Notes under the pieces: generated by a model
What the model was told of the DNA's origin: nothing
Databases searched by the model: none
Seen by the model: only the letters and a program-made list of their open reading frames with translations
Translations under genes and position numbers: made by a program
Part shown: in pieces, positions 1 through 64,000 of the stretch
Position numbering within the stretch: the first letter of the stretch is position 1
How the letters are laid out: each line of letters opens with the position of its first letter
Origin: Rubripirellula tenax
GTDB lineage: Bacteria > Planctomycetota > Planctomycetia > Pirellulales > Pirellulaceae
Length of the DNA stretch: 64,000 bases
Direction: 5' to 3'
Assembly (NCBI RefSeq): GCF_007860125.1
Contig: NZ_SJPW01000002.1
Location: forward strand, 1,093,768-1,157,767

Positions 1-1651
1 TTGCGAGGCATACAACCAACAGCGGAAATCGGAGTGAGAATCGAAGCGTTGGCAGATACACCGTTTCGATGAACCACTCCAATCCTTTAGCGACACAGCC
101 ATTGACGATTGCGATTGCTGAACCGACAAAGCGAAACGGTCCGAACAACCAACACATTGCCTTCATACCCGGTCCGTCATCGTGTGCGAGGTGCGATGGC
201 AAAACGGTGAGTGCCTCGGTAAGCGAAAACAGCAAAATCGCGATGACCGCAAACGGCAACACTTCCGTGAACCGAGCCAATTGTCCGGTCATGAACATCA
301 TCGGCAGAAACGCCAGCACCGTGGTCAGCACACTGGTCACGACCGAAGGCATGACCTCCAACGTTCCGTCGATCGCAGCATCACGTAGACTCTTGCCCAT
401 CGAACGATGAACGTAGATGTTTTCGCCGATCACGATTGCGTCGTCGACCATGATGCCCAGCGCAATCAGGAAGGCGAACATCGAAGTCATGTTCAGTGTT
501 TGGCCGGTGTAGTACATCAGCGCGCAGGCACCCGCAATGGAAAGCGGAATGCCCATCGAAACCCAGATCGCCAGACGCAGCTCTAAGAACAATGTGAGCA
601 GCAGAAACACAAGCAGCAAACCCTGCCAGCCGTTCTTGACCAGCAGCATGAGTCGCGCAAGCACATCGTTCGTGCGGTCGCGAAAATAGATCAGTTCATA
701 GCCATCGGGCGGCGAGTATTCGTTGACGAATTTCTGGACCGCTCGACCAACGTGAATGATGTCCTCGGTTTGCGTCGTGTCGACCTGAATGGCCAGTCCG
801 GGTCGACCGTTGATTCGGCTGATCGCGGAGTCGTCGGTAAACTGATCACGAACACTGCCGAGGTCGCTGATCGTTAAGACAACACCGTTTTCGTTAGTCA
901 CCAGCGGAATGTCGCCGATGTCCTTGCCGGTCGATTGACGGTTGCTGCCGCGAAGCAAAATGTCTTGCGAGGCCGTCTTCATCGTTCCACCGGGTACTTC
1001 GATGTTTTGTGATCGAACGTTCTCAGCGACTTGCGAAAGGGTCAAGTTGTACTGGCGCAGCGTTTCTTCGGGAATTTCGACGTCGATCTGGTAGCGTGGG
1101 ACACCGACGACTTCGGCCTGCGAGACTTCGTCCATCAGCAGAACTTCGTCACGAATCTGTTCGGCTAGATCGCGCAGCGCGAGACTTGCGGCAATCGTGT
1201 TCTCATCGGGGCCGATCACGCCGATGCTGAGTGCCGTTGTTCGCGGTTGTTGCCGCTGGACGACGGGCTGTTCGGCCAGTGCGGGAAAACTCGGAATGCC
1301 GTCGACCCGCGAGCGAACTTCGCCCAGAATTTCTTGCACTTCAGGCTCGCTGACGTCGGCTTCTAGTTCAATCGAGACGACACCCGATCCTTCGCGAGCA
1401 ACCGACGTGATTCGCCGTACGCCCTGAACGCTGCGGACTGCTTCTTCAATTCTCTGGCAGATGCCTTCTTCGACTTCTTCTGGACTTGCCCCGCGATACT
1501 CGACGCTGACTTGGATCACATCCAAATTAGAGTAGGGCCAGAACTCACGCTGCATGGATGCGGCGCACCAAGTCCCAAGGATCAGAATCGCAACGACCAG
1601 GGTGTTCGTCGCGGGACCGTTATCGACCGCCCAGCGAACAACCGACCTCAT
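1..1651 (-). CDS. RND efflux transporter permease subunit (partial, C-terminus beyond window)
   Basis: Reading leftward from an ATG at 1651, the frame stays open to the window edge, giving about 550 N-terminal residues. The protein starts MRSVVRWAVDNGPATN, has a first membrane helix (TLVVAILILG), then a periplasmic porter region beginning with SVEYRGASPEEVEEGI, the typical hydrophobe/amphiphile-efflux start. Later come paired helices including LRLAIWVSMGIPLSIAGA and the conserved FAFLIALGIMVDDAIVI segment, whose acidic pair belongs to the proton relay of RND pumps. It should sit in the inner membrane and exchange protons for an exported compound. Its ATG overlaps the TGA of the adaptor gene by four bases, so the two are translationally coupled. 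The substrate cannot be told from sequence. Confidence 0.93.
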   Translation of the reverse strand, partial: MRSVVRWAVDNGPATNTLVVAILILGTWCAASMQREFWPYSNLDVIQVSVEYRGASPEEVEEGICQRIEEAVRSVQGVRRITSVAREGSGVVSIELEADVSEPEVQEILGEVRSRVDGIPSFPALAEQPVVQRQQPRTTALSIGVIGPDENTIAASLALRDLAEQIRDEVLLMDEVSQAEVVGVPRYQIDVEIPEETLRQYNLTLSQVAENVRSQNIEVPGGTMKTASQDILLRGSNRQSTGKDIGDIPLVTNENGVVLTISDLGSVRDQFTDDSAISRINGRPGLAIQVDTTQTEDIIHVGRAVQKFVNEYSPPDGYELIYFRDRTNDVLARLMLLVKNGWQGLLLVFLLLTLFLELRLAIWVSMGIPLSIAGACALMYYTGQTLNMTSMFAFLIALGIMVDDAIVIGENIYVHRSMGKSLRDAAIDGTLEVMPSVVTSVLTTVLAFLPMMFMTGQLARFTEVLPFAVIAILLFSLTEALTVLPSHLAHDDGPGMKAMCWLFGPFRFVGSAIAIVNGCVAKGLEWFIETVYLPTLRFSLRFPLLVVCLA

Positions 1652-3045
1652 GGTCGCGCGATCGCGGTTGCGGAACTGGTTAAGACTCTTTGTGCGTCAG
1701 GTCTTGATCCTTGTCGATTTCCGTTCGCGATTGCTCCGCGGCGAGGTTCGTTCGCGATCATTGAAACCGCGAGACCCGGCTTTGCATTCGGGACCGGCGA
1801 GCTGATGATCTGCTCGTTTCTATTGAGCGCGGAATCGTGCGTGTGGAGATAGGCGATTCCATTTCTGATACGAGCGACGCGAACCGGCTCGATCTGCAAT
1901 TCATCGCCCCGCATCACCCATACGTTTTTTCCCGGACGAATCACGGATTCCGGCACGACCAACAACGGCCGCTGAGGCTCGCAATGCAGACGCACGCGAA
2001 CAAACATTCCACGCAGTAACGCGAGCGAGTCGTTAGAGGAACCGCAATTCTGTGTCGGATTGTCGACACAGATTCGGACGGGAATGGTGCGGGTCTTCTC
2101 GTCGACGCCAAGTCCGTCTTGTCGACTGAGCACCGCACTCCACGCGTAAGTTTTCCCATCGCGGTCGTATTCAACCGTGACCGGAACTTGCGGCAATTCG
2201 TAGCCACCGCCCTGCAAGAACGCCATGTCATCGCCCCGCAGACTCGCACGCACTTCGACCTTGGACGTGTCTTCGACAGAAGCGACAATGTCACCTGCTG
2301 ACAACATTCCATTCTGTTCGACGTGGTTTGCGATGACGACGCCAGAGAAGGGTGCCTTGATTTCAGTCCGTTCCAAATCAAGCTTTGCACGCCGCAGTTG
2401 CAGAGTCGCAAGTTCCAACGTCGTTTGCAGCGTCTTGGACTGCGACTCGAACGTCCGCAATTGATTTTCTTGCGACGTCGTCTGTTGCACGGCGGACAGC
2501 ATCGCCAATTCGACCGCGTCAGCTTCGCTGGCGGAGGTCGCATTGGCGTTTCGCAAACGCGCCAACCGCTGCACCTCTCGCTTGCGAAGCGACAAGATGT
2601 CTTGATTGATCGACAAGACTCGCTGCGTGTTTTCCTTGTCGAGTTGCAGTCGTTGGATTTCTAGATTGACCTTTGCAACTTCCTGCTCTAGACGTGCCAC
2701 TTCGATTTCATAGTCGGTTGGGTCGACGCGGATTAGCAACTCACCTTCGGCAACGACATGCCCCGGGCTAACCGACTCGGATTTGAAGACGACTTCGCCG
2801 CTGACCCGTGCCGCTAGTTGCACTTCGCGGTAAGGAATCGCGACGCCGCTGACGACGATGTCCAGCGTTCCGGTGTGAGGTTGTGCCTGAACCAGTTCGA
2901 CAGGGATAGACTTGCGAACGGGCGGCTTCTTCCGTTCTGGTCGCTCTTGTGCGCCCATCGAATAGACAAACCATCCCGCGCAGCCGAGAACCATCAGCGG
3001 CGCGACGTAGCGAAGGAATAGGGTTGGGATTGGTCGTTTGTTCAT
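1648..3045 (-). CDS. RND efflux periplasmic adaptor (membrane fusion protein, HlyD-like)
   Basis: A 465-residue periplasmic adaptor that would link the downstream RND permease to an outer membrane channel. Starting at ATG 3045 it has an N-terminal anchor (LFLRYVAPLMVLGCAGWFVY), a lipoyl-type half (AARVSGEVVFKSESVSPGHVVAEGELL), a long alpha-hairpin rich in Glu, Gln and Leu at about residues 105-215, the second lipoyl half (IKAPFSGVVIANHVEQNGML) and a beta-barrel/membrane-proximal C-terminus. The frame is open further upstream, but that sequence carries an inverted repeat and reads as a non-coding leader, so ATG 3045 is preferred. Its stop overlaps the permease start (ATGA). Confidence 0.92.
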   Translation of the reverse strand: MNKRPIPTLFLRYVAPLMVLGCAGWFVYSMGAQERPERKKPPVRKSIPVELVQAQPHTGTLDIVVSGVAIPYREVQLAARVSGEVVFKSESVSPGHVVAEGELLIRVDPTDYEIEVARLEQEVAKVNLEIQRLQLDKENTQRVLSINQDILSLRKREVQRLARLRNANATSASEADAVELAMLSAVQQTTSQENQLRTFESQSKTLQTTLELATLQLRRAKLDLERTEIKAPFSGVVIANHVEQNGMLSAGDIVASVEDTSKVEVRASLRGDDMAFLQGGGYELPQVPVTVEYDRDGKTYAWSAVLSRQDGLGVDEKTRTIPVRICVDNPTQNCGSSNDSLALLRGMFVRVRLHCEPQRPLLVVPESVIRPGKNVWVMRGDELQIEPVRVARIRNGIAYLHTHDSALNRNEQIISSPVPNAKPGLAVSMIANEPRRGAIANGNRQGSRPDAQRVLTSSATAIARP

Positions 3046-3088
3046 GAGGTTTCGTAGCGGAAGCCGACAAGGTTCTGTCGTTTGATAG

Positions 3089-3148
3089 GTGGGACCGGCT
3101 TCTAGCCTGCCGGTGCATCCTGATTGACAGGCTGGAAGCCTATCCCAC
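3089..3148. repeat. Imperfect 21-bp inverted repeat between sulfatase and RND operon
   Basis: Arms at 3089-3109 and 3128-3148 pair at 18 of 21 positions around an 18-base spacer; both contain the GGCTTC/GAAGCC core and GTGGGA/TCCCAC ends. It lies between the sulfatase stop (3186) and the adaptor start (3045), both on the minus strand. It could form a hairpin that ends sulfatase transcription, although no T-run follows it, or be one copy of a dispersed intergenic palindrome. Confidence 0.75.
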
Positions 3149-3185
3149 GTTTCAATGTTGAATAAACTCACTAACCGTCGATGGG

Positions 3186-5990
3186 CTATTGGCGTCCCGG
3201 ACGATTGTTTGCGTCGATCTGTCCCCAGTATCCTCCGATGATGTGTGGGTATTCGCCCGGCGTGACGTGATAGTGAGGACCACGATCGGGGTCTTCGTGA
3301 AGATTGAAATCGTTCAGCGGGTTCTTCGTGTCGTCTTTGGCAAGCAAGCCTTTTGATTCGTACGGACCGTAGACAGGAAATCCGTCGAATGCGAATCCGA
3401 TCACGCCCGAATGCGATTGCCCTTCGTCGCTCCAAGGCGTCTTCACGCAAACCGGATACTTGTGATAGTGGTACTGCTGTCGTGGACTTGGGTGGCCGCA
3501 ACAACGATCGAGTCGCCAAACCGCATCGGTTTCAAAGATGTGGTCGAAAGGATTGAAGAAGATCACGCCGTTGGTTGCGACACCAATCGCTCCCATGGGT
3601 AACGCTTGGTTGGAGTTCTTTTCGTCCATCGCGATCGCGTCGGGATCACGTTTTGGCTCCAACGGAATGTGCCAAGTGTTCGCCTGTTCTTTGATGTACG
3701 ACGGGTTCCCGTCAAGCATTCGCCAACGATCGGGGAACGTCGCGGTCGGGTGGTTGGGCAGGTTGCGACTTCGCATGACAAGATGCTCGTCCGAGAACGT
3801 GACGATGACGGCGTAGGGCTTGTGCTTGTCCGTCGTCACTTCGTCCCCGTTGAAATCCAGGTATCCGGCACGCAACCACGAACTCATATTGGACGCGAAC
3901 GGTGCGTGGTAACGATCGGTCTTGTAAAGCAGTTGCTGGGCGTTGGTGTAGTCGAACTGCTTAGGTGCGACACGCTGTCCGTTTTGCGGGTTGAAGTACC
4001 AGCGACCGCCGAGGGCAACCAGCTTCGATTCATCCGGCTGTGGGAAGTCTTGCAGGGTCGGTTTCGCTGCTTGATAGCTGGCGGGCGTGTCGATGGGTTT
4101 GATGTCCATCGAATTGACCCAGAACTCCGACCTCCCTTCTTGGGCTTTCCCGTTGGCAAAGCCGACGCTCAGCTTCACCGTATCGACTTCCGCGAACGGA
4201 GTTCGGAAGTCCATCGCGTAGGTTCGCCACGTTGCGTGACCGAGACTCTGGTTGGTCGCTTTGTCGAAGAGATCTTTACGTTCCTGCAACACTTGCGGGT
4301 AGATTCGTTCTTTGATCAGGTCCAGTGAATCGGTGCCGTTCTTTTGAAAGAACTCGACTTTCAAATAGAGTTCTTCCTGATCGACAGCAAAGCTGTCTTG
4401 AGCGAGCCCCGAGATGTAGAAGCGATACCAACGCTGGTCCGGAGAAACGTCATTGCTAGTAAGCGACGCTTCGCCCGCAAACGCACCGTTGCCATCGAAA
4501 TCTTCGCTGGACAGCAAGCGTATGCCGCGACCATTGGATTCGACTCGCGGATCGCCTAACACGCCGAACTTCGCATCGCCAGTGATTGCTGCCGCCGATA
4601 GCGATTCGCCTTCCTGTAAGTCTTCCGTCGCCGTGGCTGCCGAACCTCTGGTCGTGCCACGCTCGGCGACAAGTGTCTTGACGGCATCCTCAGAAGGCCC
4701 ATCCGTTCGGACGATCACTTTGTACTGAGTCAGGGTAGACAACATCTGCGATGCAACCTTTGGTTCTGAATCAGCCACGTTCTTCGCTTCCGTCGGATCC
4801 GATCGCAGGTTGAACAGTTCCGTGCCGCCGCCTGCAAATTGAATCAACTTCCAGTCGTCGCGAATGATCGCGTGATCGCTCTCGGCAATCACGATCGTTC
4901 GTGAAGTTGCCTTGCCGGTTTTCAATTGCGTCCAAAGATCGAATCCGTCGAGCGGCTTGGGCGAAGCGATCGAAACTCCGGTGGCCGCTGCAAGCGTTGG
5001 GAACAGATCGTGAATCGCACAAAGCTGTTCATTCTCAGTTCCGGCCTTTAAGGTGCCGGGTGCGCGGATGACGCATGGGACGTGAATACCGCCCTCGTAG
5101 ACTTCTCGTTTCTGCCCACGAAACGGCTCGTTCGTGCCGGATCGTGCCGCGCCGTTGTCCGATGCAAAAACGACGATCGTATCCTCGCGAAGTCGCTTTT
5201 CGTCGATGGCGTCAAGAATGCGCCCGATGCCTTGGTCCATTGAATCGACCATCGCCGCATAAGTTGCCTCGCGTTCGCTCAATTTCCCCTGATACTTCGC
5301 AATCAGGTTCGTTGGAGATTGAAAGGGTGAGTGGGGAGCGTTGAAGGATAGGACGATGCAAAACGGTTTACTTGAGTCGCTGCTTTTGATTTGGCGTACT
5401 GCTTCGTCAGCCAACAAGTCAGTTGAGTAGCCTTCTTCATTGACGGTCGTTCCGTCACGTTGCCAGTCGACTTGCCCTTGTCCAGAGATGTGCTTGTAGT
5501 AGTCGATCGAGGCGTCAAGAAAGCCGTAAAAGTGGTCGAAGCCTCGGCGATTAGGATGTGATTCATCACCGGCAAGTCCAAGATGCCACTTGCCGATCAG
5601 GCTGGTTTCGTAACCGGCTTTCTGAAACGCAGCGGGCAGCAATCTTTCGCTGGTCGGCAAGCCTTCGTCGCGTGGCCGCACAGGGCCGGAGATTCCATAG
5701 CGCCCGGGAAACCGACCGGTCAGCATCGCCGCACGCGCCGGACTGCACGCCGGATAGGCATAGAAGCGATTGAGTCGCACACCGTCTTTTGCCAGCGAAT
5801 CGATGTTCGGAGTTTCGGCGATCCCTCCGTGAAATCCGACATCCCCCCAGCCAAGATCATCCGCGAGCAAGACAACGATGTTCTTGTGAGTTGCGTCGTC
5901 CGCAACGGAAGGAGCCATCAAAGCGACGGCAGTCAACATCGCAAGTGCGTAACTGATGAGTCGTATACGGCGATAACTCTGCAGGAGCAT
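3186..5990 (-). CDS. Exported sulfatase with C-terminal YHYH domain
   Basis: A 934-residue fusion. Residues 1-30 form a signal peptide (LISYALAMLTAVALMAPSVA). The alkaline phosphatase-fold sulfatase domain follows: metal-binding VVLLADDLGWGDVG near residue 40, then YPACSPARAAMLTGR with the CxPxR signature whose Cys82 is the expected formylglycine site, plus GKWHLGL and FASDNG motifs. It should hydrolyse a sulfate ester in the periplasm or outside the cell after activation by a formylglycine-generating enzyme, not seen here. After a middle region of about 250 residues (resembling a carbohydrate-binding or jelly-roll module, unassigned), the C-terminus holds a YHYH domain with CCGHPSPRQQYHYHKYPVC and GFAFDGFPVYGPYE. 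The start is the ATG at 5990 just before the signal peptide; a TTG 57 bases upstream is in frame but less likely. Substrate unknown. Confidence 0.93.
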   Translation of the reverse strand: MLLQSYRRIRLISYALAMLTAVALMAPSVADDATHKNIVVLLADDLGWGDVGFHGGIAETPNIDSLAKDGVRLNRFYAYPACSPARAAMLTGRFPGRYGISGPVRPRDEGLPTSERLLPAAFQKAGYETSLIGKWHLGLAGDESHPNRRGFDHFYGFLDASIDYYKHISGQGQVDWQRDGTTVNEEGYSTDLLADEAVRQIKSSDSSKPFCIVLSFNAPHSPFQSPTNLIAKYQGKLSEREATYAAMVDSMDQGIGRILDAIDEKRLREDTIVVFASDNGAARSGTNEPFRGQKREVYEGGIHVPCVIRAPGTLKAGTENEQLCAIHDLFPTLAAATGVSIASPKPLDGFDLWTQLKTGKATSRTIVIAESDHAIIRDDWKLIQFAGGGTELFNLRSDPTEAKNVADSEPKVASQMLSTLTQYKVIVRTDGPSEDAVKTLVAERGTTRGSAATATEDLQEGESLSAAAITGDAKFGVLGDPRVESNGRGIRLLSSEDFDGNGAFAGEASLTSNDVSPDQRWYRFYISGLAQDSFAVDQEELYLKVEFFQKNGTDSLDLIKERIYPQVLQERKDLFDKATNQSLGHATWRTYAMDFRTPFAEVDTVKLSVGFANGKAQEGRSEFWVNSMDIKPIDTPASYQAAKPTLQDFPQPDESKLVALGGRWYFNPQNGQRVAPKQFDYTNAQQLLYKTDRYHAPFASNMSSWLRAGYLDFNGDEVTTDKHKPYAVIVTFSDEHLVMRSRNLPNHPTATFPDRWRMLDGNPSYIKEQANTWHIPLEPKRDPDAIAMDEKNSNQALPMGAIGVATNGVIFFNPFDHIFETDAVWRLDRCCGHPSPRQQYHYHKYPVCVKTPWSDEGQSHSGVIGFAFDGFPVYGPYESKGLLAKDDTKNPLNDFNLHEDPDRGPHYHVTPGEYPHIIGGYWGQIDANNRPGRQ

Positions 5991-6275
5991 GACAGGATTT
6001 CGGATGCGGGGAGTGAGACAAAACGGGACTGCCCTTGGAAACCCCAAGGATTTGAATGATCTACAGGCATTTCCTCGATAACGAGAGAAAGACGCCTCCT
6101 AGCCCATTGTTTGTCGACGCACGAAAACATCCAGCGTGACCTCCCGAAAGCTGACTTTGCTTCAGGTTAGGGTGTAGATTGCCAGCCCGGAGCGGGTTCT
6201 AGTTACTGTTCGTCGGTCCATCGATCGTCCCGAGTCCGTCTCGACGCTTCACCCTCTTGCCCCTTCTCGACTGCT

Positions 6276-9200
6276 ATGCCCAATCCACAGTCCCGTCGGT
6301 CATCTTCCCTTAAACGTCCCCTTGGGAATTTACGACGAAACCGCGGCGCACTCCGGATCGAAGTGCTAGAGAGTCGTTTGTTGCTTCACGGGGACACGCC
6401 CACTTCGATGGGGCAGATGGAAGATCAGCCCGGCGATACCGCAATGGAAGTTTCCGGACACTCGCATGACATGACCGAAACGGTGGCTGCCAATTCAAAC
6501 AATCCCCCGTCGGTCTTGTTGCACGCCACACCAAATTCGTCAGGGATTGAAGTTCATCTGAGCCTATCAAATTTTGAATTGAGCTCGAAAAACGTCGACC
6601 AGGCGCACATTGATGGTCAGGGTCACGCTCATCTTTACTTGGACGGAGTAAAAGTCACTCGACTGTTCGACAACACCTACCAGTTGGACAACGTGGCGAC
6701 TGGCTCGCACACGGTGTCCGTGGAACTGGTGTCGAACGACCACCGTGTTTACTCGATTGCCGGTCACAGCATCGAAGCCATTGCCGAAGTCACGGTTGGA
6801 CCGATCGCAAGTCAGTTTGCTGTGACCGCGGGGTTGATCAGCACCACACTGGAAGGTGTCGACGCCGGCGATCAACTTGGCACGGCCGTCCGTGGTGCGG
6901 GCGACTTCAACGGCGACGGGATTGATGACGTGATCATTGCTGCACCGATGGCCAGCAATTCGGGGAACACAAACGACGGTGAAGTCTTCATCGTCTTCGG
7001 CTCAGCATCCGGCCTTCCGAGCACGTTCGACTTAACGACGCTCAATGGCATCAACGGATTCAAGATCGTCGGTGCCAATTCCGGCGACTTGGCGGGTGCT
7101 TCGGTCGGTGGTGGTGGCGACTTGAACAACGACGGATTTGACGACGTGGTGATCGGAGCTCCGGAAGCCGATTCACTTAATCGTGTTGATTCGGGTGCAG
7201 CCTTTGTTCTTCTGGGCTCCAACTCGTTCGGTGCAGCGTTCAATCTGGCGAATCTGAATGGTGCGAACGGCTTTCGCATCAACGGTGCCGTTGCCGGTGA
7301 CGACGCAGGACGCGCCGTTGCGATCTCGAGCGATGTCAACGGTGACGCTTTCGACGAAGTCATCGTGGGCGCGCCGCTAAGTGACAGTGGTGGTGCCGAT
7401 GCAGGTGCCGCCTATGTGATTTTTGGCCGTGCGGCCAATTTCCCAGCGTCGATCGACTTGAACTCCGTTTCGTCGGCTCAGGCCATCCGCATCAACGGCA
7501 CGACGGGAGAGAATCTTGGCTTTAGCGTTGACACGGCGGGCGACGTCAACAGCGACGGCCTGAATGATATTGTCATCGGCGCACCGACAGGTCTTGGCGG
7601 TGGCGTTTCGACGTCGTGTGACTCCGCCAATACCGTCGGGTTGATTCAGTGCGACGCGGCGGCAGCACCGGGTTACACACTTTTCGCACCGAACCCTTCC
7701 ACTGAAACTTTTTTAGTGGATCAAAACGGCTTCCTCGTCAACTCTTGGACGGCCTCGAATCGTCCAGGCTTGTCCGCAGTTCTTTTGGATGACGGTTCAT
7801 TGCTGCGAACCGCGAACACAGGCGGGACAAATTTTGTTGCCGGCGGCAATGGTGGCGCCGTCGAAATTTATGACTGGGAAGGCAATCGGACTTGGCAGTA
7901 CACCTATAGCAACGCGCAACACCGATTGCACCACGATGTCGAGATGCTGCCAAACGGCAACGTGTTGATGATCGCTTGGGAATTGAAGTCGCAAGCCGAA
8001 GCAATCACAGCCGGTCGTGATCCATCACTGCTAACCGATGCACGTCTATGGCCTGACACCATCATCGAAGTCCAACCGACCGGCGCGACAACGGGCGACA
8101 TTGTTTGGCAGTGGAATGCATGGGACCACTTGGTCCAAGACTTTGATGCAACGAAGGCAAACTTTGGTTCAGTCGCAAGTAACCCGCAATTGATCGACCT
8201 GAACTTCACCTCCAATGGCGGTGAAGACTGGTTGCACTTTAATTCGATTGACTACAACCCGGCGCTGGACCAAATCCTGATTAGCGTCCACGGTTTCAGT
8301 GAAATCTGGGTGATTGATCACAGCACAACGACACAACAGGCGGCCTCGCACAGCGGCGGTGATTCGGGCAAGGGCGGCGACTTGCTTTATCGTTGGGGCA
8401 ATGCGGAAGCCTACCAACGTGGCACTACCGCTGATCGTGAATTCTATACCCAGCACGACGCCCAATGGATTGAACCCGGTTTGCCGGGAGCAGGCAATAT
8501 CTTGGTATTCAACAATGGCCAGCGACGGCCCGGAGGCAACGCTTCATCGGTTGAGGAGCTCACGCCCCCGGTCGACGCTAACGGAAACTACACGCTCAAT
8601 GGAACCACCGCCTACGGGCCGACCAGCGCCGTATGGACTTGGACCGATACACCAGCGACCGATTTCTATGCACAGAATATTTCTGGGGCACATCGACTGG
8701 CGAACGGGAACACGTTGATCACGAATGGACCGGAAGGAAGATTCTTGGAGGTCGATGCAGCAGGTGCTGAAGTTTTTGAGTACATCAATCCGGTAACCAA
8801 TTCGGGGCCGCTTGCGCAGGGAACCACGCCAGCACAAAACGCCGTCTTTCGAGCGACAAAGTACGACCCTTCGTTTGCCGGATTCAGCGGACGTGACCTG
8901 TCGCCTGGCGGCACGGTAGAAACAGGCGGCGGCACGGCGACCGAAATTTCAGTTCAGGAAGGTTCGGCCTACGTCGTGTTCGGCTCTACTGCGATTGGAA
9001 GTTCTGGCGTTAGTTCGCTCAATGGCAGTAGCGGGTTCAAAATTTCCGGCGCCGGCTTGGGCGACCAAACTGGCTACTCCGTCGGTACGGCGGGTGATGT
9101 CAACGGCGATGGCTTCGATGATGTGGTGGTCGGATCACCGCGTGCGAAGGTGGATGGAGTGTCGGTGGGTGCAGCCTATGTCGTGCTGGGCCGTGCGAGT

Positions 9201-11546
9201 GGATTCTCGTCCAACATCCTGCTCAATTCGTTGACCGCAGCGACCGGCTACCGCTTGGCCAATGACTACCAATCCGATCCCTTGTTGAATTCGCTGATCG
9301 TCAACGCGACCGGCCAGACTGGACACAACGGTGCGATCGTGAATTTCGATTCGGTCATTCTGGATAAAGACTACGTTCACGTTCACACCTCAGGCATTCC
9401 GCACTACAGCATCGGCCCCTGGGGCCCAAACCCGAACGACGCAACTGACCAAGACGTGACGTTCTATATTCCGCGAGATCCTGTCGTTAACGAAGGGACA
9501 AAAACGCGAACACGGTTAGGAGCGATCGGTACATGGATTGACGGGACCGCGATTTTCAATTGGTCCGACGGTCGCACCTTCCAAAACGCGGGTGTGTGGA
9601 ATCGCTTAGCGGTTGTCTTTGAAGCAGTCAGCTTTGACGCATGCGACGCACACCCACCTGCGACGGGGCAGTACCACACGCACGGTGTTCCCACGTGTCT
9701 GGTCAATGAATTAGACGACGATGGATCGGAACATTCGCCGATCTTAGGCTGGTCGTTTGATGGTTTTCCTATCTACGGTTCGTATGGCTACGTTGACGGG
9801 AATTCCAACGCAGGCATCGAGCGTATCGAATCCAGTTGGCAGCTACGTAACATCACGTCGCGGACCGATGGACCGCCACTAGCCGCGCAACCTCTCGGGT
9901 CATTCCTCGAGGACTTTGAGTACGTCGCAGGCTCCGGTGACTTAGATCAATACAACGGACGGTTCTCGCCCACACCTGATTACCCCGACGGCATTTATCA
10001 CTACTATGTGACGATTGACGCTAGCGGCGAACCTGCGTTTCCGTACTCGATTGGATTGGAATACAACGGTGTGGTCGCGCCGGGCAACGCAAACAATGGT
10101 GGCACAGCGCCGGCTTTAGGTTCTGCCGAAATCGCCGTCGGTACGGGGGGTGATCGAAACAACGATGGGTTTGACGATGTGATCGTGGGAGATCCCAATG
10201 CGTATGTTTCGGGCGTTGGCGTGGCTGGATCGGTTTTTGTCGCCCATGGTGGTCCAAACAACCCCGCTGACGTGCATTTGCATGCGATTGACGGCAGCAA
10301 CGGAATTCGACTCGATGGCTCCGCCGCGGGCGACCGCGCCGGCGTGAGCGTTGATTTTGCCGGCGACGTCAACGGCGATGGCAGCGACGATTTAATCGCA
10401 GGAGCACCCGGGAACGATTCGGGCGGTATGAATTCAGGCGAGGCGTTTATCGTCGTCGGCGACGTACTGCCAGCCAGCGTTGTTGGTCGGGGCGTGGCCT
10501 ACGCGGGCGCCAGTGCGTCGTACGGCGAACACGCAAACGATCCGAACAAGTCTGCGCTGCGGGTGCCGGGCACCACAGCCACTGCTGCCAACTTCACGAA
10601 TTACACGAAGGGCTTAAACCGTGTTCTGGTCGACATCGCCAACCTTCCGCTTGGCAACCTGGACAGCGACGGCGATTTTGATTTTCGGGTCGGCAATAGC
10701 CCGGACCCAAGCACCTGGACGCTGCTGAGCGGAACGGCGCTACCGACCGTCTCCTCGGCGGTGGATTTCGGTGGCGGCGTGTCACGGGTGACGCTGACTT
10801 GGGCCGACGCGTTTGCGATCAAGAATAGTTGGTTGCAAGTGACGGTAAACGCGAACGGAAATACAGGACTGCTTCAGGATGACGTGTTCTATTTTGGAAA
10901 CCAAGTCGGTGATGTTGACGGATCGACATCGTCATCAGGGCGAGTGACCGTGAATGCTTTTGACACGCTTGATATCAGATTCAATCAAAGCCCGAGTGCC
11001 GGAAGCGTTGACATGAGTCACGCCAAGTACGTGTATGACATCGACCGCAGCGGATCGGTCAACGCATTCGACACGCTTGATGCGAGGTTCAATCAGGTGC
11101 CCTCGGGTGGGTTGATGATGATCACGTTGCCTTCGTCACCGCCCCCTGCTGCGCTGGCAGCCTTCGCGGCGCGCCAAAATCCCAACGATCGATTGGACGT
11201 CAACGCAGACGGCAAGGTCACTTCGTTGGATGCGTTGTTAGGAATCAATCTTCTTGAGATGAAGGGCATGCCATCGGCGCAGTCCGGGTCTCCGCTGTAC
11301 TTCTACGACGTCAACGGTGATGGTCGCACCACGGCTATGGATACTTTGCAAATCATCAACGCATTGTCGTTCGCGTCGTATCCTGAGAGCCAACTCGTGA
11401 TTCCTCAACAAGTTTCGTTGCTAGAGCGTGAAGACCAGTTCGACTGGATTTCAGACAAATCTCGCGAGGCGGAGAACGCTTTTGACTTGGTAGTGAAAGA
11501 CTGGGATTCCGTCGACAGCGACGATCTGGCTGTTCTGAATTTTTAG
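6276..11546 (+). CDS. Giant planctomycete surface protein: FG-GAP repeats, arylsulfotransferase-like and YHYH insertions, dockerin repeats
   Basis: A 1756-residue exported protein. The N-terminus has a basic stretch followed by LRIEVLESRLLLHGD, the LExRLLL signature of planctomycete extracellular proteins. FG-GAP/integrin-like blades of the GDFNGDGIDDVIIAAP type run from about residue 195 to 450, with Asp-rich calcium-binding loops. An arylsulfotransferase-like (ASST) domain occupies about 460-870 (GYTLFAPNPSTETFLVDQNG, HRLHHDVEMLPNGNVL). One or two further blades follow, then a YHYH domain at about 995-1270 (CDAHPPATGQYHTHGVPTC, GWSFDGFPIYGSYG), more blades to about 1400, a common planctomycete pre-dockerin segment, and four dockerin-like calcium motifs at 1545-1705 (DVNADGKVTSLDALLGINLL). 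It starts 285 bases from the divergent sulfatase gene. Whether either inserted domain is catalytic is unknown. Confidence 0.9.
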   Translation: MPNPQSRRSSSLKRPLGNLRRNRGALRIEVLESRLLLHGDTPTSMGQMEDQPGDTAMEVSGHSHDMTETVAANSNNPPSVLLHATPNSSGIEVHLSLSNFELSSKNVDQAHIDGQGHAHLYLDGVKVTRLFDNTYQLDNVATGSHTVSVELVSNDHRVYSIAGHSIEAIAEVTVGPIASQFAVTAGLISTTLEGVDAGDQLGTAVRGAGDFNGDGIDDVIIAAPMASNSGNTNDGEVFIVFGSASGLPSTFDLTTLNGINGFKIVGANSGDLAGASVGGGGDLNNDGFDDVVIGAPEADSLNRVDSGAAFVLLGSNSFGAAFNLANLNGANGFRINGAVAGDDAGRAVAISSDVNGDAFDEVIVGAPLSDSGGADAGAAYVIFGRAANFPASIDLNSVSSAQAIRINGTTGENLGFSVDTAGDVNSDGLNDIVIGAPTGLGGGVSTSCDSANTVGLIQCDAAAAPGYTLFAPNPSTETFLVDQNGFLVNSWTASNRPGLSAVLLDDGSLLRTANTGGTNFVAGGNGGAVEIYDWEGNRTWQYTYSNAQHRLHHDVEMLPNGNVLMIAWELKSQAEAITAGRDPSLLTDARLWPDTIIEVQPTGATTGDIVWQWNAWDHLVQDFDATKANFGSVASNPQLIDLNFTSNGGEDWLHFNSIDYNPALDQILISVHGFSEIWVIDHSTTTQQAASHSGGDSGKGGDLLYRWGNAEAYQRGTTADREFYTQHDAQWIEPGLPGAGNILVFNNGQRRPGGNASSVEELTPPVDANGNYTLNGTTAYGPTSAVWTWTDTPATDFYAQNISGAHRLANGNTLITNGPEGRFLEVDAAGAEVFEYINPVTNSGPLAQGTTPAQNAVFRATKYDPSFAGFSGRDLSPGGTVETGGGTATEISVQEGSAYVVFGSTAIGSSGVSSLNGSSGFKISGAGLGDQTGYSVGTAGDVNGDGFDDVVVGSPRAKVDGVSVGAAYVVLGRASGFSSNILLNSLTAATGYRLANDYQSDPLLNSLIVNATGQTGHNGAIVNFDSVILDKDYVHVHTSGIPHYSIGPWGPNPNDATDQDVTFYIPRDPVVNEGTKTRTRLGAIGTWIDGTAIFNWSDGRTFQNAGVWNRLAVVFEAVSFDACDAHPPATGQYHTHGVPTCLVNELDDDGSEHSPILGWSFDGFPIYGSYGYVDGNSNAGIERIESSWQLRNITSRTDGPPLAAQPLGSFLEDFEYVAGSGDLDQYNGRFSPTPDYPDGIYHYYVTIDASGEPAFPYSIGLEYNGVVAPGNANNGGTAPALGSAEIAVGTGGDRNNDGFDDVIVGDPNAYVSGVGVAGSVFVAHGGPNNPADVHLHAIDGSNGIRLDGSAAGDRAGVSVDFAGDVNGDGSDDLIAGAPGNDSGGMNSGEAFIVVGDVLPASVVGRGVAYAGASASYGEHANDPNKSALRVPGTTATAANFTNYTKGLNRVLVDIANLPLGNLDSDGDFDFRVGNSPDPSTWTLLSGTALPTVSSAVDFGGGVSRVTLTWADAFAIKNSWLQVTVNANGNTGLLQDDVFYFGNQVGDVDGSTSSSGRVTVNAFDTLDIRFNQSPSAGSVDMSHAKYVYDIDRSGSVNAFDTLDARFNQVPSGGLMMITLPSSPPPAALAAFAARQNPNDRLDVNADGKVTSLDALLGINLLEMKGMPSAQSGSPLYFYDVNGDGRTTAMDTLQIINALSFASYPESQLVIPQQVSLLEREDQFDWISDKSREAENAFDLVVKDWDSVDSDDLAVLNF

Positions 11547-11952
11547 AATGTCGACCCGCGTACGACACAACGAAAATCACCAGCACGAGAAGAAATCCTT
11601 TTCTCTTTTGGTCGGGAACTGTCCACGTTCGTGGGAATCTGAAGGCTCAATCCAGCAGTCCGCACTGACAAGAGTCTCGATCAGACTTCGCGAAAGAACC
11701 GGCACAACCAAATCCAAGCTTGCAAATGCAGGTGCCTTTGGTCAAATTTTAAGCGGGTCAATTTTTTTACGACTACGAATCGTGCCAGGGACGAGACGTT
11801 TCGATTGCTGAATCGGCGGTTGAAGAACGGTTTCCCAACCGTCTGATTGGCGAAGCAATCGAACTGCTATCATCCACCGTCAATGGGTAGTCAGATTCCG
11901 GAAAGGTCGGCGTGCATTCGATCAGACTCTTCACCGCTACGACCAACAACTT
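11547..11952. other. Intergenic stretch upstream of the ECF sigma factor
   Basis: The 406 bases between the surface protein and the ECF sigma factor gene hold no convincing gene. An 87-codon frame begins two bases after the stop of the surface protein but has a composition unlike a protein and no recognisable motif. A short weak hairpin with a T-rich tail around 11594-11615 might terminate the giant gene. The right part presumably carries the promoter of the sigma factor gene; no consensus was recognised. Confidence 0.5.
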
Positions 11953-12573
11953 ATGAGCGTTCCCTCGAATTTCGGCGTCGAGAATATCGAGCAACAACTC
12001 AAACACGGTGATTTATCGCTGTTCGGTGACGCGTTTTCGCGTCATCGTCCCCGACTATGGCAGATCATCCATTTCCGGCTCAGCGATCAGATTCGCGCCC
12101 GTGTTGATGCTGATGATGTGTTGCAGGAAGTCTACCTCGATTCAGAAAAGCGACTCGATCACTATGTCGAGGGGGATTTCCCTTCACTGTTTCTGTGGCT
12201 ACGGCTGGTAACAGGGCAAACACTAAGCCGAGTCCATCGCCGACATCTGGCCACCGAATCACGTTCGATGTTGCGTGAATCCAGTCCGAACGACGGAAAT
12301 CTATGGGGCAACACGTCGCTGTGTCTTTCGCAGCGTTTTATTGCTCATCTGACTTCACCAAGCCAAGCGGCAGTGAAGGTGGAGTTGATTGCGGAAGTGC
12401 GGTCGGCACTGAGTGAAATGAATGACATCGATCGCGAGGTGGTTGCGCTGCGTCATTTTGAAGAACTGACCAATCAAGAAGTTGCATTGGAACTTGGCAT
12501 CACGCCGAAAGCCGCCAGCATTCGGTATGTGCGAGCGTTAGAACGGTTGCGGTCGGTGCTGGAGAAGATTTGA
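11953..12573 (+). CDS. ECF-family RNA polymerase sigma factor (planctomycete type)
   Basis: A 206-residue sigma-70 relative. Region 2 lies at about residues 20-80 (WQIIHFRLSDQIRARVDADDVLQEVYLD), with the DADDVLQE motif of region 2.2. Region 4 occupies the C-terminus (EMNDIDREVVALRHFEELTNQEVALELGITPKAAS split as an HTH) and the recognition helix ends with IRYVRALERLR. It would direct RNA polymerase to a regulon of its own. It lacks an adjacent classical membrane anti-sigma factor; in planctomycetes such sigma factors are often linked with Ser/Thr kinases, and one lies 2.5 kb downstream on the same strand. Start chosen at the ATG in a good distance from region 2. Confidence 0.92.
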   Translation: MSVPSNFGVENIEQQLKHGDLSLFGDAFSRHRPRLWQIIHFRLSDQIRARVDADDVLQEVYLDSEKRLDHYVEGDFPSLFLWLRLVTGQTLSRVHRRHLATESRSMLRESSPNDGNLWGNTSLCLSQRFIAHLTSPSQAAVKVELIAEVRSALSEMNDIDREVVALRHFEELTNQEVALELGITPKAASIRYVRALERLRSVLEKI

Positions 12574-12612
12574 GTGTTGGTTGTGGCGGACGAAGGATCG
12601 CGCGAGGGAATC

Positions 12613-12701
12613 GAAAGAGTTAAATTGACAAATAGAAAATGCACAGTGGCTTGATCGGTCGCAATCATTTGTCACTTTTCAGTTGTCAATTTACAACTTT
12701 C
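12613..12701. repeat. Imperfect 29-bp inverted repeat, copy upstream of the EF-hand gene
   Basis: Arms 12613-12641 and 12673-12701 match at 22 of 29 positions, both centred on TTGTCAATTT/AAATTGACAA and markedly A/T-rich compared with the surroundings. A second, related inverted repeat is found on the other side of the gene (14834-15035). The A/T-rich sequence lies just upstream of the EF-hand gene and could be part of its leader. Confidence 0.6.
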
Positions 12702-12811
12702 AATCTCTGTCTACGCTTTTCAAAAACTTTCCTCCATTTTCAGTAGATGTTTCCTCGCCGTGGGGTTTCATAGCACGAACCCTCCTCAATGAAACTTCCA
12801 CGGGAAAAATC

Positions 12812-14839
12812 ATGAAGCGTCTTTCGTTGCTTACAGTTTTTTGCGCACTGGCTTTGCTGCTAAGCGATTCACTTGCCAACGCACAGCCGCCAGGTGGACG
12901 CCCCGGCCAAGGAAGCGGACGACAAGGTGGTGGACCGGGTGGTCCCGGCGGCGGACGCGGCCAAGGGATGGGTGGATCTGGTGCTCAACAAATGCCTCCT
13001 TTGCTGCGCATTTTTGATGCCGATGGTGATGGAGAGCTTTCGTCGAAGGAAATCGACGCGGCAGCGAGTGCGTTACGAAAATTGGATCAAAACCGCGATG
13101 GAAGACTGACCGCCGAAGAATTCCGACCGACCGGGCAACCGGATTCTCAAGGAGAAGGTCGCGGCGGTCCACGAGGTGCAATGCAAGGTGGCCAGCCTGG
13201 CGGCGGTCGACCGGGTGGCGGGCCGGTTGGTGGCGGAGCTCCGGGAGGCGGTCGACCGGGTGGTGATGCTGCCGGCGGCGGTCGAGGTGGTGACCCTGCT
13301 CAGGCCGACGCAGCTTTTGCGAAAGACATTATGTCCTTTGACGAAAACAAGGACGGGATGCTCGGTAAATCCGAATTGCCCGAACACATGCACCAAGCGT
13401 TCGATATCGCCGATGCGGACAAGAACGGATCACTCAACGAAAAAGAATTGCTCGTGTTAGCGTCGCAATTCCGCCGCGGCTCGCTGAGCCCGGACGCTGA
13501 GCAGGAAATCAAGAACGCCCCCACTCAGGGTCGCGGGGCAGCGCAAGGTGGCGGCGCTGGACAAGGTCAGGGGCGAGGCGGCAGGGGTCAAAGTGGCGGG
13601 CGAGATGGCCAGGGTATGGGCTCCGGTCAACGCGGTGGCGGCGGCCAGGCATCTCGTGGTGGAGAGCGTGAACGGCCTCGTGACAGAGTGAGCCCCCGTG
13701 ATGCGCAATTCAATGAAATGCACCCGCTCGGCGCAACGCTGCCAGACTCTCTGCAGCTTTACAATGTTGATCGCAAGCTGGTTGCCGCCAACAGCATCTT
13801 CGATGCTAAGTACACCGTCATCGTCGGCGGGTGTCTGACCTGTCCTGAATTTCGCAACTCCTATCCGGAAATCGAAGCGGTCGCCGCCGACTTTCGCGAC
13901 AAAGGCGTGCAGTTCTACTTCCTGTTTCAGTCGCTGACCCACCCTGAAAACTGGGGCTACGTGCAGCCGACGTCGATTCAGGAAAGATTCGCTCAGGTGG
14001 ATCACGCCAAGGATCTGCTCAAGACATCGATTCCCTGGCTGACCGACACGATGGAAAACGAGATGAAGCAGCATTTCGGGATGACGCCGAATTCGCAGTT
14101 CGCGTTCGATCGCGATGGAAAAATTGTGCATCGTGCTTCGTGGGGGCGAGGATCCAGTCTTCGGGAGTCACTTGAAGAACTGGTCGGGCCGTCTGAAAAA
14201 ATCACGACAGTCGCAGAACTAAATCTGCCTCAGTCTGGCTCACATCGCACGAACCCCAATGACATGCTGGTTGAACGCAAGACGCTCGAGGGAATCGCCG
14301 TACCGCTAAAAGTCGCCGCGGGTGGCCAAGAAATGCAGGCTGAAAGTCTGACGTCTCTCAACTTCACGGAGTCCAATCGTTACGCCAAGCTGCGTCCGGA
14401 AGCCGATCAAGAACTGCTGCGAACCGGAAGCGGACAACTGTACCTCGGTTTCCGACAAGATCCGATTCTGGGAGCAGAATGGAACAACCTAGCGACTCCA
14501 CCGAAGTATCGCATCACTGCCGATGGCGTCACGGTCACACCTGCGATGGCGGAAGCTGAAAAGCTTAGCGTGGAATCCGATACGGAACCGCGTGAGTTCC
14601 TGGTCGACGTTAAGAACTGGGAATCGGGCAAGCCCATCAAGGTCGAGATTCAGTACTTTGCCTGCAACAAGAAAAAGGGCTGGTGCAAACCAGTGACACA
14701 GGAGTTCACGGTGTGGCTACAACAGGACCGAACAGCCGGCATGGTCGCCGGTCGAAGCCACTTTCCGGGTGGGCGCGGTAACGCAAGTCAGGGAGGCCAA
14801 GGCCGTCCGGGCGCGGGACAGAGGCCGGGGAGGAATTGA
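12812..14839 (+). CDS. Exported Gly-rich protein with EF-hands and a redoxin/deiodinase-like domain
   Basis: A 675-residue protein with a signal peptide (MKRLSLLTVFCALALLLSDS, then LANAQ). Two pairs of EF-hand loops are visible: DADGDGELSSKE and DQNRDGRLTAEE near residues 68-106, and DENKDGMLGKSE and DADKNGSLNEKE near 175-215. Each is set in Gly/Arg/Gln-rich linkers of low complexity. Residues about 300-465 look like a thioredoxin-fold domain related to iodothyronine deiodinases (TVIVGGCLTCPEFRNSYPE, with a CLTC pair). The C-terminus has a Cys-containing segment (YFACNKKKGWCKPVTQEFT) and ends Gly/Arg-rich. The ATG at 12812 is chosen because it begins the signal peptide; an open frame upstream starts at 12683. 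Calcium binding and a redox role are family-based inferences. Confidence 0.85.
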   Translation: MKRLSLLTVFCALALLLSDSLANAQPPGGRPGQGSGRQGGGPGGPGGGRGQGMGGSGAQQMPPLLRIFDADGDGELSSKEIDAAASALRKLDQNRDGRLTAEEFRPTGQPDSQGEGRGGPRGAMQGGQPGGGRPGGGPVGGGAPGGGRPGGDAAGGGRGGDPAQADAAFAKDIMSFDENKDGMLGKSELPEHMHQAFDIADADKNGSLNEKELLVLASQFRRGSLSPDAEQEIKNAPTQGRGAAQGGGAGQGQGRGGRGQSGGRDGQGMGSGQRGGGGQASRGGERERPRDRVSPRDAQFNEMHPLGATLPDSLQLYNVDRKLVAANSIFDAKYTVIVGGCLTCPEFRNSYPEIEAVAADFRDKGVQFYFLFQSLTHPENWGYVQPTSIQERFAQVDHAKDLLKTSIPWLTDTMENEMKQHFGMTPNSQFAFDRDGKIVHRASWGRGSSLRESLEELVGPSEKITTVAELNLPQSGSHRTNPNDMLVERKTLEGIAVPLKVAAGGQEMQAESLTSLNFTESNRYAKLRPEADQELLRTGSGQLYLGFRQDPILGAEWNNLATPPKYRITADGVTVTPAMAEAEKLSVESDTEPREFLVDVKNWESGKPIKVEIQYFACNKKKGWCKPVTQEFTVWLQQDRTAGMVAGRSHFPGGRGNASQGGQGRPGAGQRPGRN

Positions 14840-15035
14840 AAAGGTTAAATTGAAAAATGCGAAATGAAGGAGTACGACTTCAATCCTTCCGCAGACTCGA
14901 TTTCGCTGTGACGACAGGCTTGCCAATGGTATTGCACATACGACACGCGAAATCCAGCAGACGGTCTTCGAGTTCATCTCCTCGTTTTTCCACAGCCTCA
15001 CCTTTCCTTCAATTGTCAATTTGATTTTTCCAATT
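14834..15035. repeat. Related imperfect inverted repeat downstream of the EF-hand gene
   Basis: Arms 14834-14857 and 15012-15035 pair at 18 of 24 positions and share the TTAAATTGA / TCAATTT core with the inverted repeat at 12613-12701. The left arm starts in the stop region of the EF-hand gene and the right arm ends ten bases before the kinase start. The arms are about 155 bases apart, so a simple terminator is unlikely. Confidence 0.5.
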
Positions 15036-15045
15036 ATTGTCACAC

Positions 15046-17580
15046 ATGACTTCCACTGATATCGACGACGATACCTACGCAACGGTCGATATCCTCGCCA
15101 GCGATTTCGTGGCACGTTATCGCAATGGCGATCGCCCCACCGTAGAAGAATACGCGAATCGCCATCCCGATTTGCGTGAGCCGATCCGGCGTGTCTTTCC
15201 GTTGGTGCTTTCGGTCGAGAAGGTCAAGATCGATCAGCAAGTTGAAAGCGATGGAAGTGCAACACTTGCCGGGCGCTTGCTTGAAAGGCTCGGTGATTTC
15301 CGGATCCTACGAGAGATCGGGCGTGGCGGCATGGGGATCGTTTACGAAGCCGAGCAAGAGTCTCTCGGACGCCGCGTCGCGATCAAGGTTCTGCCAAAGC
15401 AGTCTTTGCTAGACGACACTGCCTTGCAAAGTTTCGAGCGTGAAGCCAGCACTGCTGCGGCGATGCACCATTCCAACATTGTGCCCATTTTTGGGACCGG
15501 CGAATGCGATGGAACGCATTACCTGGTGATGCAACTGATCCGCGGCGAGTCGCTTGATAAACGTATCACCGCAGAGGGACACTCACTCGATTGCCGAACC
15601 GCCGCTGAAATCGCAGCCCAAATTTCCGACGGACTTGCATACGCTCATGGCAACGGCGTGCTTCATCGCGACGTGAAGCCCGCCAACATCCTGATTGACG
15701 AAGATGGCGTCGCGCAACTGACCGACTTCGGACTTGCGCGGAATACGCGAGACGATCCGACCGTGACGCAAGCGCTCAGCGGGAGTCCTCGCTACATGGC
15801 ACCGGAACGTTTCCAAGGACAATCCGATGAGCGATCAGACGTGTACGGGGTTGGATTGACACTCTACGAGATGCTGGCCGGAACCCCCGCTTTCAAAGAC
15901 CTAACTCCGCACCAACTGCCGGAGGCCGTGAAGCTTCATCTCATCAAGCCACTGAGTGATTTCCGGGCCAACATTCCCGCGGATTTGCGAACGGTTGTGG
16001 CCAAGGCGATCAATCCTGACCCGGCGCATCGGTATCAATCCGCGTCCGATTTGCGAGATGATCTCAATCGCTTTTTGAGAGACGAGCCTATTCTTGCTCG
16101 ACGCACTACCGCGTTACAGAGTTTCATTCGCTGGTGTCGTCGCAACCCAAAACTCGCCGGCGTCACCGGCATCGCAATCGTATCGATGCTGGTCGCAACC
16201 GTCGCGTCGTCGATCGGGTTTGCGATGACATCTGCTGCCAACAAGCGGACCAGCGAGGCGTTAGCACAATCCGAGCAAACCGTCGATCTGGCGTTGCAAT
16301 CGCTCGACGGCGTTGTGGACGCGGTTTCCATCCCGGCCTCCGCGATCGGAGATATGGATATGGGAGAATTAGATTCCTCGCAATTTCTGCTAAATCCATC
16401 ACCGCACGCGGCGATGGTACTGGAGAACATCCAACCGCTGTACGAACGCCTTGCCAACCAGTCTCCGACTCGACCCGACATTGTTCGGCAAATGATTGAA
16501 GCGAGCCTTCGGCTTTCCCAGATTCGACAACAACTCGGACAGACCGACGCTGCGATCACAACTCTCGACCAGAGCATTGAACTCTTGGAGACACGCGGTG
16601 ACTTGGCTGGTTTGCCAACCAATGAGAAACAAATTCTCATTGCACGTTTGCACAACGAACTTGGCAAAGTCTACGCACTGGAATTGGAATACGCGAATTC
16701 CGACAAAGCCTACGCAATGGCAATCCAGTCCGGCGAAGCCGTCACCGATCCAGACGATCGTCTGAAATTGCAACTAGCTTATGCGCTCGTTTCGCTAGGC
16801 GACCCGCTTGTCCAGCGTCGCCGCGACCGAACCGAATCGTTGGATGAATCGCGAATCGCCCGCGATCGTTTGGCGGCGGCCAAGTCGTTACTTAGCGAAT
16901 TGAATCCCTCTGTGCACGACGCGAGTGAAGTTGCCGTGCTGCGAGCACGCATTCAACTTGCCGATTCACGCCGAGCAAAGCGGCCAGCGGTTCGACAGTC
17001 AGAGTTTTCATCCGCCACCGAAATCCTGCGTGAACGACTGATTCAATCACCCGACGATACCCGCGTTCGATTTGCCTTGGTCGAAGTACTCGCCAGCGTG
17101 AACCTGAGACGACAGTTCGGTTCGAAAAGATTGGCCGATGAAGCGGGCGATCGACTTCATGAAGCGCTCGCCGAACTACAACCGCTTCGGTCGATCAATC
17201 CCGAGACACAGTTGTTCGCAGTCTCCGAAATTCATATTCTGCACAAGCTTTCGAGCCTCGCGCGTTCGGACGGCGACTTTGCTCTTGAACAGGAACGCCT
17301 CGAAAAGGCAATTGCGATCCAGTCGTCATTGGTGATTGCATCGCCTAACAGCATGCCCCACCGATGCTGGCGAGCGTTGCTGTACCGAAGTCTCGCCGAA
17401 GTTTACCGACGGCAAGGCGACAAAGATGCAGCCCGTGAAGCAATCTCGACCGCCGTTGCCGACTTGGACGCCATCGACGCAGAGTCAAAGGCACATCCGT
17501 TTGCCGTCCAGACTCAACAAATCATTCAAAAGCTGGTCAGCGAAGGAAACGGCAATCCATCGAACAAAGACGGATTGTAG
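15046..17580 (+). CDS. Membrane Ser/Thr protein kinase with C-terminal TPR-like region
   Basis: An 844-residue Hanks-type kinase. After about 80 residues (including YRNGDRPTVEEYANRHPDL, typical of planctomycete kinases) the kinase domain spans about 84-350: glycine loop IGRGGMGIVYEAE, VAIKVLP with Lys114, HRDVKPAN with the catalytic Asp209, DFGLAR at 227-232 and SGSPRYMAPE. All catalytic residues are present, so it should be active. One transmembrane helix follows near 368-395 (GIAIVSMLVATVASSIGFAM), leaving about 450 residues outside the cytoplasm that contain helical, TPR-like pairs. The start is the ATG at 15046; an in-frame TTG lies nine bases upstream. It may work with the ECF sigma factor encoded upstream. 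Confidence 0.93.
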   Translation: MTSTDIDDDTYATVDILASDFVARYRNGDRPTVEEYANRHPDLREPIRRVFPLVLSVEKVKIDQQVESDGSATLAGRLLERLGDFRILREIGRGGMGIVYEAEQESLGRRVAIKVLPKQSLLDDTALQSFEREASTAAAMHHSNIVPIFGTGECDGTHYLVMQLIRGESLDKRITAEGHSLDCRTAAEIAAQISDGLAYAHGNGVLHRDVKPANILIDEDGVAQLTDFGLARNTRDDPTVTQALSGSPRYMAPERFQGQSDERSDVYGVGLTLYEMLAGTPAFKDLTPHQLPEAVKLHLIKPLSDFRANIPADLRTVVAKAINPDPAHRYQSASDLRDDLNRFLRDEPILARRTTALQSFIRWCRRNPKLAGVTGIAIVSMLVATVASSIGFAMTSAANKRTSEALAQSEQTVDLALQSLDGVVDAVSIPASAIGDMDMGELDSSQFLLNPSPHAAMVLENIQPLYERLANQSPTRPDIVRQMIEASLRLSQIRQQLGQTDAAITTLDQSIELLETRGDLAGLPTNEKQILIARLHNELGKVYALELEYANSDKAYAMAIQSGEAVTDPDDRLKLQLAYALVSLGDPLVQRRRDRTESLDESRIARDRLAAAKSLLSELNPSVHDASEVAVLRARIQLADSRRAKRPAVRQSEFSSATEILRERLIQSPDDTRVRFALVEVLASVNLRRQFGSKRLADEAGDRLHEALAELQPLRSINPETQLFAVSEIHILHKLSSLARSDGDFALEQERLEKAIAIQSSLVIASPNSMPHRCWRALLYRSLAEVYRRQGDKDAAREAISTAVADLDAIDAESKAHPFAVQTQQIIQKLVSEGNGNPSNKDGL

Positions 17581-17801
17581 TGCGGGAGAAATCACTTGTT
17601 CAAAATCGCGAACCACGTATTCAGTTGAAGTTCCGGAGTAGAAGGACTACTCGAAGAAACCAGGACCGTTTGAAGAGCGGGCCTCCATTCCGGCGTACGC
17701 ATTGGCATAACAGCACGTCGTCAAAGCACTGCTGGGATGAAGACGGTCTAACCAACTTTCGCGCCGCATCTAGCTAATTGAATTGCCATGGCAACGATTA
17801 A

Positions 17802-17945
17802 CAGCCTGTTGAAAAAGTCGCGATTGTGACCGGAGGATCCGGCGGCATTGGAAGTGAGACTTGCCGCACACTCGCCAGCGGCAGTTAGAACAGTGTTGTG
17901 CACTTTCATTCTTCCCAACAAGCGGCAGAGCGGTTTGCCAAAGAA
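17802..17945 (+). pseudogene. Short-chain dehydrogenase/reductase remnant with an in-frame stop
   Basis: One frame reads EKVAIVTGGSGGIGSETCR, the Rossmann N-terminus of an SDR with its TGxxxGIG cofactor motif. After TLASGS a TAG at 17886-17888 interrupts it, and the same frame then continues NSVVHFHSSQQAAERFAKE, which fits the next beta strand and helix of SDR enzymes of the 3-oxoacyl-ACP reductase type. There is no start codon (a TAA precedes it) and similarity stops at the tRNA terminator hairpin. About 47 of some 250 residues remain, so this is a broken gene. It may be a leftover of recombination at the adjacent tRNA. Confidence 0.7.
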
Positions 17946-17982
17946 AAACACCCTCGAAAACACGTGGTTTTCGAGGGTGTTT
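17941..17982 (-). terminator. Intrinsic terminator of tRNA-Ser
   Basis: Perfect 16-bp stem with arms 17946-17961 and 17967-17982 and a five-base loop; on the minus strand it is followed by TTTTTCTTT. It begins nine bases past the 3' end of tRNA-Ser, so it ends the transcript of the small genes and the tRNA coming from the right. Confidence 0.88.
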
Positions 17983-17990
17983 CGTAGAAG

Positions 17991-18072
17991 CGGAGGACAC
18001 GGGACTCGAACCCGCAATCCATTGCTGGACAACTGATTTCGAATCAGCCTGCTAGCCATTCGCTTATCCTCC
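17991..18072 (-). tRNA. tRNA-Ser (anticodon CGA)
   Basis: Reverse complement folds as a class II tRNA. The acceptor stem is GGAGGAT paired with GTCCTCC and the discriminator base is G, as usual for tRNA-Ser. The anticodon stem GCTGA/TCAGT closes loop TTCGAAA, giving anticodon CGA (codon UCG). The variable arm is TCCA/TGGA with loop GCAA, and the T arm GCGGG/CCCGT carries TTCGAGT. CCA is not encoded. The 82-base length is on the short side for tRNA-Ser. Confidence 0.93.
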
Positions 18073-18486
18073 GAACGACTCTAGTATATTCCCTTGCGTC
18101 GACGATTTCGTCAAGTCGACCGACCACGGGCCCGGACCGGCGGAAGATCTCAGTTTTTCGACAATCGTCGAAATCTTCGGATCATTCGCCAGGCGGGACT
18201 CGATTTGTGCAGCTTGAGGGTGGTTTGGGGCAACTTGAATTTCCCCATCGAAAGTGACGTCGAGCTTGGCCGGCAGGTTCACGCCGAAACCGGATTCATC
18301 CAATCGTTCGGCGATCGCTTGAGACAACTCTTTGATCAACGCCTCGGGCGAAGACGCGGCGTTTGCCGATGCCTCTGCCGCAAGCACTTCGTCAAAACCC
18401 AAGGATTTGCCGATCTGTTGCACGGCCTTGGTCGCCAACACCGCCGCGCCGACGATTGCGCCGGCCGATTGAAGTGGCAAACTCAA
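18064..18486 (-). CDS. Hypothetical protein overlapping the tRNA-Ser gene
   Basis: A frame of about 140 residues without a recognised family. It begins with a hydrophobic stretch (LQSAGAIVGAAVLATKAVQ), continues with Ala/Glu-rich helices (EALIKELSQAIAERLDESG) and ends with SVDLTKSSTQGNILESFGG. The chosen start is a TTG that overlaps the stop of the preceding gene by four bases; an ATG at 18525 is also possible but would overlap that gene by 43 bases. The last nine bases lie inside the 5' end of tRNA-Ser, so gene and tRNA are probably transcribed together. Confidence 0.6.
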   Translation of the reverse strand: MSLPLQSAGAIVGAAVLATKAVQQIGKSLGFDEVLAAEASANAASSPEALIKELSQAIAERLDESGFGVNLPAKLDVTFDGEIQVAPNHPQAAQIESRLANDPKISTIVEKLRSSAGPGPWSVDLTKSSTQGNILESFGG

Positions 18487-18794
18487 TGCTTGTGCTCGGT
18501 TTGGAACCCGTACTCTTTGAGCCATTTTTCCCACTTGTGGGCTTCGTCATGCGAATCAAGCTTCAATTCACGCCACTCGGGACATCGATATTTGACATCG
18601 ATGTGGCCGTCGTGCTGATCTTTTTTCATCTCGCAGCCGAGTTTTTTCAGCGTCGCACTGATCGTGTCAGCCTTCTTTTCGTCGTGGATGTGCTTGGCTT
18701 TCCATTCCTTGCACTGGTAGCGAACCATTTCGCCGGCAACGGCGAATCCGGGCAAAGCCATCAGGGCGACGGCGAGAGTCATTCGTCGAAACAT
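18483..18794 (-). CDS. Small exported hypothetical protein
   Basis: A 103-residue protein with a clear signal peptide (MFRRMTLAVALMALPGFAVA, cleavage expected after GFAVA or nearby). The mature part is highly charged, rich in Lys, His and Glu, and has three Cys residues (RYQCKEW, KLGCEMK, KYRCPEW). The RYQCKEW and KYRCPEW segments look like two halves of an internal repeat. It ends in HKH. No family recognised. It is the first gene of a short minus-strand transcript with the following hypothetical gene and tRNA-Ser. Confidence 0.75.
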   Translation of the reverse strand: MFRRMTLAVALMALPGFAVAGEMVRYQCKEWKAKHIHDEKKADTISATLKKLGCEMKKDQHDGHIDVKYRCPEWRELKLDSHDEAHKWEKWLKEYGFQTEHKH

Positions 18795-18880
18795 TCAGTC
18801 TTCCTAGAAAACGGGAGGTTGGGGGCAGTCGTGGAATAGCCAATCGCCGCCATCATCGTCAAGACGTTACCGGGTCGGAA

Positions 18881-19363
18881 TCACAACGAAACCCATCCCG
18901 GCCGACTCGGACGCGAGCCCCGGCGCCGGTGGGCGGCCACTAAATTGGGCATCCATAGAATTTGATCGACAACCGCGATCAGAGTATTGGGGTCGATCGG
19001 CTTGAACAGACACATCGTCGGAGCGGCCATGATTTCCGTCTTTTTCTCCAGACCGCCCCACTTCGCATCCGCGATTAGGACGGCGGGCAGATCCTGGTAG
19101 GTGTCGACCGATCGCATTTTTTCGAGATCCGCCAAGACGGCCGCAGCATCATCGCCAACGTCGGCGACCAAAAGATCCTGTCGTCCCATCGACAAGGCTT
19201 CCAAAGCCGACGCCCCGTTTCGGGCACAAATGCACGCATATCCTTGGTGATCGAGGACTCCGGCAAGGGTCAACAACGAGATCGGGCCGGCGTCCAGCAC
19301 AACGATTGACGCGCGTCGTGACGACTTTGAAGGGCGATCGTGGCCGGGTTCGACGTGGTGCAT
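18881..19363 (-). CDS. Response regulator receiver-like protein (degenerate)
   Basis: A 160-residue protein made of one receiver-like domain. Beta-alpha pattern: SIVVLDAGPISLLTLAGVLDHQGY at the start, DLLVADVGDD with the presumed phospho-acceptor Asp, PAVLIAD, then MCLFKPIDPNTLIAVVDQIL with the conserved Lys-Pro. The N-terminal acidic pair is reduced to a single Asp (VLDAGP), so metal binding and phosphorylation may be impaired. The N-terminal 25 residues are basic and probably disordered. ATG 19363 is preferred to an in-frame TTG at 19435. Transcribed divergently from lysS, with no kinase gene next to it. Mechanism unknown. Confidence 0.65.
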   Translation of the reverse strand: MHHVEPGHDRPSKSSRRASIVVLDAGPISLLTLAGVLDHQGYACICARNGASALEALSMGRQDLLVADVGDDAAAVLADLEKMRSVDTYQDLPAVLIADAKWGGLEKKTEIMAAPTMCLFKPIDPNTLIAVVDQILWMPNLVAAHRRRGSRPSRPGWVSL

Positions 19364-19570
19364 GGGGGCGGCTCGCAATGCGTTTTCGTACGCCAAGACA
19401 TGTCGGCGGCACACAATGAGCCACCGACCTTCCAAGCCGTAAACTCTGGTCGACCGTCACTGCAAGATCGGTTGATGTCTGCGGCTTGCGAAATCCGCCA
19501 TGGAAACGGACAATCCCGCCCGTGCGCGTCACGGGACGCGCGGTATTGATTTGTTTTCAAGCGAAATGTC

Positions 19571-21157
19571 ATGAACCAAGCGGCTGCACCCAACCCCGGC
19601 GACGACACCCCACCCGGCGACGCGACGGATCCCCACGTCGCCCGGCGTGAAAAAATGCGACAAATCATCGAGCGCGGTGTCGATCCGTTCGGACAACGGT
19701 TCGACAATCGCGACCTGATCGGTCGATGCCAGCAGCGGGCTTCGGAAGTCAAATGGGTCAAAGCCGACGGCACCGAATTGGCGATGCCCGATTTTTCGGA
19801 CGACAGCATCGACTACCGACAATGGAAAACCGAAAACAGCCCCGGAGAAGAAATCGGGCCAACGGTACGTGTCGCCGGCCGGATCATGTTGATGCGCGGC
19901 CAGGGCAAGCTGATCTTCGTGACGCTGAAGGACTGGACCGGCGAGCTGCAGATTTTCATCGGCAAGAACCAGGTGGGCGAGTCGGATTTCGATCTCGCCA
20001 AATTGTTCGACCTGGGTGACTTGATCGCGGCCGAAGGGCGACTTGGGCGAACGAACACCGGCGAGCTGACCGTGTTCGCCGAGAAGCTGTTCTTCATGAC
20101 CAAGATGTTGGAAGTGCCGCCGGAAAAGCACGCCGGCCTGACCAACCCCGAACTACGTCAACGCATGCGATACGCCGACTTGGCCTTCAACGATGGTGTG
20201 TTGAACACGTTCATGGATCGGACCAAGATCATCAAGTCGATCCGTCAAACGTTGGACGGCGAAGGCTTTTGCGAAGTCGAAGGTCCAACGCTTCATACGA
20301 TCGCCGGCGGCGCCGCGGCGCGACCGTTCGAGACGCATCACAACACGCTTGATATGCCGCTAGTGCTTCGGATCGCGCTCGAATTGCACCTCAAACGCTT
20401 GATGGTCGGCGGGATGGAACGCGTTTACGAAATGGGGCGTGTGTACCGCAACGAAGGGATCAGCCCGCGGCACAACCCAGAGTTCACGATGATCGAACTG
20501 TACCAAGCGTACGGCGATTACGTGTCGATGATGGAACTGACCGAGAAAATCATTGTCGAAGCGATCGACAAAATAGGTGGTGGTTATGTGCGTCCGTTCG
20601 GCGACAAGATGGTGGACTTCACGCCTCCGTTCAAACGTGCGACCTATGCCGAATTGTTTGAAAAAGCGACGGGCGTTCAAACGACGGACGAAGCCGGTGT
20701 GATGGCGCTCGCGAAAAAGCTGCATCTGCAAACCGAAGGCAAGCACCCCGACGTGATCCGCAACGAGATCTTCGAAGAAACGGTCGAAGACTCTTTGACG
20801 GGACCGATTTTCGTTATCGATTATCCCGCCAGCATTTGCCCGTTGACCAAACGCAAACAGGACAACCCCGAGATCGCTGAACGGTTCGAGTTGTTCATTT
20901 TGGGGATGGAGCTGGCCAATGCATACACGGAATTGAATGATCCCGATTTGCAAGAAGAACTGTTCAAGACCCAGCTCGAAGGTCTCGACGACGAAGATTC
21001 GATGGCCAAAATGGACAACGACTTCGTGCGAGCCCTGCGGTACGCGATGCCGCCGGCGGGTGGACTGGGCATCGGCATCGATCGCCTAGTGATGCTGTTG
21101 ACGAACAAGAAATCGATCCGCGACGTGATCCTGTTCCCGCTGCTACGTCCGGAGTGA
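19571..21157 (+). CDS. lysS: Lysine--tRNA ligase (class II)
   Basis: A 528-residue cytoplasmic enzyme that charges tRNA-Lys. The N-terminal OB-fold anticodon domain includes [19 protein letters not shown] and [15 protein letters not shown]. The catalytic core has the class II motifs: motif 1 around [15 protein letters not shown], motif 2 [19 protein letters not shown] followed by ELYQAYGDY, and motif 3 [13 protein letters not shown] near the end. Length is close to the family norm of about 500, with 20 extra disordered residues at the N-terminus ([13 protein letters not shown]). It has no partner genes; an inverted repeat follows its stop. Confidence 0.97.
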
Positions 21158-21185
21158 TCGGCGAGTCGTTACTCGTTTCGGATCA

Positions 21186-21286
21186 CCCTACGTGGCCCTG
21201 CGACTCCGCTGGCAAGGTGTACTTTGGGGTTCGTCTGCTGCTTTGCAGCTAACATCCCGCGAGCTGAGTCGCGGGTCCACGTAGGG
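21186..21286. repeat. 21-bp inverted repeat between lysS and the converging gene
   Basis: Arms 21186-21206 and 21266-21286 pair at 19 of 21 positions (ends CCCTACGTGG / CCACGTAGGG) around a 59-base spacer. It lies in the 169-base gap between two convergent genes. The wide spacer and the lack of a T-run make a simple terminator unlikely; it resembles a small mobile or dispersed palindromic element. Confidence 0.7.
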
Positions 21287-21326
21287 TTGCCCGTTTTGGG
21301 AAACCAAGAATGACAAGAAGGAAGAG

Positions 21327-22871
21327 CTAGGTCCCATACCATTGCTCTTTGGCCAACGCGCTGCTGGCCAAGCCTTCGCGAATCAAGTCGCAAAAATGCG
21401 AACTTGTTTGCAGTTCTGACAACTTGGTCGTGCCACCTTCGCCGAACCATCGCTGCAACTCGGGTACGACAATCGTCTTCATGATGTGCCCTGCTTCCAT
21501 GTCCGATCGCAGATAGAACGCGATGGCGGTCGGCGATGCGGTGCGAGGAATTTCGTCGGCCGTGTACCCGGCGGCTAGGCGAGAAAGATTGGCGAACAAC
21601 GAATCGGATTGGCCAATCTTGACCAACAACGCGGCGCGGGCACTCTTCCAACGCTTGATGCTCTTCCAGCTTGGCAAGTTTTCTAGCTTCAACGGCCGTT
21701 GGCAGAAGTGACCGCCGAACGTGTGCGACAACTCCGGTCGCCCGACGACCATCGCTTGTGCATACGCCAGTTCCGGGAATCCGTTGTCGACGATGCCAAC
21801 GTGGGTGAATCTCGAATCGTGCAAAATGTTGGTGGGCGTATGGATCGGCCCGATGCCGGGTAAACCGATCAAGTCCAAGTTGCGAACCGCACCGGGCGAG
21901 ATTTCGGTGGTCGGGTAGGGCAACTCGATACCGATTCGCTCGAAGGGAATACGAATCAAGTTGGTGCAACTGGCGCAAGGCTGTCCCCAGTCCGCCGGAA
22001 ACTGACCACCGGCGGGAATCCGACGCGACTGAAAGTCGAACGCCAACGTTTCTATCGTGTTCAGCTCGTTGCTCAACTTTTGGCCAACGTCATCCGGCAA
22101 TCTGCTTGGCCGAACCCAATTAGAAAACCAACTGAACTTTGGCCCCAATCCAGTCGTCAGCGGCACCGTCCGCCACCCGCCTTCGTAGATTTCCAACAAC
22201 GACGGTTGAATCAGCGGCTCGCTTTCGCCGGGGCAGTGGACACGTCGGCTGACGTAGAGCATCGCGTGAGGCGCGACGCCGGGCGTTTCCAGGAAACTGT
22301 CAAAGATGCCGTCGCCGGGATGATCAAGTTCGACGACACCGATGTCACCCGATCGCAATTCGATTCCGCGAATGCGAACGTGATCCGGGTTTCCGTCGAC
22401 GAACTGGACGCGTCCCATTTTAGGTTCGCTCAACCAATGGACCGGATCCAGCCGGCTCGACCCGCGACTGGGACGCATCGACGATAACGGATCAGGCCCA
22501 CGAAGCGTCAACGCACGACCGGACGGATCGAGTCGTTGTAAATGCTGGGCACCAACGCCGGGGCCGGCGTGCTCGGCAAGGACTTGTGCCAACGCGACGC
22601 CGCTCGCCCGGTCGCCGCAACGATCCTGAAGCTGCAAAAGTACGTTCACATCCGACCGGGACACCAAAGTTCTTAGCCGTGAAATCGTTGCCAACGCCTG
22701 ATCAAGGACTCGTCGATCGTTCGGCCTTTCACGCACTTGATCGACCAAATGCGTGAGCGACTGTTTCGCCAATAGCGATCGAATCAGACGCATTTCGACG
22801 AACGAAGTGATCGGCACTCGGCCGACTGCCGCGTCGTAGTCCCGGTTGAGTCGTTCGAAATCGATTTGCAT
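21327..22871 (-). CDS. Probable permuted papain-like (YiiX/C92-type) hydrolase, otherwise hypothetical
   Basis: A 514-residue protein. The middle resembles the circularly permuted NlpC/P60-like fold: ELRSGDIGVVELDHP and APHAMLYVS (a GD-start strand and a His in the HxxxYV context), and later PCASCTNLIRIPFERIGIEL, which fits the Cys-containing helix of the family (C-S/T-x-L-V...GIELP). The His-before-Cys order is what permutation predicts. The first 130 residues are helical (RLIRSLLAKQSLTHLVDQV), the last 100 unassigned. No signal peptide is evident from ATG 22871; an in-frame TTG at 22934 is less likely. Role could be amide or lipid-amide hydrolysis; this rests on motif reading only. Confidence 0.55.
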   Translation of the reverse strand: MQIDFERLNRDYDAAVGRVPITSFVEMRLIRSLLAKQSLTHLVDQVRERPNDRRVLDQALATISRLRTLVSRSDVNVLLQLQDRCGDRASGVALAQVLAEHAGPGVGAQHLQRLDPSGRALTLRGPDPLSSMRPSRGSSRLDPVHWLSEPKMGRVQFVDGNPDHVRIRGIELRSGDIGVVELDHPGDGIFDSFLETPGVAPHAMLYVSRRVHCPGESEPLIQPSLLEIYEGGWRTVPLTTGLGPKFSWFSNWVRPSRLPDDVGQKLSNELNTIETLAFDFQSRRIPAGGQFPADWGQPCASCTNLIRIPFERIGIELPYPTTEISPGAVRNLDLIGLPGIGPIHTPTNILHDSRFTHVGIVDNGFPELAYAQAMVVGRPELSHTFGGHFCQRPLKLENLPSWKSIKRWKSARAALLVKIGQSDSLFANLSRLAAGYTADEIPRTASPTAIAFYLRSDMEAGHIMKTIVVPELQRWFGEGGTTKLSELQTSSHFCDLIREGLASSALAKEQWYGT

Positions 22872-23004
22872 CTCGCAATTAGATTTGGGGGAAGCGGAAG
22901 CTGGCCAAAAACCAAGCTTTACGTTGACCGTCAATCTTTCCTACACTCGGCCCGGTGCCGTCAAGTGATGACGGCAAATGGATTTTCCGCCGAAGGAACG
23001 GCAA

Positions 23005-24579
23005 ATGTACCGCTGGTTACTGTGTTTTCGCTATCTGCGAACCCGTTACATCGCACTTGCTTCGATCATTAGCGTGACGCTAGGCGTCGCGACATTGATC
23101 GTCGTTAACAGTGTGATGGCCGGTTTTTCCGCTGAAATGCACGACCGTTTGCACGGTTTGGCCTCGGACATTCTGATCGAATGTCACACCAGCGGCGGGA
23201 TGCCCGACCCGGACGCTCGAATGGCCGAGATCAACGAAGTTGTCGGCGACCAGATCGCCGGTTCGTCGGTCAGTGTCCATGTGCCAGCGATGCTAGGCAT
23301 CGACTTGGGTGGCCAACTTGTGACGCGTCACGTCAATTTGGTTGGCGTCGAAGCCAAAACGTACGATACGGTCAGCCACTTCGGCCGCTATTTACTGCAC
23401 CCCGAAAACAAAGAACACGTCGCTTTCGATCTGCGAGAAACGGGGTATGCCCCCGATCGTTCTTCGTTCCCCGAATCCGGTTGGGAATACCGTCGGGCCC
23501 GGACGCGTTACGAAGAATCGCAAGCAGCCGAACAACGTCGATACGATGCCCTGCGAGCCCGATCTGTGCTGGCTACTGTGCCTTTGAATACAGCGGCTTC
23601 GGATGTATCGGCCGCGGGTCCAACGATGGCGTTTGCCGCACCGGGTGACATGCTTGCCGAAAACGGCAACGACTCGGGCGCAACCGAATTCAACGCCGCA
23701 GTCGACCAGTACCCTGGCTTGATCCTTGGCATTTCAACGTGCAGCGTTCGTTACCGCGACGAACAGAACAACGTCGCCGATCGATTCTATTGCCGACCCG
23801 GCGATGACGTCCGCATGATGTTCCCCAACGCGGCCGACAACACCAAGGTTGTCAATCAAAAATTCACCGTCGTCGACATGTACGAATCCGGCATGAGCGA
23901 ATACGACAGCACGTTTGCGTTCTGCCGACTCGATCAACTGCAAGACTTTCGCGGCATGATCAATCCCGAGACCGGCATTCGCAGCATCACGACGATTCAA
24001 TTGAAGTTGGTCGAGGGCGCGGACTTGAACGCGGTCCGCGACGCTCTGCGTCGTCGATACCCACCGCAACTGTTTGCGTATGACATTCAAACTTGGCGCG
24101 ATATGCAAGGCCCGCTCTTGGCGGCCGTGCGTTTGGAAACAACGATCCTGAACATTTTGCTGTTCTTGATCATCGCCGTCGCTGGTTTCGGCATCCTGGC
24201 AACGTTCTTCATGATCGTGGTCGAGAAGACACGCGACATCGGCACGCTGAAGGCGCTGGGTGCATCCGGTGGCGGTGTGATGAGCATCTTCCTGAGCTAC
24301 GGATTGCTGTTGGGATTCGTCGGCAGCGGAACCGGACTGCTCGGTGGACTGGTGTTCGTTCGCAACATCAATTGGGTTGCGGGCTTGATCGAGAAAATCA
24401 CAGGCCAAGAAGTCTTTGATCCGACGGTTTATTACTTCACCGAGATTCCCACCATCATCCATCCGTTCACATTGGTGTGGGTGATGCTTGGCGCCGTTGG
24501 CATCGCGGCGATGGCGAGTGTACTACCGGCACTACGCGCGGCCCGCATGCATCCGGTGCGTGCTTTACGATTCGAGTAG
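23005..24579 (+). CDS. ABC transporter permease, LolC/FtsX-like
   Basis: A 524-residue inner-membrane protein of the FtsX/MacB fold. It starts YRWLLCFRYLRTRYIALASI with the first helix (IISVTLGVATLIVVNSVMAGF), has a large periplasmic domain of about 330 residues, then three helices in the C-terminal part: ILLFLIIAVAGFGILATFFMI, the segment VEKTRDIGTLKALGASGGGV that couples to the ATPase, and the final helices ending PALRAARMHPVRALRFE. An AAGGA sequence (22993-22997) seven bases ahead of ATG 23005 decides the start over ATG 22978. With the next gene it forms a lipoprotein-release or similar exporter; a single permease suggests a homodimer. Confidence 0.9.
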   Translation: MYRWLLCFRYLRTRYIALASIISVTLGVATLIVVNSVMAGFSAEMHDRLHGLASDILIECHTSGGMPDPDARMAEINEVVGDQIAGSSVSVHVPAMLGIDLGGQLVTRHVNLVGVEAKTYDTVSHFGRYLLHPENKEHVAFDLRETGYAPDRSSFPESGWEYRRARTRYEESQAAEQRRYDALRARSVLATVPLNTAASDVSAAGPTMAFAAPGDMLAENGNDSGATEFNAAVDQYPGLILGISTCSVRYRDEQNNVADRFYCRPGDDVRMMFPNAADNTKVVNQKFTVVDMYESGMSEYDSTFAFCRLDQLQDFRGMINPETGIRSITTIQLKLVEGADLNAVRDALRRRYPPQLFAYDIQTWRDMQGPLLAAVRLETTILNILLFLIIAVAGFGILATFFMIVVEKTRDIGTLKALGASGGGVMSIFLSYGLLLGFVGSGTGLLGGLVFVRNINWVAGLIEKITGQEVFDPTVYYFTEIPTIIHPFTLVWVMLGAVGIAAMASVLPALRAARMHPVRALRFE

Positions 24580-24632
24580 GCGGCAACGCCGTTTCGTGAC
24601 CTGATCCCAAACGCCTACCAGCGAAAACTTTC

Positions 24633-25394
24633 ATGAACCAGTCATCCGTCCTGTCCGCCCGCAGTATTTACAAGAGTTACCATAAAGACAAGATCGAAGT
24701 CCCCGTGCTTCGCGGCGTCGACGTCGACTTTGATCCCGGCGTGGTGACCGCATTGGTGGGACGAAGCGGCAGCGGTAAAAGCACGCTGATGCACTTACTG
24801 GCTACGCTGGATCGTCCCGATAAGGGCGAAGTCTATTTTCGTGGTCAGCGGATCGATGACGCCCCGCGAGCCCGTCGCGATGCTTTTCGCAACCAAGACA
24901 TCGGAATCATTTTTCAGTTCTATCACCTGTTGCCCGAGTTATCGGCGCTGGAAAACGTGCTGGCGCCGACCATGATCAGCTGCAGTGTGTGGAACTACTT
25001 CACGCACCGCAAAGAAGTCCGCCTGCGAGCCGAAGCGATGCTCGATCGCGTCGGACTGCTGCACCGGGCGAAGCACAAGCCGTCGGAAATGAGCGGTGGT
25101 GAAATGCAACGAACGGCGATCGCCCGCGCATTGATGACAGACCCGTCGCTGCTGTTGGCTGACGAACCGACAGGCAACTTGGACACGGAAACCGGGCGAG
25201 ACATTCTGAAACTGTTGTCACAGTTGAACCAGGACGATGGTTTGACGATCGTCATGATCACTCACGACGACTCGATCGCAGCCGGTGCCGACATATGCCA
25301 CCGGATGAAGGACGGCATGCTGGAATCGGCTGGCGAATTCGCGAACAGCTCAGAGCCAATCCGAACGTCGTCGCCGGCACTTTCCGCGGCCTAG
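24633..25394 (+). CDS. ABC transporter ATP-binding protein, LolD-like
   Basis: A 253-residue ATPase of the LolD/MacB class. Walker A VGRSGSGKST, Q-loop IIFQFYHLLPELSALENV, signature MSGGEMQRTAIARAL, Walker B LLLADEPTGNLD with the catalytic Glu, and the H-loop His in MITHDD are all intact. It pairs with the permease gene 53 bases upstream. The insertion SCSVWNYFTHRKEVRLRAEA after the Q-loop is somewhat longer than in LolD. Substrate is uncertain: lipoproteins if the pair acts as Lol, otherwise another envelope molecule. Confidence 0.93.
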   Translation: MNQSSVLSARSIYKSYHKDKIEVPVLRGVDVDFDPGVVTALVGRSGSGKSTLMHLLATLDRPDKGEVYFRGQRIDDAPRARRDAFRNQDIGIIFQFYHLLPELSALENVLAPTMISCSVWNYFTHRKEVRLRAEAMLDRVGLLHRAKHKPSEMSGGEMQRTAIARALMTDPSLLLADEPTGNLDTETGRDILKLLSQLNQDDGLTIVMITHDDSIAAGADICHRMKDGMLESAGEFANSSEPIRTSSPALSAA

Positions 25395-25442
25395 ACACTC
25401 AACCGCGGGCTGCTGAACCAACAGCGGACGCATCGGAAATTC

Positions 25443-26972
25443 ATGCGAACCTTCGACTGCATCGATTTGTCTCGATCAGTCATGGGCAAACGAACCAAAT
25501 CATCGCAGGCACCCCAGCCATCCGACAAATTGCTCGGGCATCTTGCCAGTCTCGGCATCCCGTCGATCGACGAATACCGAAGCTGGTGCGCCGAGAACGG
25601 CTTTGGTTTGGGACTGAACAAACCCAAGCAGATGCTCGCCCGCGAACGCAATTATCGACGCGATGCGGCGATTCGTGAACGCTCGCTGCGCGTGAAGCGG
25701 CCGTCGAACAAGGAAACGATGTTCGCCATCGCGTTGGGACGAATCAAGCCGAGCGAGGTTGCCGGAATCGCCTATCGCGGAATGGACGAAGTCGTGCGAA
25801 CCTTTGGCGGCGGTAAGGGGCTGACGGTACTGATCGAGCACCTATTTGCCGTTCGTTCGAAGATCGTTGGTGAATCCGAACAGGCGACCCGCTTGGTCGA
25901 CGGCGGTGCCACGCTGATCGAAACGTTGGTGATGGTGGCTGCATCGCAATCGGACTGGCTGCGACCACTCGCCGATTGGCGGCCACGGACCCACAACGCA
26001 AAGCGGCAAATGCAGTCGCTGTTGCGACACCTGTTTGATCGTTTCGGCGAAGTGCCGTTGTTCATGGATCATGCCTGGGCGATCACGCGAGACGCTTCGG
26101 GCAAGCCGCTGGCGGAGGGAATACGATACCGCCGATGCTATGTCGATATGGGACGCGGCCGAAGTCGACGTAAGCTCGATTTTCCCATAGCCTTGACGAA
26201 CTCGATGGCATCATATTTTCGCCAGGCACCGTCCACGCTTTCGATTCCTCAGGCGCTGCGTTGGTCACAAGTGATGGGTATCAGCAGCAATTCGGCGTTG
26301 GCAGCCGAAGTGATGGTTTCCCGATTGGGTGACGGGTTCGAGCACGAAGAATTTTGGCTCACGGTGCTGCACTGGTTGTCTAGCCAGCCGATGCTGGATC
26401 CCGTTCACGTTGGCCCGATCATCGACTACGTCCACAACCGACGCTTCGTTCCGGTGCATACGTTTGATGATCGCAATGGCATGCTAAGCATGACGCTGGC
26501 CGAACCCAACCTGACCATGAAAGGTCGCACGGCGACATCGATGCTGCGCCAAGTGGATGCTTGGCACCGATCGCTGGCCAACAGCAATCGATACCAAATC
26601 GCGAGCTGGAAATCGTCAGCGATCGGCGGTTTTGAAATGACCGAAGGATCGATAGCGGGCGAGAACTTGAAGATTTGGACGATCCGCGAACTTCTGAGCT
26701 CGAAATCACTCACGATCGAAGGACGTAAACTGGGGCATTGTGTCGCGACGTACGCGCGAAGCTGTTCCAACGGCGCGACATCGATCTGGACGATGGAAGT
26801 CGAGACGTTCACCGGCATCGAAAAGCGGGTGACGATCGAAGTCCGACCGGCGACTCGACAGGTTGTCCAAGTGCGCGGTCGACACAACCGCCGAATGACG
26901 GAACAAGAAGGCGGCATCATCCGCCGATGGTGCGTCCAAGCCGGGCTGACGATCAGCAAGTATGCGGGGTGA
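25443..26972 (+). CDS. PcfJ-like domain protein
   Basis: A 509-residue cytoplasmic protein. The C-terminal part carries SLTIEGRKLGHCVATYARSC followed by IWTMEVE and a basic TIEVRP strand, the pattern of the PcfJ family (LxxEGxxxxHCVxxY), known mainly from conjugative plasmids and phages and with no established activity. The N-terminal half is rich in Arg and Lys, with no recognised motif. ATG 25443 is used; ATG 25485 (MGKRTKSSQ) is possible. It lies 48 bases after the ABC ATPase and may be co-transcribed, but the link in function is unclear. Confidence 0.75.
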   Translation: MRTFDCIDLSRSVMGKRTKSSQAPQPSDKLLGHLASLGIPSIDEYRSWCAENGFGLGLNKPKQMLARERNYRRDAAIRERSLRVKRPSNKETMFAIALGRIKPSEVAGIAYRGMDEVVRTFGGGKGLTVLIEHLFAVRSKIVGESEQATRLVDGGATLIETLVMVAASQSDWLRPLADWRPRTHNAKRQMQSLLRHLFDRFGEVPLFMDHAWAITRDASGKPLAEGIRYRRCYVDMGRGRSRRKLDFPIALTNSMASYFRQAPSTLSIPQALRWSQVMGISSNSALAAEVMVSRLGDGFEHEEFWLTVLHWLSSQPMLDPVHVGPIIDYVHNRRFVPVHTFDDRNGMLSMTLAEPNLTMKGRTATSMLRQVDAWHRSLANSNRYQIASWKSSAIGGFEMTEGSIAGENLKIWTIRELLSSKSLTIEGRKLGHCVATYARSCSNGATSIWTMEVETFTGIEKRVTIEVRPATRQVVQVRGRHNRRMTEQEGGIIRRWCVQAGLTISKYAG

Positions 26973-26983
26973 GAACTCGCAGT

Positions 26984-27003
26984 GTCAGGCTGAAAAGCCT
27001 GAC
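26984..27003 (+). terminator. Short hairpin between convergent genes
   Basis: Perfect 8-bp stem GTCAGGCT/AGCCTGAC closing a GAAA tetraloop, followed on the plus strand by GTACTTTT. It sits between the stops of the PcfJ-like gene (26972) and the helicase gene (27010), so it probably ends transcription of the former and may work in both directions. Confidence 0.6.
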
Positions 27004-27009
27004 GTACTT

Positions 27010-28254
27010 TTAGCGACGGCGGGTGACTTTGCGGTGCATCGGGTTGAGCACTTTTCGCAATGGCTTTTCTTCGACCTTTTGCACGACTTCGACGGGCACT
27101 TCGACCGTTTCAAAACCGTCCATCGAATCCCGTTTGAGTTCTTTGTTGATACGCTGCTCGATACTGGTCAACACATCGCCTTCGCCCGGGACCACGAACG
27201 TGTACGCCACTCCGTCGCGGCCCATGCGTCCGGTTCGACCGACACGGTGAACGTAGTCGTCACAATCTTGGGGCACGTCATAGTTGATGATGTGCGAGAT
27301 CGTGCTGATGTCGATTCCCCGGCCGACCACATCGGTCGCGACCAGGACCTTCAGCTTGCGATCACGAAGGCTCTGTAGCACGCGGTCACGTTCGCGTTGT
27401 TGCATGTCCCCGTGCATGGATCCGCAATTGTCAAACGAGCGAGCCAGTTGTCGGTACAAACGGTCTGTGCCTCGTTTGGTACGACAGAACACGATCGCCT
27501 GCTCGGGATTTTCACGCTGGAGCAATCGTTCCAGCAGTTCGCCCTTCTTGTTTTGGGCAACGGTGAAGTAACGCTGCTCAATCGTTTCGACGGACATTTC
27601 GTCTTTACAGCAATCGATCACTTCTGGATCGACCATGTACGATTCGGCAAGACGGCGAACGGTCGGTGGCAAAGTTGCCGACAACAACAGCGTTTGCCGG
27701 TCTCGCGGACATTTCCGCAGGATCCGTTCGATTTGAGGCCGAAAGCCGATGTCCAGCATCCGGTCGGCCTCGTCCAAGACGACACACCAAACCTTGTCGG
27801 TCCGCAGCGATTTTCGTTGCAAGTGATCGTGCAGTCGGCCCGGCGTTCCCACGACGATTTGAACGCCGTTTTCGAGCTGGCGAAGTTGGCCCGTAATATT
27901 TTTCCCTCCGGCTAACACCGCGATCTCAGTGGGTTCGCCCCAAGCCAATCGTTGGGCTTCACGGCCCACTTGGTCGGCAAGCTCACGCGTGGGCACGACA
28001 ATGATCGCTTGCGGGTCGCGGCATTCTTCCAGCGGATCGAGTTGTTCCAAGATCGGAATCGCGAAAGCGGCCGTTTTTCCCGTTCCGGTTCGAGCTTGGC
28101 CAATGACGTCGAGGCCATCGAGCGCTAACGGAATCAGAGCAGTTTGGATGGGGGAAGGGGTTTCAAAACCCGCTTTTTCCAACGCCCGACGCATCACGGG
28201 CGAGAGATCGAGGTCATCAAAGGAGGCGTCGGACGGAGATTTAGGTACGTTCAT
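27010..28254 (-). CDS. DEAD-box ATP-dependent RNA helicase
   Basis: A 414-residue RNA helicase of the RhlE-like group. Q motif FETPSPIQTALIP, motif I ARTGTGKT, Ia PTRELA, Ib TPGR, II DEAD, III SAT, the C-terminal domain with IVFCRTKRGTD, ATDVVGRGID (V) and HRVGRTGRMGR (VI). It unwinds structured RNA, for example in ribosome assembly or mRNA decay. After motif VI there is only a short basic tail ending HRKVTRRR. It is a single gene, convergent with the PcfJ-like gene. Confidence 0.96.
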   Translation of the reverse strand: MNVPKSPSDASFDDLDLSPVMRRALEKAGFETPSPIQTALIPLALDGLDVIGQARTGTGKTAAFAIPILEQLDPLEECRDPQAIIVVPTRELADQVGREAQRLAWGEPTEIAVLAGGKNITGQLRQLENGVQIVVGTPGRLHDHLQRKSLRTDKVWCVVLDEADRMLDIGFRPQIERILRKCPRDRQTLLLSATLPPTVRRLAESYMVDPEVIDCCKDEMSVETIEQRYFTVAQNKKGELLERLLQRENPEQAIVFCRTKRGTDRLYRQLARSFDNCGSMHGDMQQRERDRVLQSLRDRKLKVLVATDVVGRGIDISTISHIINYDVPQDCDDYVHRVGRTGRMGRDGVAYTFVVPGEGDVLTSIEQRINKELKRDSMDGFETVEVPVEVVQKVEEKPLRKVLNPMHRKVTRRR

Positions 28255-28308
28255 CCCGCAAGTGTAACGCGATTTAGGCGATCGGACTACGCGGGAATGC
28301 GGGAACGC

Positions 28309-29289
28309 CTAGGTTGCTCGGCCCGCCGCCGCCCGTTTGGCTGCATAGCGTTTGACGGCTTCATCCGCAACCACGCCGCCCAGAATCACGGCGCCGATGA
28401 CGGCGTATTCAATGTTGGTGGGAATCCAATCGACCAGGGTGATCGTATTCTTCAGGACCTGCATCACCGCCGCGCCAATCACCACACCGATGATCGTTCC
28501 CTCGCCGCCGCGAAGCGAACAGCCACCCAGAACCGCGCCGGCGATCGCATAGAGTTCGTAAAAGTTCCCAAAGTCGACTGGCTGAGCGCTGCCCACGTCG
28601 AGCACAAACAACATCCCCCCCAAACCGCTAAGCCCCGCACAAATCACGTAGGCTAACACCGTGATGCGATCGGTATTGATGCCGCTTAGCCGCGTCGCCG
28701 TTTCGTTGCGTCCCAGCGCCAGCATGTAGCGACCGTAGACCGTGAAGTTCAAAAGCAGAATCGCCAGCACCGCGATCACCAACAAAATCACGCACGGCAT
28801 CGGGATGCCAAAATCGGTCCCCGGCAAGCTGATTTGACCCTGCGACAACCATCGCAGGGATTGATAGTCGCCTTTGAATCCTTGGGTTTGATCCTGGACG
28901 ATCCCACGGGTCAGTCCGCGATAGAACAGCAAGCCGCACAAAGTCACCACAAACGGCTGCAGCTTTAGCTTGGTGATCAGCGTGCCATGCAGTATCCCAA
29001 TGCCAATCGATAGCGCCGCCACGATCGCCAATGTCACGGGAACCGAAAATCCTTGGTCGACCAACATCCACGGCAACAGGCAACCGACCAAACAGACCAT
29101 CGACCCGATTGAAAGGTCGATTCCCGCGGTGATGATGACGAACGCCGCACCGATCGACAAAATACCGAACAGAGCGCTGCGTCGGAGCAGATTCTCGATG
29201 TTGTACTGGGTCAAAAACCGATCGCTCATCAGCGCCGTCATCACACAGATGAAGATCAGAAGCCCGAGGATGCCGAGTATTTTTTTCAT
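28309..29289 (-). CDS. Sugar ABC transporter permease, RbsC-like
   Basis: A 326-residue membrane protein with about ten helices. It begins with KKILGILGLLIFICVMTALM and has the family segments IITAGIDLSIGSMVCLVG and ALGRNETATRLSGINTDR, the cytoplasmic loop that contacts the ATPase, and GGEGTIIGVVIGAAVMQVL. Third gene of an RbsB-RbsA-RbsC type operon, overlapping the ATPase stop by four bases. Likely imports ribose or a related monosaccharide or polyol; the exact sugar cannot be told. Confidence 0.94.
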   Translation of the reverse strand: MKKILGILGLLIFICVMTALMSDRFLTQYNIENLLRRSALFGILSIGAAFVIITAGIDLSIGSMVCLVGCLLPWMLVDQGFSVPVTLAIVAALSIGIGILHGTLITKLKLQPFVVTLCGLLFYRGLTRGIVQDQTQGFKGDYQSLRWLSQGQISLPGTDFGIPMPCVILLVIAVLAILLLNFTVYGRYMLALGRNETATRLSGINTDRITVLAYVICAGLSGLGGMLFVLDVGSAQPVDFGNFYELYAIAGAVLGGCSLRGGEGTIIGVVIGAAVMQVLKNTITLVDWIPTNIEYAVIGAVILGGVVADEAVKRYAAKRAAAGRAT

Positions 29290-30800
29290 GAGTTGCTGCC
29301 AGTCGCCAATTGCATGATCGTTTCTTCGTCGAATCGGTCGCGAGTCAGTTCGCCGGTGATGCGGCCTTCGTGCATCACCAACATGCGGTCGGACATCGAC
29401 ATCACTTCTTCCATTTCACTGCTGACGAACAGGATCGCCACACCACGCTGAGCCAACTCTTCCATTAACCGATAAATTTCTTGCTTGGCGCCGATGTCGA
29501 CACCGCGAGTCGGTTCGTCCATCAATAGCACTTTCGGATTCATCGACAACCATTTGCCGATCACGACCTTCTGTTGATTCCCGCCCGACAGAAACTGAAC
29601 CGCCAATCGATCGTTGGCCGCTTTGATGTTCATTTCCGCAATCATCTTGTCCGAATCAACGCGTTCTTGATGCCGGTTCATCCATCCGCCGAAACCTTGG
29701 TGGCGTGCCAGTCCCGGTAAACCGACGTTGGTTCGGATGCCTGATTCCAAAATCAAGCCTTCCGTCTTTCGATCCTCGGGCACCAGCGCCATCCCCGCAT
29801 CGATCGCACCGCGACAATTCATCGGCGCAACCGTCACTCCATCCACCGAAACCGTACCCGCGACCGGGCGGTCCACACCAAAGATCGCACGCAGCGTTTC
29901 CGTTCGTCCGGCACCGACCAGGCCCGCCAAACCGACCATCTCGCCGGCGCGAATTTCGAAGCTTGACGAATGCTTGGGCCACATGAGTGTTCGCAAACCG
30001 TTGACGCGAAGCACGGGGGTCCCGATCGGGTGCTCGGTTCGAGCATAGAACTGAGAAATATCACGACCGACCATCCGCGATACCATCGCATCATGATTGA
30101 TTTCGTCGCGTTGGAGTCCGCCGGCGTTTTGGCCGTCACGAAGCACGCTGACTCGATCCGCCAGACGCTGAATCTCTCGCAAGCGGTGCGAAATGTAGAT
30201 GACCGTCACGCCGCGACCGCGCAGATTTTCGATGACTTTGAAGAGAGCCTCGGCTTCGTGCTGGGACAGACTGCTGGTCGGTTCGTCCATGATCAACACG
30301 CCAGCGTCGACGGACAACGCTTTGGCGATCTCGACCAATTGTTGCAACCCGATCGTCAGATCGCGGACCAAGGTGCGCGGCTCGATCTCTAGCCCCACCA
30401 TCGACAAGAATTTGCGAGACTCGTTCTCGATCCGTCGAAAATCGATCAGTCCGAAGCGAGTCGGTTCGCGGCCGAGGAAGATATTGGCGCCGACGTCCAG
30501 ATTGTCGGCCAGGTTCAATTCTTGGTGGATCAGCGCGATGCCCTGGTCCAACGCCGTTTCGACCGAATCGATGACGACCGGTTGTCCGTCGACCAAAACC
30601 TGGCCCTCGTCGGGTGGTTGCACACCGGCCAAAATTTTCATCATCGTGCTTTTGCCAGCACCGTTTTCGCCGATGACCGCGTGAACTTCACCCGGACGAA
30701 AATCGAGCGACACATCCGCCAGCGCCGTCACTCCGGCGAAACGCTTGGTGATGTTTCGGACTTCGAGCCGCGTTTCCGATGGACCGGTCACCGGGATCAC
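29286..30800 (-). CDS. Sugar ABC transporter ATP-binding protein, RbsA-like
   Basis: A 504-residue protein with two tandem ATPase domains. The first has Walker A GENGAGKST, signature region IGLQQLVEIAKAL and Walker B VLIMDEPTSSL. The second has a degenerate Walker A (GLVGAGRTETL), signature FLSGGNQQKVVIGKWL and Walker B VLLMDEPTRGVD, as in all RbsA/MglA/XylG proteins. It powers import through the permease encoded next, and its start overlaps the binding protein gene by four bases. Confidence 0.95.
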   Translation of the reverse strand: MIPVTGPSETRLEVRNITKRFAGVTALADVSLDFRPGEVHAVIGENGAGKSTMMKILAGVQPPDEGQVLVDGQPVVIDSVETALDQGIALIHQELNLADNLDVGANIFLGREPTRFGLIDFRRIENESRKFLSMVGLEIEPRTLVRDLTIGLQQLVEIAKALSVDAGVLIMDEPTSSLSQHEAEALFKVIENLRGRGVTVIYISHRLREIQRLADRVSVLRDGQNAGGLQRDEINHDAMVSRMVGRDISQFYARTEHPIGTPVLRVNGLRTLMWPKHSSSFEIRAGEMVGLAGLVGAGRTETLRAIFGVDRPVAGTVSVDGVTVAPMNCRGAIDAGMALVPEDRKTEGLILESGIRTNVGLPGLARHQGFGGWMNRHQERVDSDKMIAEMNIKAANDRLAVQFLSGGNQQKVVIGKWLSMNPKVLLMDEPTRGVDIGAKQEIYRLMEELAQRGVAILFVSSEMEEVMSMSDRMLVMHEGRITGELTRDRFDEETIMQLATGSNS

Positions 30801-31846
30801 TCTTCACCCAGGTTCTTTTTCAACTCGGCCCAATACTCGTCCACGTTGTCACGTCGAATTTGACGTGCGGGAATGTTCAAGAATCCGTTCTCGGGAATTT
30901 CCAACTCGGCCAACGACTTGCCTTGGGTCAGTCCCGCCAGCACCCGGACCGATTGACGACCGTACTCGAAGGGATTTTGCACAATGGTTCCGTGCACGTG
31001 GCCGTCGACGATCCCTTTCAGAGTTTCGTCGGCCTCGTCGAAGGCGATGACCTTGATCTTTCCCAATTTGCCGGCTTGTCCAAGCGCTTCCAACATCAGC
31101 GGCGGGTTATAGGCAAACAGTCCCACCATGCAGACCAGATCGCTGTGCCGAGACATCGCATCTTCGGCGTTCGCTTTGCCTTGGGCGCGGTCGAATTGGT
31201 CGGTGAACGTGCCGACCAGGTGCCATTTGCCTTCTTTAATTTCGGCGTCCGGAGGATCAAAACGCGACGAGTCCTCGCTGCGTCCCAGAATTTCGTCGAT
31301 CACGCCTTGGCGACGACGACGCGCGTTGTCTTGTTCAAGCCGACCAACAAAGATTGCTACCTTGCCGCCGTCGGGCAACGCTTCGGCAATCAGTTGTCCA
31401 CACATGCGACCTGCCAAATAGTTGTCCATCCCGATGTAACATTCGCGATTGGATGCGGGCGCATCGCTGTCGTGGGTGATGACGTGTGAGTACTTCGCCG
31501 CTTCGTTGATCAGTTCGGTTTGGTTGTCCGGATCGATGGGACTGATCGCGATCCCATCGGTGCCCTTGGTGATCAAATCTTCGATCATTCGCTTTTGGTC
31601 ACCAATGCCTTCGGCCGGCATCAACACATCCACATCGGCGCCGAACTCTTCACCGGCTTGGCGGACACCCGATTCGGCAATGACCCAGAAAGACGCGACA
31701 CCATTGGTGACGTATGCCACCGACGGACGATCCGCCGTCACGCCCGCGGTTCCCGGCTTCGAATCCGTTGACGAAGAGCTACAACCGGCAAAGCCGAACA
31801 AGGTCGCGGAGAATGCGATTGCGCAAACGGCCAGGAATCGTTTCAT
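30797..31846 (-). CDS. Sugar-binding lipoprotein of the RbsB type
   Basis: A 349-residue periplasmic binding protein. The signal ends in the lipobox FAGC with Cys22, followed by a Ser-rich linker, so it is a membrane-anchored lipoprotein, unlike the free periplasmic RbsB of enterobacteria. The periplasmic-binding fold is visible from PSVAYVTNGVASFWVIAESG through ITKGTDGIAISPIDPDNQTEL, CYIGMDNYLAGRMCGQLIAEAL and KVIAFDEADETLKGIVDG. First gene of the operon, with ATGA overlaps to the next two. It is transcribed divergently from the histidine kinase gene. Confidence 0.93.
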   Translation of the reverse strand: MKRFLAVCAIAFSATLFGFAGCSSSSTDSKPGTAGVTADRPSVAYVTNGVASFWVIAESGVRQAGEEFGADVDVLMPAEGIGDQKRMIEDLITKGTDGIAISPIDPDNQTELINEAAKYSHVITHDSDAPASNRECYIGMDNYLAGRMCGQLIAEALPDGGKVAIFVGRLEQDNARRRRQGVIDEILGRSEDSSRFDPPDAEIKEGKWHLVGTFTDQFDRAQGKANAEDAMSRHSDLVCMVGLFAYNPPLMLEALGQAGKLGKIKVIAFDEADETLKGIVDGHVHGTIVQNPFEYGRQSVRVLAGLTQGKSLAELEIPENGFLNIPARQIRRDNVDEYWAELKKNLGEE

Positions 31847-32071
31847 GGTCTGCTTTGATGAGAGTAGCGGTTAGTCCGATGGAACAGAGTTTAGGTGGGG
31901 CCGCAGCGCGTCGCAAGCATCAGGACCCAGCCAATCGCCGTCGCTCACCATGCCGTCGCACTCACACCGTTACTGCCCGCACGACCCATGCATCGCCTAT
32001 TTGCGACGCGATTCGCGACGATCGCGGTTGAACGTGACCGGAAAGGCTTTGGGCTTGGATGCCGATGGACG

Positions 32072-33607
32072 ATGAGATCGATAACGACGACTTTCGTCCC
32101 AGTATGCATCGCAGGAGAGTTTGAATTGGCCACATCGCAACCATCCACCGGACGCCTCGGCTTGGCTCGCTCGCATCGTCGCCCCGGCATGGAGCAGATG
32201 CTCGCACAATCTGCGTCGCCCAATGAAACCGATGCGGCGGCTCGCGTGATCAGCGAAACCGCTCACGACTTGCTTGCGCCACTAACATCGGTGCGTGAAG
32301 CGATCCGGTTGGTTCGCGATGGCGACCTCGGCTCGATCGCCCCAGGCCAACAAGACTGCTTGTCCGCCGCGATCGACCAATGCAACTGCATCGATCAAAT
32401 GATTGGAGAGATGGTGCAATTAGAACGCCTGAGAACCGGTACGCCCCGAGCCAACCGGAGTTGGGTCGGCATCAGCCAAATTCGTCGACTTGTCGATGAA
32501 TCGATCCGACCTTGGGCAGAACCTCGCAACATCGATGTGCTTTGGGATTTAGCCGATGAAGAAGCCTCGGTTGTCTTTGCCGACCAATCGATGATCCGAC
32601 GATTGATCGTCAACCTGGTCACCAATGCCATTCGGGCCAGCCGCGAAGGCACTTGCATTTTGATTCGTTTGATGCGAGCGAAAAGCGACGAGACGATTTG
32701 CTGGACCGTGATCGATCAAGGTGTCGGAATCAGCGAAAGAGACATCAACCTGATCGCTGATCGGCAAGTCTCCTTCGCCGGAGGCGAGGGCTTGGGACTC
32801 TCGATTTGTCGGCAACTGGCTGCTGTCCATTTTTCCCCCCTACAAATTCGATCGCGTTTGGGCGTCGGCACCGAAGTCAGTTTCTTAACGCCAGCGTCGG
32901 GCCCTCGATCCGTCGCATCGGCGTGGTCACGCTTTCGTGTCGCCGCGCGCATCGCCCAACAGGGTCCGTTGCAAAAACCCGTCCAACGCACGGGCGTTCG
33001 CGCCGTTCGATCGGCGGCTGAAATACAACCGGTCGGCGGCGAGAATCGCGTCCGACTGGATCCACCGTCGGTGGCGATCGAGATCTCACACGAAACGACC
33101 AAGCCACGTTGCGAAGACCGCTTGGCGGCCGGAGTGGTGACGTTGGGCGCAACGGTGTCTCGCGAGGCGGCCGACGCATTTGACCAATTGTTGCAGTCAC
33201 ATTTGCAAATGTACGAATTGGTGTACCGTACCGACACGCGGCGATGGGTGTGGGTTTTGGACTGTGATGCCCACGGAATTGACAATCGGATCACGTCGAT
33301 CACCAGCGCTGCCAGCGCAGAAATCGGTGGCGTGCGGATGGCTTGGTCGGCTCCGCAAATGATTCCCATCGACGAGCGGCGAACCGAATCGCGGATCGCC
33401 GATCTGATGGTCCGCGAATCGTTGGCGGCATCGACGTCATCACGCGTTTCGGATCAAAACGAAGTCCGCCTGGGCTCGTCACCGATTGTCCATTCAGAAT
33501 CCGCCGCGGTGAGGTTGGACGTCGAACTGCGACGACTGGGCGAACAAATGCGAGGACAGACCCATCGAATTCGCGCACAAGCCCGCAGCTTGCGACCGAA
33601 CGCCTAG
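32072..33607 (+). CDS. Sensor histidine kinase with a large unassigned C-terminal region
   Basis: About 511 residues. The H-box is SETAHDLLAPLTSVREAIRLV, followed by a HATPase_c domain with N-box LVTNAIRASREG, G1 DQGVGISE and G2 GGEGLGLSICRQLA. There is no obvious sensing domain, membrane helix or PAS domain ahead of the H-box, so it is likely cytosolic. Beyond the ATPase domain come some 240 residues without a recognised fold (LAAGVVTLGATVSREAADAF, YRTDTRRWVWVLDCDAHG). The start is uncertain: the frame is open from a GTG at 31895, ATG 31988 and ATG 32072. No response regulator gene is adjacent. Divergent from the sugar transporter operon, which suggests but does not prove a regulatory link. 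Confidence 0.78.
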   Translation: MRSITTTFVPVCIAGEFELATSQPSTGRLGLARSHRRPGMEQMLAQSASPNETDAAARVISETAHDLLAPLTSVREAIRLVRDGDLGSIAPGQQDCLSAAIDQCNCIDQMIGEMVQLERLRTGTPRANRSWVGISQIRRLVDESIRPWAEPRNIDVLWDLADEEASVVFADQSMIRRLIVNLVTNAIRASREGTCILIRLMRAKSDETICWTVIDQGVGISERDINLIADRQVSFAGGEGLGLSICRQLAAVHFSPLQIRSRLGVGTEVSFLTPASGPRSVASAWSRFRVAARIAQQGPLQKPVQRTGVRAVRSAAEIQPVGGENRVRLDPPSVAIEISHETTKPRCEDRLAAGVVTLGATVSREAADAFDQLLQSHLQMYELVYRTDTRRWVWVLDCDAHGIDNRITSITSAASAEIGGVRMAWSAPQMIPIDERRTESRIADLMVRESLAASTSSRVSDQNEVRLGSSPIVHSESAAVRLDVELRRLGEQMRGQTHRIRAQARSLRPNA

Positions 33608-33665
33608 CGCTCGTCGGAGCCGAACCTCGCTGGTTCACGATGGTATCGATTCGTTATGATCGGCC

Positions 33666-34991
33666 ATGCCTGATACCGAATCCCTTGCTGCTCGAATCGC
33701 TGACCGCATCCGTCCCGGCGAGATGTCGTCGGTCGTTTGGGCGACGGCGTGGTTCTTCTTTATTTTGCTGGGCTATCTGATCGTTCGCCCCGTCCGTGAA
33801 ACGATGGGCAGTATCGGTGGTACGCGCCAGCTTCAGGGTTTGATGGCGGTCACGTTCGTCGCCATGCTGGTCGCCGTACCGATTTACTCGGCGTTGGTGG
33901 CGAGGCTTCCCCGACGATGGTTGGTGAGGGTTGTCTTTCACTTTTTCGCAGCGTGCCTGTTCGCGTTTTTTGTGTTGATGCGAATCGATCACGAAAGCAC
34001 GCAAGTCTGGACGGCTCGCGCCTTCTTTGTCTGGGTCAACGTCTTCGCCTTTTTTGCCACCAGTGTTTTCTGGAGCGTGTTAGCGGACCTGTTCACTAGC
34101 GAGCAAGGCAAGCGACTGTTCGGACTGGTCGCGGCTGGCGGCACCGCTGGCGCGATCACCGGTTCAATCATCACCAGCCGGCTTGCCGGTGTGCTGTCGA
34201 CCAGTTGGCTGCTACTGATTCCGATCGTGATGCTGGAAGTCGGTTTGGCGTGCGCGTGGCGATTGGAAAAACAGATTGCGAAGCGACCGCTTTCCCCCGA
34301 TCGCTACGCCCCCGCTGGTGATGACAAGCCGACCGGCGGCGGATTGATGAGCGGCATCACTCAGGTTTTTCAGTCACGCTATCTGGCGACGATTTGCGTG
34401 TTTCTGTTGTGCGCCCAGGCTTGCGGGACGCAGCTGTATTTTGAACAAGCTGAAATCGTCAACGCAACGATCGAAACGAAGGAAGAGCGGACGCAACTGT
34501 TCGCTCACTTGGATCTCGGTGCCCAAGTGCTAACGCTGCTGACTCAGGCACTGTTGTCGAGCGTGATCCTACGACGATTCGGCGTTGCGGTTACGTTAGT
34601 CATCCTGCCGATCGTCTATGCGGTTGGCTTCGCATCGCTTGCGTTCCATCCGACATTGGCAACCTTGATGGTCACCATGATAGCCACGCGGGCAACGGGG
34701 TATGGCATCACGGTACCGGCGCGAGAAGTCTTGTTTACCGTCGTCAGCCGTGAAGAGAAATACAAGTCCAAGAGCTTCATCGATACGGTGGTGATGCGCG
34801 GCGGCGACGCGATGTCTGGACAGATATTCGGTTCGCTGCGCGCGATCGGATTCAGCTTCGCGGCACTTAACTTGGCAGTGCTGCCCGCCGTCGGCATCTG
34901 GGCCTACGTGGCGATGCGGTTGGGGAAGCAGCAAAAGGAACGGCAGGACCAGCAGCAACCCCTTGTCGAACAGTCGAGCGAACAGAGCTGA
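33666..34991 (+). CDS. 12-TM transporter, MFS or nucleotide-exchanger-like
   Basis: A 441-residue polytopic protein with about 12 helices. Its opening helix FFFILLGYLIVRPVRETMG, the loop ATSVFWSVLADLFTSEQGKRLFG and the next segment LVAAGGTAGAITGSIIT are like the ADP/ATP (Npt/Tlc) exchanger family and related MFS proteins. The C-terminus is a Gln-rich cytoplasmic tail. In obligate intracellular bacteria true Npt proteins import host ATP; free-living relatives have unknown substrates, so only general solute transport can be stated. Stands alone, 58 bases after the histidine kinase gene and on the same strand. Confidence 0.75.
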   Translation: MPDTESLAARIADRIRPGEMSSVVWATAWFFFILLGYLIVRPVRETMGSIGGTRQLQGLMAVTFVAMLVAVPIYSALVARLPRRWLVRVVFHFFAACLFAFFVLMRIDHESTQVWTARAFFVWVNVFAFFATSVFWSVLADLFTSEQGKRLFGLVAAGGTAGAITGSIITSRLAGVLSTSWLLLIPIVMLEVGLACAWRLEKQIAKRPLSPDRYAPAGDDKPTGGGLMSGITQVFQSRYLATICVFLLCAQACGTQLYFEQAEIVNATIETKEERTQLFAHLDLGAQVLTLLTQALLSSVILRRFGVAVTLVILPIVYAVGFASLAFHPTLATLMVTMIATRATGYGITVPAREVLFTVVSREEKYKSKSFIDTVVMRGGDAMSGQIFGSLRAIGFSFAALNLAVLPAVGIWAYVAMRLGKQQKERQDQQQPLVEQSSEQS

Positions 34992-35160
34992 AAACCAGTT
35001 TGCGAAGGACTGCTTCGGCGACCGAAGATTGCCCATCGACGAGATGACATCACGAGTCATCCAAACGGCCCGCTTTCGTCCCAAGGGGCTGTTTTTCGGT
35101 TTCCCAACGATGCTGGGCGGCATCAAAGGCGGCGCCGAACGGATGCACCCATGAACGTGG

Positions 35161-37401
35161 TCATTGTGGTATCCGAATGACACGCAACGTTTGACCCGCG
35201 GAATCGGGAATCGTGGCCAGCCACTGCATATCGTCAGAGATGGCGATCGCCTTGATGTATAGGTTTCCTCCGACATTCAATCGTTTGATGGGTTCGCCGC
35301 TGATTGCGTCCCAAAGGGTCACCTGTCCACGGCCACCCGAGTAGATCCGTTTTCCGTCGGGCATGAATCCAATGCTCCACTGGATTTCGTGGTCGGTGTC
35401 GATCTTCATCACATTCGCCCGCGTCGCGGTATCGAAAACGTCGATCGCATAACCGCTGGTGATCGCCACCCGGCCACCGTCGGGCGAGAACGCGACTGCT
35501 TGGGGACGCCCGCGTCGCATTTCCGTTCGGTGGATTTCGGTAGCGTTTTTTAAGTCCACGGTAACGACCGATTGCCCGTCGGTCGCCAACGCTTCCAATC
35601 CCTTGCTGGGCAAGTGAATCGCCATCACCGATTTGGGAAACGCATTGAGTTTTCGGAAGCTGACCGTTCCATTTTGCGCCACGGGTTGCCACACCAATTG
35701 CCCGCGCGAGGACCCCGACATCATGTACGTCGACGTCGGGCTGATCGACAACGATTGCACTTCGTCGGAATGACCGGCGATGAATTGACGATCGGTTAGT
35801 TGGCCCGATTCGTCCATCTGCCATGTAGCGATCGTACCCTTGTAACCCGCCGCGATCACCCGCTTGCCGTCTGGCGAAAAAGCAACGGCGGTAACCTGAC
35901 CAAGGTCGTCTCGCAAATCATCAATCTCGACAATTTGCTTGCCGTTGACCAAGTCGAAGATCAACAACTTCGCATCCATCTTGCCGGCCACCAGGAACCG
36001 CTTGTCAGGCGAGAACGCGAGCGACTTGACGGACCAACCCATATCGGCAAATGAGTAAACGACGTCGGCATCCAACCCTTCGTCATTGCGATTGGTTGCC
36101 CGTGATTCGGGGCGAGACGTTGGTCGGCGAGAAGACGGATCAGGCGAAGGCGGGGTACGGTTCGTCGGTTCGAACGGATTGATGGCCGGTCGCCGCAGCG
36201 AATCGGTGGGCGGCAACTCCGGCATCGGCTGAAACGGATTGGGTTGAAACGGAGGCGGTGTATAGCTGGGCGGCGCGTATCCCGGTGGCATATACCCGGG
36301 TGGAAATTGGTTGGGGGAAAATTGGTTTGGCGGCACGACCGGGACGTTTCCGAAGTTCGCCGGTGGCGACGTTGATTCGACCGGAAGAACGCTTGGGCGT
36401 GGGGGCTGCAAAGCGTCGCGTGACGGCAACTCGGGTTCCATCTTTTCCATCTTTCCCATCTTTCCCATCTTTTCTAGCATTTCTGGCATTTCTGGTTGCG
36501 GAAATGCGGGCATGCGACGTGCCGGCTGCATGAAACTGATGACCAGAACCGTGACCCAAATCGCCGACAACAGCAGCATCACGTAGCCGATAATCAGCCC
36601 CGTCAATGCCAACCCGTCGCCGGTTAGCCGACCGCCCGAATTCTTAATTCGATTCATCGCCATGTGCCCGGTGACGACGGCGACGATCGACGTCACCAAC
36701 GACAAACCCATCAAACAAAACGCGAAGATCGAAAGAACGCCAAAGACCAGACTGGTGATCGCCAAGCTAGACGGCGACGCGGGCGCGACGGTCACCAGCG
36801 CAGGCATCGGGCGGGCGAGTGGATGGCCAGAATTTGGCGCGGCCGCGAAAGCTCGGACGGTCGGTGACGAAGCCGTCGCTTCAACACCCATATAGGCTTC
36901 CTCCTCGGCGTCCGACTCGACACGCTGGCGCAGTTGCGCCGCCATGTCCATTTTCGCCGCGTCCAGCAATCTCGCCGATGGTCCCGGAGGCGTCGATTGC
37001 AGCAGCGCCACCGTGTTGGTCACCAAAACAATCGGTGTCATGATCAGCCCCCACGGAAAACCCCACCAACCGGCAAACAGCGTTGTGACCGTTGCCTTGA
37101 TCGCGGCGTTCTTGCCACAACGGTGACAACCGAAAACGGTCGCGTCCGTCGTCCAGGTCAAGATGATGACGCTGATCACCTGTTGGCCGCCGTGGAAATC
37201 CAACGGGCCTGGACCACCGCACCGGGCGCACGCCGCGTCGCGCATTTGCCAAGCGCGTTTCGAAATGATGTCGTCAGGAATATCGCCGACATAGTTGATC
37301 GTCCGCCCGACTTCGAGGCATTTGGCGTTGCAGTAGCGTTTGCCGCCTTCGGATTTTCCGCCGCCAAGAATGAACGAATTACATGCTCCGCAATAAGGCA
37401 T
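35161..37401 (-). CDS. Zinc-ribbon/DUF4190 membrane protein with WD40-like repeats
   Basis: A 746-residue multi-domain protein. The N-terminus has CxxC pairs (YCGACNSF, ACARCGG, FGCHRCGK), likely a zinc ribbon. Hydrophobic stretches at about 108-135 and then a DUF4190-like pair of helices (LAITSLVFGVLSIFAFCLMG, GLALTGLIIGYVMLLLSAIW) lie near residues 210-290. A Pro/Met-rich linker follows, with a 9-base tandem repeat at DNA level, and from about 460 there are WD40-like blades (KSLAFSPDKRFLVAG, VTAVAFSPDGKRVIAAG, VQSLSISPTSTYMMSG). The C-terminal propeller is probably a scaffold. The function is unknown; it precedes (in order) no obvious partner, and the ABC permease gene lies 119 bases upstream on the same strand. 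Confidence 0.85.
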   Translation of the reverse strand: MPYCGACNSFILGGGKSEGGKRYCNAKCLEVGRTINYVGDIPDDIISKRAWQMRDAACARCGGPGPLDFHGGQQVISVIILTWTTDATVFGCHRCGKNAAIKATVTTLFAGWWGFPWGLIMTPIVLVTNTVALLQSTPPGPSARLLDAAKMDMAAQLRQRVESDAEEEAYMGVEATASSPTVRAFAAAPNSGHPLARPMPALVTVAPASPSSLAITSLVFGVLSIFAFCLMGLSLVTSIVAVVTGHMAMNRIKNSGGRLTGDGLALTGLIIGYVMLLLSAIWVTVLVISFMQPARRMPAFPQPEMPEMLEKMGKMGKMEKMEPELPSRDALQPPRPSVLPVESTSPPANFGNVPVVPPNQFSPNQFPPGYMPPGYAPPSYTPPPFQPNPFQPMPELPPTDSLRRPAINPFEPTNRTPPSPDPSSRRPTSRPESRATNRNDEGLDADVVYSFADMGWSVKSLAFSPDKRFLVAGKMDAKLLIFDLVNGKQIVEIDDLRDDLGQVTAVAFSPDGKRVIAAGYKGTIATWQMDESGQLTDRQFIAGHSDEVQSLSISPTSTYMMSGSSRGQLVWQPVAQNGTVSFRKLNAFPKSVMAIHLPSKGLEALATDGQSVVTVDLKNATEIHRTEMRRGRPQAVAFSPDGGRVAITSGYAIDVFDTATRANVMKIDTDHEIQWSIGFMPDGKRIYSGGRGQVTLWDAISGEPIKRLNVGGNLYIKAIAISDDMQWLATIPDSAGQTLRVIRIPQ
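36437..36473 (-). repeat. 9-bp tandem repeat in the WD40 protein gene
   Basis: Four near-perfect copies of a 9-base unit (minus strand RRAAAGATG) encode the linker EKMGKMGKMEKM. Copy changes would keep the reading frame, so this is a possible site of length variation. Confidence 0.7.
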
Positions 37402-37520
37402 CTACAGCCTCCTGAACGCCGATGGCAAAACCGAGTGACGATGACCGAGTCGCTCGACAGCATATCCGCATCCCGTTTCCGAATGGCGTTCACCAGCCCC
37501 GCGAATTCTCGGACGGCAAA

Positions 37521-39224
37521 CTATCGGTGTCGGTTGTACGACATCGCGATCGGCATCCCCAGGATTCCTGACAGCGGGAAAACCCATATGGCGAATGCGA
37601 CACAGTGCCATGTTTGGATCGCGGCAAACGGATTGCAGAACGCCAACACCGTACCGACCAACGCGACCGGCAACAGCCAGCCGATGGTGATCAACGCCGC
37701 GGCGCCGGTGCTGGCGAAGTTTGCTCGCACCAGCGCGACCGCGACCCATGTGGCGGCCACCGCTTTGGCAACCAACATCGTGATGATCACCGGTGCAATC
37801 CAGTGACTCATTTCGCGCAGCTTAGCCATGGTCGTATCCCAATCGGTTTGCCGTGCGAACCACATCGCGAACCAGCCCACCATACCCAACCCGACGATGG
37901 TGACCCCGGCGACGACGGCGATGGCAAGCCAGTCTCGTCCAGCCATCGATGTCCAGGCGAGACCTGCGGTTGACCCCAGAATGGCCGCAGAAACCGTGAC
38001 CACGATCATCGTCGATAGGCGAACGCCGATCGAAAACCATTGATCGCGACCCCCCAACGACTCGGCCTGCGTCAAAGCCCACTCAAACCAAATCTGTCGG
38101 TTCGATGGCCAAGCTGACCAACCGACAAACACGATGGAAAGGCAAGAGAAGATCGCCATCATCATCGCGATCGAGACCGCGAAACGTGTCCAAGCGATAG
38201 CCGCATCTGTCATCGGAATCGGCCCCAGAAACGGCGACAACATCGACGAGCCCTCAGTGTCCACCATATTGGCACCGCTGACGGCAACGCCGCCCCACAC
38301 GGCGAACCCGACGACTGCGAAGGTGACAGAAACAGCGTGCAGCGGAAACACGAGCGTCAGCAACAAGATCGACGGAATCACCATCCAAGTGATCGTCCGC
38401 GTCAATCGATCGCGTGTTCCGGCGAACTCGTACCACGCCAGCGCTCGGATCGGACGAGTGAAGTCACGACGCTGATCGGCCCCATCCATCCAGTACGACC
38501 ACCATTTCGCTTTCGCACCCGTTGAACGCTTCGCAACCGCTGGAATGATTCCATCGGGCGAAGTCCGAGCAAGCTCGATGGCTCGCAGGGCTGCGAAAGC
38601 GGCGAAGACAAAATTAACGATCGTAAAAATGGTGCTGAACCAAAACGCGGCCAATCGCCATCGAACGAATTGGATATTCAATGAGTTCACATACAGAATC
38701 AAAACACCGTACGAAGCGACGGCGGCGAATGGCAAAATGACGAACCGGAGCCAAGGCCACTGCATCGGCCGCCACGCGACTGCCATCGCCCAGATCGCGA
38801 CCGCCGAAAACGCAAAGCAGGGAATCAATCGCGGAACGGGTTCCGCGGTCGCGTAGCGAATGAACGTTACGAAGATCAGCCACAAAATGCTGATCCAAAG
38901 CGTCTTCAGCACCAGCGGCACCATCGCGATCTTCCACGACTGGATGGGACTTCGCAGGATGAACCGGTCACAGTTGCTGTCGATCAAACCGACGCTCTTG
39001 CCGCTGCTGAAGTCAAACAGCACAAAGGTGGCGAAACCGGCCGGCAGGAAACTCCAAACCATCAACACACCCAACCACGGCAAGTCAGTCCGCGTGCCGT
39101 CGCGAAGAATCAATTCCAACATCGCACCAATGGAAGTTCCGATAACGATGATCGCGATCAAACAGAGTGCAGGCGTGCGACTGCGAGAGATCGCCAATCG
39201 CGTGAGCGCGAGTGCTTCAGACAT
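37521..39224 (-). CDS. ABC-2 type transporter permease
   Basis: A 567-residue membrane protein with about 14 predicted helices, such as LCLIAIIVIGTSIGAMLELIL, LGVLMVWSFLPAGFATFVLF and TTMVVTVSAAILGSTAGLAW-like segments in the second half. It carries the KRSTGAKAKWWSYWMDGADQ loop in the middle. No substrate motif is seen. The start is ATG 39224, which overlaps the stop of the ABC ATPase gene by eight bases, so the pair is co-translated. Likely exports a lipid, peptide or antibiotic-like compound, or acts in stress resistance, as YtrA-controlled ABC-2 systems do. Confidence 0.82.
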   Translation of the reverse strand: MSEALALTRLAISRSRTPALCLIAIIVIGTSIGAMLELILRDGTRTDLPWLGVLMVWSFLPAGFATFVLFDFSSGKSVGLIDSNCDRFILRSPIQSWKIAMVPLVLKTLWISILWLIFVTFIRYATAEPVPRLIPCFAFSAVAIWAMAVAWRPMQWPWLRFVILPFAAVASYGVLILYVNSLNIQFVRWRLAAFWFSTIFTIVNFVFAAFAALRAIELARTSPDGIIPAVAKRSTGAKAKWWSYWMDGADQRRDFTRPIRALAWYEFAGTRDRLTRTITWMVIPSILLLTLVFPLHAVSVTFAVVGFAVWGGVAVSGANMVDTEGSSMLSPFLGPIPMTDAAIAWTRFAVSIAMMMAIFSCLSIVFVGWSAWPSNRQIWFEWALTQAESLGGRDQWFSIGVRLSTMIVVTVSAAILGSTAGLAWTSMAGRDWLAIAVVAGVTIVGLGMVGWFAMWFARQTDWDTTMAKLREMSHWIAPVIITMLVAKAVAATWVAVALVRANFASTGAAALITIGWLLPVALVGTVLAFCNPFAAIQTWHCVAFAIWVFPLSGILGMPIAMSYNRHR

Positions 39225-40161
39225 TTGCGAGTTCCTCTTTGGCAGCATCGGCGGCGCTGCGACTGACGCGGGCCGCAAACCAGCGTTCCAGCGACAACGG
39301 CCGCGTCTCGATCAGCTCGTAAGTGGATGCGAACACGTTGCGGTCAAATGCATCGGACTTGACGACCGCCGACCACTCATCGCCGCTGGCCTGCCACCCG
39401 AATACGCCATCGAACTGGGGTTTCGCAATCGTCGGTACGCGGTTGCGGAAAACGATCTCGATGTAGCTGGCCGACAGATCGTTCGACGTCGTCGTTTCAA
39501 TGATGCGACCGTCATGCATCAACGCCACGTGGTCACACACGCGATCGACTTCGTCGAGCAGGTGGCTGGAAAACAGAACCGTTCGACCGTCGTCGTTGAT
39601 CGTTCGGATGATGGCTTCCAAAATGTCACGTCGGGCGATCGGGTCCAAGCCGCTGGACGGCTCGTCCAAGATCAACAGCTCCGGCCGATGAGCGATCGCG
39701 ACCAACAAACCTGCGCGGGCCCGACCGCCCTTCGACAGCGAGCTCAACTTGGTCGATCGAGACAGCGAAAACAGATCGCAAAGCTGGGCCGCATAGGCTT
39801 CGTCCCATGTGGGATAGAGCGCGCGAGTGAAATCGATCAACTCGCCCACGCGAATCCACTTGGGAAGCGAATCCTCTTCGGTCAAATACCCGATGCGTTT
39901 CAAAACGCCTTCAGGGTCGGCGACCGGATCATCGCCAAGCACACGAACACGGCCGTGGGTGGCTTTCAGCGAGCCGATCAAGTGCCGGATCAACGTCGTC
40001 TTACCGGCGCCGTTGAGTCCCACCAGACCAAAGATGGTGCCCGAGGGAACCACCATGCTCACTTCGTCCAGTGCAACCTTTCCGCGAAAGGAACGGCTCA
40101 GTCCGGTCACTTCGACGGCCGCGGTTTCGACGAAAGAGGGCGGTTGGATCGCATCAGTCAT
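39217..40161 (-). CDS. ABC transporter ATP-binding protein
   Basis: A 314-residue ATPase. Walker A GLNGAGKTTL, signature SLSKGGRARAGLLVAIAH (the canonical SGGQ is replaced by SKGG), Walker B LLILDEPSSGLD and H-loop His in LFSSHLLDEVD. The C-terminal 80 residues are the regulatory extension usual for ABC-2 ATPases. It is the second gene of a regulator-ATPase-permease operon, with ATGA overlap to the GntR gene. The atypical signature (Lys for the second Ser/Gly) is seen in some YtrB-like ATPases. Confidence 0.92.
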   Translation of the reverse strand: MTDAIQPPSFVETAAVEVTGLSRSFRGKVALDEVSMVVPSGTIFGLVGLNGAGKTTLIRHLIGSLKATHGRVRVLGDDPVADPEGVLKRIGYLTEEDSLPKWIRVGELIDFTRALYPTWDEAYAAQLCDLFSLSRSTKLSSLSKGGRARAGLLVAIAHRPELLILDEPSSGLDPIARRDILEAIIRTINDDGRTVLFSSHLLDEVDRVCDHVALMHDGRIIETTTSNDLSASYIEIVFRNRVPTIAKPQFDGVFGWQASGDEWSAVVKSDAFDRNVFASTYELIETRPLSLERWFAARVSRSAADAAKEELANV

Positions 40162-40550
40162 GAACGTTCTCCATCATTCGAAATTTGGGAGTCGCGTTTG
40201 GCTAGCAGCTCGACAACGTCATCAAGCTGGAAACCGAGGTGACGGGATTGGATGATCAGATTGTCCAAGTGCCTTTCCAGCATCCGACGCCGCTCGGCGA
40301 CGCTGCGGCGCTGGGTCAACTCGGCGACGAACGTGCCGGTGGTCCGTCGTTTTTCGACCAGACCTTCGACCTCCAGCTCACGATAGGCACGAGCGACGGT
40401 GTTCGGGTTGACCTGCAGCGTTTCCGCCAGAGTTCGCATCGCCGGAAGTTCGTCGCCGGCGTTCAAGCCGCCGGTGACGATGCGATTGCGGATCTGATCG
40501 ACGATCTGTTGATAGATCGGGACGCCGTCGGAATTGAGGTGGATCTGCAT
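40158..40550 (-). CDS. GntR-family transcriptional regulator, YtrA-like
   Basis: A 130-residue repressor. The N-terminal winged helix is clear: PIYQQIVDQIRNRIVTG, ELPAMRTLAETLQVNPNTV with the recognition helix, and AYRELEVEGLVEKRRTTGTF. The short C-terminal tail (about 50 residues, dimerisation) is that of the YtrA group, in which the regulator controls its own ABC operon. It is the first gene of that operon, with the stop overlapping the ATPase start. A palindrome lies nine bases upstream of its start. Confidence 0.92.
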   Translation of the reverse strand: MQIHLNSDGVPIYQQIVDQIRNRIVTGGLNAGDELPAMRTLAETLQVNPNTVARAYRELEVEGLVEKRRTTGTFVAELTQRRSVAERRRMLERHLDNLIIQSRHLGFQLDDVVELLAKRDSQISNDGERS

Positions 40551-40558
40551 GACTGACC

Positions 40559-40584
40559 TGTTGTGTTAATTCATTGATACAACA
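40559..40584 (-). promoter_or_regulatory. Probable operator of the GntR/ABC operon
   Basis: A 26-base inverted repeat with exact TGTTGT/ACAACA ends and 7 of 8 pairing arm bases, around an A/T-rich centre (TTAATTCATTGA). It sits immediately upstream of the gene start and fits the usual spacing and shape of YtrA-type operators. It is the only strong palindrome in the 263-base gap to the next plus-strand gene. Confidence 0.65.
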
Positions 40585-40813
40585 AGCCCGATGCGGATGT
40601 CAAGTCATTTTTGAAAGCAACTGCGCCACATTGCCGGCGTTTCACGCGTGCAACTGGAAGATTTTGCCTTTTTCGGCAAATGGGGTTGCCCCACCTGGTC
40701 CGATCTTGCGATAGCCCAAAGCAACGAATCACCGACATCGTCGCGACCGCAACGGGCGCGCCGCCAACTTGGCTTCAAGCGACCATTCAACGAATCGCAG
40801 GAGTACCCACCTC

Positions 40814-41287
40814 ATGAACCGTCCACCACTATCCTTTCGGCCGATCTTTCGATCCGCCGCGGCCATCGCCTTGGTGATCGGCCTATCGATGTCGGCCACT
40901 GCGCAAGACATGGCTCCCGAATTCGGCGCCGAGCCTGCTTCGCCAATGGCCGGCATGTTCAGCAACCTGAATCCCGCAAACTGGAAGATGCCCAATTTCA
41001 AGAGCATGCTGCCGGGCCAGGAAGAGAAAGCCCGGATCGTAGAAAAGAAAGATGGGCTGTTTGCGGAAGTGAAAAAATCGGCTTCGACCAGTTGGGCCAA
41101 GACCAAAGAAGTCTTCAACCCTCAAAAACTGAACCCCGTCAACTTCTTTCCGGCATCATCACGAACCGAATCGATCGACGAAGAGCCCAAACCAGGGTTC
41201 TTCCGGTCGTTGTTCACGCCCGCGCCGGCACAAGAGCCTCAAACCGAAACCGTCCAAGATTTCTTGAAGCAGTCGCGTCCGAATTAG
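40814..41287 (+). CDS. Exported hypothetical protein
   Basis: A 157-residue protein with a signal peptide (FRSAAAIALVIGLSMSATAQ, cleavage after ATAQ or TAQD). The mature part is Pro-, Lys- and Asn-rich (LNPANWKMPNFKSMLPGQ; LNPVNFFPASS), with no Cys and no recognised family. Two short segments with the pattern LNPxNxxxP look like an internal repeat. An AGGAG at 40799-40803 supports ATG 40814 over an upstream in-frame start. Convergent with dapA, with 15 bases between the stops. Confidence 0.75.
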   Translation: MNRPPLSFRPIFRSAAAIALVIGLSMSATAQDMAPEFGAEPASPMAGMFSNLNPANWKMPNFKSMLPGQEEKARIVEKKDGLFAEVKKSASTSWAKTKEVFNPQKLNPVNFFPASSRTESIDEEPKPGFFRSLFTPAPAQEPQTETVQDFLKQSRPN

Positions 41288-41302
41288 GCCACCGACCCGT
41301 TG

Positions 41303-42208
41303 TTAGACCGAGGCGGCTTCTTGCAAACCGAAGGCGAACAGCGTCTCGCGAAGGCGCTGGGCTTCCTGTTCATTCAGCGGCGTCATCGGCAATCGCAGCT
41401 CGCCGCTGTCGCGACCCACCATTTGCATCGCCGCCTTGACCGGAATCGGATTGGTGGCGATCCCCAGCATGTTGCTGCACAAAGCGAACATCCGGTGGTG
41501 CAGCTTCTGAGCCGTGGCGAAATCACCTGCTGCGGCTGCCGCGACCAGCTCGATCATCGGGGTCGGCGCCAAGTTACCGACGACAGAGATGACACCTTCG
41601 GCGCCGACGCTCATCATCGGCAGCGTCAATGAATCGTCGCCCGACAGCACGGTCAAATCGGTCGTGCCCAGGATCGCCGAGCACTGGTCCAACTTGCCGG
41701 TGGCTTCCTTGACCATCGTGATGCCGGCCAAGTGCGAAAGTCGCTGAATCGTTTCGACGTCAATTTCCTTGCCCGTTCGGCCGGGGATATTGTAGACACA
41801 GACCGGAATGTCGACGTCTTCGGCGATCGCCTTGAAGTGCTGAAAAAAACCTTCTTGGGTCGGCTTGTTGTAGTACGGAGCGACTTGCAGGGTCGCGTCG
41901 GCGCCTTCTTTGGCGGCGCGCCGGGTCAGCCGGAGGGCTTCGGCGGTGCTGTTGCTGCCCGTGCCAGCCATCACTTTGGCTCGGCCCGCCACGCACTGGA
42001 TCACCTCGCTGATGACACGCTCGTGCTCGTCGTGCGACAGCGTCGGCGATTCCCCGGTGGTTCCGGCGGGAACGATGCAGTTGGTGCCTGCAGCGATTTG
42101 AAACTCAATCTGCTCGCGGAGCCGCGAATAATCCACATCGTCACCATTGAATGGCGTGATGATCGCGACGGACAGACCGGCAAACTCAGAACCCTTGCGT
42201 TGGGCCAT
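41303..42208 (-). CDS. dapA: 4-hydroxy-tetrahydrodipicolinate synthase
   Basis: A 301-residue cytoplasmic TIM-barrel aldolase that condenses pyruvate with aspartate semialdehyde, the committed step to diaminopimelate and lysine. Signature parts are [34 protein letters not shown], the Tyr-containing YNIPGRTG, and the Schiff-base lysine in ITMVKEATG. Length equals the usual 290-300. Start at ATG 42208; an in-frame GTG lies twelve bases further upstream. It stands alone, so the pathway genes are scattered, as is common in planctomycetes. Confidence 0.95.
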
Positions 42209-42496
42209 GAAAACTCTCACTGCGAATGGACTGGAAGGACAGGGCCGAAGTGTACCAGCCCCGAGTGTTTTTGCTAAAGGACCGAAAAGCCCGGAAACTG
42301 AAAAGCATGGAATACGGGAAATTCGTTCGTCTCTTTGGGCTTGCGTGACCGGCTTCTTACGCCATACTTACCCGCTTCGTGTGAAAATCCCTGGCTGCGA
42401 TTACCGCGCCAACACACCAAACGTGGCCGCTATTTTCCATCGCCGGCAACGTACACCCATTCATTATCACTTTTGACAGCTTAAGGTAACGCATCG

Positions 42497-43120
42497 ATGG
42501 CCGACGTATTTCAAGTCGAAACTCGCAATGAAGTTGGTTCGGCAGCCACTCGGCGTCTGCGTCGCACAGGCATGATTCCTGCGGTCCTTTACGGCCACGG
42601 CGAAGCGAACAAGCACTTGGCCATTCCTGAGGCCCAAGTCCGCACTTTGCTGCGTCACCACGGCAAGATGGTCGAACTGGCTGGCGATTGCAAAGAAACA
42701 GCTTTGGTCAGCGACGTTCACTGGGATCCCATGGGCATCGACGTCTTGCACCTGGACCTGGTTCGCGTGAACCTGAAGGAATTGGTCGAAGTAACGATCC
42801 CGATTCGTGTTCACGGCGAGTGCGTCGGCGTTCGCGACGGCGGAATGCTGCTGGAAAACTTCCACGAAGTCGAAATTCGCTGCCCTGCCGGCTCGATTCC
42901 CGAAAACATCGGCCTGGACGTCACCGAACTCGCGATGGGCGCCCACTTGACGGCTGCCGACCTGGAAATGCCGTCCGGAGCCGAGTTGGTAACCCCAGGC
43001 GACACGGTCGTTTGCCACGTCGAAGAACCACGCAAATCGGCCGATAGCGACGAAGCGGAAATGAACATGGGCGCAGAGCCTGAAGTCATCGCCAAGGGTG
43101 GCGAGAAGGACGAAGAGTAA
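42497..43120 (+). CDS. rplY: Large ribosomal subunit protein bL25 (Ctc family)
   Basis: A 207-residue ribosomal protein that binds 5S rRNA. The N-terminal L25 domain (VFQVETRNEVGSAATRRLRR, GMIPAVLYGHGEANKHLAI) is followed by the beta-rich TL5/Ctc domain (VEVTIPIRVHGECVGVRDGG) and an acidic tail (DSDEAEMNMGAEPEV). The long form is typical of non-gamma-proteobacteria. Probably the first gene of the cluster running to rplI; pth starts seven bases after its stop. Confidence 0.95.
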   Translation: MADVFQVETRNEVGSAATRRLRRTGMIPAVLYGHGEANKHLAIPEAQVRTLLRHHGKMVELAGDCKETALVSDVHWDPMGIDVLHLDLVRVNLKELVEVTIPIRVHGECVGVRDGGMLLENFHEVEIRCPAGSIPENIGLDVTELAMGAHLTAADLEMPSGAELVTPGDTVVCHVEEPRKSADSDEAEMNMGAEPEVIAKGGEKDEE

Positions 43121-43127
43121 CGAGTCG

Positions 43128-43763
43128 GTGAAGTTAATCGTTGGGCTGGGCAATCCGGGTCGCAAATACGACCAAACGCGACACAACATCGGGTTTGTCG
43201 TGGTAGATAAGGTCGCAAGCCTGGTTTCGGCCAGCCCATCGAAGGTAAAGTTTGAGGGCTTGCTGGCTGAGGCCTTGATCAGCGGTGAGAAAGCGGCCCT
43301 GCTTTGGCCACAAACCTACATGAACGCGAGCGGCCAAAGCGTCCGTAAAGCGCTCGATTTTTACAAGCTAGAAGCGAAAGATGTGCTGGTAGTTTGCGAC
43401 GACCTGAACTTGCCATGCGGAAAGATTCGGTTAAAAGCAAATGGATCGGCAGGCGGCCAGAAAGGGCTTGCAGATACCATTCGCCACTTACAGACAGATG
43501 AGTTTGCGAGATTAAAGATAGGAATCGGTCGGCCTCCCGAAGGTTGGGAGGTCACCGATTATGTACTCGGGAGATTCTCGAGCACAGAGAATGAAGCGAT
43601 CGAGGATGCCGCCACCGTGGCCGCTCGAGCTGCGATTTGCTGGGCAACCGATGGCGCCACCATCGCGATGAACCGGCACAATGCGGAAGAGAAGAAAGAG
43701 ACCAAAACGAAGCGAACGAACGGGACATCAAAAAAGCCCACCACTGAACCTAAACGTCCCTGA
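43128..43763 (+). CDS. pth: Peptidyl-tRNA hydrolase
   Basis: A 211-residue enzyme that releases peptides from stalled peptidyl-tRNA. The start KLIVGLGNPGRKYDQTRHNI gives the catalytic His in TRHNIGF, followed by LLWPQTYMNASGQSV, the catalytic Asp region VCDDLNLPCGKIR and GSAGGQKGL. The Lys/Thr-rich tail (EEKKETKTKRTNGTSKKPT) is longer than normal (about 190 residues). GTG 43128 is preferred because family members begin with the KLIVGLGNPG strand; a GTG at 43098 would overlap rplY. Confidence 0.94.
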   Translation: MKLIVGLGNPGRKYDQTRHNIGFVVVDKVASLVSASPSKVKFEGLLAEALISGEKAALLWPQTYMNASGQSVRKALDFYKLEAKDVLVVCDDLNLPCGKIRLKANGSAGGQKGLADTIRHLQTDEFARLKIGIGRPPEGWEVTDYVLGRFSSTENEAIEDAATVAARAAICWATDGATIAMNRHNAEEKKETKTKRTNGTSKKPTTEPKRP

Positions 43764-43790
43764 TACGCTGGACCTAATTCGAACAGCGTA
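43764..43790 (+). other. Hairpin in the rpsF leader
   Basis: A perfect 7-base stem TACGCTG/CAGCGTA with a 13-base loop begins right after the pth stop and ends 55 bases before rpsF. It could be an mRNA processing site, a weak terminator or the S6-binding leader; no T-run follows. Confidence 0.4.
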
Positions 43791-43845
43791 GCGACAGAAT
43801 CCTAACGTCTAACGACCAAAACTGTTTTAGAGAGATTGACCGAAC

Positions 43846-44265
43846 GTGGCTAAGAACACTTACGAAACGCTGCTGATCCTGGACAGCAACTTGTATGCTC
43901 GCGACCCAGGCACCGTTGCCAGCCAAATCAGTGACATCATCACTGAAGCCGGTGGTGACGTTTTGGTCAGCCGACTTTGGATGGAACAAAAGCTGGCTTA
44001 CCCGATCAATAAGCACCAAAAAGGTACTTATTGGCTGACGTACTTCGAAATGGAAGGCCCAAACCTGCCGAAGATCGATCGCGCGTTTCAATTGTGCGAG
44101 CCAGTGCTTCGCCAAATGACGCTGAAGCTGGAACCACGGTTGATCGAGCCGATTTTGGCCAACGCCCGCGGCGAATCGATTCGCGTTTCAGCATCCTCCG
44201 CTGAGCAGGCCGAAGAGGAAACCGAAGACGCCACAGAAAACGATGATTCCGAAGTCGAAGTGTAG
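43846..44265 (+). CDS. rpsF: Small ribosomal subunit protein bS6
   Basis: A 139-residue 30S protein (central domain). Starts with GTG; NTYETLLILDSNLYARDPG, then SRLWMEQKLAYPINKHQKGTY and EMEGPNLPKIDRAFQL are typical of bS6. The C-terminal extension (EEETEDATENDDSEVEV) is acidic and longer than in E. coli. It heads the rpsF-ssb-rplI group. The usual partner rpsR (bS18) is missing here. Confidence 0.95.
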   Translation: MAKNTYETLLILDSNLYARDPGTVASQISDIITEAGGDVLVSRLWMEQKLAYPINKHQKGTYWLTYFEMEGPNLPKIDRAFQLCEPVLRQMTLKLEPRLIEPILANARGESIRVSASSAEQAEEETEDATENDDSEVEV

Positions 44266-44323
44266 GCGTTAAGACCGATCGCCGAGGAGACACAAAACCC
44301 TCTTCGCCATCCGAGAGCAAACC

Positions 44324-44875
44324 ATGGCCAGCTATAACCGCGTAATGTTGATGGGGAACTTGACTCGAGAAATCGAGCTGAAGTACACGCCTGGCGGTAC
44401 AGCGGTGATGGAAAATGCCGTCGCGGTCAACGACCGTCGAAAATCAGCTAGCGGTGAATGGGTCGAAGAGACCACATTCGTCGATGTGACGTTTTGGGGG
44501 CGAACGGCTGAAGTGGCCAGCGAGTACCTTGGAAAGGGATCGCCAGTCTTCATCGAAGGACGACTGAAACTCGACACTTGGGAAACCGACGGTCAAAAGC
44601 GAAGTAAGTTAAGAGTCATTTGCGAGCGGATGCAGATGCTTGGTGGCGGGCCCAACAGCAGTGGCGGCGGGCCAGCGGGCAGCCAGTCCAAACCAGCCAA
44701 TCGACCGACGCGAAGCGAAGACCAGGGCGGACATGGCTCTAACAACAGCGAACGCCCATCAACGCCGCGAACCAACGAGAACCGCGACTCCGCCAACCCG
44801 GCCAGCGCTGGGCAACGAACGGCACAACCCACCGGTGACGGACCAGGATACGACGAGCCAGACATTCCGTTTTAG
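44324..44875 (+). CDS. ssb: Single-stranded DNA-binding protein
   Basis: A 183-residue protein. The OB-fold ([58 protein letters not shown]) covers residues 1-110. A Gly/Ser/Asn/Arg-rich linker follows, ending in the canonical acidic tip GYDEPDIPF that contacts partner proteins. Binds ssDNA as a tetramer in replication and repair. Lies 58 bases after rpsF, as in many bacteria. Confidence 0.96.
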
Positions 44876-45006
44876 CGTTCGACAAGATCTGCTACGCTAC
44901 CGCACCTGCCAGGCCTCCTAAAGATGCGCCGAGCAGCAACGACCTCGACAAAACACACACATTTCCATCCAACTGAACAATCGTTTCGACCATTCCGAGT
45001 CCTGAT

Positions 45007-45546
45007 ATGCCAACCTCCACACCCCGTAAACGTGACCAGACCTTCAAGCGATTGCCCAAGGGTGAAAATGGTGGCGTTCAATTGTTGTTGATCCACAACG
45101 TCGAGCACCTCGGCCGCCAGGGAGACATCGTCGAAGTCAAACCCGGCTTTGCGCTCAACTTCCTGCTACCTCAAGGATTGGCAACCGTCGCGACGGACCA
45201 CCACAAACGAATGGTCGACAAGCATCGCGAGAAATTGCGTGCGATCGAACTGGAAAAGCTAAGCGAGTTCCGAAAACAAGCGGACGAACTTGGCAAGCAA
45301 TCGATCACGATCGAAGCCAATGCCAACGACGAAGGCCATCTGTACGGCAGCGTCGGACCGCACGAAATTGTCGATTCGCTCAAAGCGGCCGGCTTTACGT
45401 TGGCGACAGACCAAATTCGCCTAGAGGGTCCGCTGAAGGAACTCGGCCTCTACACGGTCAAGGTTCACCTGCACAGCGAAGTCGACGCGAGCGTCAAGGT
45501 CTGGGTCGTCCCAACCGTGACCGCCGACATGGCCGGCAAGGAATAG
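45007..45546 (+). CDS. rplI: Large ribosomal subunit protein bL9
   Basis: A 179-residue protein, longer than the usual 149. The N-terminal domain starts at residue 24 (VQLLLIHNVEHLGRQGDIV, EVKPGFALNFLLPQGLA); before it stand 23 extra residues rich in Lys and Arg. The long connecting helix (EFRKQADELGKQSI) and the C-terminal domain (GHLYGSVGPHEIVDSLKAAG, KVHLHSEVDASVKVWVV) are normal. The extension could be an artefact of start choice, but no other ATG fits before the core. Confidence 0.93.
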   Translation: MPTSTPRKRDQTFKRLPKGENGGVQLLLIHNVEHLGRQGDIVEVKPGFALNFLLPQGLATVATDHHKRMVDKHREKLRAIELEKLSEFRKQADELGKQSITIEANANDEGHLYGSVGPHEIVDSLKAAGFTLATDQIRLEGPLKELGLYTVKVHLHSEVDASVKVWVVPTVTADMAGKE

Positions 45547-45856
45547 AACAGCCAGTCGCGACAATCACGCTGCAAGAAAAAACGGGGGATCGGCAAGTCC
45601 CCTGGAAAAATATTCGGCAAGCAGTAAAGTCTTCGGCTGACCGCACCGATGACAGGTACTGCGAGTGAACAATCTACTGTTAACAGAGTAAGTCGCCCGG
45701 CGCTTGTGCCCCATGTGCCGGTGCGATGTGACAGGAGCCTCAACTGCCCCTGAGGCTCCTGTCACCTTTTTTCCTGAATCTGCTTGGCGCTTTGATGCCC
45801 TAGCCAAGGGCCAGGTTTCTTGTAGACTTTCGATTGTTCTCTTCGGATTCAAATGC
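45547..45856. other. Gap between rplI and tRNA-Leu
   Basis: These 310 bases contain one strong terminator (45728-45772) and no convincing gene. On the minus strand 45565-45714 could encode 49 residues starting GHKRRATYSVNS with a CxxC pair (TCHRCGQPK), but it has no ribosome binding site and no certain family, so it is not annotated as a gene. Confidence 0.5.
45728..45772 (+). terminator. Intrinsic terminator downstream of the rplI cluster
   Basis: Perfect 15-base stem with arms 45728-45742 and 45751-45765, an eight-base loop and a run of six T after one C. The distance from the rplI stop is about 180 bases. This is the strongest terminator of the window and separates rplI from tRNA-Leu. Confidence 0.92.
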
Positions 45857-45938
45857 GGGGCTGTGGCGGAACTGGCAGACGCGCTAGACTTAGGATCTAG
45901 TTCCTTACGGAGTGCAGGTTCGATTCCTGTCAGCCCTA
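45857..45938 (+). tRNA. tRNA-Leu (anticodon UAG)
   Basis: Folds as a class II tRNA: acceptor GGGGCTG/CAGCCCT with one G-U pair, anticodon stem CTAGA/TCTAG closing loop CTTAGGA (anticodon TAG, codons CUA/CUG), a short variable arm TTCC..GGAG and the T arm GCAGG/CCTGT with TTCGATT. The discriminator is A, as expected for tRNA-Leu; CCA is not encoded. Confidence 0.94.
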
Positions 45939-46334
45939 TTTGAACCTCCCGATTGAGGTAGTTTTGGAGACCTCTTGCTGAGTCTCCGGTCGGAATTCCG
46001 GCTGTCTTTTTTCGAAATAGATCGACAAAGACTTCTCAATTTGCTTTGCTCGTCATTGACCGCTTAGCATCTCGCAAATACATTTAGCCGCAAAATGACG
46101 TGCTTTTAGGCTTGGCGGCGACCGAAGTGGTATGCCGGGCTCGCTTCTCATCACGACGCGACCATGCGTCGCCCACTTGATGACCTCTTCGGAGGCCCCT
46201 TGGCATCGTTTTCAGTTCCCCAGCGTTTGACTGGTGAACCAGGATCGATCGGCTTAGGGATCACTGCAAGCACGATATTCCAAACTTCCGCCCCGAAATT
46301 CACACTGACTTACGGCTCCACAAGAGAAAAATCG
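45939..46334. other. Leader region of ppdK
   Basis: The 396 bases between tRNA-Leu and ppdK hold the terminator of the tRNA and then the ppdK upstream region. A frame open from 46164 adds 57 residues to PPDK that match no domain, so it is treated as untranslated. No riboswitch or operator was recognised. Confidence 0.5.
45966..46012 (+). terminator. Likely terminator of tRNA-Leu
   Basis: Stem GGAGAC/GTCTCC (45966-45971 with 45982-45987) is followed by a second hairpin (CCGG-TCGGAATT-CCGG) and a run of six T (46007-46012). It lies 28 bases past the tRNA. Confidence 0.6.
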
Positions 46335-48989
46335 ATGGCCAAATCACAGATGGTTTACTACTTCGGTAAAACGAAGACCGAAGGCGCAGATGCCTCCAAG
46401 AGCATCCTCGGCGGCAAAGGCGTCAACCTGGCCGAAATGACTCGGATCGGTTTGCCCGTGCCTCCCGGATTCACGATCACGACGGAGTGCTGCGACGCGT
46501 ATTACAAAGCCGGTAAAAAATTGCCTGCCGGTTTGATGAACGATGTGAATGCGGCTGTGAAGACGCTCGAGAAAGAACTGGACAAAAAGTTCGGCGACGA
46601 TTCGAACCCATTGCTGGTCAGCGTCCGCAGCGGTGCAGCGGTCAGCATGCCCGGCATGATGAACACGATTTTGAACCTGGGTCTCAACGACGCCGCCACC
46701 GAAGGCTTGGCGAAAGCAACCAAGAACGAACGATTCGCTTACGACGCGTATCGTCGCTTGATCAACATGTTCGGCGACGTCGTGATGGGCATGGACCACC
46801 ACGCGTTCGAAACGGCGTTCGACAAAGTCAAAAAGAAATACAAAGTCACCGAAGACACCGAGGTTCCGGCCGAAGGTCTGAAGCAACTTTGCGAAGACTA
46901 CAAGGACCTTTACAAGAAGGTAAATGGCAGCGAGTTTCCGCAAGATCCGATCAAGCAACTCGAGTTGTCGATCATGGCAGTTTTCGGGTCGTGGAATACG
47001 AGCCGAGCTGTTCGCTATCGCGAAATCGAAGGCATCCGCGGCTTGCTCGGCACCGCCGTCAACGTTCAATCGATGGTCTATGGGAACATGGGCGACGATT
47101 CGGGAACGGGCGTTGCGTTCACTCGCAACCCGAACACGGGCGAGAACAAGTTCTTTGGCGAGTTCTTGATCAATGCTCAGGGCGAAGACGTCGTCGCTGG
47201 CATTCGCACGCCACAACCGGTCGCGGAAATGCCGAAGTGGAACCGAGCGGTCCACAAGGAATTGCTGGACATCAAGAAGACTCTTGAAGACCACTACAAA
47301 GAAATGCAGGACATCGAGTTCACGATCGAGCGTGGCACGCTGTACATGCTGCAAACACGAACCGGCAAACGCACCGGAGTTGCCGCGGTCAAGACGGCGT
47401 GCGACATGGTCAAAGAAGGTTTGATCACCGAGAAGGAAGCCGTCATGCGGGTTCCCGCCAACGACTTGACCCAATTGTTGTTGCCCAGCTTCAAGCCGAC
47501 CGCTCGCAACGCTGCTGATGTGCTTTGTCGCGGTCTGCCCGCGTCGCCGGGTGCGGCGGTAGGCAAGTTGGTCTTCAGCGCCCCGGAAGCTCGCGAAGCT
47601 GCCGAAGCTGGATTGAAAGTCATCTTGGTCCGCAAGGAAACCAGCCCCGAAGACGTCGACGGCATGAACGCGGCGGCTGGAATTTTGACCAGCACGGGCG
47701 GCATGACCAGCCACGCCGCCGTTGTGGCTCGCGGTTGGGGCAAGTGCTGTGTTGCCGGTGCCGGCGAAGTCGAAATCGACGAAAAGGGCAAGAAGATCAA
47801 GGTCGCCGGCCGAACCTTCACGGGCAAGGACATCATCAGCTTGGACGGAACGACCGGCGAAGTGATGTCGGGTGAAGTCGAAACGCAAGAACCCAAGTTG
47901 TCGGGCGACTTCGCGAAGCTGATGAAGTGGGCCGACGGATTCCGAACCCTCGGCGTTCGTACCAACGCCGATTCGCCTGCCGACGCCAAGCGTGCTCACG
48001 AATTTGGTGCTCAAGGGATTGGTCTTTGCCGAACCGAGCACATGTTCTTTGAAGCCGACCGAATCATTCACATGCGTGCAATGATTTTGGCAAGCACGGA
48101 GAAAGATCGTCGCGCCGCTTTGAAGAAATTGCTGCCTTTCCAACGCAAGGACTTCGAAGGCATCTTCAAGGCGATGGACGGATTGCCCGTGACGGTTCGA
48201 TTGCTTGACCCACCGTTGCACGAATTCCTGCCACACGATCCAGAATCGCAAAAGGCAATGGCAAAGGAACTTGGTGTCAAGCCAGCCGACATCGTCAAGC
48301 GGGCCGAAGCACTGCACGAATCCAACCCGATGCTTGGACACCGTGGTTGCCGTTTGAGCGTGACGTACCCCGAAATCCTTGAAATGCAAGTTCGTGCGAT
48401 CGTCGAAGCAGCGATCTCGTGTGCGGGCAAGAAGATCAAGGCGATGCCGGAAATCATGATCCCATTGGTGGGCACCGCCGCGGAGCTTTCGATGCTTCGC
48501 GCCAAGGTCGAAGCCACGATCAAGGAAACCGTGGAAGCGAAGAGCTTCGCCGGCAAGTTGGACATTTCGATCGGAACGATGATCGAAATTCCTCGAGCCG
48601 CCCTAACGGCGGACAAGGTCGCCGAGCACGCGGACTTCTTCAGCTTCGGCACCAACGACTTGACTCAGATGACGTTCGGCTACAGCCGCGACGACATCAA
48701 TACATTCTTGCCCGACTACTTGTCGCAAGACATTTTGCACGTCGACCCTTTCCAATCGCTTGACCAAGAAGGCGTCGGCCAGTTGGTTGAAATGGGCGTT
48801 CAAAAGGGGCGTTCGACCAAGAGCAAATTGAAGATCGGTATCTGTGGCGAACACGGTGGCGACCCAGCGTCGGTCGACTTCTGTCACCGCGTCGGTCTGG
48901 ACTATGTCAGCTGCAGCCCGTTCCGAGTGCCGATCGCACGATTGGCTGCGGCCCAAGCGGCGCTGCGAAACGCCAAGAGCAAGAAGTAG
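46335..48989 (+). CDS. ppdK: Pyruvate, phosphate dikinase
   Basis: An 884-residue enzyme that interconverts pyruvate, ATP and phosphate with phosphoenolpyruvate, AMP and pyrophosphate. The ATP-grasp part starts at VYYFGKTKTEGADASKSILG (residue about 7) and contains LVSVRSGAAVSMPGMMNTIL. The central phosphohistidine domain has GGMTSHAAVVARGWGKCC with the catalytic His. The C-terminal TIM barrel has FGTNDLTQMTFGYSRDD and CGEHGGDP, with the conserved Cys. Length equals the family's (about 870-900). ATG 46335 is where homology to PPDK begins. In planctomycetes it serves gluconeogenesis or pyrophosphate-linked glycolysis. Confidence 0.97.
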   Translation: MAKSQMVYYFGKTKTEGADASKSILGGKGVNLAEMTRIGLPVPPGFTITTECCDAYYKAGKKLPAGLMNDVNAAVKTLEKELDKKFGDDSNPLLVSVRSGAAVSMPGMMNTILNLGLNDAATEGLAKATKNERFAYDAYRRLINMFGDVVMGMDHHAFETAFDKVKKKYKVTEDTEVPAEGLKQLCEDYKDLYKKVNGSEFPQDPIKQLELSIMAVFGSWNTSRAVRYREIEGIRGLLGTAVNVQSMVYGNMGDDSGTGVAFTRNPNTGENKFFGEFLINAQGEDVVAGIRTPQPVAEMPKWNRAVHKELLDIKKTLEDHYKEMQDIEFTIERGTLYMLQTRTGKRTGVAAVKTACDMVKEGLITEKEAVMRVPANDLTQLLLPSFKPTARNAADVLCRGLPASPGAAVGKLVFSAPEAREAAEAGLKVILVRKETSPEDVDGMNAAAGILTSTGGMTSHAAVVARGWGKCCVAGAGEVEIDEKGKKIKVAGRTFTGKDIISLDGTTGEVMSGEVETQEPKLSGDFAKLMKWADGFRTLGVRTNADSPADAKRAHEFGAQGIGLCRTEHMFFEADRIIHMRAMILASTEKDRRAALKKLLPFQRKDFEGIFKAMDGLPVTVRLLDPPLHEFLPHDPESQKAMAKELGVKPADIVKRAEALHESNPMLGHRGCRLSVTYPEILEMQVRAIVEAAISCAGKKIKAMPEIMIPLVGTAAELSMLRAKVEATIKETVEAKSFAGKLDISIGTMIEIPRAALTADKVAEHADFFSFGTNDLTQMTFGYSRDDINTFLPDYLSQDILHVDPFQSLDQEGVGQLVEMGVQKGRSTKSKLKIGICGEHGGDPASVDFCHRVGLDYVSCSPFRVPIARLAAAQAALRNAKSKK

Positions 48990-49040
48990 TTTCGAGTGCA
49001 CTTCGGGTAAACGATGACTTACCCAGTTACTAAGTTAGGG

Positions 49041-49078
49041 AGGGGCCTGCGGATGTGTCCGCGGGTCCCTTCTTTTTT
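49041..49078 (+). terminator. Intrinsic terminator of ppdK
   Basis: A GC-rich hairpin of about 13 pairs (GGGGCCTGCGGA with TCCGCGGGTCCC, including G-U pairs), a four-base TGTG loop, then CTTCTTTTTT. It begins 52 bases after the ppdK stop. Confidence 0.85.
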
Positions 49079-49169
49079 GCCAGCCGTGCAGACAAGACCA
49101 GCCGCGCAGCGAAGAATCAATCGCGGTCCACGGCTGCTACCGCAACTTCAACCCAAGACGAGATAAGTG

Positions 49170-49505
49170 ATGAGCGATCCTTACGCTAAATACAACGAAG
49201 TCGAAAAGCTGATCGACGCCGAAAAATTCGAAGAAGCCATCGCCGGGCTGAATGAAATCGTCGCCCAAGACGACACGTTCGTGCTTGCCCATTTGGCGTT
49301 GTCACGAGCCTACACCAAGACGGGTCAACACGATTTGGCCATCGCCCATGGCGAGAAAGCGTGTGAATTGGAACCGACGGATTCGTTCAATTTCACCGCA
49401 CTCAGCGTCACCTACCAACGGGCCTGGGCCGGAACGCAGGAACAGGTCTACATCACCAAGGCCGAAGACGCGATGGCCAAGGCCCAATCGATCGGCCAGG
49501 GCTAA
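49170..49505 (+). CDS. Small TPR-like protein
   Basis: A 111-residue soluble protein composed of TPR-type helices: EVEKLIDAEKFEEAIAGLNEI, then ALSRAYTKTGQHDLAIAHGE, then AKACELEP-like turns and a last helix (YITKAEDAMAKAQ). At least two TPR units are visible. It has no enzymatic motif and no signal peptide, and probably mediates protein contacts. ATG 49170 follows a GTG three bases earlier. Partners unknown. Confidence 0.8.
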   Translation: MSDPYAKYNEVEKLIDAEKFEEAIAGLNEIVAQDDTFVLAHLALSRAYTKTGQHDLAIAHGEKACELEPTDSFNFTALSVTYQRAWAGTQEQVYITKAEDAMAKAQSIGQG

Positions 49506-49742
49506 CAAACGACAGAGCCGCCCCCCCCTGGCGACGGCAGTGACTCGACCATGACACGTCGCAGCAGCGGAAAAACCCCTCTGCAGGGCATGTACTTTGA
49601 CATTTGGGACCCAGACTTTTACACGGCTGTTACAAAGTTGGGCTTCGTGACCCAGGGGTGTTTACACAGTTTTCAGTACACTTTGGCCATCTTTTCAGCG
49701 AAGAACGTTGGAAAGCTGACTCTGAATAGGAAAATAATCTAA

Positions 49743-50792
49743 ATGGCATCTGTGATTGATACCCCGGCAAAGGGCAAACGTTCTCGTCCCAGTGACGCTG
49801 CCAACGATTCGTCGCCACAAACGCCGGTCTGGGACCAACCCAATCTCCAAGAGCCTGTAGCCGACAAAACGGCTGCTCCGAAAATCAGCAAGCATGCTCA
49901 TCCCACCGTGGAAGAACGCAAACGGGTCTCCAATATCAGTTATTGGGCCGTCGGCTGGCTGACGATGGCACACTTGGTCGTCTTGGCCGCACCGTTCTAC
50001 TTTTCATGGACCGGATTGGCGGTCATGGTCGTGATCCACTGGATGACGGGCAGCCTTGGAATCTGCTTGGGATTCCACCGCATGCTGACGCATACGGGAA
50101 TGAAATCCAAACCTTGGGTTCGATACACGTTCGCCACCATCGGCACGTTGGCCGGCGAAGGATCGGCGCTCGACTGGGTCGCGGACCACCGTAAGCACCA
50201 TGCGTTCAGCGATCTCGATGGCGACCCCCACTCGCCGCATGACGGCGGCATTTGGAGTCACATTTTTTGGCTGGCGTTCCACACGCACAACGGTGACCGC
50301 AAGGCATATCTACAACGCTGGGTTCCCGATTTGTACAAAGAACGTGGCATGCGTTGGTTGGATGTCTTGTTCTTGCCATTGCATATCTTGACCGGCATCA
50401 TCCTGTTCACGGTCGGCTATTTTGCATTCGACCACAGCCTATACATGGCGACGTCGCTGTTGGTTTGGGGCATGTTCGTTCGCTTGGTGGGCGTGTTGCA
50501 CTCGACATGGCTGGTCAATAGCGCATCGCACATGTTCGGCTATCGCAATTACGAAACGACCGACGATAGCCGCAACAACTGGTTCGTCGCGATCGTTGCT
50601 TACGGTGAAGGCTGGCACAACAATCACCATGCATATCCCCGCATGGCAAAGCACGGCCACCAGTGGTGGGAATTCGACATCACGTGGCAAGCGATCCGAT
50701 TGTTGAAGGCAACCGGATTGGTCTGGGATGTCGTCGACTACAAGAACGCGGCCGAAAAGAAGGCCAAAGAAGAAGCCGCACTCGCCAACTAG
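49743..50792 (+). CDS. Acyl-CoA/fatty acid desaturase
   Basis: A 349-residue membrane di-iron enzyme that introduces a double bond into fatty acyl chains. The three His boxes are complete: HRMLTH, HRKHH (in DHRKHHAFSD) and HNNHH (in GWHNNHHAYPR). Four hydrophobic segments flank them (LTMAHLVVLAAPFYFSWTGL, TGIILFTVGYFAFDHSLYMA). The first 60 residues are Pro-, Lys- and Ala-rich and probably cytosolic. Close to delta-9 desaturases. It stands alone, with its own terminator. Confidence 0.93.
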   Translation: MASVIDTPAKGKRSRPSDAANDSSPQTPVWDQPNLQEPVADKTAAPKISKHAHPTVEERKRVSNISYWAVGWLTMAHLVVLAAPFYFSWTGLAVMVVIHWMTGSLGICLGFHRMLTHTGMKSKPWVRYTFATIGTLAGEGSALDWVADHRKHHAFSDLDGDPHSPHDGGIWSHIFWLAFHTHNGDRKAYLQRWVPDLYKERGMRWLDVLFLPLHILTGIILFTVGYFAFDHSLYMATSLLVWGMFVRLVGVLHSTWLVNSASHMFGYRNYETTDDSRNNWFVAIVAYGEGWHNNHHAYPRMAKHGHQWWEFDITWQAIRLLKATGLVWDVVDYKNAAEKKAKEEAALAN

Positions 50793-50817
50793 GCAGCGGT
50801 CATTCCCAAAAGAATCG

Positions 50818-50853
50818 AACCCTGGTCGCGACTCCGTCGCGGTCAGGGTTTTT
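50818..50853 (+). terminator. Intrinsic terminator of the desaturase gene
   Basis: Stem of 15 (13 paired) with arms 50818-50832 and 50836-50850, a three-base loop and a TTTTT tail. It begins 25 bases after the stop. The converging RDD gene ends 33 bases further on. Confidence 0.85.
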
Positions 50854-50864
50854 CATTGCCTGTC

Positions 50865-50894
50865 CAGTATCTCAACGAGCAGTATCTCAACGAG
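50865..50894. repeat. 15-bp tandem duplication at the 3' end of the RDD gene
   Basis: Two exact, adjacent copies of CAGTATCTCAACGAG. The second contains the stop of the minus-strand RDD gene (TGA at 50887-50889), so the duplicated stop lies 15 bases downstream in the same frame. Confidence 0.85.
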
Positions 50895-51396
50895 CTTTTC
50901 GGATATCAACAACTCGCGTTCCCGAAAGCGAATCGTGCCAACCGGTGGTCTTGTCGCCAAACAAGAAAGAGAACGGTTCAAAGGGAATCAGACGAGCCAA
51001 CGAGCGGCCCAAAATTTGGCCGATCCCCGCTTTTCCACCCGTCGCGTTGACGACGCGTGTTCCGGTAATCAACTTGCCAATCGTCGCCCCGCACGCCAAT
51101 TCCATGCCAGCGAAGTAGGCCAATGTCAACAGAATGCCAATGAACATTCCCATGAACTGCATCCCGGTGGCTTGGCTTTGTGAAAGGTTTCCGCCACCGC
51201 TGCTGGCGACCATCACCATCCCCAGCAAGAAACCACCCGCCAGCGAGATGACTTGAGTAGCGATGTTATCCAGAAAGAAGTTCACCAGACGTTTGTTCTG
51301 CGACGCTACCGGGACGTTGTCAACATTCAACTGGCCATCGAGATTGAAAGCGGCATCCGATGTGACGTTTGGGCTGGCGTAAGGATTTTCCGACAT
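50887..51396 (-). CDS. RDD-domain membrane protein
   Basis: A 169-residue protein with an RDD-type domain: NKRLVNFFLDNIATQVISLAG at the start, two or three hydrophobic helices (GGFLLGMVMVASSGGG, GMFIGILLTLAYFAGME) and the conserved GATIGKLITGTRVVNATGGK, then LARLIPFEPFSFLFGDKTTGWHD. The first 40 residues are polar (NPYASPNVTSD). RDD proteins have no settled general role; some move ions. ATG 51396 starts SENPYASP; the frame is open further upstream. It is convergent with the desaturase gene. Confidence 0.85.
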   Translation of the reverse strand: MSENPYASPNVTSDAAFNLDGQLNVDNVPVASQNKRLVNFFLDNIATQVISLAGGFLLGMVMVASSGGGNLSQSQATGMQFMGMFIGILLTLAYFAGMELACGATIGKLITGTRVVNATGGKAGIGQILGRSLARLIPFEPFSFLFGDKTTGWHDSLSGTRVVDIRKAR

Positions 51397-51494
51397 GTTT
51401 GTCTCCCAGGCTATCATTGGAATGAAAGTGGCGGGAACCAAAACGGCACACCCGACGACGGCATTCTAAGCGTTCTCAAACCGCCAGTGGGGGT

Positions 51495-52967
51495 CTAGGA
51501 CAACAATCGGGTGACCGCGCTGGCTTTCACAAGCTCGCGTGGTTGGTTCAAGTGGTTGTAGACGATCGTTTCGGGGTGGATGCCGAAACTGTGATAGATC
51601 GTTGCCAACAGTTCGGCCGGGTGAACCGGGTCTTCCAACGGTGCCGACGCCGTCTTATCACTCTTCCCATGGACATACCCGCGGCGCGTCCCCGCGCCGG
51701 CCATTACGGCCGTATAGCAATATGGCCAATGATCACGTCCGTCGTCCGAGTTGTTATTGCCACTGGTGCTGACACCGCGTTGAGGACTACGGCCGAATTC
51801 ACCCACCGCGACAACCAACGTATCATCTAGCATGCCACGGTCATCCAGATCGGTGATCAGGGCCGACAAGCCGTTGTCCAGCATCGGCGCCGACTGGTCC
51901 TTCATGCGTTTGCTAAGCCCCGTGTGATGATCCCAAGAATGGTTGTCACTGTTTGCAACCTTGGGCCAAATGACTTCAACGACCCGGGTCCCCGCTTCGA
52001 CCAACCGTCGGGCCAGCAAGCAACTTTGGCCGAACGTGTTTCGTCCGTATGCATCGCGGGTTGCATCCGACTCAGCCGCCAACTCGAACGCATCACGGGC
52101 TCGCCCCGATACGATCAACGACAGGGCTCTGTCGTAGTACTCGTCCAACTCGAACGATTCGACGGCGCGATTGATGTCCGGCATCTGCGCGTTCAACAGG
52201 TCACGCAGCTTGGCCCGGCGTTGAAGACGGACGCTGAACACTTCGGGGCGAAGTTTCAAGTCGTCGATCTTGATGCGGTCCATCTTCCCCATGTCGAGAT
52301 CATCGCCACTGGGATACAGCGTGTAGGGATCAAACGACTTTCCAAGAAAACCGGCAGTGCCTCCCTTACCGATCACATTGGACTCCTGAAGCGGCCGTGG
52401 CAGCATCACGAATGGTAACATCGGCTCTTCTAGCGGACGCATCTTGACGATGTTGCTGCCAAAGTTGGGGAAGTCCTTCGGCGATGGAGGTTCCAATTGA
52501 CCCGACGGGCTGACTTTGTCCGTCGTGTACCCGGTCATCATTTGGTAGATCGCGGCGGTGTGATTGAACAACCCGTTGGGCGTGTAAGACATCGATCGGA
52601 TCATTGTGAACCGGTCGTTGATTTGGGACAGTTTCGGCAGATTCTCGGTGAACTTGACGCCGGGAATCTTGGTGCTGATCGGCTTAAAAATACTGGCGAC
52701 ATTGTCCGGCACATTCTCTTTCGGATCCCAAAGGTCTAAGTGGCTGGGACCGCCTTGCAAGTAAACCAAAATGATACTCTTGGCTTTGCCCCACCCGGGA
52801 CCGCCGCCGCTAAGGTTTTCCGATGCCGAGGCCGCCTGCATCCGCATCAACTCAGGCAACGATAGACCGAGCATTCCGCAGCCGCCGACACGCAAAAACG
52901 ACCGACGCGTCGGCGTAAGATGCGTATCGCACAGGTCTTTGGCGGGAAAGCCTTTGAAGGACAGCAT
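51495..52967 (-). CDS. DUF1501 protein (planctomycete, Tat-exported)
   Basis: A 490-residue protein of the DUF1501 family. The N-terminus has twin arginines ([20 protein letters not shown]), a Tat-like signal. The sulfatase-like core includes [20 protein letters not shown] and [15 protein letters not shown], and [18 protein letters not shown] near the end. In planctomycetes DUF1501 genes are almost always paired with DUF1549/DUF1553 genes, and this is the case here, with the giant gene 50 bases upstream. Role unknown; a part in degrading sulfated or other complex polymers has been suggested. Confidence 0.93.
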
Positions 52968-53017
52968 GGCGGAGTCTCCGAGGTTGGAAAGTGTGTAGCG
53001 ACAAAGTGTGAAGCGAC

Positions 53018-56000
53018 TTAGTGGTTGAACAAAAACGCCGGGCTATTCAATAACGCCCAAGTCAAGTCCTCGGCGGCAGTCAAGCGAACGTTCTCGAGTT
53101 GCCGGGTACTTTGGTCCGCGTCTGCACGCAATTGCACCAACGCCGGCGAATCGGGTGTGGGCACCGACAATCGCGTCTGCTGCTGCTCCAGTGCAACGAC
53201 CTGTTCGTCGGCAGCAATCGGCTGCCTGGCAACCTGAAGTGCTTCCGTTGCTTTTTGGATCTCTGGATCCGTTTTCGAAACGTAGTCGGCGAGCAGGCTT
53301 TTCGATTCGTCGCTACGTTGGCCGGCGGGCGTGTCAAGGATGGCCGCCAACGACTCCGGTCGGCCCAATCCGATCTTGCCGGCATCCGTGGTCAGGCTGA
53401 TTCGAAATCGCCCGAGGCGGTGATCGACCGCATTGTGAAATTGGTGCAAGTCAAAATTCAGTACCGTACCAGCCTCATTCGCGATTGGTTCGGCGAACTG
53501 GAACGTCGCCCAGTGAACAATGCCCAACGCATTGGCCGCAGCCCACCCGCCTTGATCGTTCGTCTTAGCATCGAATGTTTGGTCGATTTTGAACCCAGAC
53601 TGCGAATAGTCGGCGGTCGCTCTCGCAATTTTCGCCGCCGTCAATTTGCCCGGTTGATCGATGGATCCCGATTTGACGACCACTTCCGTCAATACAAAAT
53701 TGCCGTTTCCTCCTAAACCCGGACCGCTCGACGGCAAACTGGGATCGGGGATCGCTTCGATGCGGAACCCAGTAATCCGCGGCAGTTTCGTTTGGAAGGT
53801 TAGCTTGTAAATGCCTTTTCCCTTTTTCCCACTCGCGATGATCGATCGGTCCGATAACGGAACAAGAACCGATTGATTGGTGGTGGACGCTGCGCTCAAT
53901 GCGATCGGGTGCCACTCGATTTCGCCACTTGAGTCTTTTGACCATTTCGCGATTCGCTGGTCGATGCCTGATTTTGCTTTCGCGACCATGGCTTCGGCCG
54001 CTTTCATCTTCTGAAGGCGTGCTTCTTCCAGTATCTGGTGTTCGGGTTGCATTTCGATTTTCCGCTGCTCGATTTTCGCGACCGTTGCCGCAAGGTTCGC
54101 CGCTCGCTCGATTTCCAACTTCTCGCGACGCTTTTTCCACTCTTGTTCCGATACGGCCAACCGATCGCCAAGTTTTTGATGATCGGACATGATCGTCGCT
54201 GTGGTTTCGATAAACGCTGCGAACTCGGCTTCGCTGGGCGTTCGTCCAAGCGTACGAATGAATAATTCTTCGACCAAGGCGTGATCGTCGGCGTGTTTGT
54301 CGACCAACTTCGCGAGATCATTCTTGGGATCCGCGATCGCAGCACCAATGGTCGGCCCACTGATCAGGGCCATCACCGGCCCCAATTGAAGGTCACTGGA
54401 CCGCTCGCATTCGCAGGCCGTTTCTCGCGTGGGTCGCCCCAAATTCTGCAAGAAACCGTCTTCCAGCTTGACGCCGGAATCGGTTAGCGCCGCTGCGCGA
54501 GTCCCCGGCGGGACGCCTGGGATATGAGAAACGGCACCGGTAATTGAGTGAACCGCATCGTAGATCACTTCCGCCGGCAACCGCCGTGGCAGAGCGTGCG
54601 AATAGTTCAGTTTGTCGTCTTGGTTCATCGCGTGAACTGCGACATCCAATTGGTACGTGCGGCTATTGCAAATCGTCCGCATCATGTGCGCGACATCGAA
54701 TCCCGATTCGATGAACGTTGTCGACAAGTGATCAAGAAGATCGGGATTGGTGGGTGGATTGCCCGCCCGAATATCATCGATCGGCTCGATCAGTCCCACA
54801 CCAAACAAGTAGCCCCACAACCGATTGACATAGCTACGAGCAAAGTACGGATTGTCGGCGTCTGTGATCCAACGAGCCAACTTTGTTCGTCGTGTTGCAT
54901 TGGGTTCGACTTCGTGAGGTACGTCGAAGGGAAACTTCGGCTCGACCGGTTGCCCCGTCCGCGGATGCATGACGTCACCAGTGACCTTGTCGACGACTTT
55001 TTCGAACAAAGGCGTCGCGCCTTCGACGGCGGTGCCACCAATTTTTCGATCTCCCGATGCCGGATCTTTCTCGAGCCCGACACGCGCAAAGTACGACGCC
55101 ATTTCATAGTACTGGTCCTGGGTCCAGCGTTCGAACGGGTGGTCGTGGCATTTATTGCAGTTGAAACGAATCCCCAGAAACAAATGCGTCGTGTTCTCCA
55201 TCGTGTCTTCGGGCACACGCAGTGTCTTGAAATACGAAGCCGGTGCATTGTCGTTGTTGGAACCGGTCGCGGTAAGCACTTCTTCAGCAAACCGATCATA
55301 CGGCTGATTGGCGGCGACACTGGCGCGGATCCATTCACGAAATTTGGTGCTGCCTTCGACGCCAAGAAACTTTCGATTGACCTGTAGCAGATCCGCCCAC
55401 TTGTTGGTCCAGAACTCGATGTATGCTTCACTGCCGATCAATTCATCGATCACTCGCGCACGTTTGATTCGGGTCGGCGAATCATCCGCCACGAAGCTGC
55501 GAAACTGATCACTCGTCGGTGGCAATCCGGTCAGGTCAAGGTACACGCGGCGAAGGAACGCAGGATCGTCGCAAAGATCGCTGGGCTCGACTTTCACACG
55601 ATGCCATTTCGCGGCAACCAACGCGTCGATCTGACTCCACGTTTCTGGCCGACGATCCTGATAGTCTTTTCGATCTCCCATCACCGTCAGTGTTGTGGCA
55701 GCGTACGCACCTTCGAACCTCGCCAGGATCGGTGCTTCACCGCGACGAACCGCAGTCAACAATCCTGTCCTGCTAGAAACAGCGACGTCGGTGTTTCCGC
55801 TCTCGATGAAGGCTTCCCGTGTCACATCACGTGATGTCCCGTCGCCGTAGTACGCAACGACGCGAACTTGTTGGCGAGCGGCCAGGCTCTGAACGATCGG
55901 ATTGGTCGGAAAGATTTCAACGTGCGATACTCGCGACGAATCCATATCCAACAGGCTGCCATCGGCAATCCAGCGACTCAAGATTGCATGGTTCGGATCG

Positions 56001-58138
56001 CCCGCTTCCATCAGCGTGCCGCCCTGGTGTGGCGTGGTGCCCAATGGCTTGCGAAGCATCAATGATTCTTGCGGAGCGGCGGCGTTGAGTCGACGTGCCG
56101 ACAAGTCATCGGTTAAAGCACGCAAATCGAAAATGGGATCGTATCCGCGAAGCGATAGCCGGAAACCATTCTTGCCCTTTTGAGCTCCATGGCATGTGCC
56201 GCTGTTACACCCCAATCGGCTAAGCACTGGTGACACATCGCGAATGTAGTCAACGGATCCATGATCAACATCGCCCGTACGGGAACCGCTTGCCGAGATC
56301 CGAATCGACTGAGCCTGTTTTCCGAAGCGAACGGATAGCCGGCCGGAACCATTTTGCGTGGGACGCACCAGCCCATCCGTGGCAAGCGTTGCCCACGGTG
56401 GCACATCGATTTCACAAGAACGTGTGATGTCGGCGGTTTGGCCGTCTTTTCCGATTGCTGTGACAATCAATTGCGCATACGCATAAGGCGACGCAAACTC
56501 GATTTGGTCGGGTGAAATTTGAATGGACTCGATGTCGTTCATCGGCGGCAGCGTTTCGGTGACGGCGTCGTCGTATCGTTGATTCGCTCGTTTGTTCCAC
56601 ACTTTCGCATCGAAGCCCTCCGCGTTGCCGGCCGTTTCGGGCGCGATATCGAACGGTGCAAACGTCGAGGCGATCTGACCATTCGCGTCGATCTTGCGCA
56701 CCCGCCCATCGTTGGCAGCCACCACCAGGCTTCGATCGGGCGCGAAAGCGATGGCATACACCGCGGCGTTGTCGATGGCGACACTCGCCAATTCCGTAAT
56801 CTCCCGAACACGACTTTCTTCGACCCGCTTCTTTTCGGCTCCGCTACGTTCGGCGACCCGTTTGCCGAGTATCTTTTTCAAATCGTCATCGACTTCGCCA
56901 TCAAAGTCATATTTCCAAACTCGCACTTCGCTGTGACCGTCAATCGTTGCGGCCGCGGCCAAGCGTGAACCGTCGTCGCTAATCGCGACGCTAAATATTC
57001 GTCCGGACATTTTGGGCAGCGTTCGGATTAAGTTGGCATCGTCGCCAATCTTGCGTGCCGTTTCACGGAAGACCCGATACACCTTCGCAACACCATCGGC
57101 ACCACCGATCAAGATTTCGTCTCGAGCCGGATGAACAGCCACGCTGGAAAGCCCACCCGAGAGAGCGCCGGGGGTAATCGAAGTGATGTTGTCGACAAAG
57201 CGTTCGGTTTCGACTTCGGTTAGCTTGCACGACATGTCTCGAGCGACGGAAATCAAGTGTTTGCCATCGCGGGTGAACCCGGCATCTTGAACCCAGTCTT
57301 CGTGGGCGCCTTGGAAGAGCACTTGAACACCGCTTTCCGCATCCACGGCGCGGACCGTGTTATCCGAAGCACCCAACGCGATCTTCGTTCCGTCGGGCGA
57401 CCAGCATGCGCCGCTAAGCGAATCGAAAGTCATCGGTTTGGACAACACCAACTGGTTCGATGCGACATCCCAAACTTGCAACTCACCTCGCGACGCCGGC
57501 GTTCCACCGACCGCAGCCAAACGTCGACCGTCGGGCGAGAAGCGAACGGTATTGATGCGCGGACTCATTCCGACCAGACGCGACAAGACTTTGCCGTCAG
57601 CGCCGTTGATCATCACAACTTCGTGGAATCCGGCGATCGCGATTCGCGTGCCATCGGGCGAAACATCGATCGACGGCATAGCCGGGGCGGCGGAGTAGGT
57701 TGGCGGGTGATCAGCGCTGAACCGCGGCCCTGCTTGAATGGGCGAATCGTCGACGGCACCTTCCGCGATCCACCGGCGGATCATTTCGATCTCGACATCC
57801 GCCAAGGGTTCAAACGGTTCGTCTGGCATCTCCGCATGACCGTCCACGGGTGTGATCTGGGACAACAGAAAGCTGTCCTCGGGCTTGCCCGGTACTACCG
57901 CGGCTTGCTCCGTTTCGCCGCCGATCGTCAGCGCATGAAAGTCGGTCATCGAGTACGAACCGAGCGGCTTGGCGTCCTGGTGGCAACCATAGCAAGCGCG
58001 ATTCAAAATCGGTTCGACATCGCGATGGAAGCTGACCGATTCCGTCGCAGATTCAACGGGAACGTCGTCGCCAGCGGATACGATCGATCCGGCGAAACAA
58101 ACCAGGAACGTCAAGCAGCGTTGAGCAGTCGCGCGCAT
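53018..58138 (-). CDS. PSCyt1-WD40-DUF1549-DUF1553 fusion protein
   Basis: A 1706-residue exported protein (signal [14 protein letters not shown]). Residues 35-130 are a planctomycete cytochrome c-like domain with heme motif CYGCH (49-53). A WD40-like propeller follows at about 150-500 ([31 protein letters not shown]). From about 635 comes the PSCyt2/DUF1549 part with [16 protein letters not shown] and then [11 protein letters not shown], a further CxxCH. DUF1553 starts near 980 ([33 protein letters not shown]). A Gln/Lys/Glu-rich coiled-coil and the C-terminal domain complete it. Three potential heme sites suggest electron transfer, but this is an inference. ATG 58138; it is upstream of the DUF1501 gene in one operon. 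Confidence 0.9.
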
Positions 58139-58556
58139 TTACAATGTCTCGTGAAGGCCTAGCACCTTCCGAAGGATCGATTGCGTGAATGTGGCGGGAG
58201 TAACTTCGCGTTGTATCGTGACCGGACGCGTGACGACCGGTTCCAGCGAAGTTTCCCCTGGACGCAAATGGTGCTTCGGAAGGAAACGATTCGTCGGTAA
58301 CAACGCCGGTCCAACAGTGATCCAGGTGGATCAACGTCGGTAGCCCAAGCGAGGGCAGGCGGGAAGTGAGAACGGCCAATGACGGCATTTCTCACCTTGA
58401 CAAAGTTTAATGCGGCACTACCCATCCGTCAATCATCGCGACTCCAGACGGACCGAAATGGTAGGATGAGGCTTCAGCCTTTCTCGTTGACCACAATCGC
58501 GGGCAGACAATGACAACGATCGGGGGCCAAGGCAGGAAACAGGAAAACGGTACGTG
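58139..58556. other. Divergent promoter region
   Basis: The 418 bases between the starts of the PSCyt giant (minus) and the prepilin peptidase (plus) must hold both promoters. Short GGCTTC/GAAGCC-like half palindromes occur near 58470-58490, similar to half of the repeat at 3089-3148. No gene, operator or strong promoter consensus was recognised. Confidence 0.5.
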
Positions 58557-59813
58557 ATGGAACTTCGGATAATTTTTTTGATGTGCGTTGGGGCGATCGC
58601 CGGAGCGCTCGCTAACCATATCATCTACACTTTCGCGTATTTCGGAGCCCGCCCGATTTCCCCCTGGGTGGCGGCCGACGAAAAAGCACCGCCGCGAAAA
58701 TGGCTTGATCGAGTCCCGATCGTGGGCTGGCTTGGCCTGCGCCGCGAAGCGGTCGTTCATGGCCGCGGTTTCTGGGTGCGTCCCATGTTGATCGAGATCG
58801 CGATGGCGATTTCGATTCCGATGCTTTTCTGGTTCGAAACTCAGGCAGGCGGCCTGCTGCCGATCGAAGCACGGTTTCCACAATCCATCACCAATTTCGA
58901 ACCTTGGGCGATGTGGATTTTTTCTGCCCATGCGATCCTGTTGACGCTGATGGTGGCCGCAACCTTCATTGACTTCGACGAACGAACGATCCCCGACATT
59001 ATCACCATTCCGGGAACGCTGATCGGCTTGGTGTTTGGCGCGATTTCGATCGAGATTTTTTTACCGACCGCATTGCCGGTGGGCGGTAATGCTCAATCTC
59101 TGCTACCAACGACTTTTGATTCGCCCTGGTACGCAGCGGGTCCATGGATGGGAATGACGGGCCTGCGCGTCGGAATCGCAATTTGGACCGTGTGGTGCTT
59201 CGCCCTGGCCGACCGACGCTGGCACGGTCCGTTGTTGCGCCGGCGTGGATTCGCGCGCGCCGTCAATCACTTCTTGGCCGGCCTGGTGCGTTACGGATTC
59301 TGGAAGGTTCTGCTAGCGATGTGGATCGTCGGCCTGATTGCGATCGTATCGGTTTGGAACTCGGGCGGGAATTCATGGCTAGGACTGTTTTCATCGCTGG
59401 TCGGCCTCGCTGTCGGCGGCGGCGTCGTTTGGGCGATTCGTATCGTCGCGTCATCGGCGATGAATGTCGAAGCGATGGGGTTCGGTGACGTGACTTTAAT
59501 GGCAATGGTCGGCGCGTTCATCGGATGGCAGGGAGCGATATCGGCATTCTTCCTCGCTCCTTTTGCCGCCATCTTCATCGTCATCATCCAGTACATCATC
59601 ACCCGCGACCCGCAAGTTCCATTTGGACCCTACCTGTGCGCGGGAACCGCACTGACCGTCTTGAATTGGGACCGCGTTTACAACAGTTGGTTGGCCACCA
59701 ACTTGCAGATGATCGGCCCCATGCTGTTATGGATTTGCATCGCCATGCTAGGATTGATGGGAGTGATGCTTTTCGTTTGGCGTCACATCAAGATGAGATT
59801 ATTTGCCGACTGA
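58557..59813 (+). CDS. Prepilin peptidase (A24 type)
   Basis: A 418-residue inner-membrane aspartic protease. It has about nine helices. The two catalytic Asp residues are those in VAATFIDFDERTIPDI and in MGFGDVTLMAMVGAFIG (GxGD). The N-terminal loop (RKWLDRVPIVGWLGLRREAV) corresponds to the methyltransferase part of PilD, but the four Cys of the zinc motif are absent. It processes type IV pilin-like or type II secretion pseudopilin leaders, whose genes are not in the window. ATG 58557 follows a GTG at 58554. Standalone. Confidence 0.9.
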   Translation: MELRIIFLMCVGAIAGALANHIIYTFAYFGARPISPWVAADEKAPPRKWLDRVPIVGWLGLRREAVVHGRGFWVRPMLIEIAMAISIPMLFWFETQAGGLLPIEARFPQSITNFEPWAMWIFSAHAILLTLMVAATFIDFDERTIPDIITIPGTLIGLVFGAISIEIFLPTALPVGGNAQSLLPTTFDSPWYAAGPWMGMTGLRVGIAIWTVWCFALADRRWHGPLLRRRGFARAVNHFLAGLVRYGFWKVLLAMWIVGLIAIVSVWNSGGNSWLGLFSSLVGLAVGGGVVWAIRIVASSAMNVEAMGFGDVTLMAMVGAFIGWQGAISAFFLAPFAAIFIVIIQYIITRDPQVPFGPYLCAGTALTVLNWDRVYNSWLATNLQMIGPMLLWICIAMLGLMGVMLFVWRHIKMRLFAD

Positions 59814-59944
59814 TAGCGACAGTTTGCAGATTTGCAACTCGCTCGCCATCGCGTGTTCGTTCTTCGCTGTATTTATCTATTTTGCCGTCGCTAGCATGCT
59901 GCGGAACTCATTGATCGATCAATTCCATTCACCCTTCAATCGTC

Positions 59945-60979
59945 ATGCCTCATCTCGCACCTGCAGTTCTTGTCACTGGCGCAGCCGGCTTTATCGGATC
60001 CCATCTTGTCCGGGCTATCCTGGATGACGAACGATACCAAGACTTTCAGATTATCGCATTTGATGACTTGTCGGGTGGGTTCAAGGAGAATATTCCAAGT
60101 CATGAACGGGTGGTTTTCGTCCAAGGTGACATCTCCAACGCCAATGATGTTGCCGAGTTGTATTCAAAGTGGCCGGTTCGTTATGTGTTTCATTTAGCGG
60201 CCTACGCGGCCGAGGGGCTGAGTCATTTTATTCGTCGATTCAACTACCAAAATAATCTGATTGGCAGTGTGAATTTGATCAACGAATCGGTAAAGGCCGG
60301 CGTTCAATATTTCGTATTCACTAGCTCGATTGCTGTGTATGGCAAAGGGCAGGTTCCGATGACAGAGGCAACCGTTCCGCATCCCGAAGACCCCTATGGC
60401 ATTGGAAAGCTTGCCGTAGAGCTAGACCTAAAGTCAGCGGCGGACATGTTTGGGCTTAAGTCGACAGTGTTTCGTCCTCACAATGTGTACGGAGAATATC
60501 AGAATATCGGCGATCGATACCGTAACGTCGTGGGGATTTTCATGAACCGAATGATGCAGGGTTTGCCGTTGCCCATTTTTGGCGATGGTTCGCAACAGCG
60601 TGCCTTTACCTACGTTGCCGACATCATCCGCCCCATGTTGTCAGCTCCATTTGTTCAAGAAGCCGAGGGAGAGGCGTTCAACATTGGCGCTAGCGTACCG
60701 GTCAGCGTCCGTGAGCTAGTGGATGTAGTCGCAAGCGAGTTTGGTGGGAAACCAGAAATTCAATTCTTGGCTGCACGCAACGAAGTCCACCTTGCTTGGT
60801 CCGACCACAGTAAGGCTGATCGTGTTTTTGGTGCGTCAACCGAAACACCGCTTGCTGTTGGAATTCGACAAATGGCACGGTGGGCAAAACAAGTGGGCTA
60901 TCGGAAGAGTGCTGCTTTCGAAAACATCGAAATCGAACAAGGTTTGCCGCTCAGTTGGCGGTCGCCCAACAACGACTGA
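59945..60979 (+). CDS. NAD-dependent epimerase/dehydratase
   Basis: A 344-residue extended SDR of the UDP-glucose 4-epimerase type. VLVTGAAGFIGSHLVRAIL is the NAD-binding start, FTSSIAVYGKG the Ser/Thr site, and YGIGK holds the catalytic Tyr-Lys pair. The FRPHNVYGEYQNIGDRYRN and FGDGSQQRAFTYVADI parts are the sugar-nucleotide side. It probably makes a UDP-hexose for surface polysaccharide. First gene of a sugar cluster, convergent with the glycosyltransferase gene. Confidence 0.92.
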   Translation: MPHLAPAVLVTGAAGFIGSHLVRAILDDERYQDFQIIAFDDLSGGFKENIPSHERVVFVQGDISNANDVAELYSKWPVRYVFHLAAYAAEGLSHFIRRFNYQNNLIGSVNLINESVKAGVQYFVFTSSIAVYGKGQVPMTEATVPHPEDPYGIGKLAVELDLKSAADMFGLKSTVFRPHNVYGEYQNIGDRYRNVVGIFMNRMMQGLPLPIFGDGSQQRAFTYVADIIRPMLSAPFVQEAEGEAFNIGASVPVSVRELVDVVASEFGGKPEIQFLAARNEVHLAWSDHSKADRVFGASTETPLAVGIRQMARWAKQVGYRKSAAFENIEIEQGLPLSWRSPNND

Positions 60980-60992
60980 ATCACACAAGATT

Positions 60993-62036
60993 TCAATGAG
61001 TTTCAACCAGTTCGATGAGACGATCTCTCAGGACCGGGTAGTTAGCGCCAATCGAGTACTTCGCCTGAACGGTTTGTCGCCCGCGCAGACCCATCTCATT
61101 TCTCATCGATTGGTTAGACAGCAGCTTGGTGAGTGCTGCTTCCCATTCATCGGTGGTTTCCGCCGTCAATCCGTTTTGTTGACTTTCCATGATTTCGGAA
61201 TTAACTCCGACGGGCGCAGCAATCGCAGGCACTCCAACCGCCAGGTACTGTATCAATTTCAATCCACACTTATAGATATCCCATTCCTGGTTTGCGAACA
61301 GAGGCATCAGCCCAATATCCATTTGTTGAAGCTGTTGCACTTCGCCAGCCGGGTCCCAACGCTGGTGAACAAGATTGACGCCGGCAAGATTGGTTTCCGC
61401 TAGCGGCGAAATGTCCGGAACAACAACTCTCAATTCATAAGGGATTTTTGCCGCGACCGCTCGCAGTGCATTCGCGGGGACTTCCAAGTATTTCAAGTTT
61501 CCCGTAGTGCCCATCCATCCCACCACAGGCAGGTCACTTACGGGTTTAGGGCGACGCTGGCGGTAGTCTTCCATATCGACGCAGGTTGGGATGTGAAGCA
61601 ATTGGCTATTGAGCGGATGAACCCTTTCCATCAAGAAACGATTCCCACAAACGACAAGATCAGCCATCTTCATCAGGTGGTCAAACTTTTCGGGATAGCG
61701 CAGAAACACGGCGTCGTCGATGTCGATGACCATCTTTCCACAGGCCTCACGAAAACGCTCTTCCATCTCAGTCGATTCGTTGTCAAAAATCTCGCGATCG
61801 ATAAATACCAAGTCAAAAGTAGATAACTTTGCACGCATCCAGTGCCACCAGCGCATGCTTCGTTTGAGCAACTGACTTGGACGAAAACCCATCCACGGAA
61901 AATAGTCATACTTTTGCGGGAAGCTATCGGCGCAATAGCAACGATGCCCTTCGGACCGGAAATGACGTAGGTACGGATGAATGCGGAATCTTGCCGAGGG
62001 AACCTTTGCGCCGGACGATAGAAACAAAACATTCAC
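60993..62036 (-). CDS. Glycosyltransferase (GT4-like)
   Basis: A 347-residue cytosolic enzyme with a GT-B fold. NVLFLSSGAKVPSARFRIHP is the N-terminal strand and loop; the linker CGKMVIDIDDAVFLRYPEKFD and the C-terminal EKLLSNQS-like helix are as in GT4. The conserved nucleotide-binding part is QMDIGLMPLFANQEWDIYKC and LIQYLAVGVPAIAAPVGVNSE, with the E-x7-E-like motif lost partially. It transfers a sugar during capsule or lipopolysaccharide synthesis. The start overlaps the stop of the methyltransferase gene by four bases, so they are coupled. Confidence 0.88.
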   Translation of the reverse strand: MNVLFLSSGAKVPSARFRIHPYLRHFRSEGHRCYCADSFPQKYDYFPWMGFRPSQLLKRSMRWWHWMRAKLSTFDLVFIDREIFDNESTEMEERFREACGKMVIDIDDAVFLRYPEKFDHLMKMADLVVCGNRFLMERVHPLNSQLLHIPTCVDMEDYRQRRPKPVSDLPVVGWMGTTGNLKYLEVPANALRAVAAKIPYELRVVVPDISPLAETNLAGVNLVHQRWDPAGEVQQLQQMDIGLMPLFANQEWDIYKCGLKLIQYLAVGVPAIAAPVGVNSEIMESQQNGLTAETTDEWEAALTKLLSNQSMRNEMGLRGRQTVQAKYSIGANYPVLRDRLIELVETH

Positions 62037-63082
62037 TTCGGCAGATCTCCGGCGGTCGTTTGATCACATGATGTATGGGCGATAATTGTCAATCGCCCCG
62101 CCTGCCCAAAAAGGGCCAACGCCTGAGCGATGGGGGCGAGTAAGAGCTGGACAGGAAGTCTCGGCGAATCGGGATAACGCATGATTCGTTGACCCAATCG
62201 AGCCGTTGATTGAAAACGCTTCAGAAAAATCCCAATGCTGCCAATGATATTGAGTACGTTTCGTTGATGCACTACTTGGACATCGGGGTATCCGGTGTCT
62301 TGGAGTAGCTTCTGCAGTCGCTTCGGATCAAAGTGATGAAGATGTCGAGGCGATTCCCAAACGTACCAGTACTTCCGAAACACTTTCGGTTCCCAGCAAC
62401 CCGCATTGGGAACACTGAGTAGGAGTTGACCGCCAGGGCGAAGTAGACGGGCAAACAACTGCAAGGTGTCAACCGGATCGATGGTGTGTTCCAGCACCAT
62501 CCAGGCACAGATGGCATCGAACGACCGAGGCGACAATTGGACGTCATCAAGCACACCGGTATGCACTGCGTACCCGCTTTCACGTGCCTTTTGCGATGCA
62601 ACCAAACTGGGTTCGATACCGACTCCTTGCCAACCGGCGTCGGCAAGCCTGCCGAGGTAGGCTCCGGTCGAGCATCCCAGTTCTAAAACTCTAGGTGGGC
62701 CTTGGTCAAACTTTTCCGGCCAACTTGGAAGCGGCTGGCCGCGATCGTCCATCAGCCAATAGAAGAAGGCTCGCAAACCGGGAATTCGCTTCAACGGCAA
62801 ATGCCGAAGATACCAGGGAGACGAGGGCGTGCTGTCGAGTTCGCGTTCGTGGGGAGCCGGAGTTTGGTGTGGTCCGTACTCCGAGGGATAGCAGCGATGA
62901 AGCGTGGCCGCCGTTGGCCGTGGATTCAGATAAAGATGGCTGCAATCGCGGCAGCGACAGACAACATACACGCCTGGAATTCGAAAAAGGTTGTCGACGG
63001 TATCAAGGACTTTGTGAAAATCCTGACTACCACAGATGGGACAGTTGACGAGCTCGAGTTCAGGTGGCTGCAGTGATGTCAT
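62033..63082 (-). CDS. SAM-dependent methyltransferase with a zinc-ribbon start
   Basis: A 349-residue protein. CPICGSQDFHKVLD and CRCRDCSHLYLNPRP form an N-terminal zinc ribbon typical of class I methyltransferases in sugar clusters. The Rossmann part starts at VLELGCSTGAYLGRLADAGW with GxGxG-like GCSTG, then GIEPS, FDAICAWMVLEH and LLRPGGQLLLSVPN. It likely methylates a sugar, lipid or protein at the surface. ATG 63082 is used; a TTG at 63127 is in frame. Upstream in an operon with the glycosyltransferase. Confidence 0.9.
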   Translation of the reverse strand: MTSLQPPELELVNCPICGSQDFHKVLDTVDNLFRIPGVYVVCRCRDCSHLYLNPRPTAATLHRCYPSEYGPHQTPAPHERELDSTPSSPWYLRHLPLKRIPGLRAFFYWLMDDRGQPLPSWPEKFDQGPPRVLELGCSTGAYLGRLADAGWQGVGIEPSLVASQKARESGYAVHTGVLDDVQLSPRSFDAICAWMVLEHTIDPVDTLQLFARLLRPGGQLLLSVPNAGCWEPKVFRKYWYVWESPRHLHHFDPKRLQKLLQDTGYPDVQVVHQRNVLNIIGSIGIFLKRFQSTARLGQRIMRYPDSPRLPVQLLLAPIAQALALFGQAGRLTIIAHTSCDQTTAGDLPK

Positions 63083-63338
63083 CGACTCGATCGAAAAGAA
63101 TTGGCTGAACAGTTTGTCAAGCGTCAATAATTGACGGTTGATCTTACTTCGCTGAGGATGTAAGTCGAACGGACGAGTGCTGACACGCCGCTGTCCTAGT
63201 AGGGTGAAGCCTATCGTCGATTGTTTGGGCGATAGTCGCGAGCAAACCGCCCGTTATGATCGTAACAGATTGCCACAGTGTCCAGTTTCCAACGTCGTTG
63301 CTTTAAAATCCTCTCTTTTTGCTTTGCCCAAGACCAAC

Positions 63339-64000
63339 ATGCTGAGACAGTTATCGGACCGACTTCACTTGGACCGTCCGTTGGCGTTCGTATTGGCCAA
63401 CAAAGTCTGGCAGGTGCTTTCGGGGCCGATCACGATTGCTCTGATCATCGCTAACTTTACGCTTCAAGAGCAGGGCATGTACTCGGGCATCATCAGCATC
63501 ATTGGGATCCAGTCTCTTTTCGAACTTGGGCTGCTAAACGTTCTTATCGGGCAAGCTGGCCACGAAGTGCCACATTTCTCAGAAGACCGGGCAAGCGATT
63601 CAGACGGTTCGAGTGAGTCGATTAAACGGATGGCCGAGTTGGTCCGTGGCTCTCGTCGCTGGTTTGCGATCGCAAGCATGATGTTTGCGGCACTGGCATT
63701 TGGGATCGGATTCGTAACGTTTCGGGGTACTGACGCTTACGGCTGGCAATTGCCACTCGTGTTCGTGATCCCTTTGTCAGCAATCGCGGTCTTCTTGTCG
63801 CCTTCGATCGCAATTTTGGAAGGTGCTGGTTTTCGGGACGACGTGTATCGAAACCGGCTGTTCCAGATCGTCACGGGCAGTCTTGTCGTTTGGACTGGCT
63901 TGGTACTGGGATGCAAACTTTGGGTACTGGTTTTCTCGGCAGCCGCCCAGGCTGGGTGGATGGCGTATTTGACTCATTGGCGGTACGGGGCATTTTTCAA
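63339..64000 (+). CDS. Polysaccharide biosynthesis flippase-like protein (partial)
   Basis: ATG 63339 opens a frame that runs off the window end, giving 220 residues: LANKVWQVLSGPITIALIIA, EQGMYSGIISIIGIQSLFEL, then FAIASMMFAALAFGIGFVTF and PLVFVIPLSAIAVFLSPSIA, with alternating helices as in Wzx/MATE-like polysaccharide exporters. The rest lies beyond the window. It would move lipid-linked oligosaccharide across the inner membrane and fits the neighbouring sugar genes. Confidence 0.8.
   Translation, partial: MLRQLSDRLHLDRPLAFVLANKVWQVLSGPITIALIIANFTLQEQGMYSGIISIIGIQSLFELGLLNVLIGQAGHEVPHFSEDRASDSDGSSESIKRMAELVRGSRRWFAIASMMFAALAFGIGFVTFRGTDAYGWQLPLVFVIPLSAIAVFLSPSIAILEGAGFRDDVYRNRLFQIVTGSLVVWTGLVLGCKLWVLVFSAAAQAGWMAYLTHWRYGAFF

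Follow-up and report, generated by a model that had tools for sequence, protein, structure and literature searches.

The window analysed here is a stretch of 64,000 nucleotides from Rubripirellula tenax, and the features discussed below are collected in Table 1. Pfam profiles and sequence motifs bore out the two ORFs that the sequence-only reading had placed at this locus: P0001 joins a sulfatase to a YHYH domain, and P0002, referred to here as the giant, joins an arylsulfotransferase (ASST) to another. In P0001, Sulfatase (PF00884) matched with an E-value of 2.3e-67 (227.9 bits against a cut-off of 25) and YHYH (PF14240) with 6.8e-16 (59.2 bits against a curated cut-off of 25); in P0002, YHYH matched with 1.6e-49 (169 bits against the same curated cut-off of 25), Arylsulfotrans (PF05935) with 6.2e-23 (81.8 bits against 24.2), FG-GAP with 1e-37 in six stretches of tandem repeats, and Dockerin_1 with 2e-12. 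Because all of these domains score well above the Pfam cut-offs, chance matches can be set aside. The listed start of P0001 is a TTG at 6047, and several orthologues start at the Met that is residue 20 of P0001 (base 5990). This Met is likely the true start, and from it to the ATG of the giant at 6276 the two genes are divergent and 285 bases apart, as had been described.

Table 1. Features of the R. tenax window in order of position, with the evidence for each.
Feature	Position	Strand	Basis
RND permease, cut by the window edge; same association as the HlyD adaptor	2..1651	minus	synteny
HlyD/RND periplasmic adaptor downstream of the sulfatase	1648..3519	minus	listed ORF extended; homology from about base 3045
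P0001, exported S1 sulfatase with C-terminal YHYH	3186..6047	minus	Pfam, motif, orthologue comparison
YHYH domain of P0001	3189..3842	minus	D112, H117, Y124, H125, H127 and D153 invariant (domain numbering)
P0002, surface giant: FG-GAP repeats, inserted ASST, inserted YHYH, type I dockerin	6276..11546	plus	Pfam, alignment
ASST-bearing stretch of P0002, inserted in an FG-GAP blade	7620..8960	plus	uninterrupted blade in the G077 giant
YHYH domain of P0002	9306..10100	plus	left junction with FG-GAP part common to the G077 giant
ECF sigma factor, conserved divergent neighbour of sulfatase-YHYH	11953..12573	plus	synteny
P0003, EF-hand protein with deiodinase-like redoxin domain, Cys387	12683..14839	plus	domain matches, alignment
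Ser/Thr protein kinase with TPR repeats	15037..17580	plus	kept in 17 of the 19 other listed loci

P0001 is made up of a sulfatase domain (residues 55-358), a middle part (about 450-735) without a Pfam match and the YHYH domain (about 736-953), and its sequence contains CSPAR, QYHYHKYPVC and GFAFDGFPVYGPYE. CSPAR fits CxPxR, the Cys-sulfatase motif, and by sequence P0001 is a Cys-type S1 sulfatase with predicted sulfatase activity. The best PDB chain for its sulfatase domain was 6bia, named only Sulfatase (E 6.7e-66), followed among the best chains by 1fsu (N-acetylgalactosamine-4-sulfatase) and 6b0k (iota-carrageenan sulfatase). This proximity to the GalNAc-4-sulfatase and the iota/kappa-carrageenan sulfatases hints at 4-sulfated galactose-type substrates. 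P0001 has the sulfatase domain and CxPxR in common with this S1 group (6bia, 1fsu, 6b0k, 9hh3 and 6prm) but, unlike its members, carries the extra middle part and the YHYH domain. A sulfatase of the P0001 type can exist without YHYH, since locus L043 of genome G037 keeps, within the same conserved block, a YHYH-less enzyme of 70% identity (13675-15054); the genome gave no YHYH match at all.

The giant, whose sequence contains QYHTHGVPTC and GWSFDGFPIYGSYG, has a single full counterpart among 241 genomes of the family: only R. tenax and G077 matched the FG-GAP/YHYH segment of P0002 from query residue 1 (E ≤1e-30). A genome scan with an alignment of the two giants found nothing. The G077 giant (locus L006) has YHYH, six FG-GAP stretches and a dockerin and lacks the ASST. 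When the two were aligned, the left YHYH junction was common to both and the G077 blade ran continuously through the ASST site. The ASST segment of P0002 covers both ends of ASST proteins that occur on their own, which makes the insert a complete module; because the blade is intact in one relative, the G077 giant, the alignment suggests that the ASST was gained in the window giant and not lost in G077. An AF2 model of P0002 residues 186-1385 had a mean pLDDT of 52.5, was poor outside the ASST part and did not confirm a nested propeller.

A search of PDB sequences with the single P0002 ASST sequence gave no match, and a profile match to E. coli AssT (3elq) was obtained at E 1.1e-10, with the His columns aligned and kept. 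The AssT residues concerned are the catalytic His, the HxN motif and the active-site Arg. P0002 keeps the HxN motif as well as a His in the column where the 4p04 chain has Asn, and it lacks the active-site Arg, with a His in that column; read from the alignment, the same column holds Arg in five, His in two, Pro in one and Lys in one of nine aligned relatives. Thus, whereas AssT is a free enzyme with the Arg, the P0002 ASST sits inside an FG-GAP/dockerin surface protein and has His in its place.

A YHYH scan of the 241 family genomes gave matches in 115, and the window's own genome (G000, 8.0 Mb) has five. Among the matches listed for these genomes are 20 sulfatase-YHYH ORFs including that of the window; a cut sulfatase-YHYH ORF from another family of the phylum (L130) was not counted among the 20, and L126 and L135 remained unassigned among the YHYH loci. 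In 18 of the 19 other listed loci, the gene divergent to sulfatase-YHYH encodes an ECF sigma factor homologous to that of the window, L117 being the sole exception. A deiodinase-like domain occurs in 13 of the 19, the L117 copy being more distant; in L012, L013 and L020 the EF-hand protein is shorter and lacks this domain, and neither was found in L007, L011 and L017. HlyD/RND genes are adjacent in four of the 19, and a different pump lies near L120. In G216, a genome of the same genus, locus L116 shows the full set of RND, HlyD, sulfatase-YHYH, ECF sigma factor, deiodinase-like protein and kinase, with no giant. The presence of the sigma factor and the kinase suggests that expression of the block may be signal-dependent.

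In the window, the giant is situated within this block, between the sulfatase and the sigma factor. Searching the 19 other listed sulfatase-YHYH loci by tblastn with the FG-GAP and ASST parts of P0002 found neither, and the simplest reading is therefore that P0002 was inserted in the lineage of the window. At the same place, five loci, L015 (12439-13878), L016, L018, L121 and L043, have an Lcl_C gene, checked with Pfam in L015 and L016 and assigned by similarity in the other three. Elsewhere in the R. tenax genome (L038, C9:30000-48000), a deiodinase-like protein, a YHYH-EF-hand protein, HlyD and RND follow in a row (8364-16169), a cassette resembling the window's set minus sulfatase, sigma factor and kinase. 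The idea that the pair sits in a sulfated-polysaccharide locus was rejected, as no sulfatase or glycoside hydrolase was found by Pfam at E 1e-5 in 10 of the 26 ORFs of at least 280 aa in the 18-64 kb part of the window.

The EF-hand neighbour, P0003, has a partial match to the deiodinase family NF038285 (E 3.1e-16; 59.8 bits, below the cut-off of 250) and has a Cys in a column where relatives carry an in-frame TGA. This Cys387 column is TGA in ten of ten relatives (L216-L225), which were chosen among those listed with TGA (GCLT*PPF), a motif that resembles the selenocysteine motif of deiodinases. Nine deiodinase-like copies near YHYH genes have no stop.

The YHYH domains of P0001 and P0002 are 34% identical over an alignment covering 58% of the length of the shorter domain. 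This identity, together with their placement in separately supported clades, rules out a recent duplication. The domain comparison kept 38 of 113 domains as non-redundant, and the tree kept 53 of 193 rows at a 62% identity cut. In a 42-sequence alignment of diverse YHYH domains (A1), twelve positions are invariant, including the six named in Table 1, and the P0001 and P0002 domains, both part of A1, keep all of the invariant D/H...YHxH...DG positions. A structure model of the domain was confident (pLDDT 85.6). Its fold search in the PDB returned nothing at E ≤0.001 (best E 0.5), a PDB sequence search with the YHYH profile gave no match, and a fold search of a viral library gave six matches at E ≤0.001, of which four are named YHYH and two are nameless.

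Two publications on phages bear on this domain: one predicts that YHYH holds Zn through three His and an Asp and acts as a hydrolase associated with the tail (PMC7824862), and the other lists YHYH alongside carbohydrate-binding (lectin/concanavalin-type) domains in tail and baseplate proteins (PMC7029224). The cases of PF14240 described in these papers are phage tail and baseplate proteins (PMC7824862, PMC7029224), whereas the cases in the window are exported sulfate enzymes. A literature search did not find YHYH together with sulfatase. We know of no tested activity for YHYH, and the papers that we found offer predictions. Both a hydrolase and a binder are compatible with these observations, and the phage tail context fits binding as well as catalysis. 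Among our own loci, L008 (5954-15571) and L009 (5929-10089) each place a giant-type YHYH in a very large ORF within a run of long ORFs on one strand; these are possibly prophage tail genes, because one has a weak baseplate-wedge match.

Fusions of YHYH to sulfate enzymes recur outside the window with differing domain order. Besides the window type (sulfatase-middle-YHYH), L021 of the same family has YHYH-EF-hand-sulfatase, and L125, from another family of the phylum, has sulfatase-YHYH-EF-hand-sulfatase, with a sulfatase on both sides of YHYH. The YHYH domains of L021 and L125 fall in another, well supported clade than the window type. In Ignavibacteriales, the L157 protein fuses ASST to YHYH and carries a type IX sorting tail, and in the tree the row nearest to the P0002 YHYH is the ASST-less G077 giant (99/91), not L157. 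The tree alone does not show more than one origin for the sulfatase or ASST fusions. Other YHYH proteins carry PBP domains, and five of 1058-1172 aa (L022, L023, L123, L124 and L127) carry a calcineurin-like phosphatase, some with PBP or EF-hands. A 245-aa operon partner of one YHYH subfamily had no Pfam match.

Gene neighbourhoods supported in part the expectation that YHYH genes elsewhere would lie near sulfatase or ASST genes. A separate sulfatase gene stands immediately upstream of 12 of 94 YHYH ORFs, compared with 19 of 547 at positions two to six (Fisher p 6e-4), an excess that rests on related genomes and is weaker when only the same strand is counted (11/61 vs 18/281, p 0.006). Immediately downstream there is no excess (4/91). 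Two matches without a YHYH label (L062 and L064) did not serve as anchors in these counts. The giant-type sample was the best 80 loci of the genome collection, many from Bacteroidota and Planctomycetota, some on short contigs and four without a YHYH ORF. Within the available stretch, six of the 80 have an ASST gene and six a sulfatase, whereas 74 lack a sulfatase and 74 an ASST. In the first 50 of the 80, ASST genes lie near YHYH in five, with 0.17 expected from a background of 61 matches in 177 Mb of whole genomes (p 9e-7); the observed matches were counted with a profile of alignment A3 and the background with PF05935. As the DNA of L169 and L170 is 93-97% identical, the five correspond to four independent loci (p 3e-5), and in both L169 and L170 the YHYH and ASST ORFs overlap. 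This expectation, like those given below for deiodinases and peroxidases, treats genes as uniformly placed and uses rounded genome sizes, and the related genomes do not represent independent cases. Most giant-type loci show neither enzyme.

With about even confidence, we propose from these sequence comparisons that YHYH serves exported enzymes acting on sulfuryl (and phosphoryl) esters as a partner module predicted to bind metal. Comparison shows two exported enzymes of different history with YHYH copies. The sulfatase-YHYH is the resident of the conserved locus, together with the divergent ECF sigma factor, the EF-hand/deiodinase-like protein, the Ser/Thr kinase and sometimes a downstream HlyD-RND pump, and the giant reads as a later arrival because of its position between sulfatase and sigma factor. 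With its three invariant His and an Asp, YHYH may be an accessory module that depends on metal and either hydrolyses or binds a ligand, and it would act on, or anchor to, the exported sulfated substrate that its partner enzyme also uses; such sharing would account for its reuse with sulfatases, ASSTs and phosphatases. In R. tenax, P0001 would desulfate a polymer, the giant would keep its ASST at the cell surface, where sulfuryl groups would pass between phenolic or similar acceptors, and the sigma factor and kinase would govern the sulfatase block.

Another possibility, tentative and rather less probable than the partner module, is that YHYH is a metal-dependent, lectin-like binding or adhesion module that targets unrelated exported proteins to a polymer, the sulfate enzymes being mere riders. 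The phage tail and concanavalin-type associations are in its favour, as are the variety of partners (dockerin, FG-GAP, EF-hand, PBP and phosphatase domains) and the majority of giant-type loci that show no sulfate enzyme. ASST proximity and repeated sulfatase fusion are, however, more specific than general targeting needs, and the three His and Asp resemble a catalytic or structural metal site.

The sequence-only reading had suggested a shared substrate or partner for P0001 and P0002. In a joint system of this kind, the sulfatase would free sulfate from a common substrate and the giant would move sulfuryl groups onto it, with a divergent promoter serving both genes. Their adjacency and common domain favour this idea, as does an ASST-YHYH protein (L157) that adjoins a second YHYH protein on the same strand. 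The G077 giant, too, is divergent to a second YHYH gene, and each giant has a probability of about 0.5% of lying within 5 kb of a further YHYH gene by chance, although this statistic is post hoc and has n=2. That gene is a different one, a stand-alone YHYH gene and not a sulfatase, with two small ORFs between; the G077 giant has no ASST, and the ECF sigma factor and kinase downstream of it are related only distantly to those of the window. ASSTs are not known to use the free sulfate that a sulfatase liberates. A lack of conservation of the neighbours in related species had been named beforehand as a refutation, and none of the 19 other listed sulfatase-YHYH loci has the giant. We consider a joint system improbable; as a pair, the two genes came together by accident or very recently. 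A conserved divergent pair is not supported, but the wider link of YHYH to sulfate enzymes, through fusions, ASST proximity and the upstream sulfatase excess, survives and is strong enough to test.

It is also unlikely, though conceivable, that YHYH is the hallmark of an exported pathway handling phenolic compounds that are sulfated and halogenated, such as algal phenolics, in which a haem peroxidase and the deiodinase-like redoxin would handle halogen, the ASST and sulfatase would handle sulfate, the RND pump would serve export and YHYH would be a shared metal-dependent enzyme or binding module. Across 149 genomes of the family, YHYH matches lie within 10 kb of deiodinase-like matches in nine pairs (0.23 expected), seven of them at one orthologous locus, and within 10 kb of animal-type haem peroxidases in five (0.38 expected). 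Both sets of pairs were picked by eye from the listed places, with the expectation computed, and the peroxidase count was chosen after one neighbour had been noticed, a haem peroxidase with dockerin close to a YHYH gene of R. tenax itself (L040, C4:75000-92000; 3095-5635). Against this reading, P0001 is nearest to galactan and GalNAc sulfatases, and most YHYH genes have no deiodinase-like or peroxidase neighbour. Least probable is an accidental neighbourhood, in which large surface-protein genes insert often in big genomes and chance brought the two YHYH domains together; no locus but the window's was seen to have the giant in this position, and domain shuffling is evident, but this would explain the window locus and leave aside why the link recurs in other phyla and why sulfatase fusions are repeated.

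In sum, PF14240 is a widespread family for which we found predicted functions only, and the link to enzymes narrows the search to ester chemistry or the binding of sulfated polymers. The recurrent association of YHYH with sulfatases, arylsulfotransferases and phosphatases is testable with one or two proteins. P0002 also suggests how a surface protein may gain an enzyme, with a blade that is uninterrupted in G077 and holds an ASST inside it in R. tenax.
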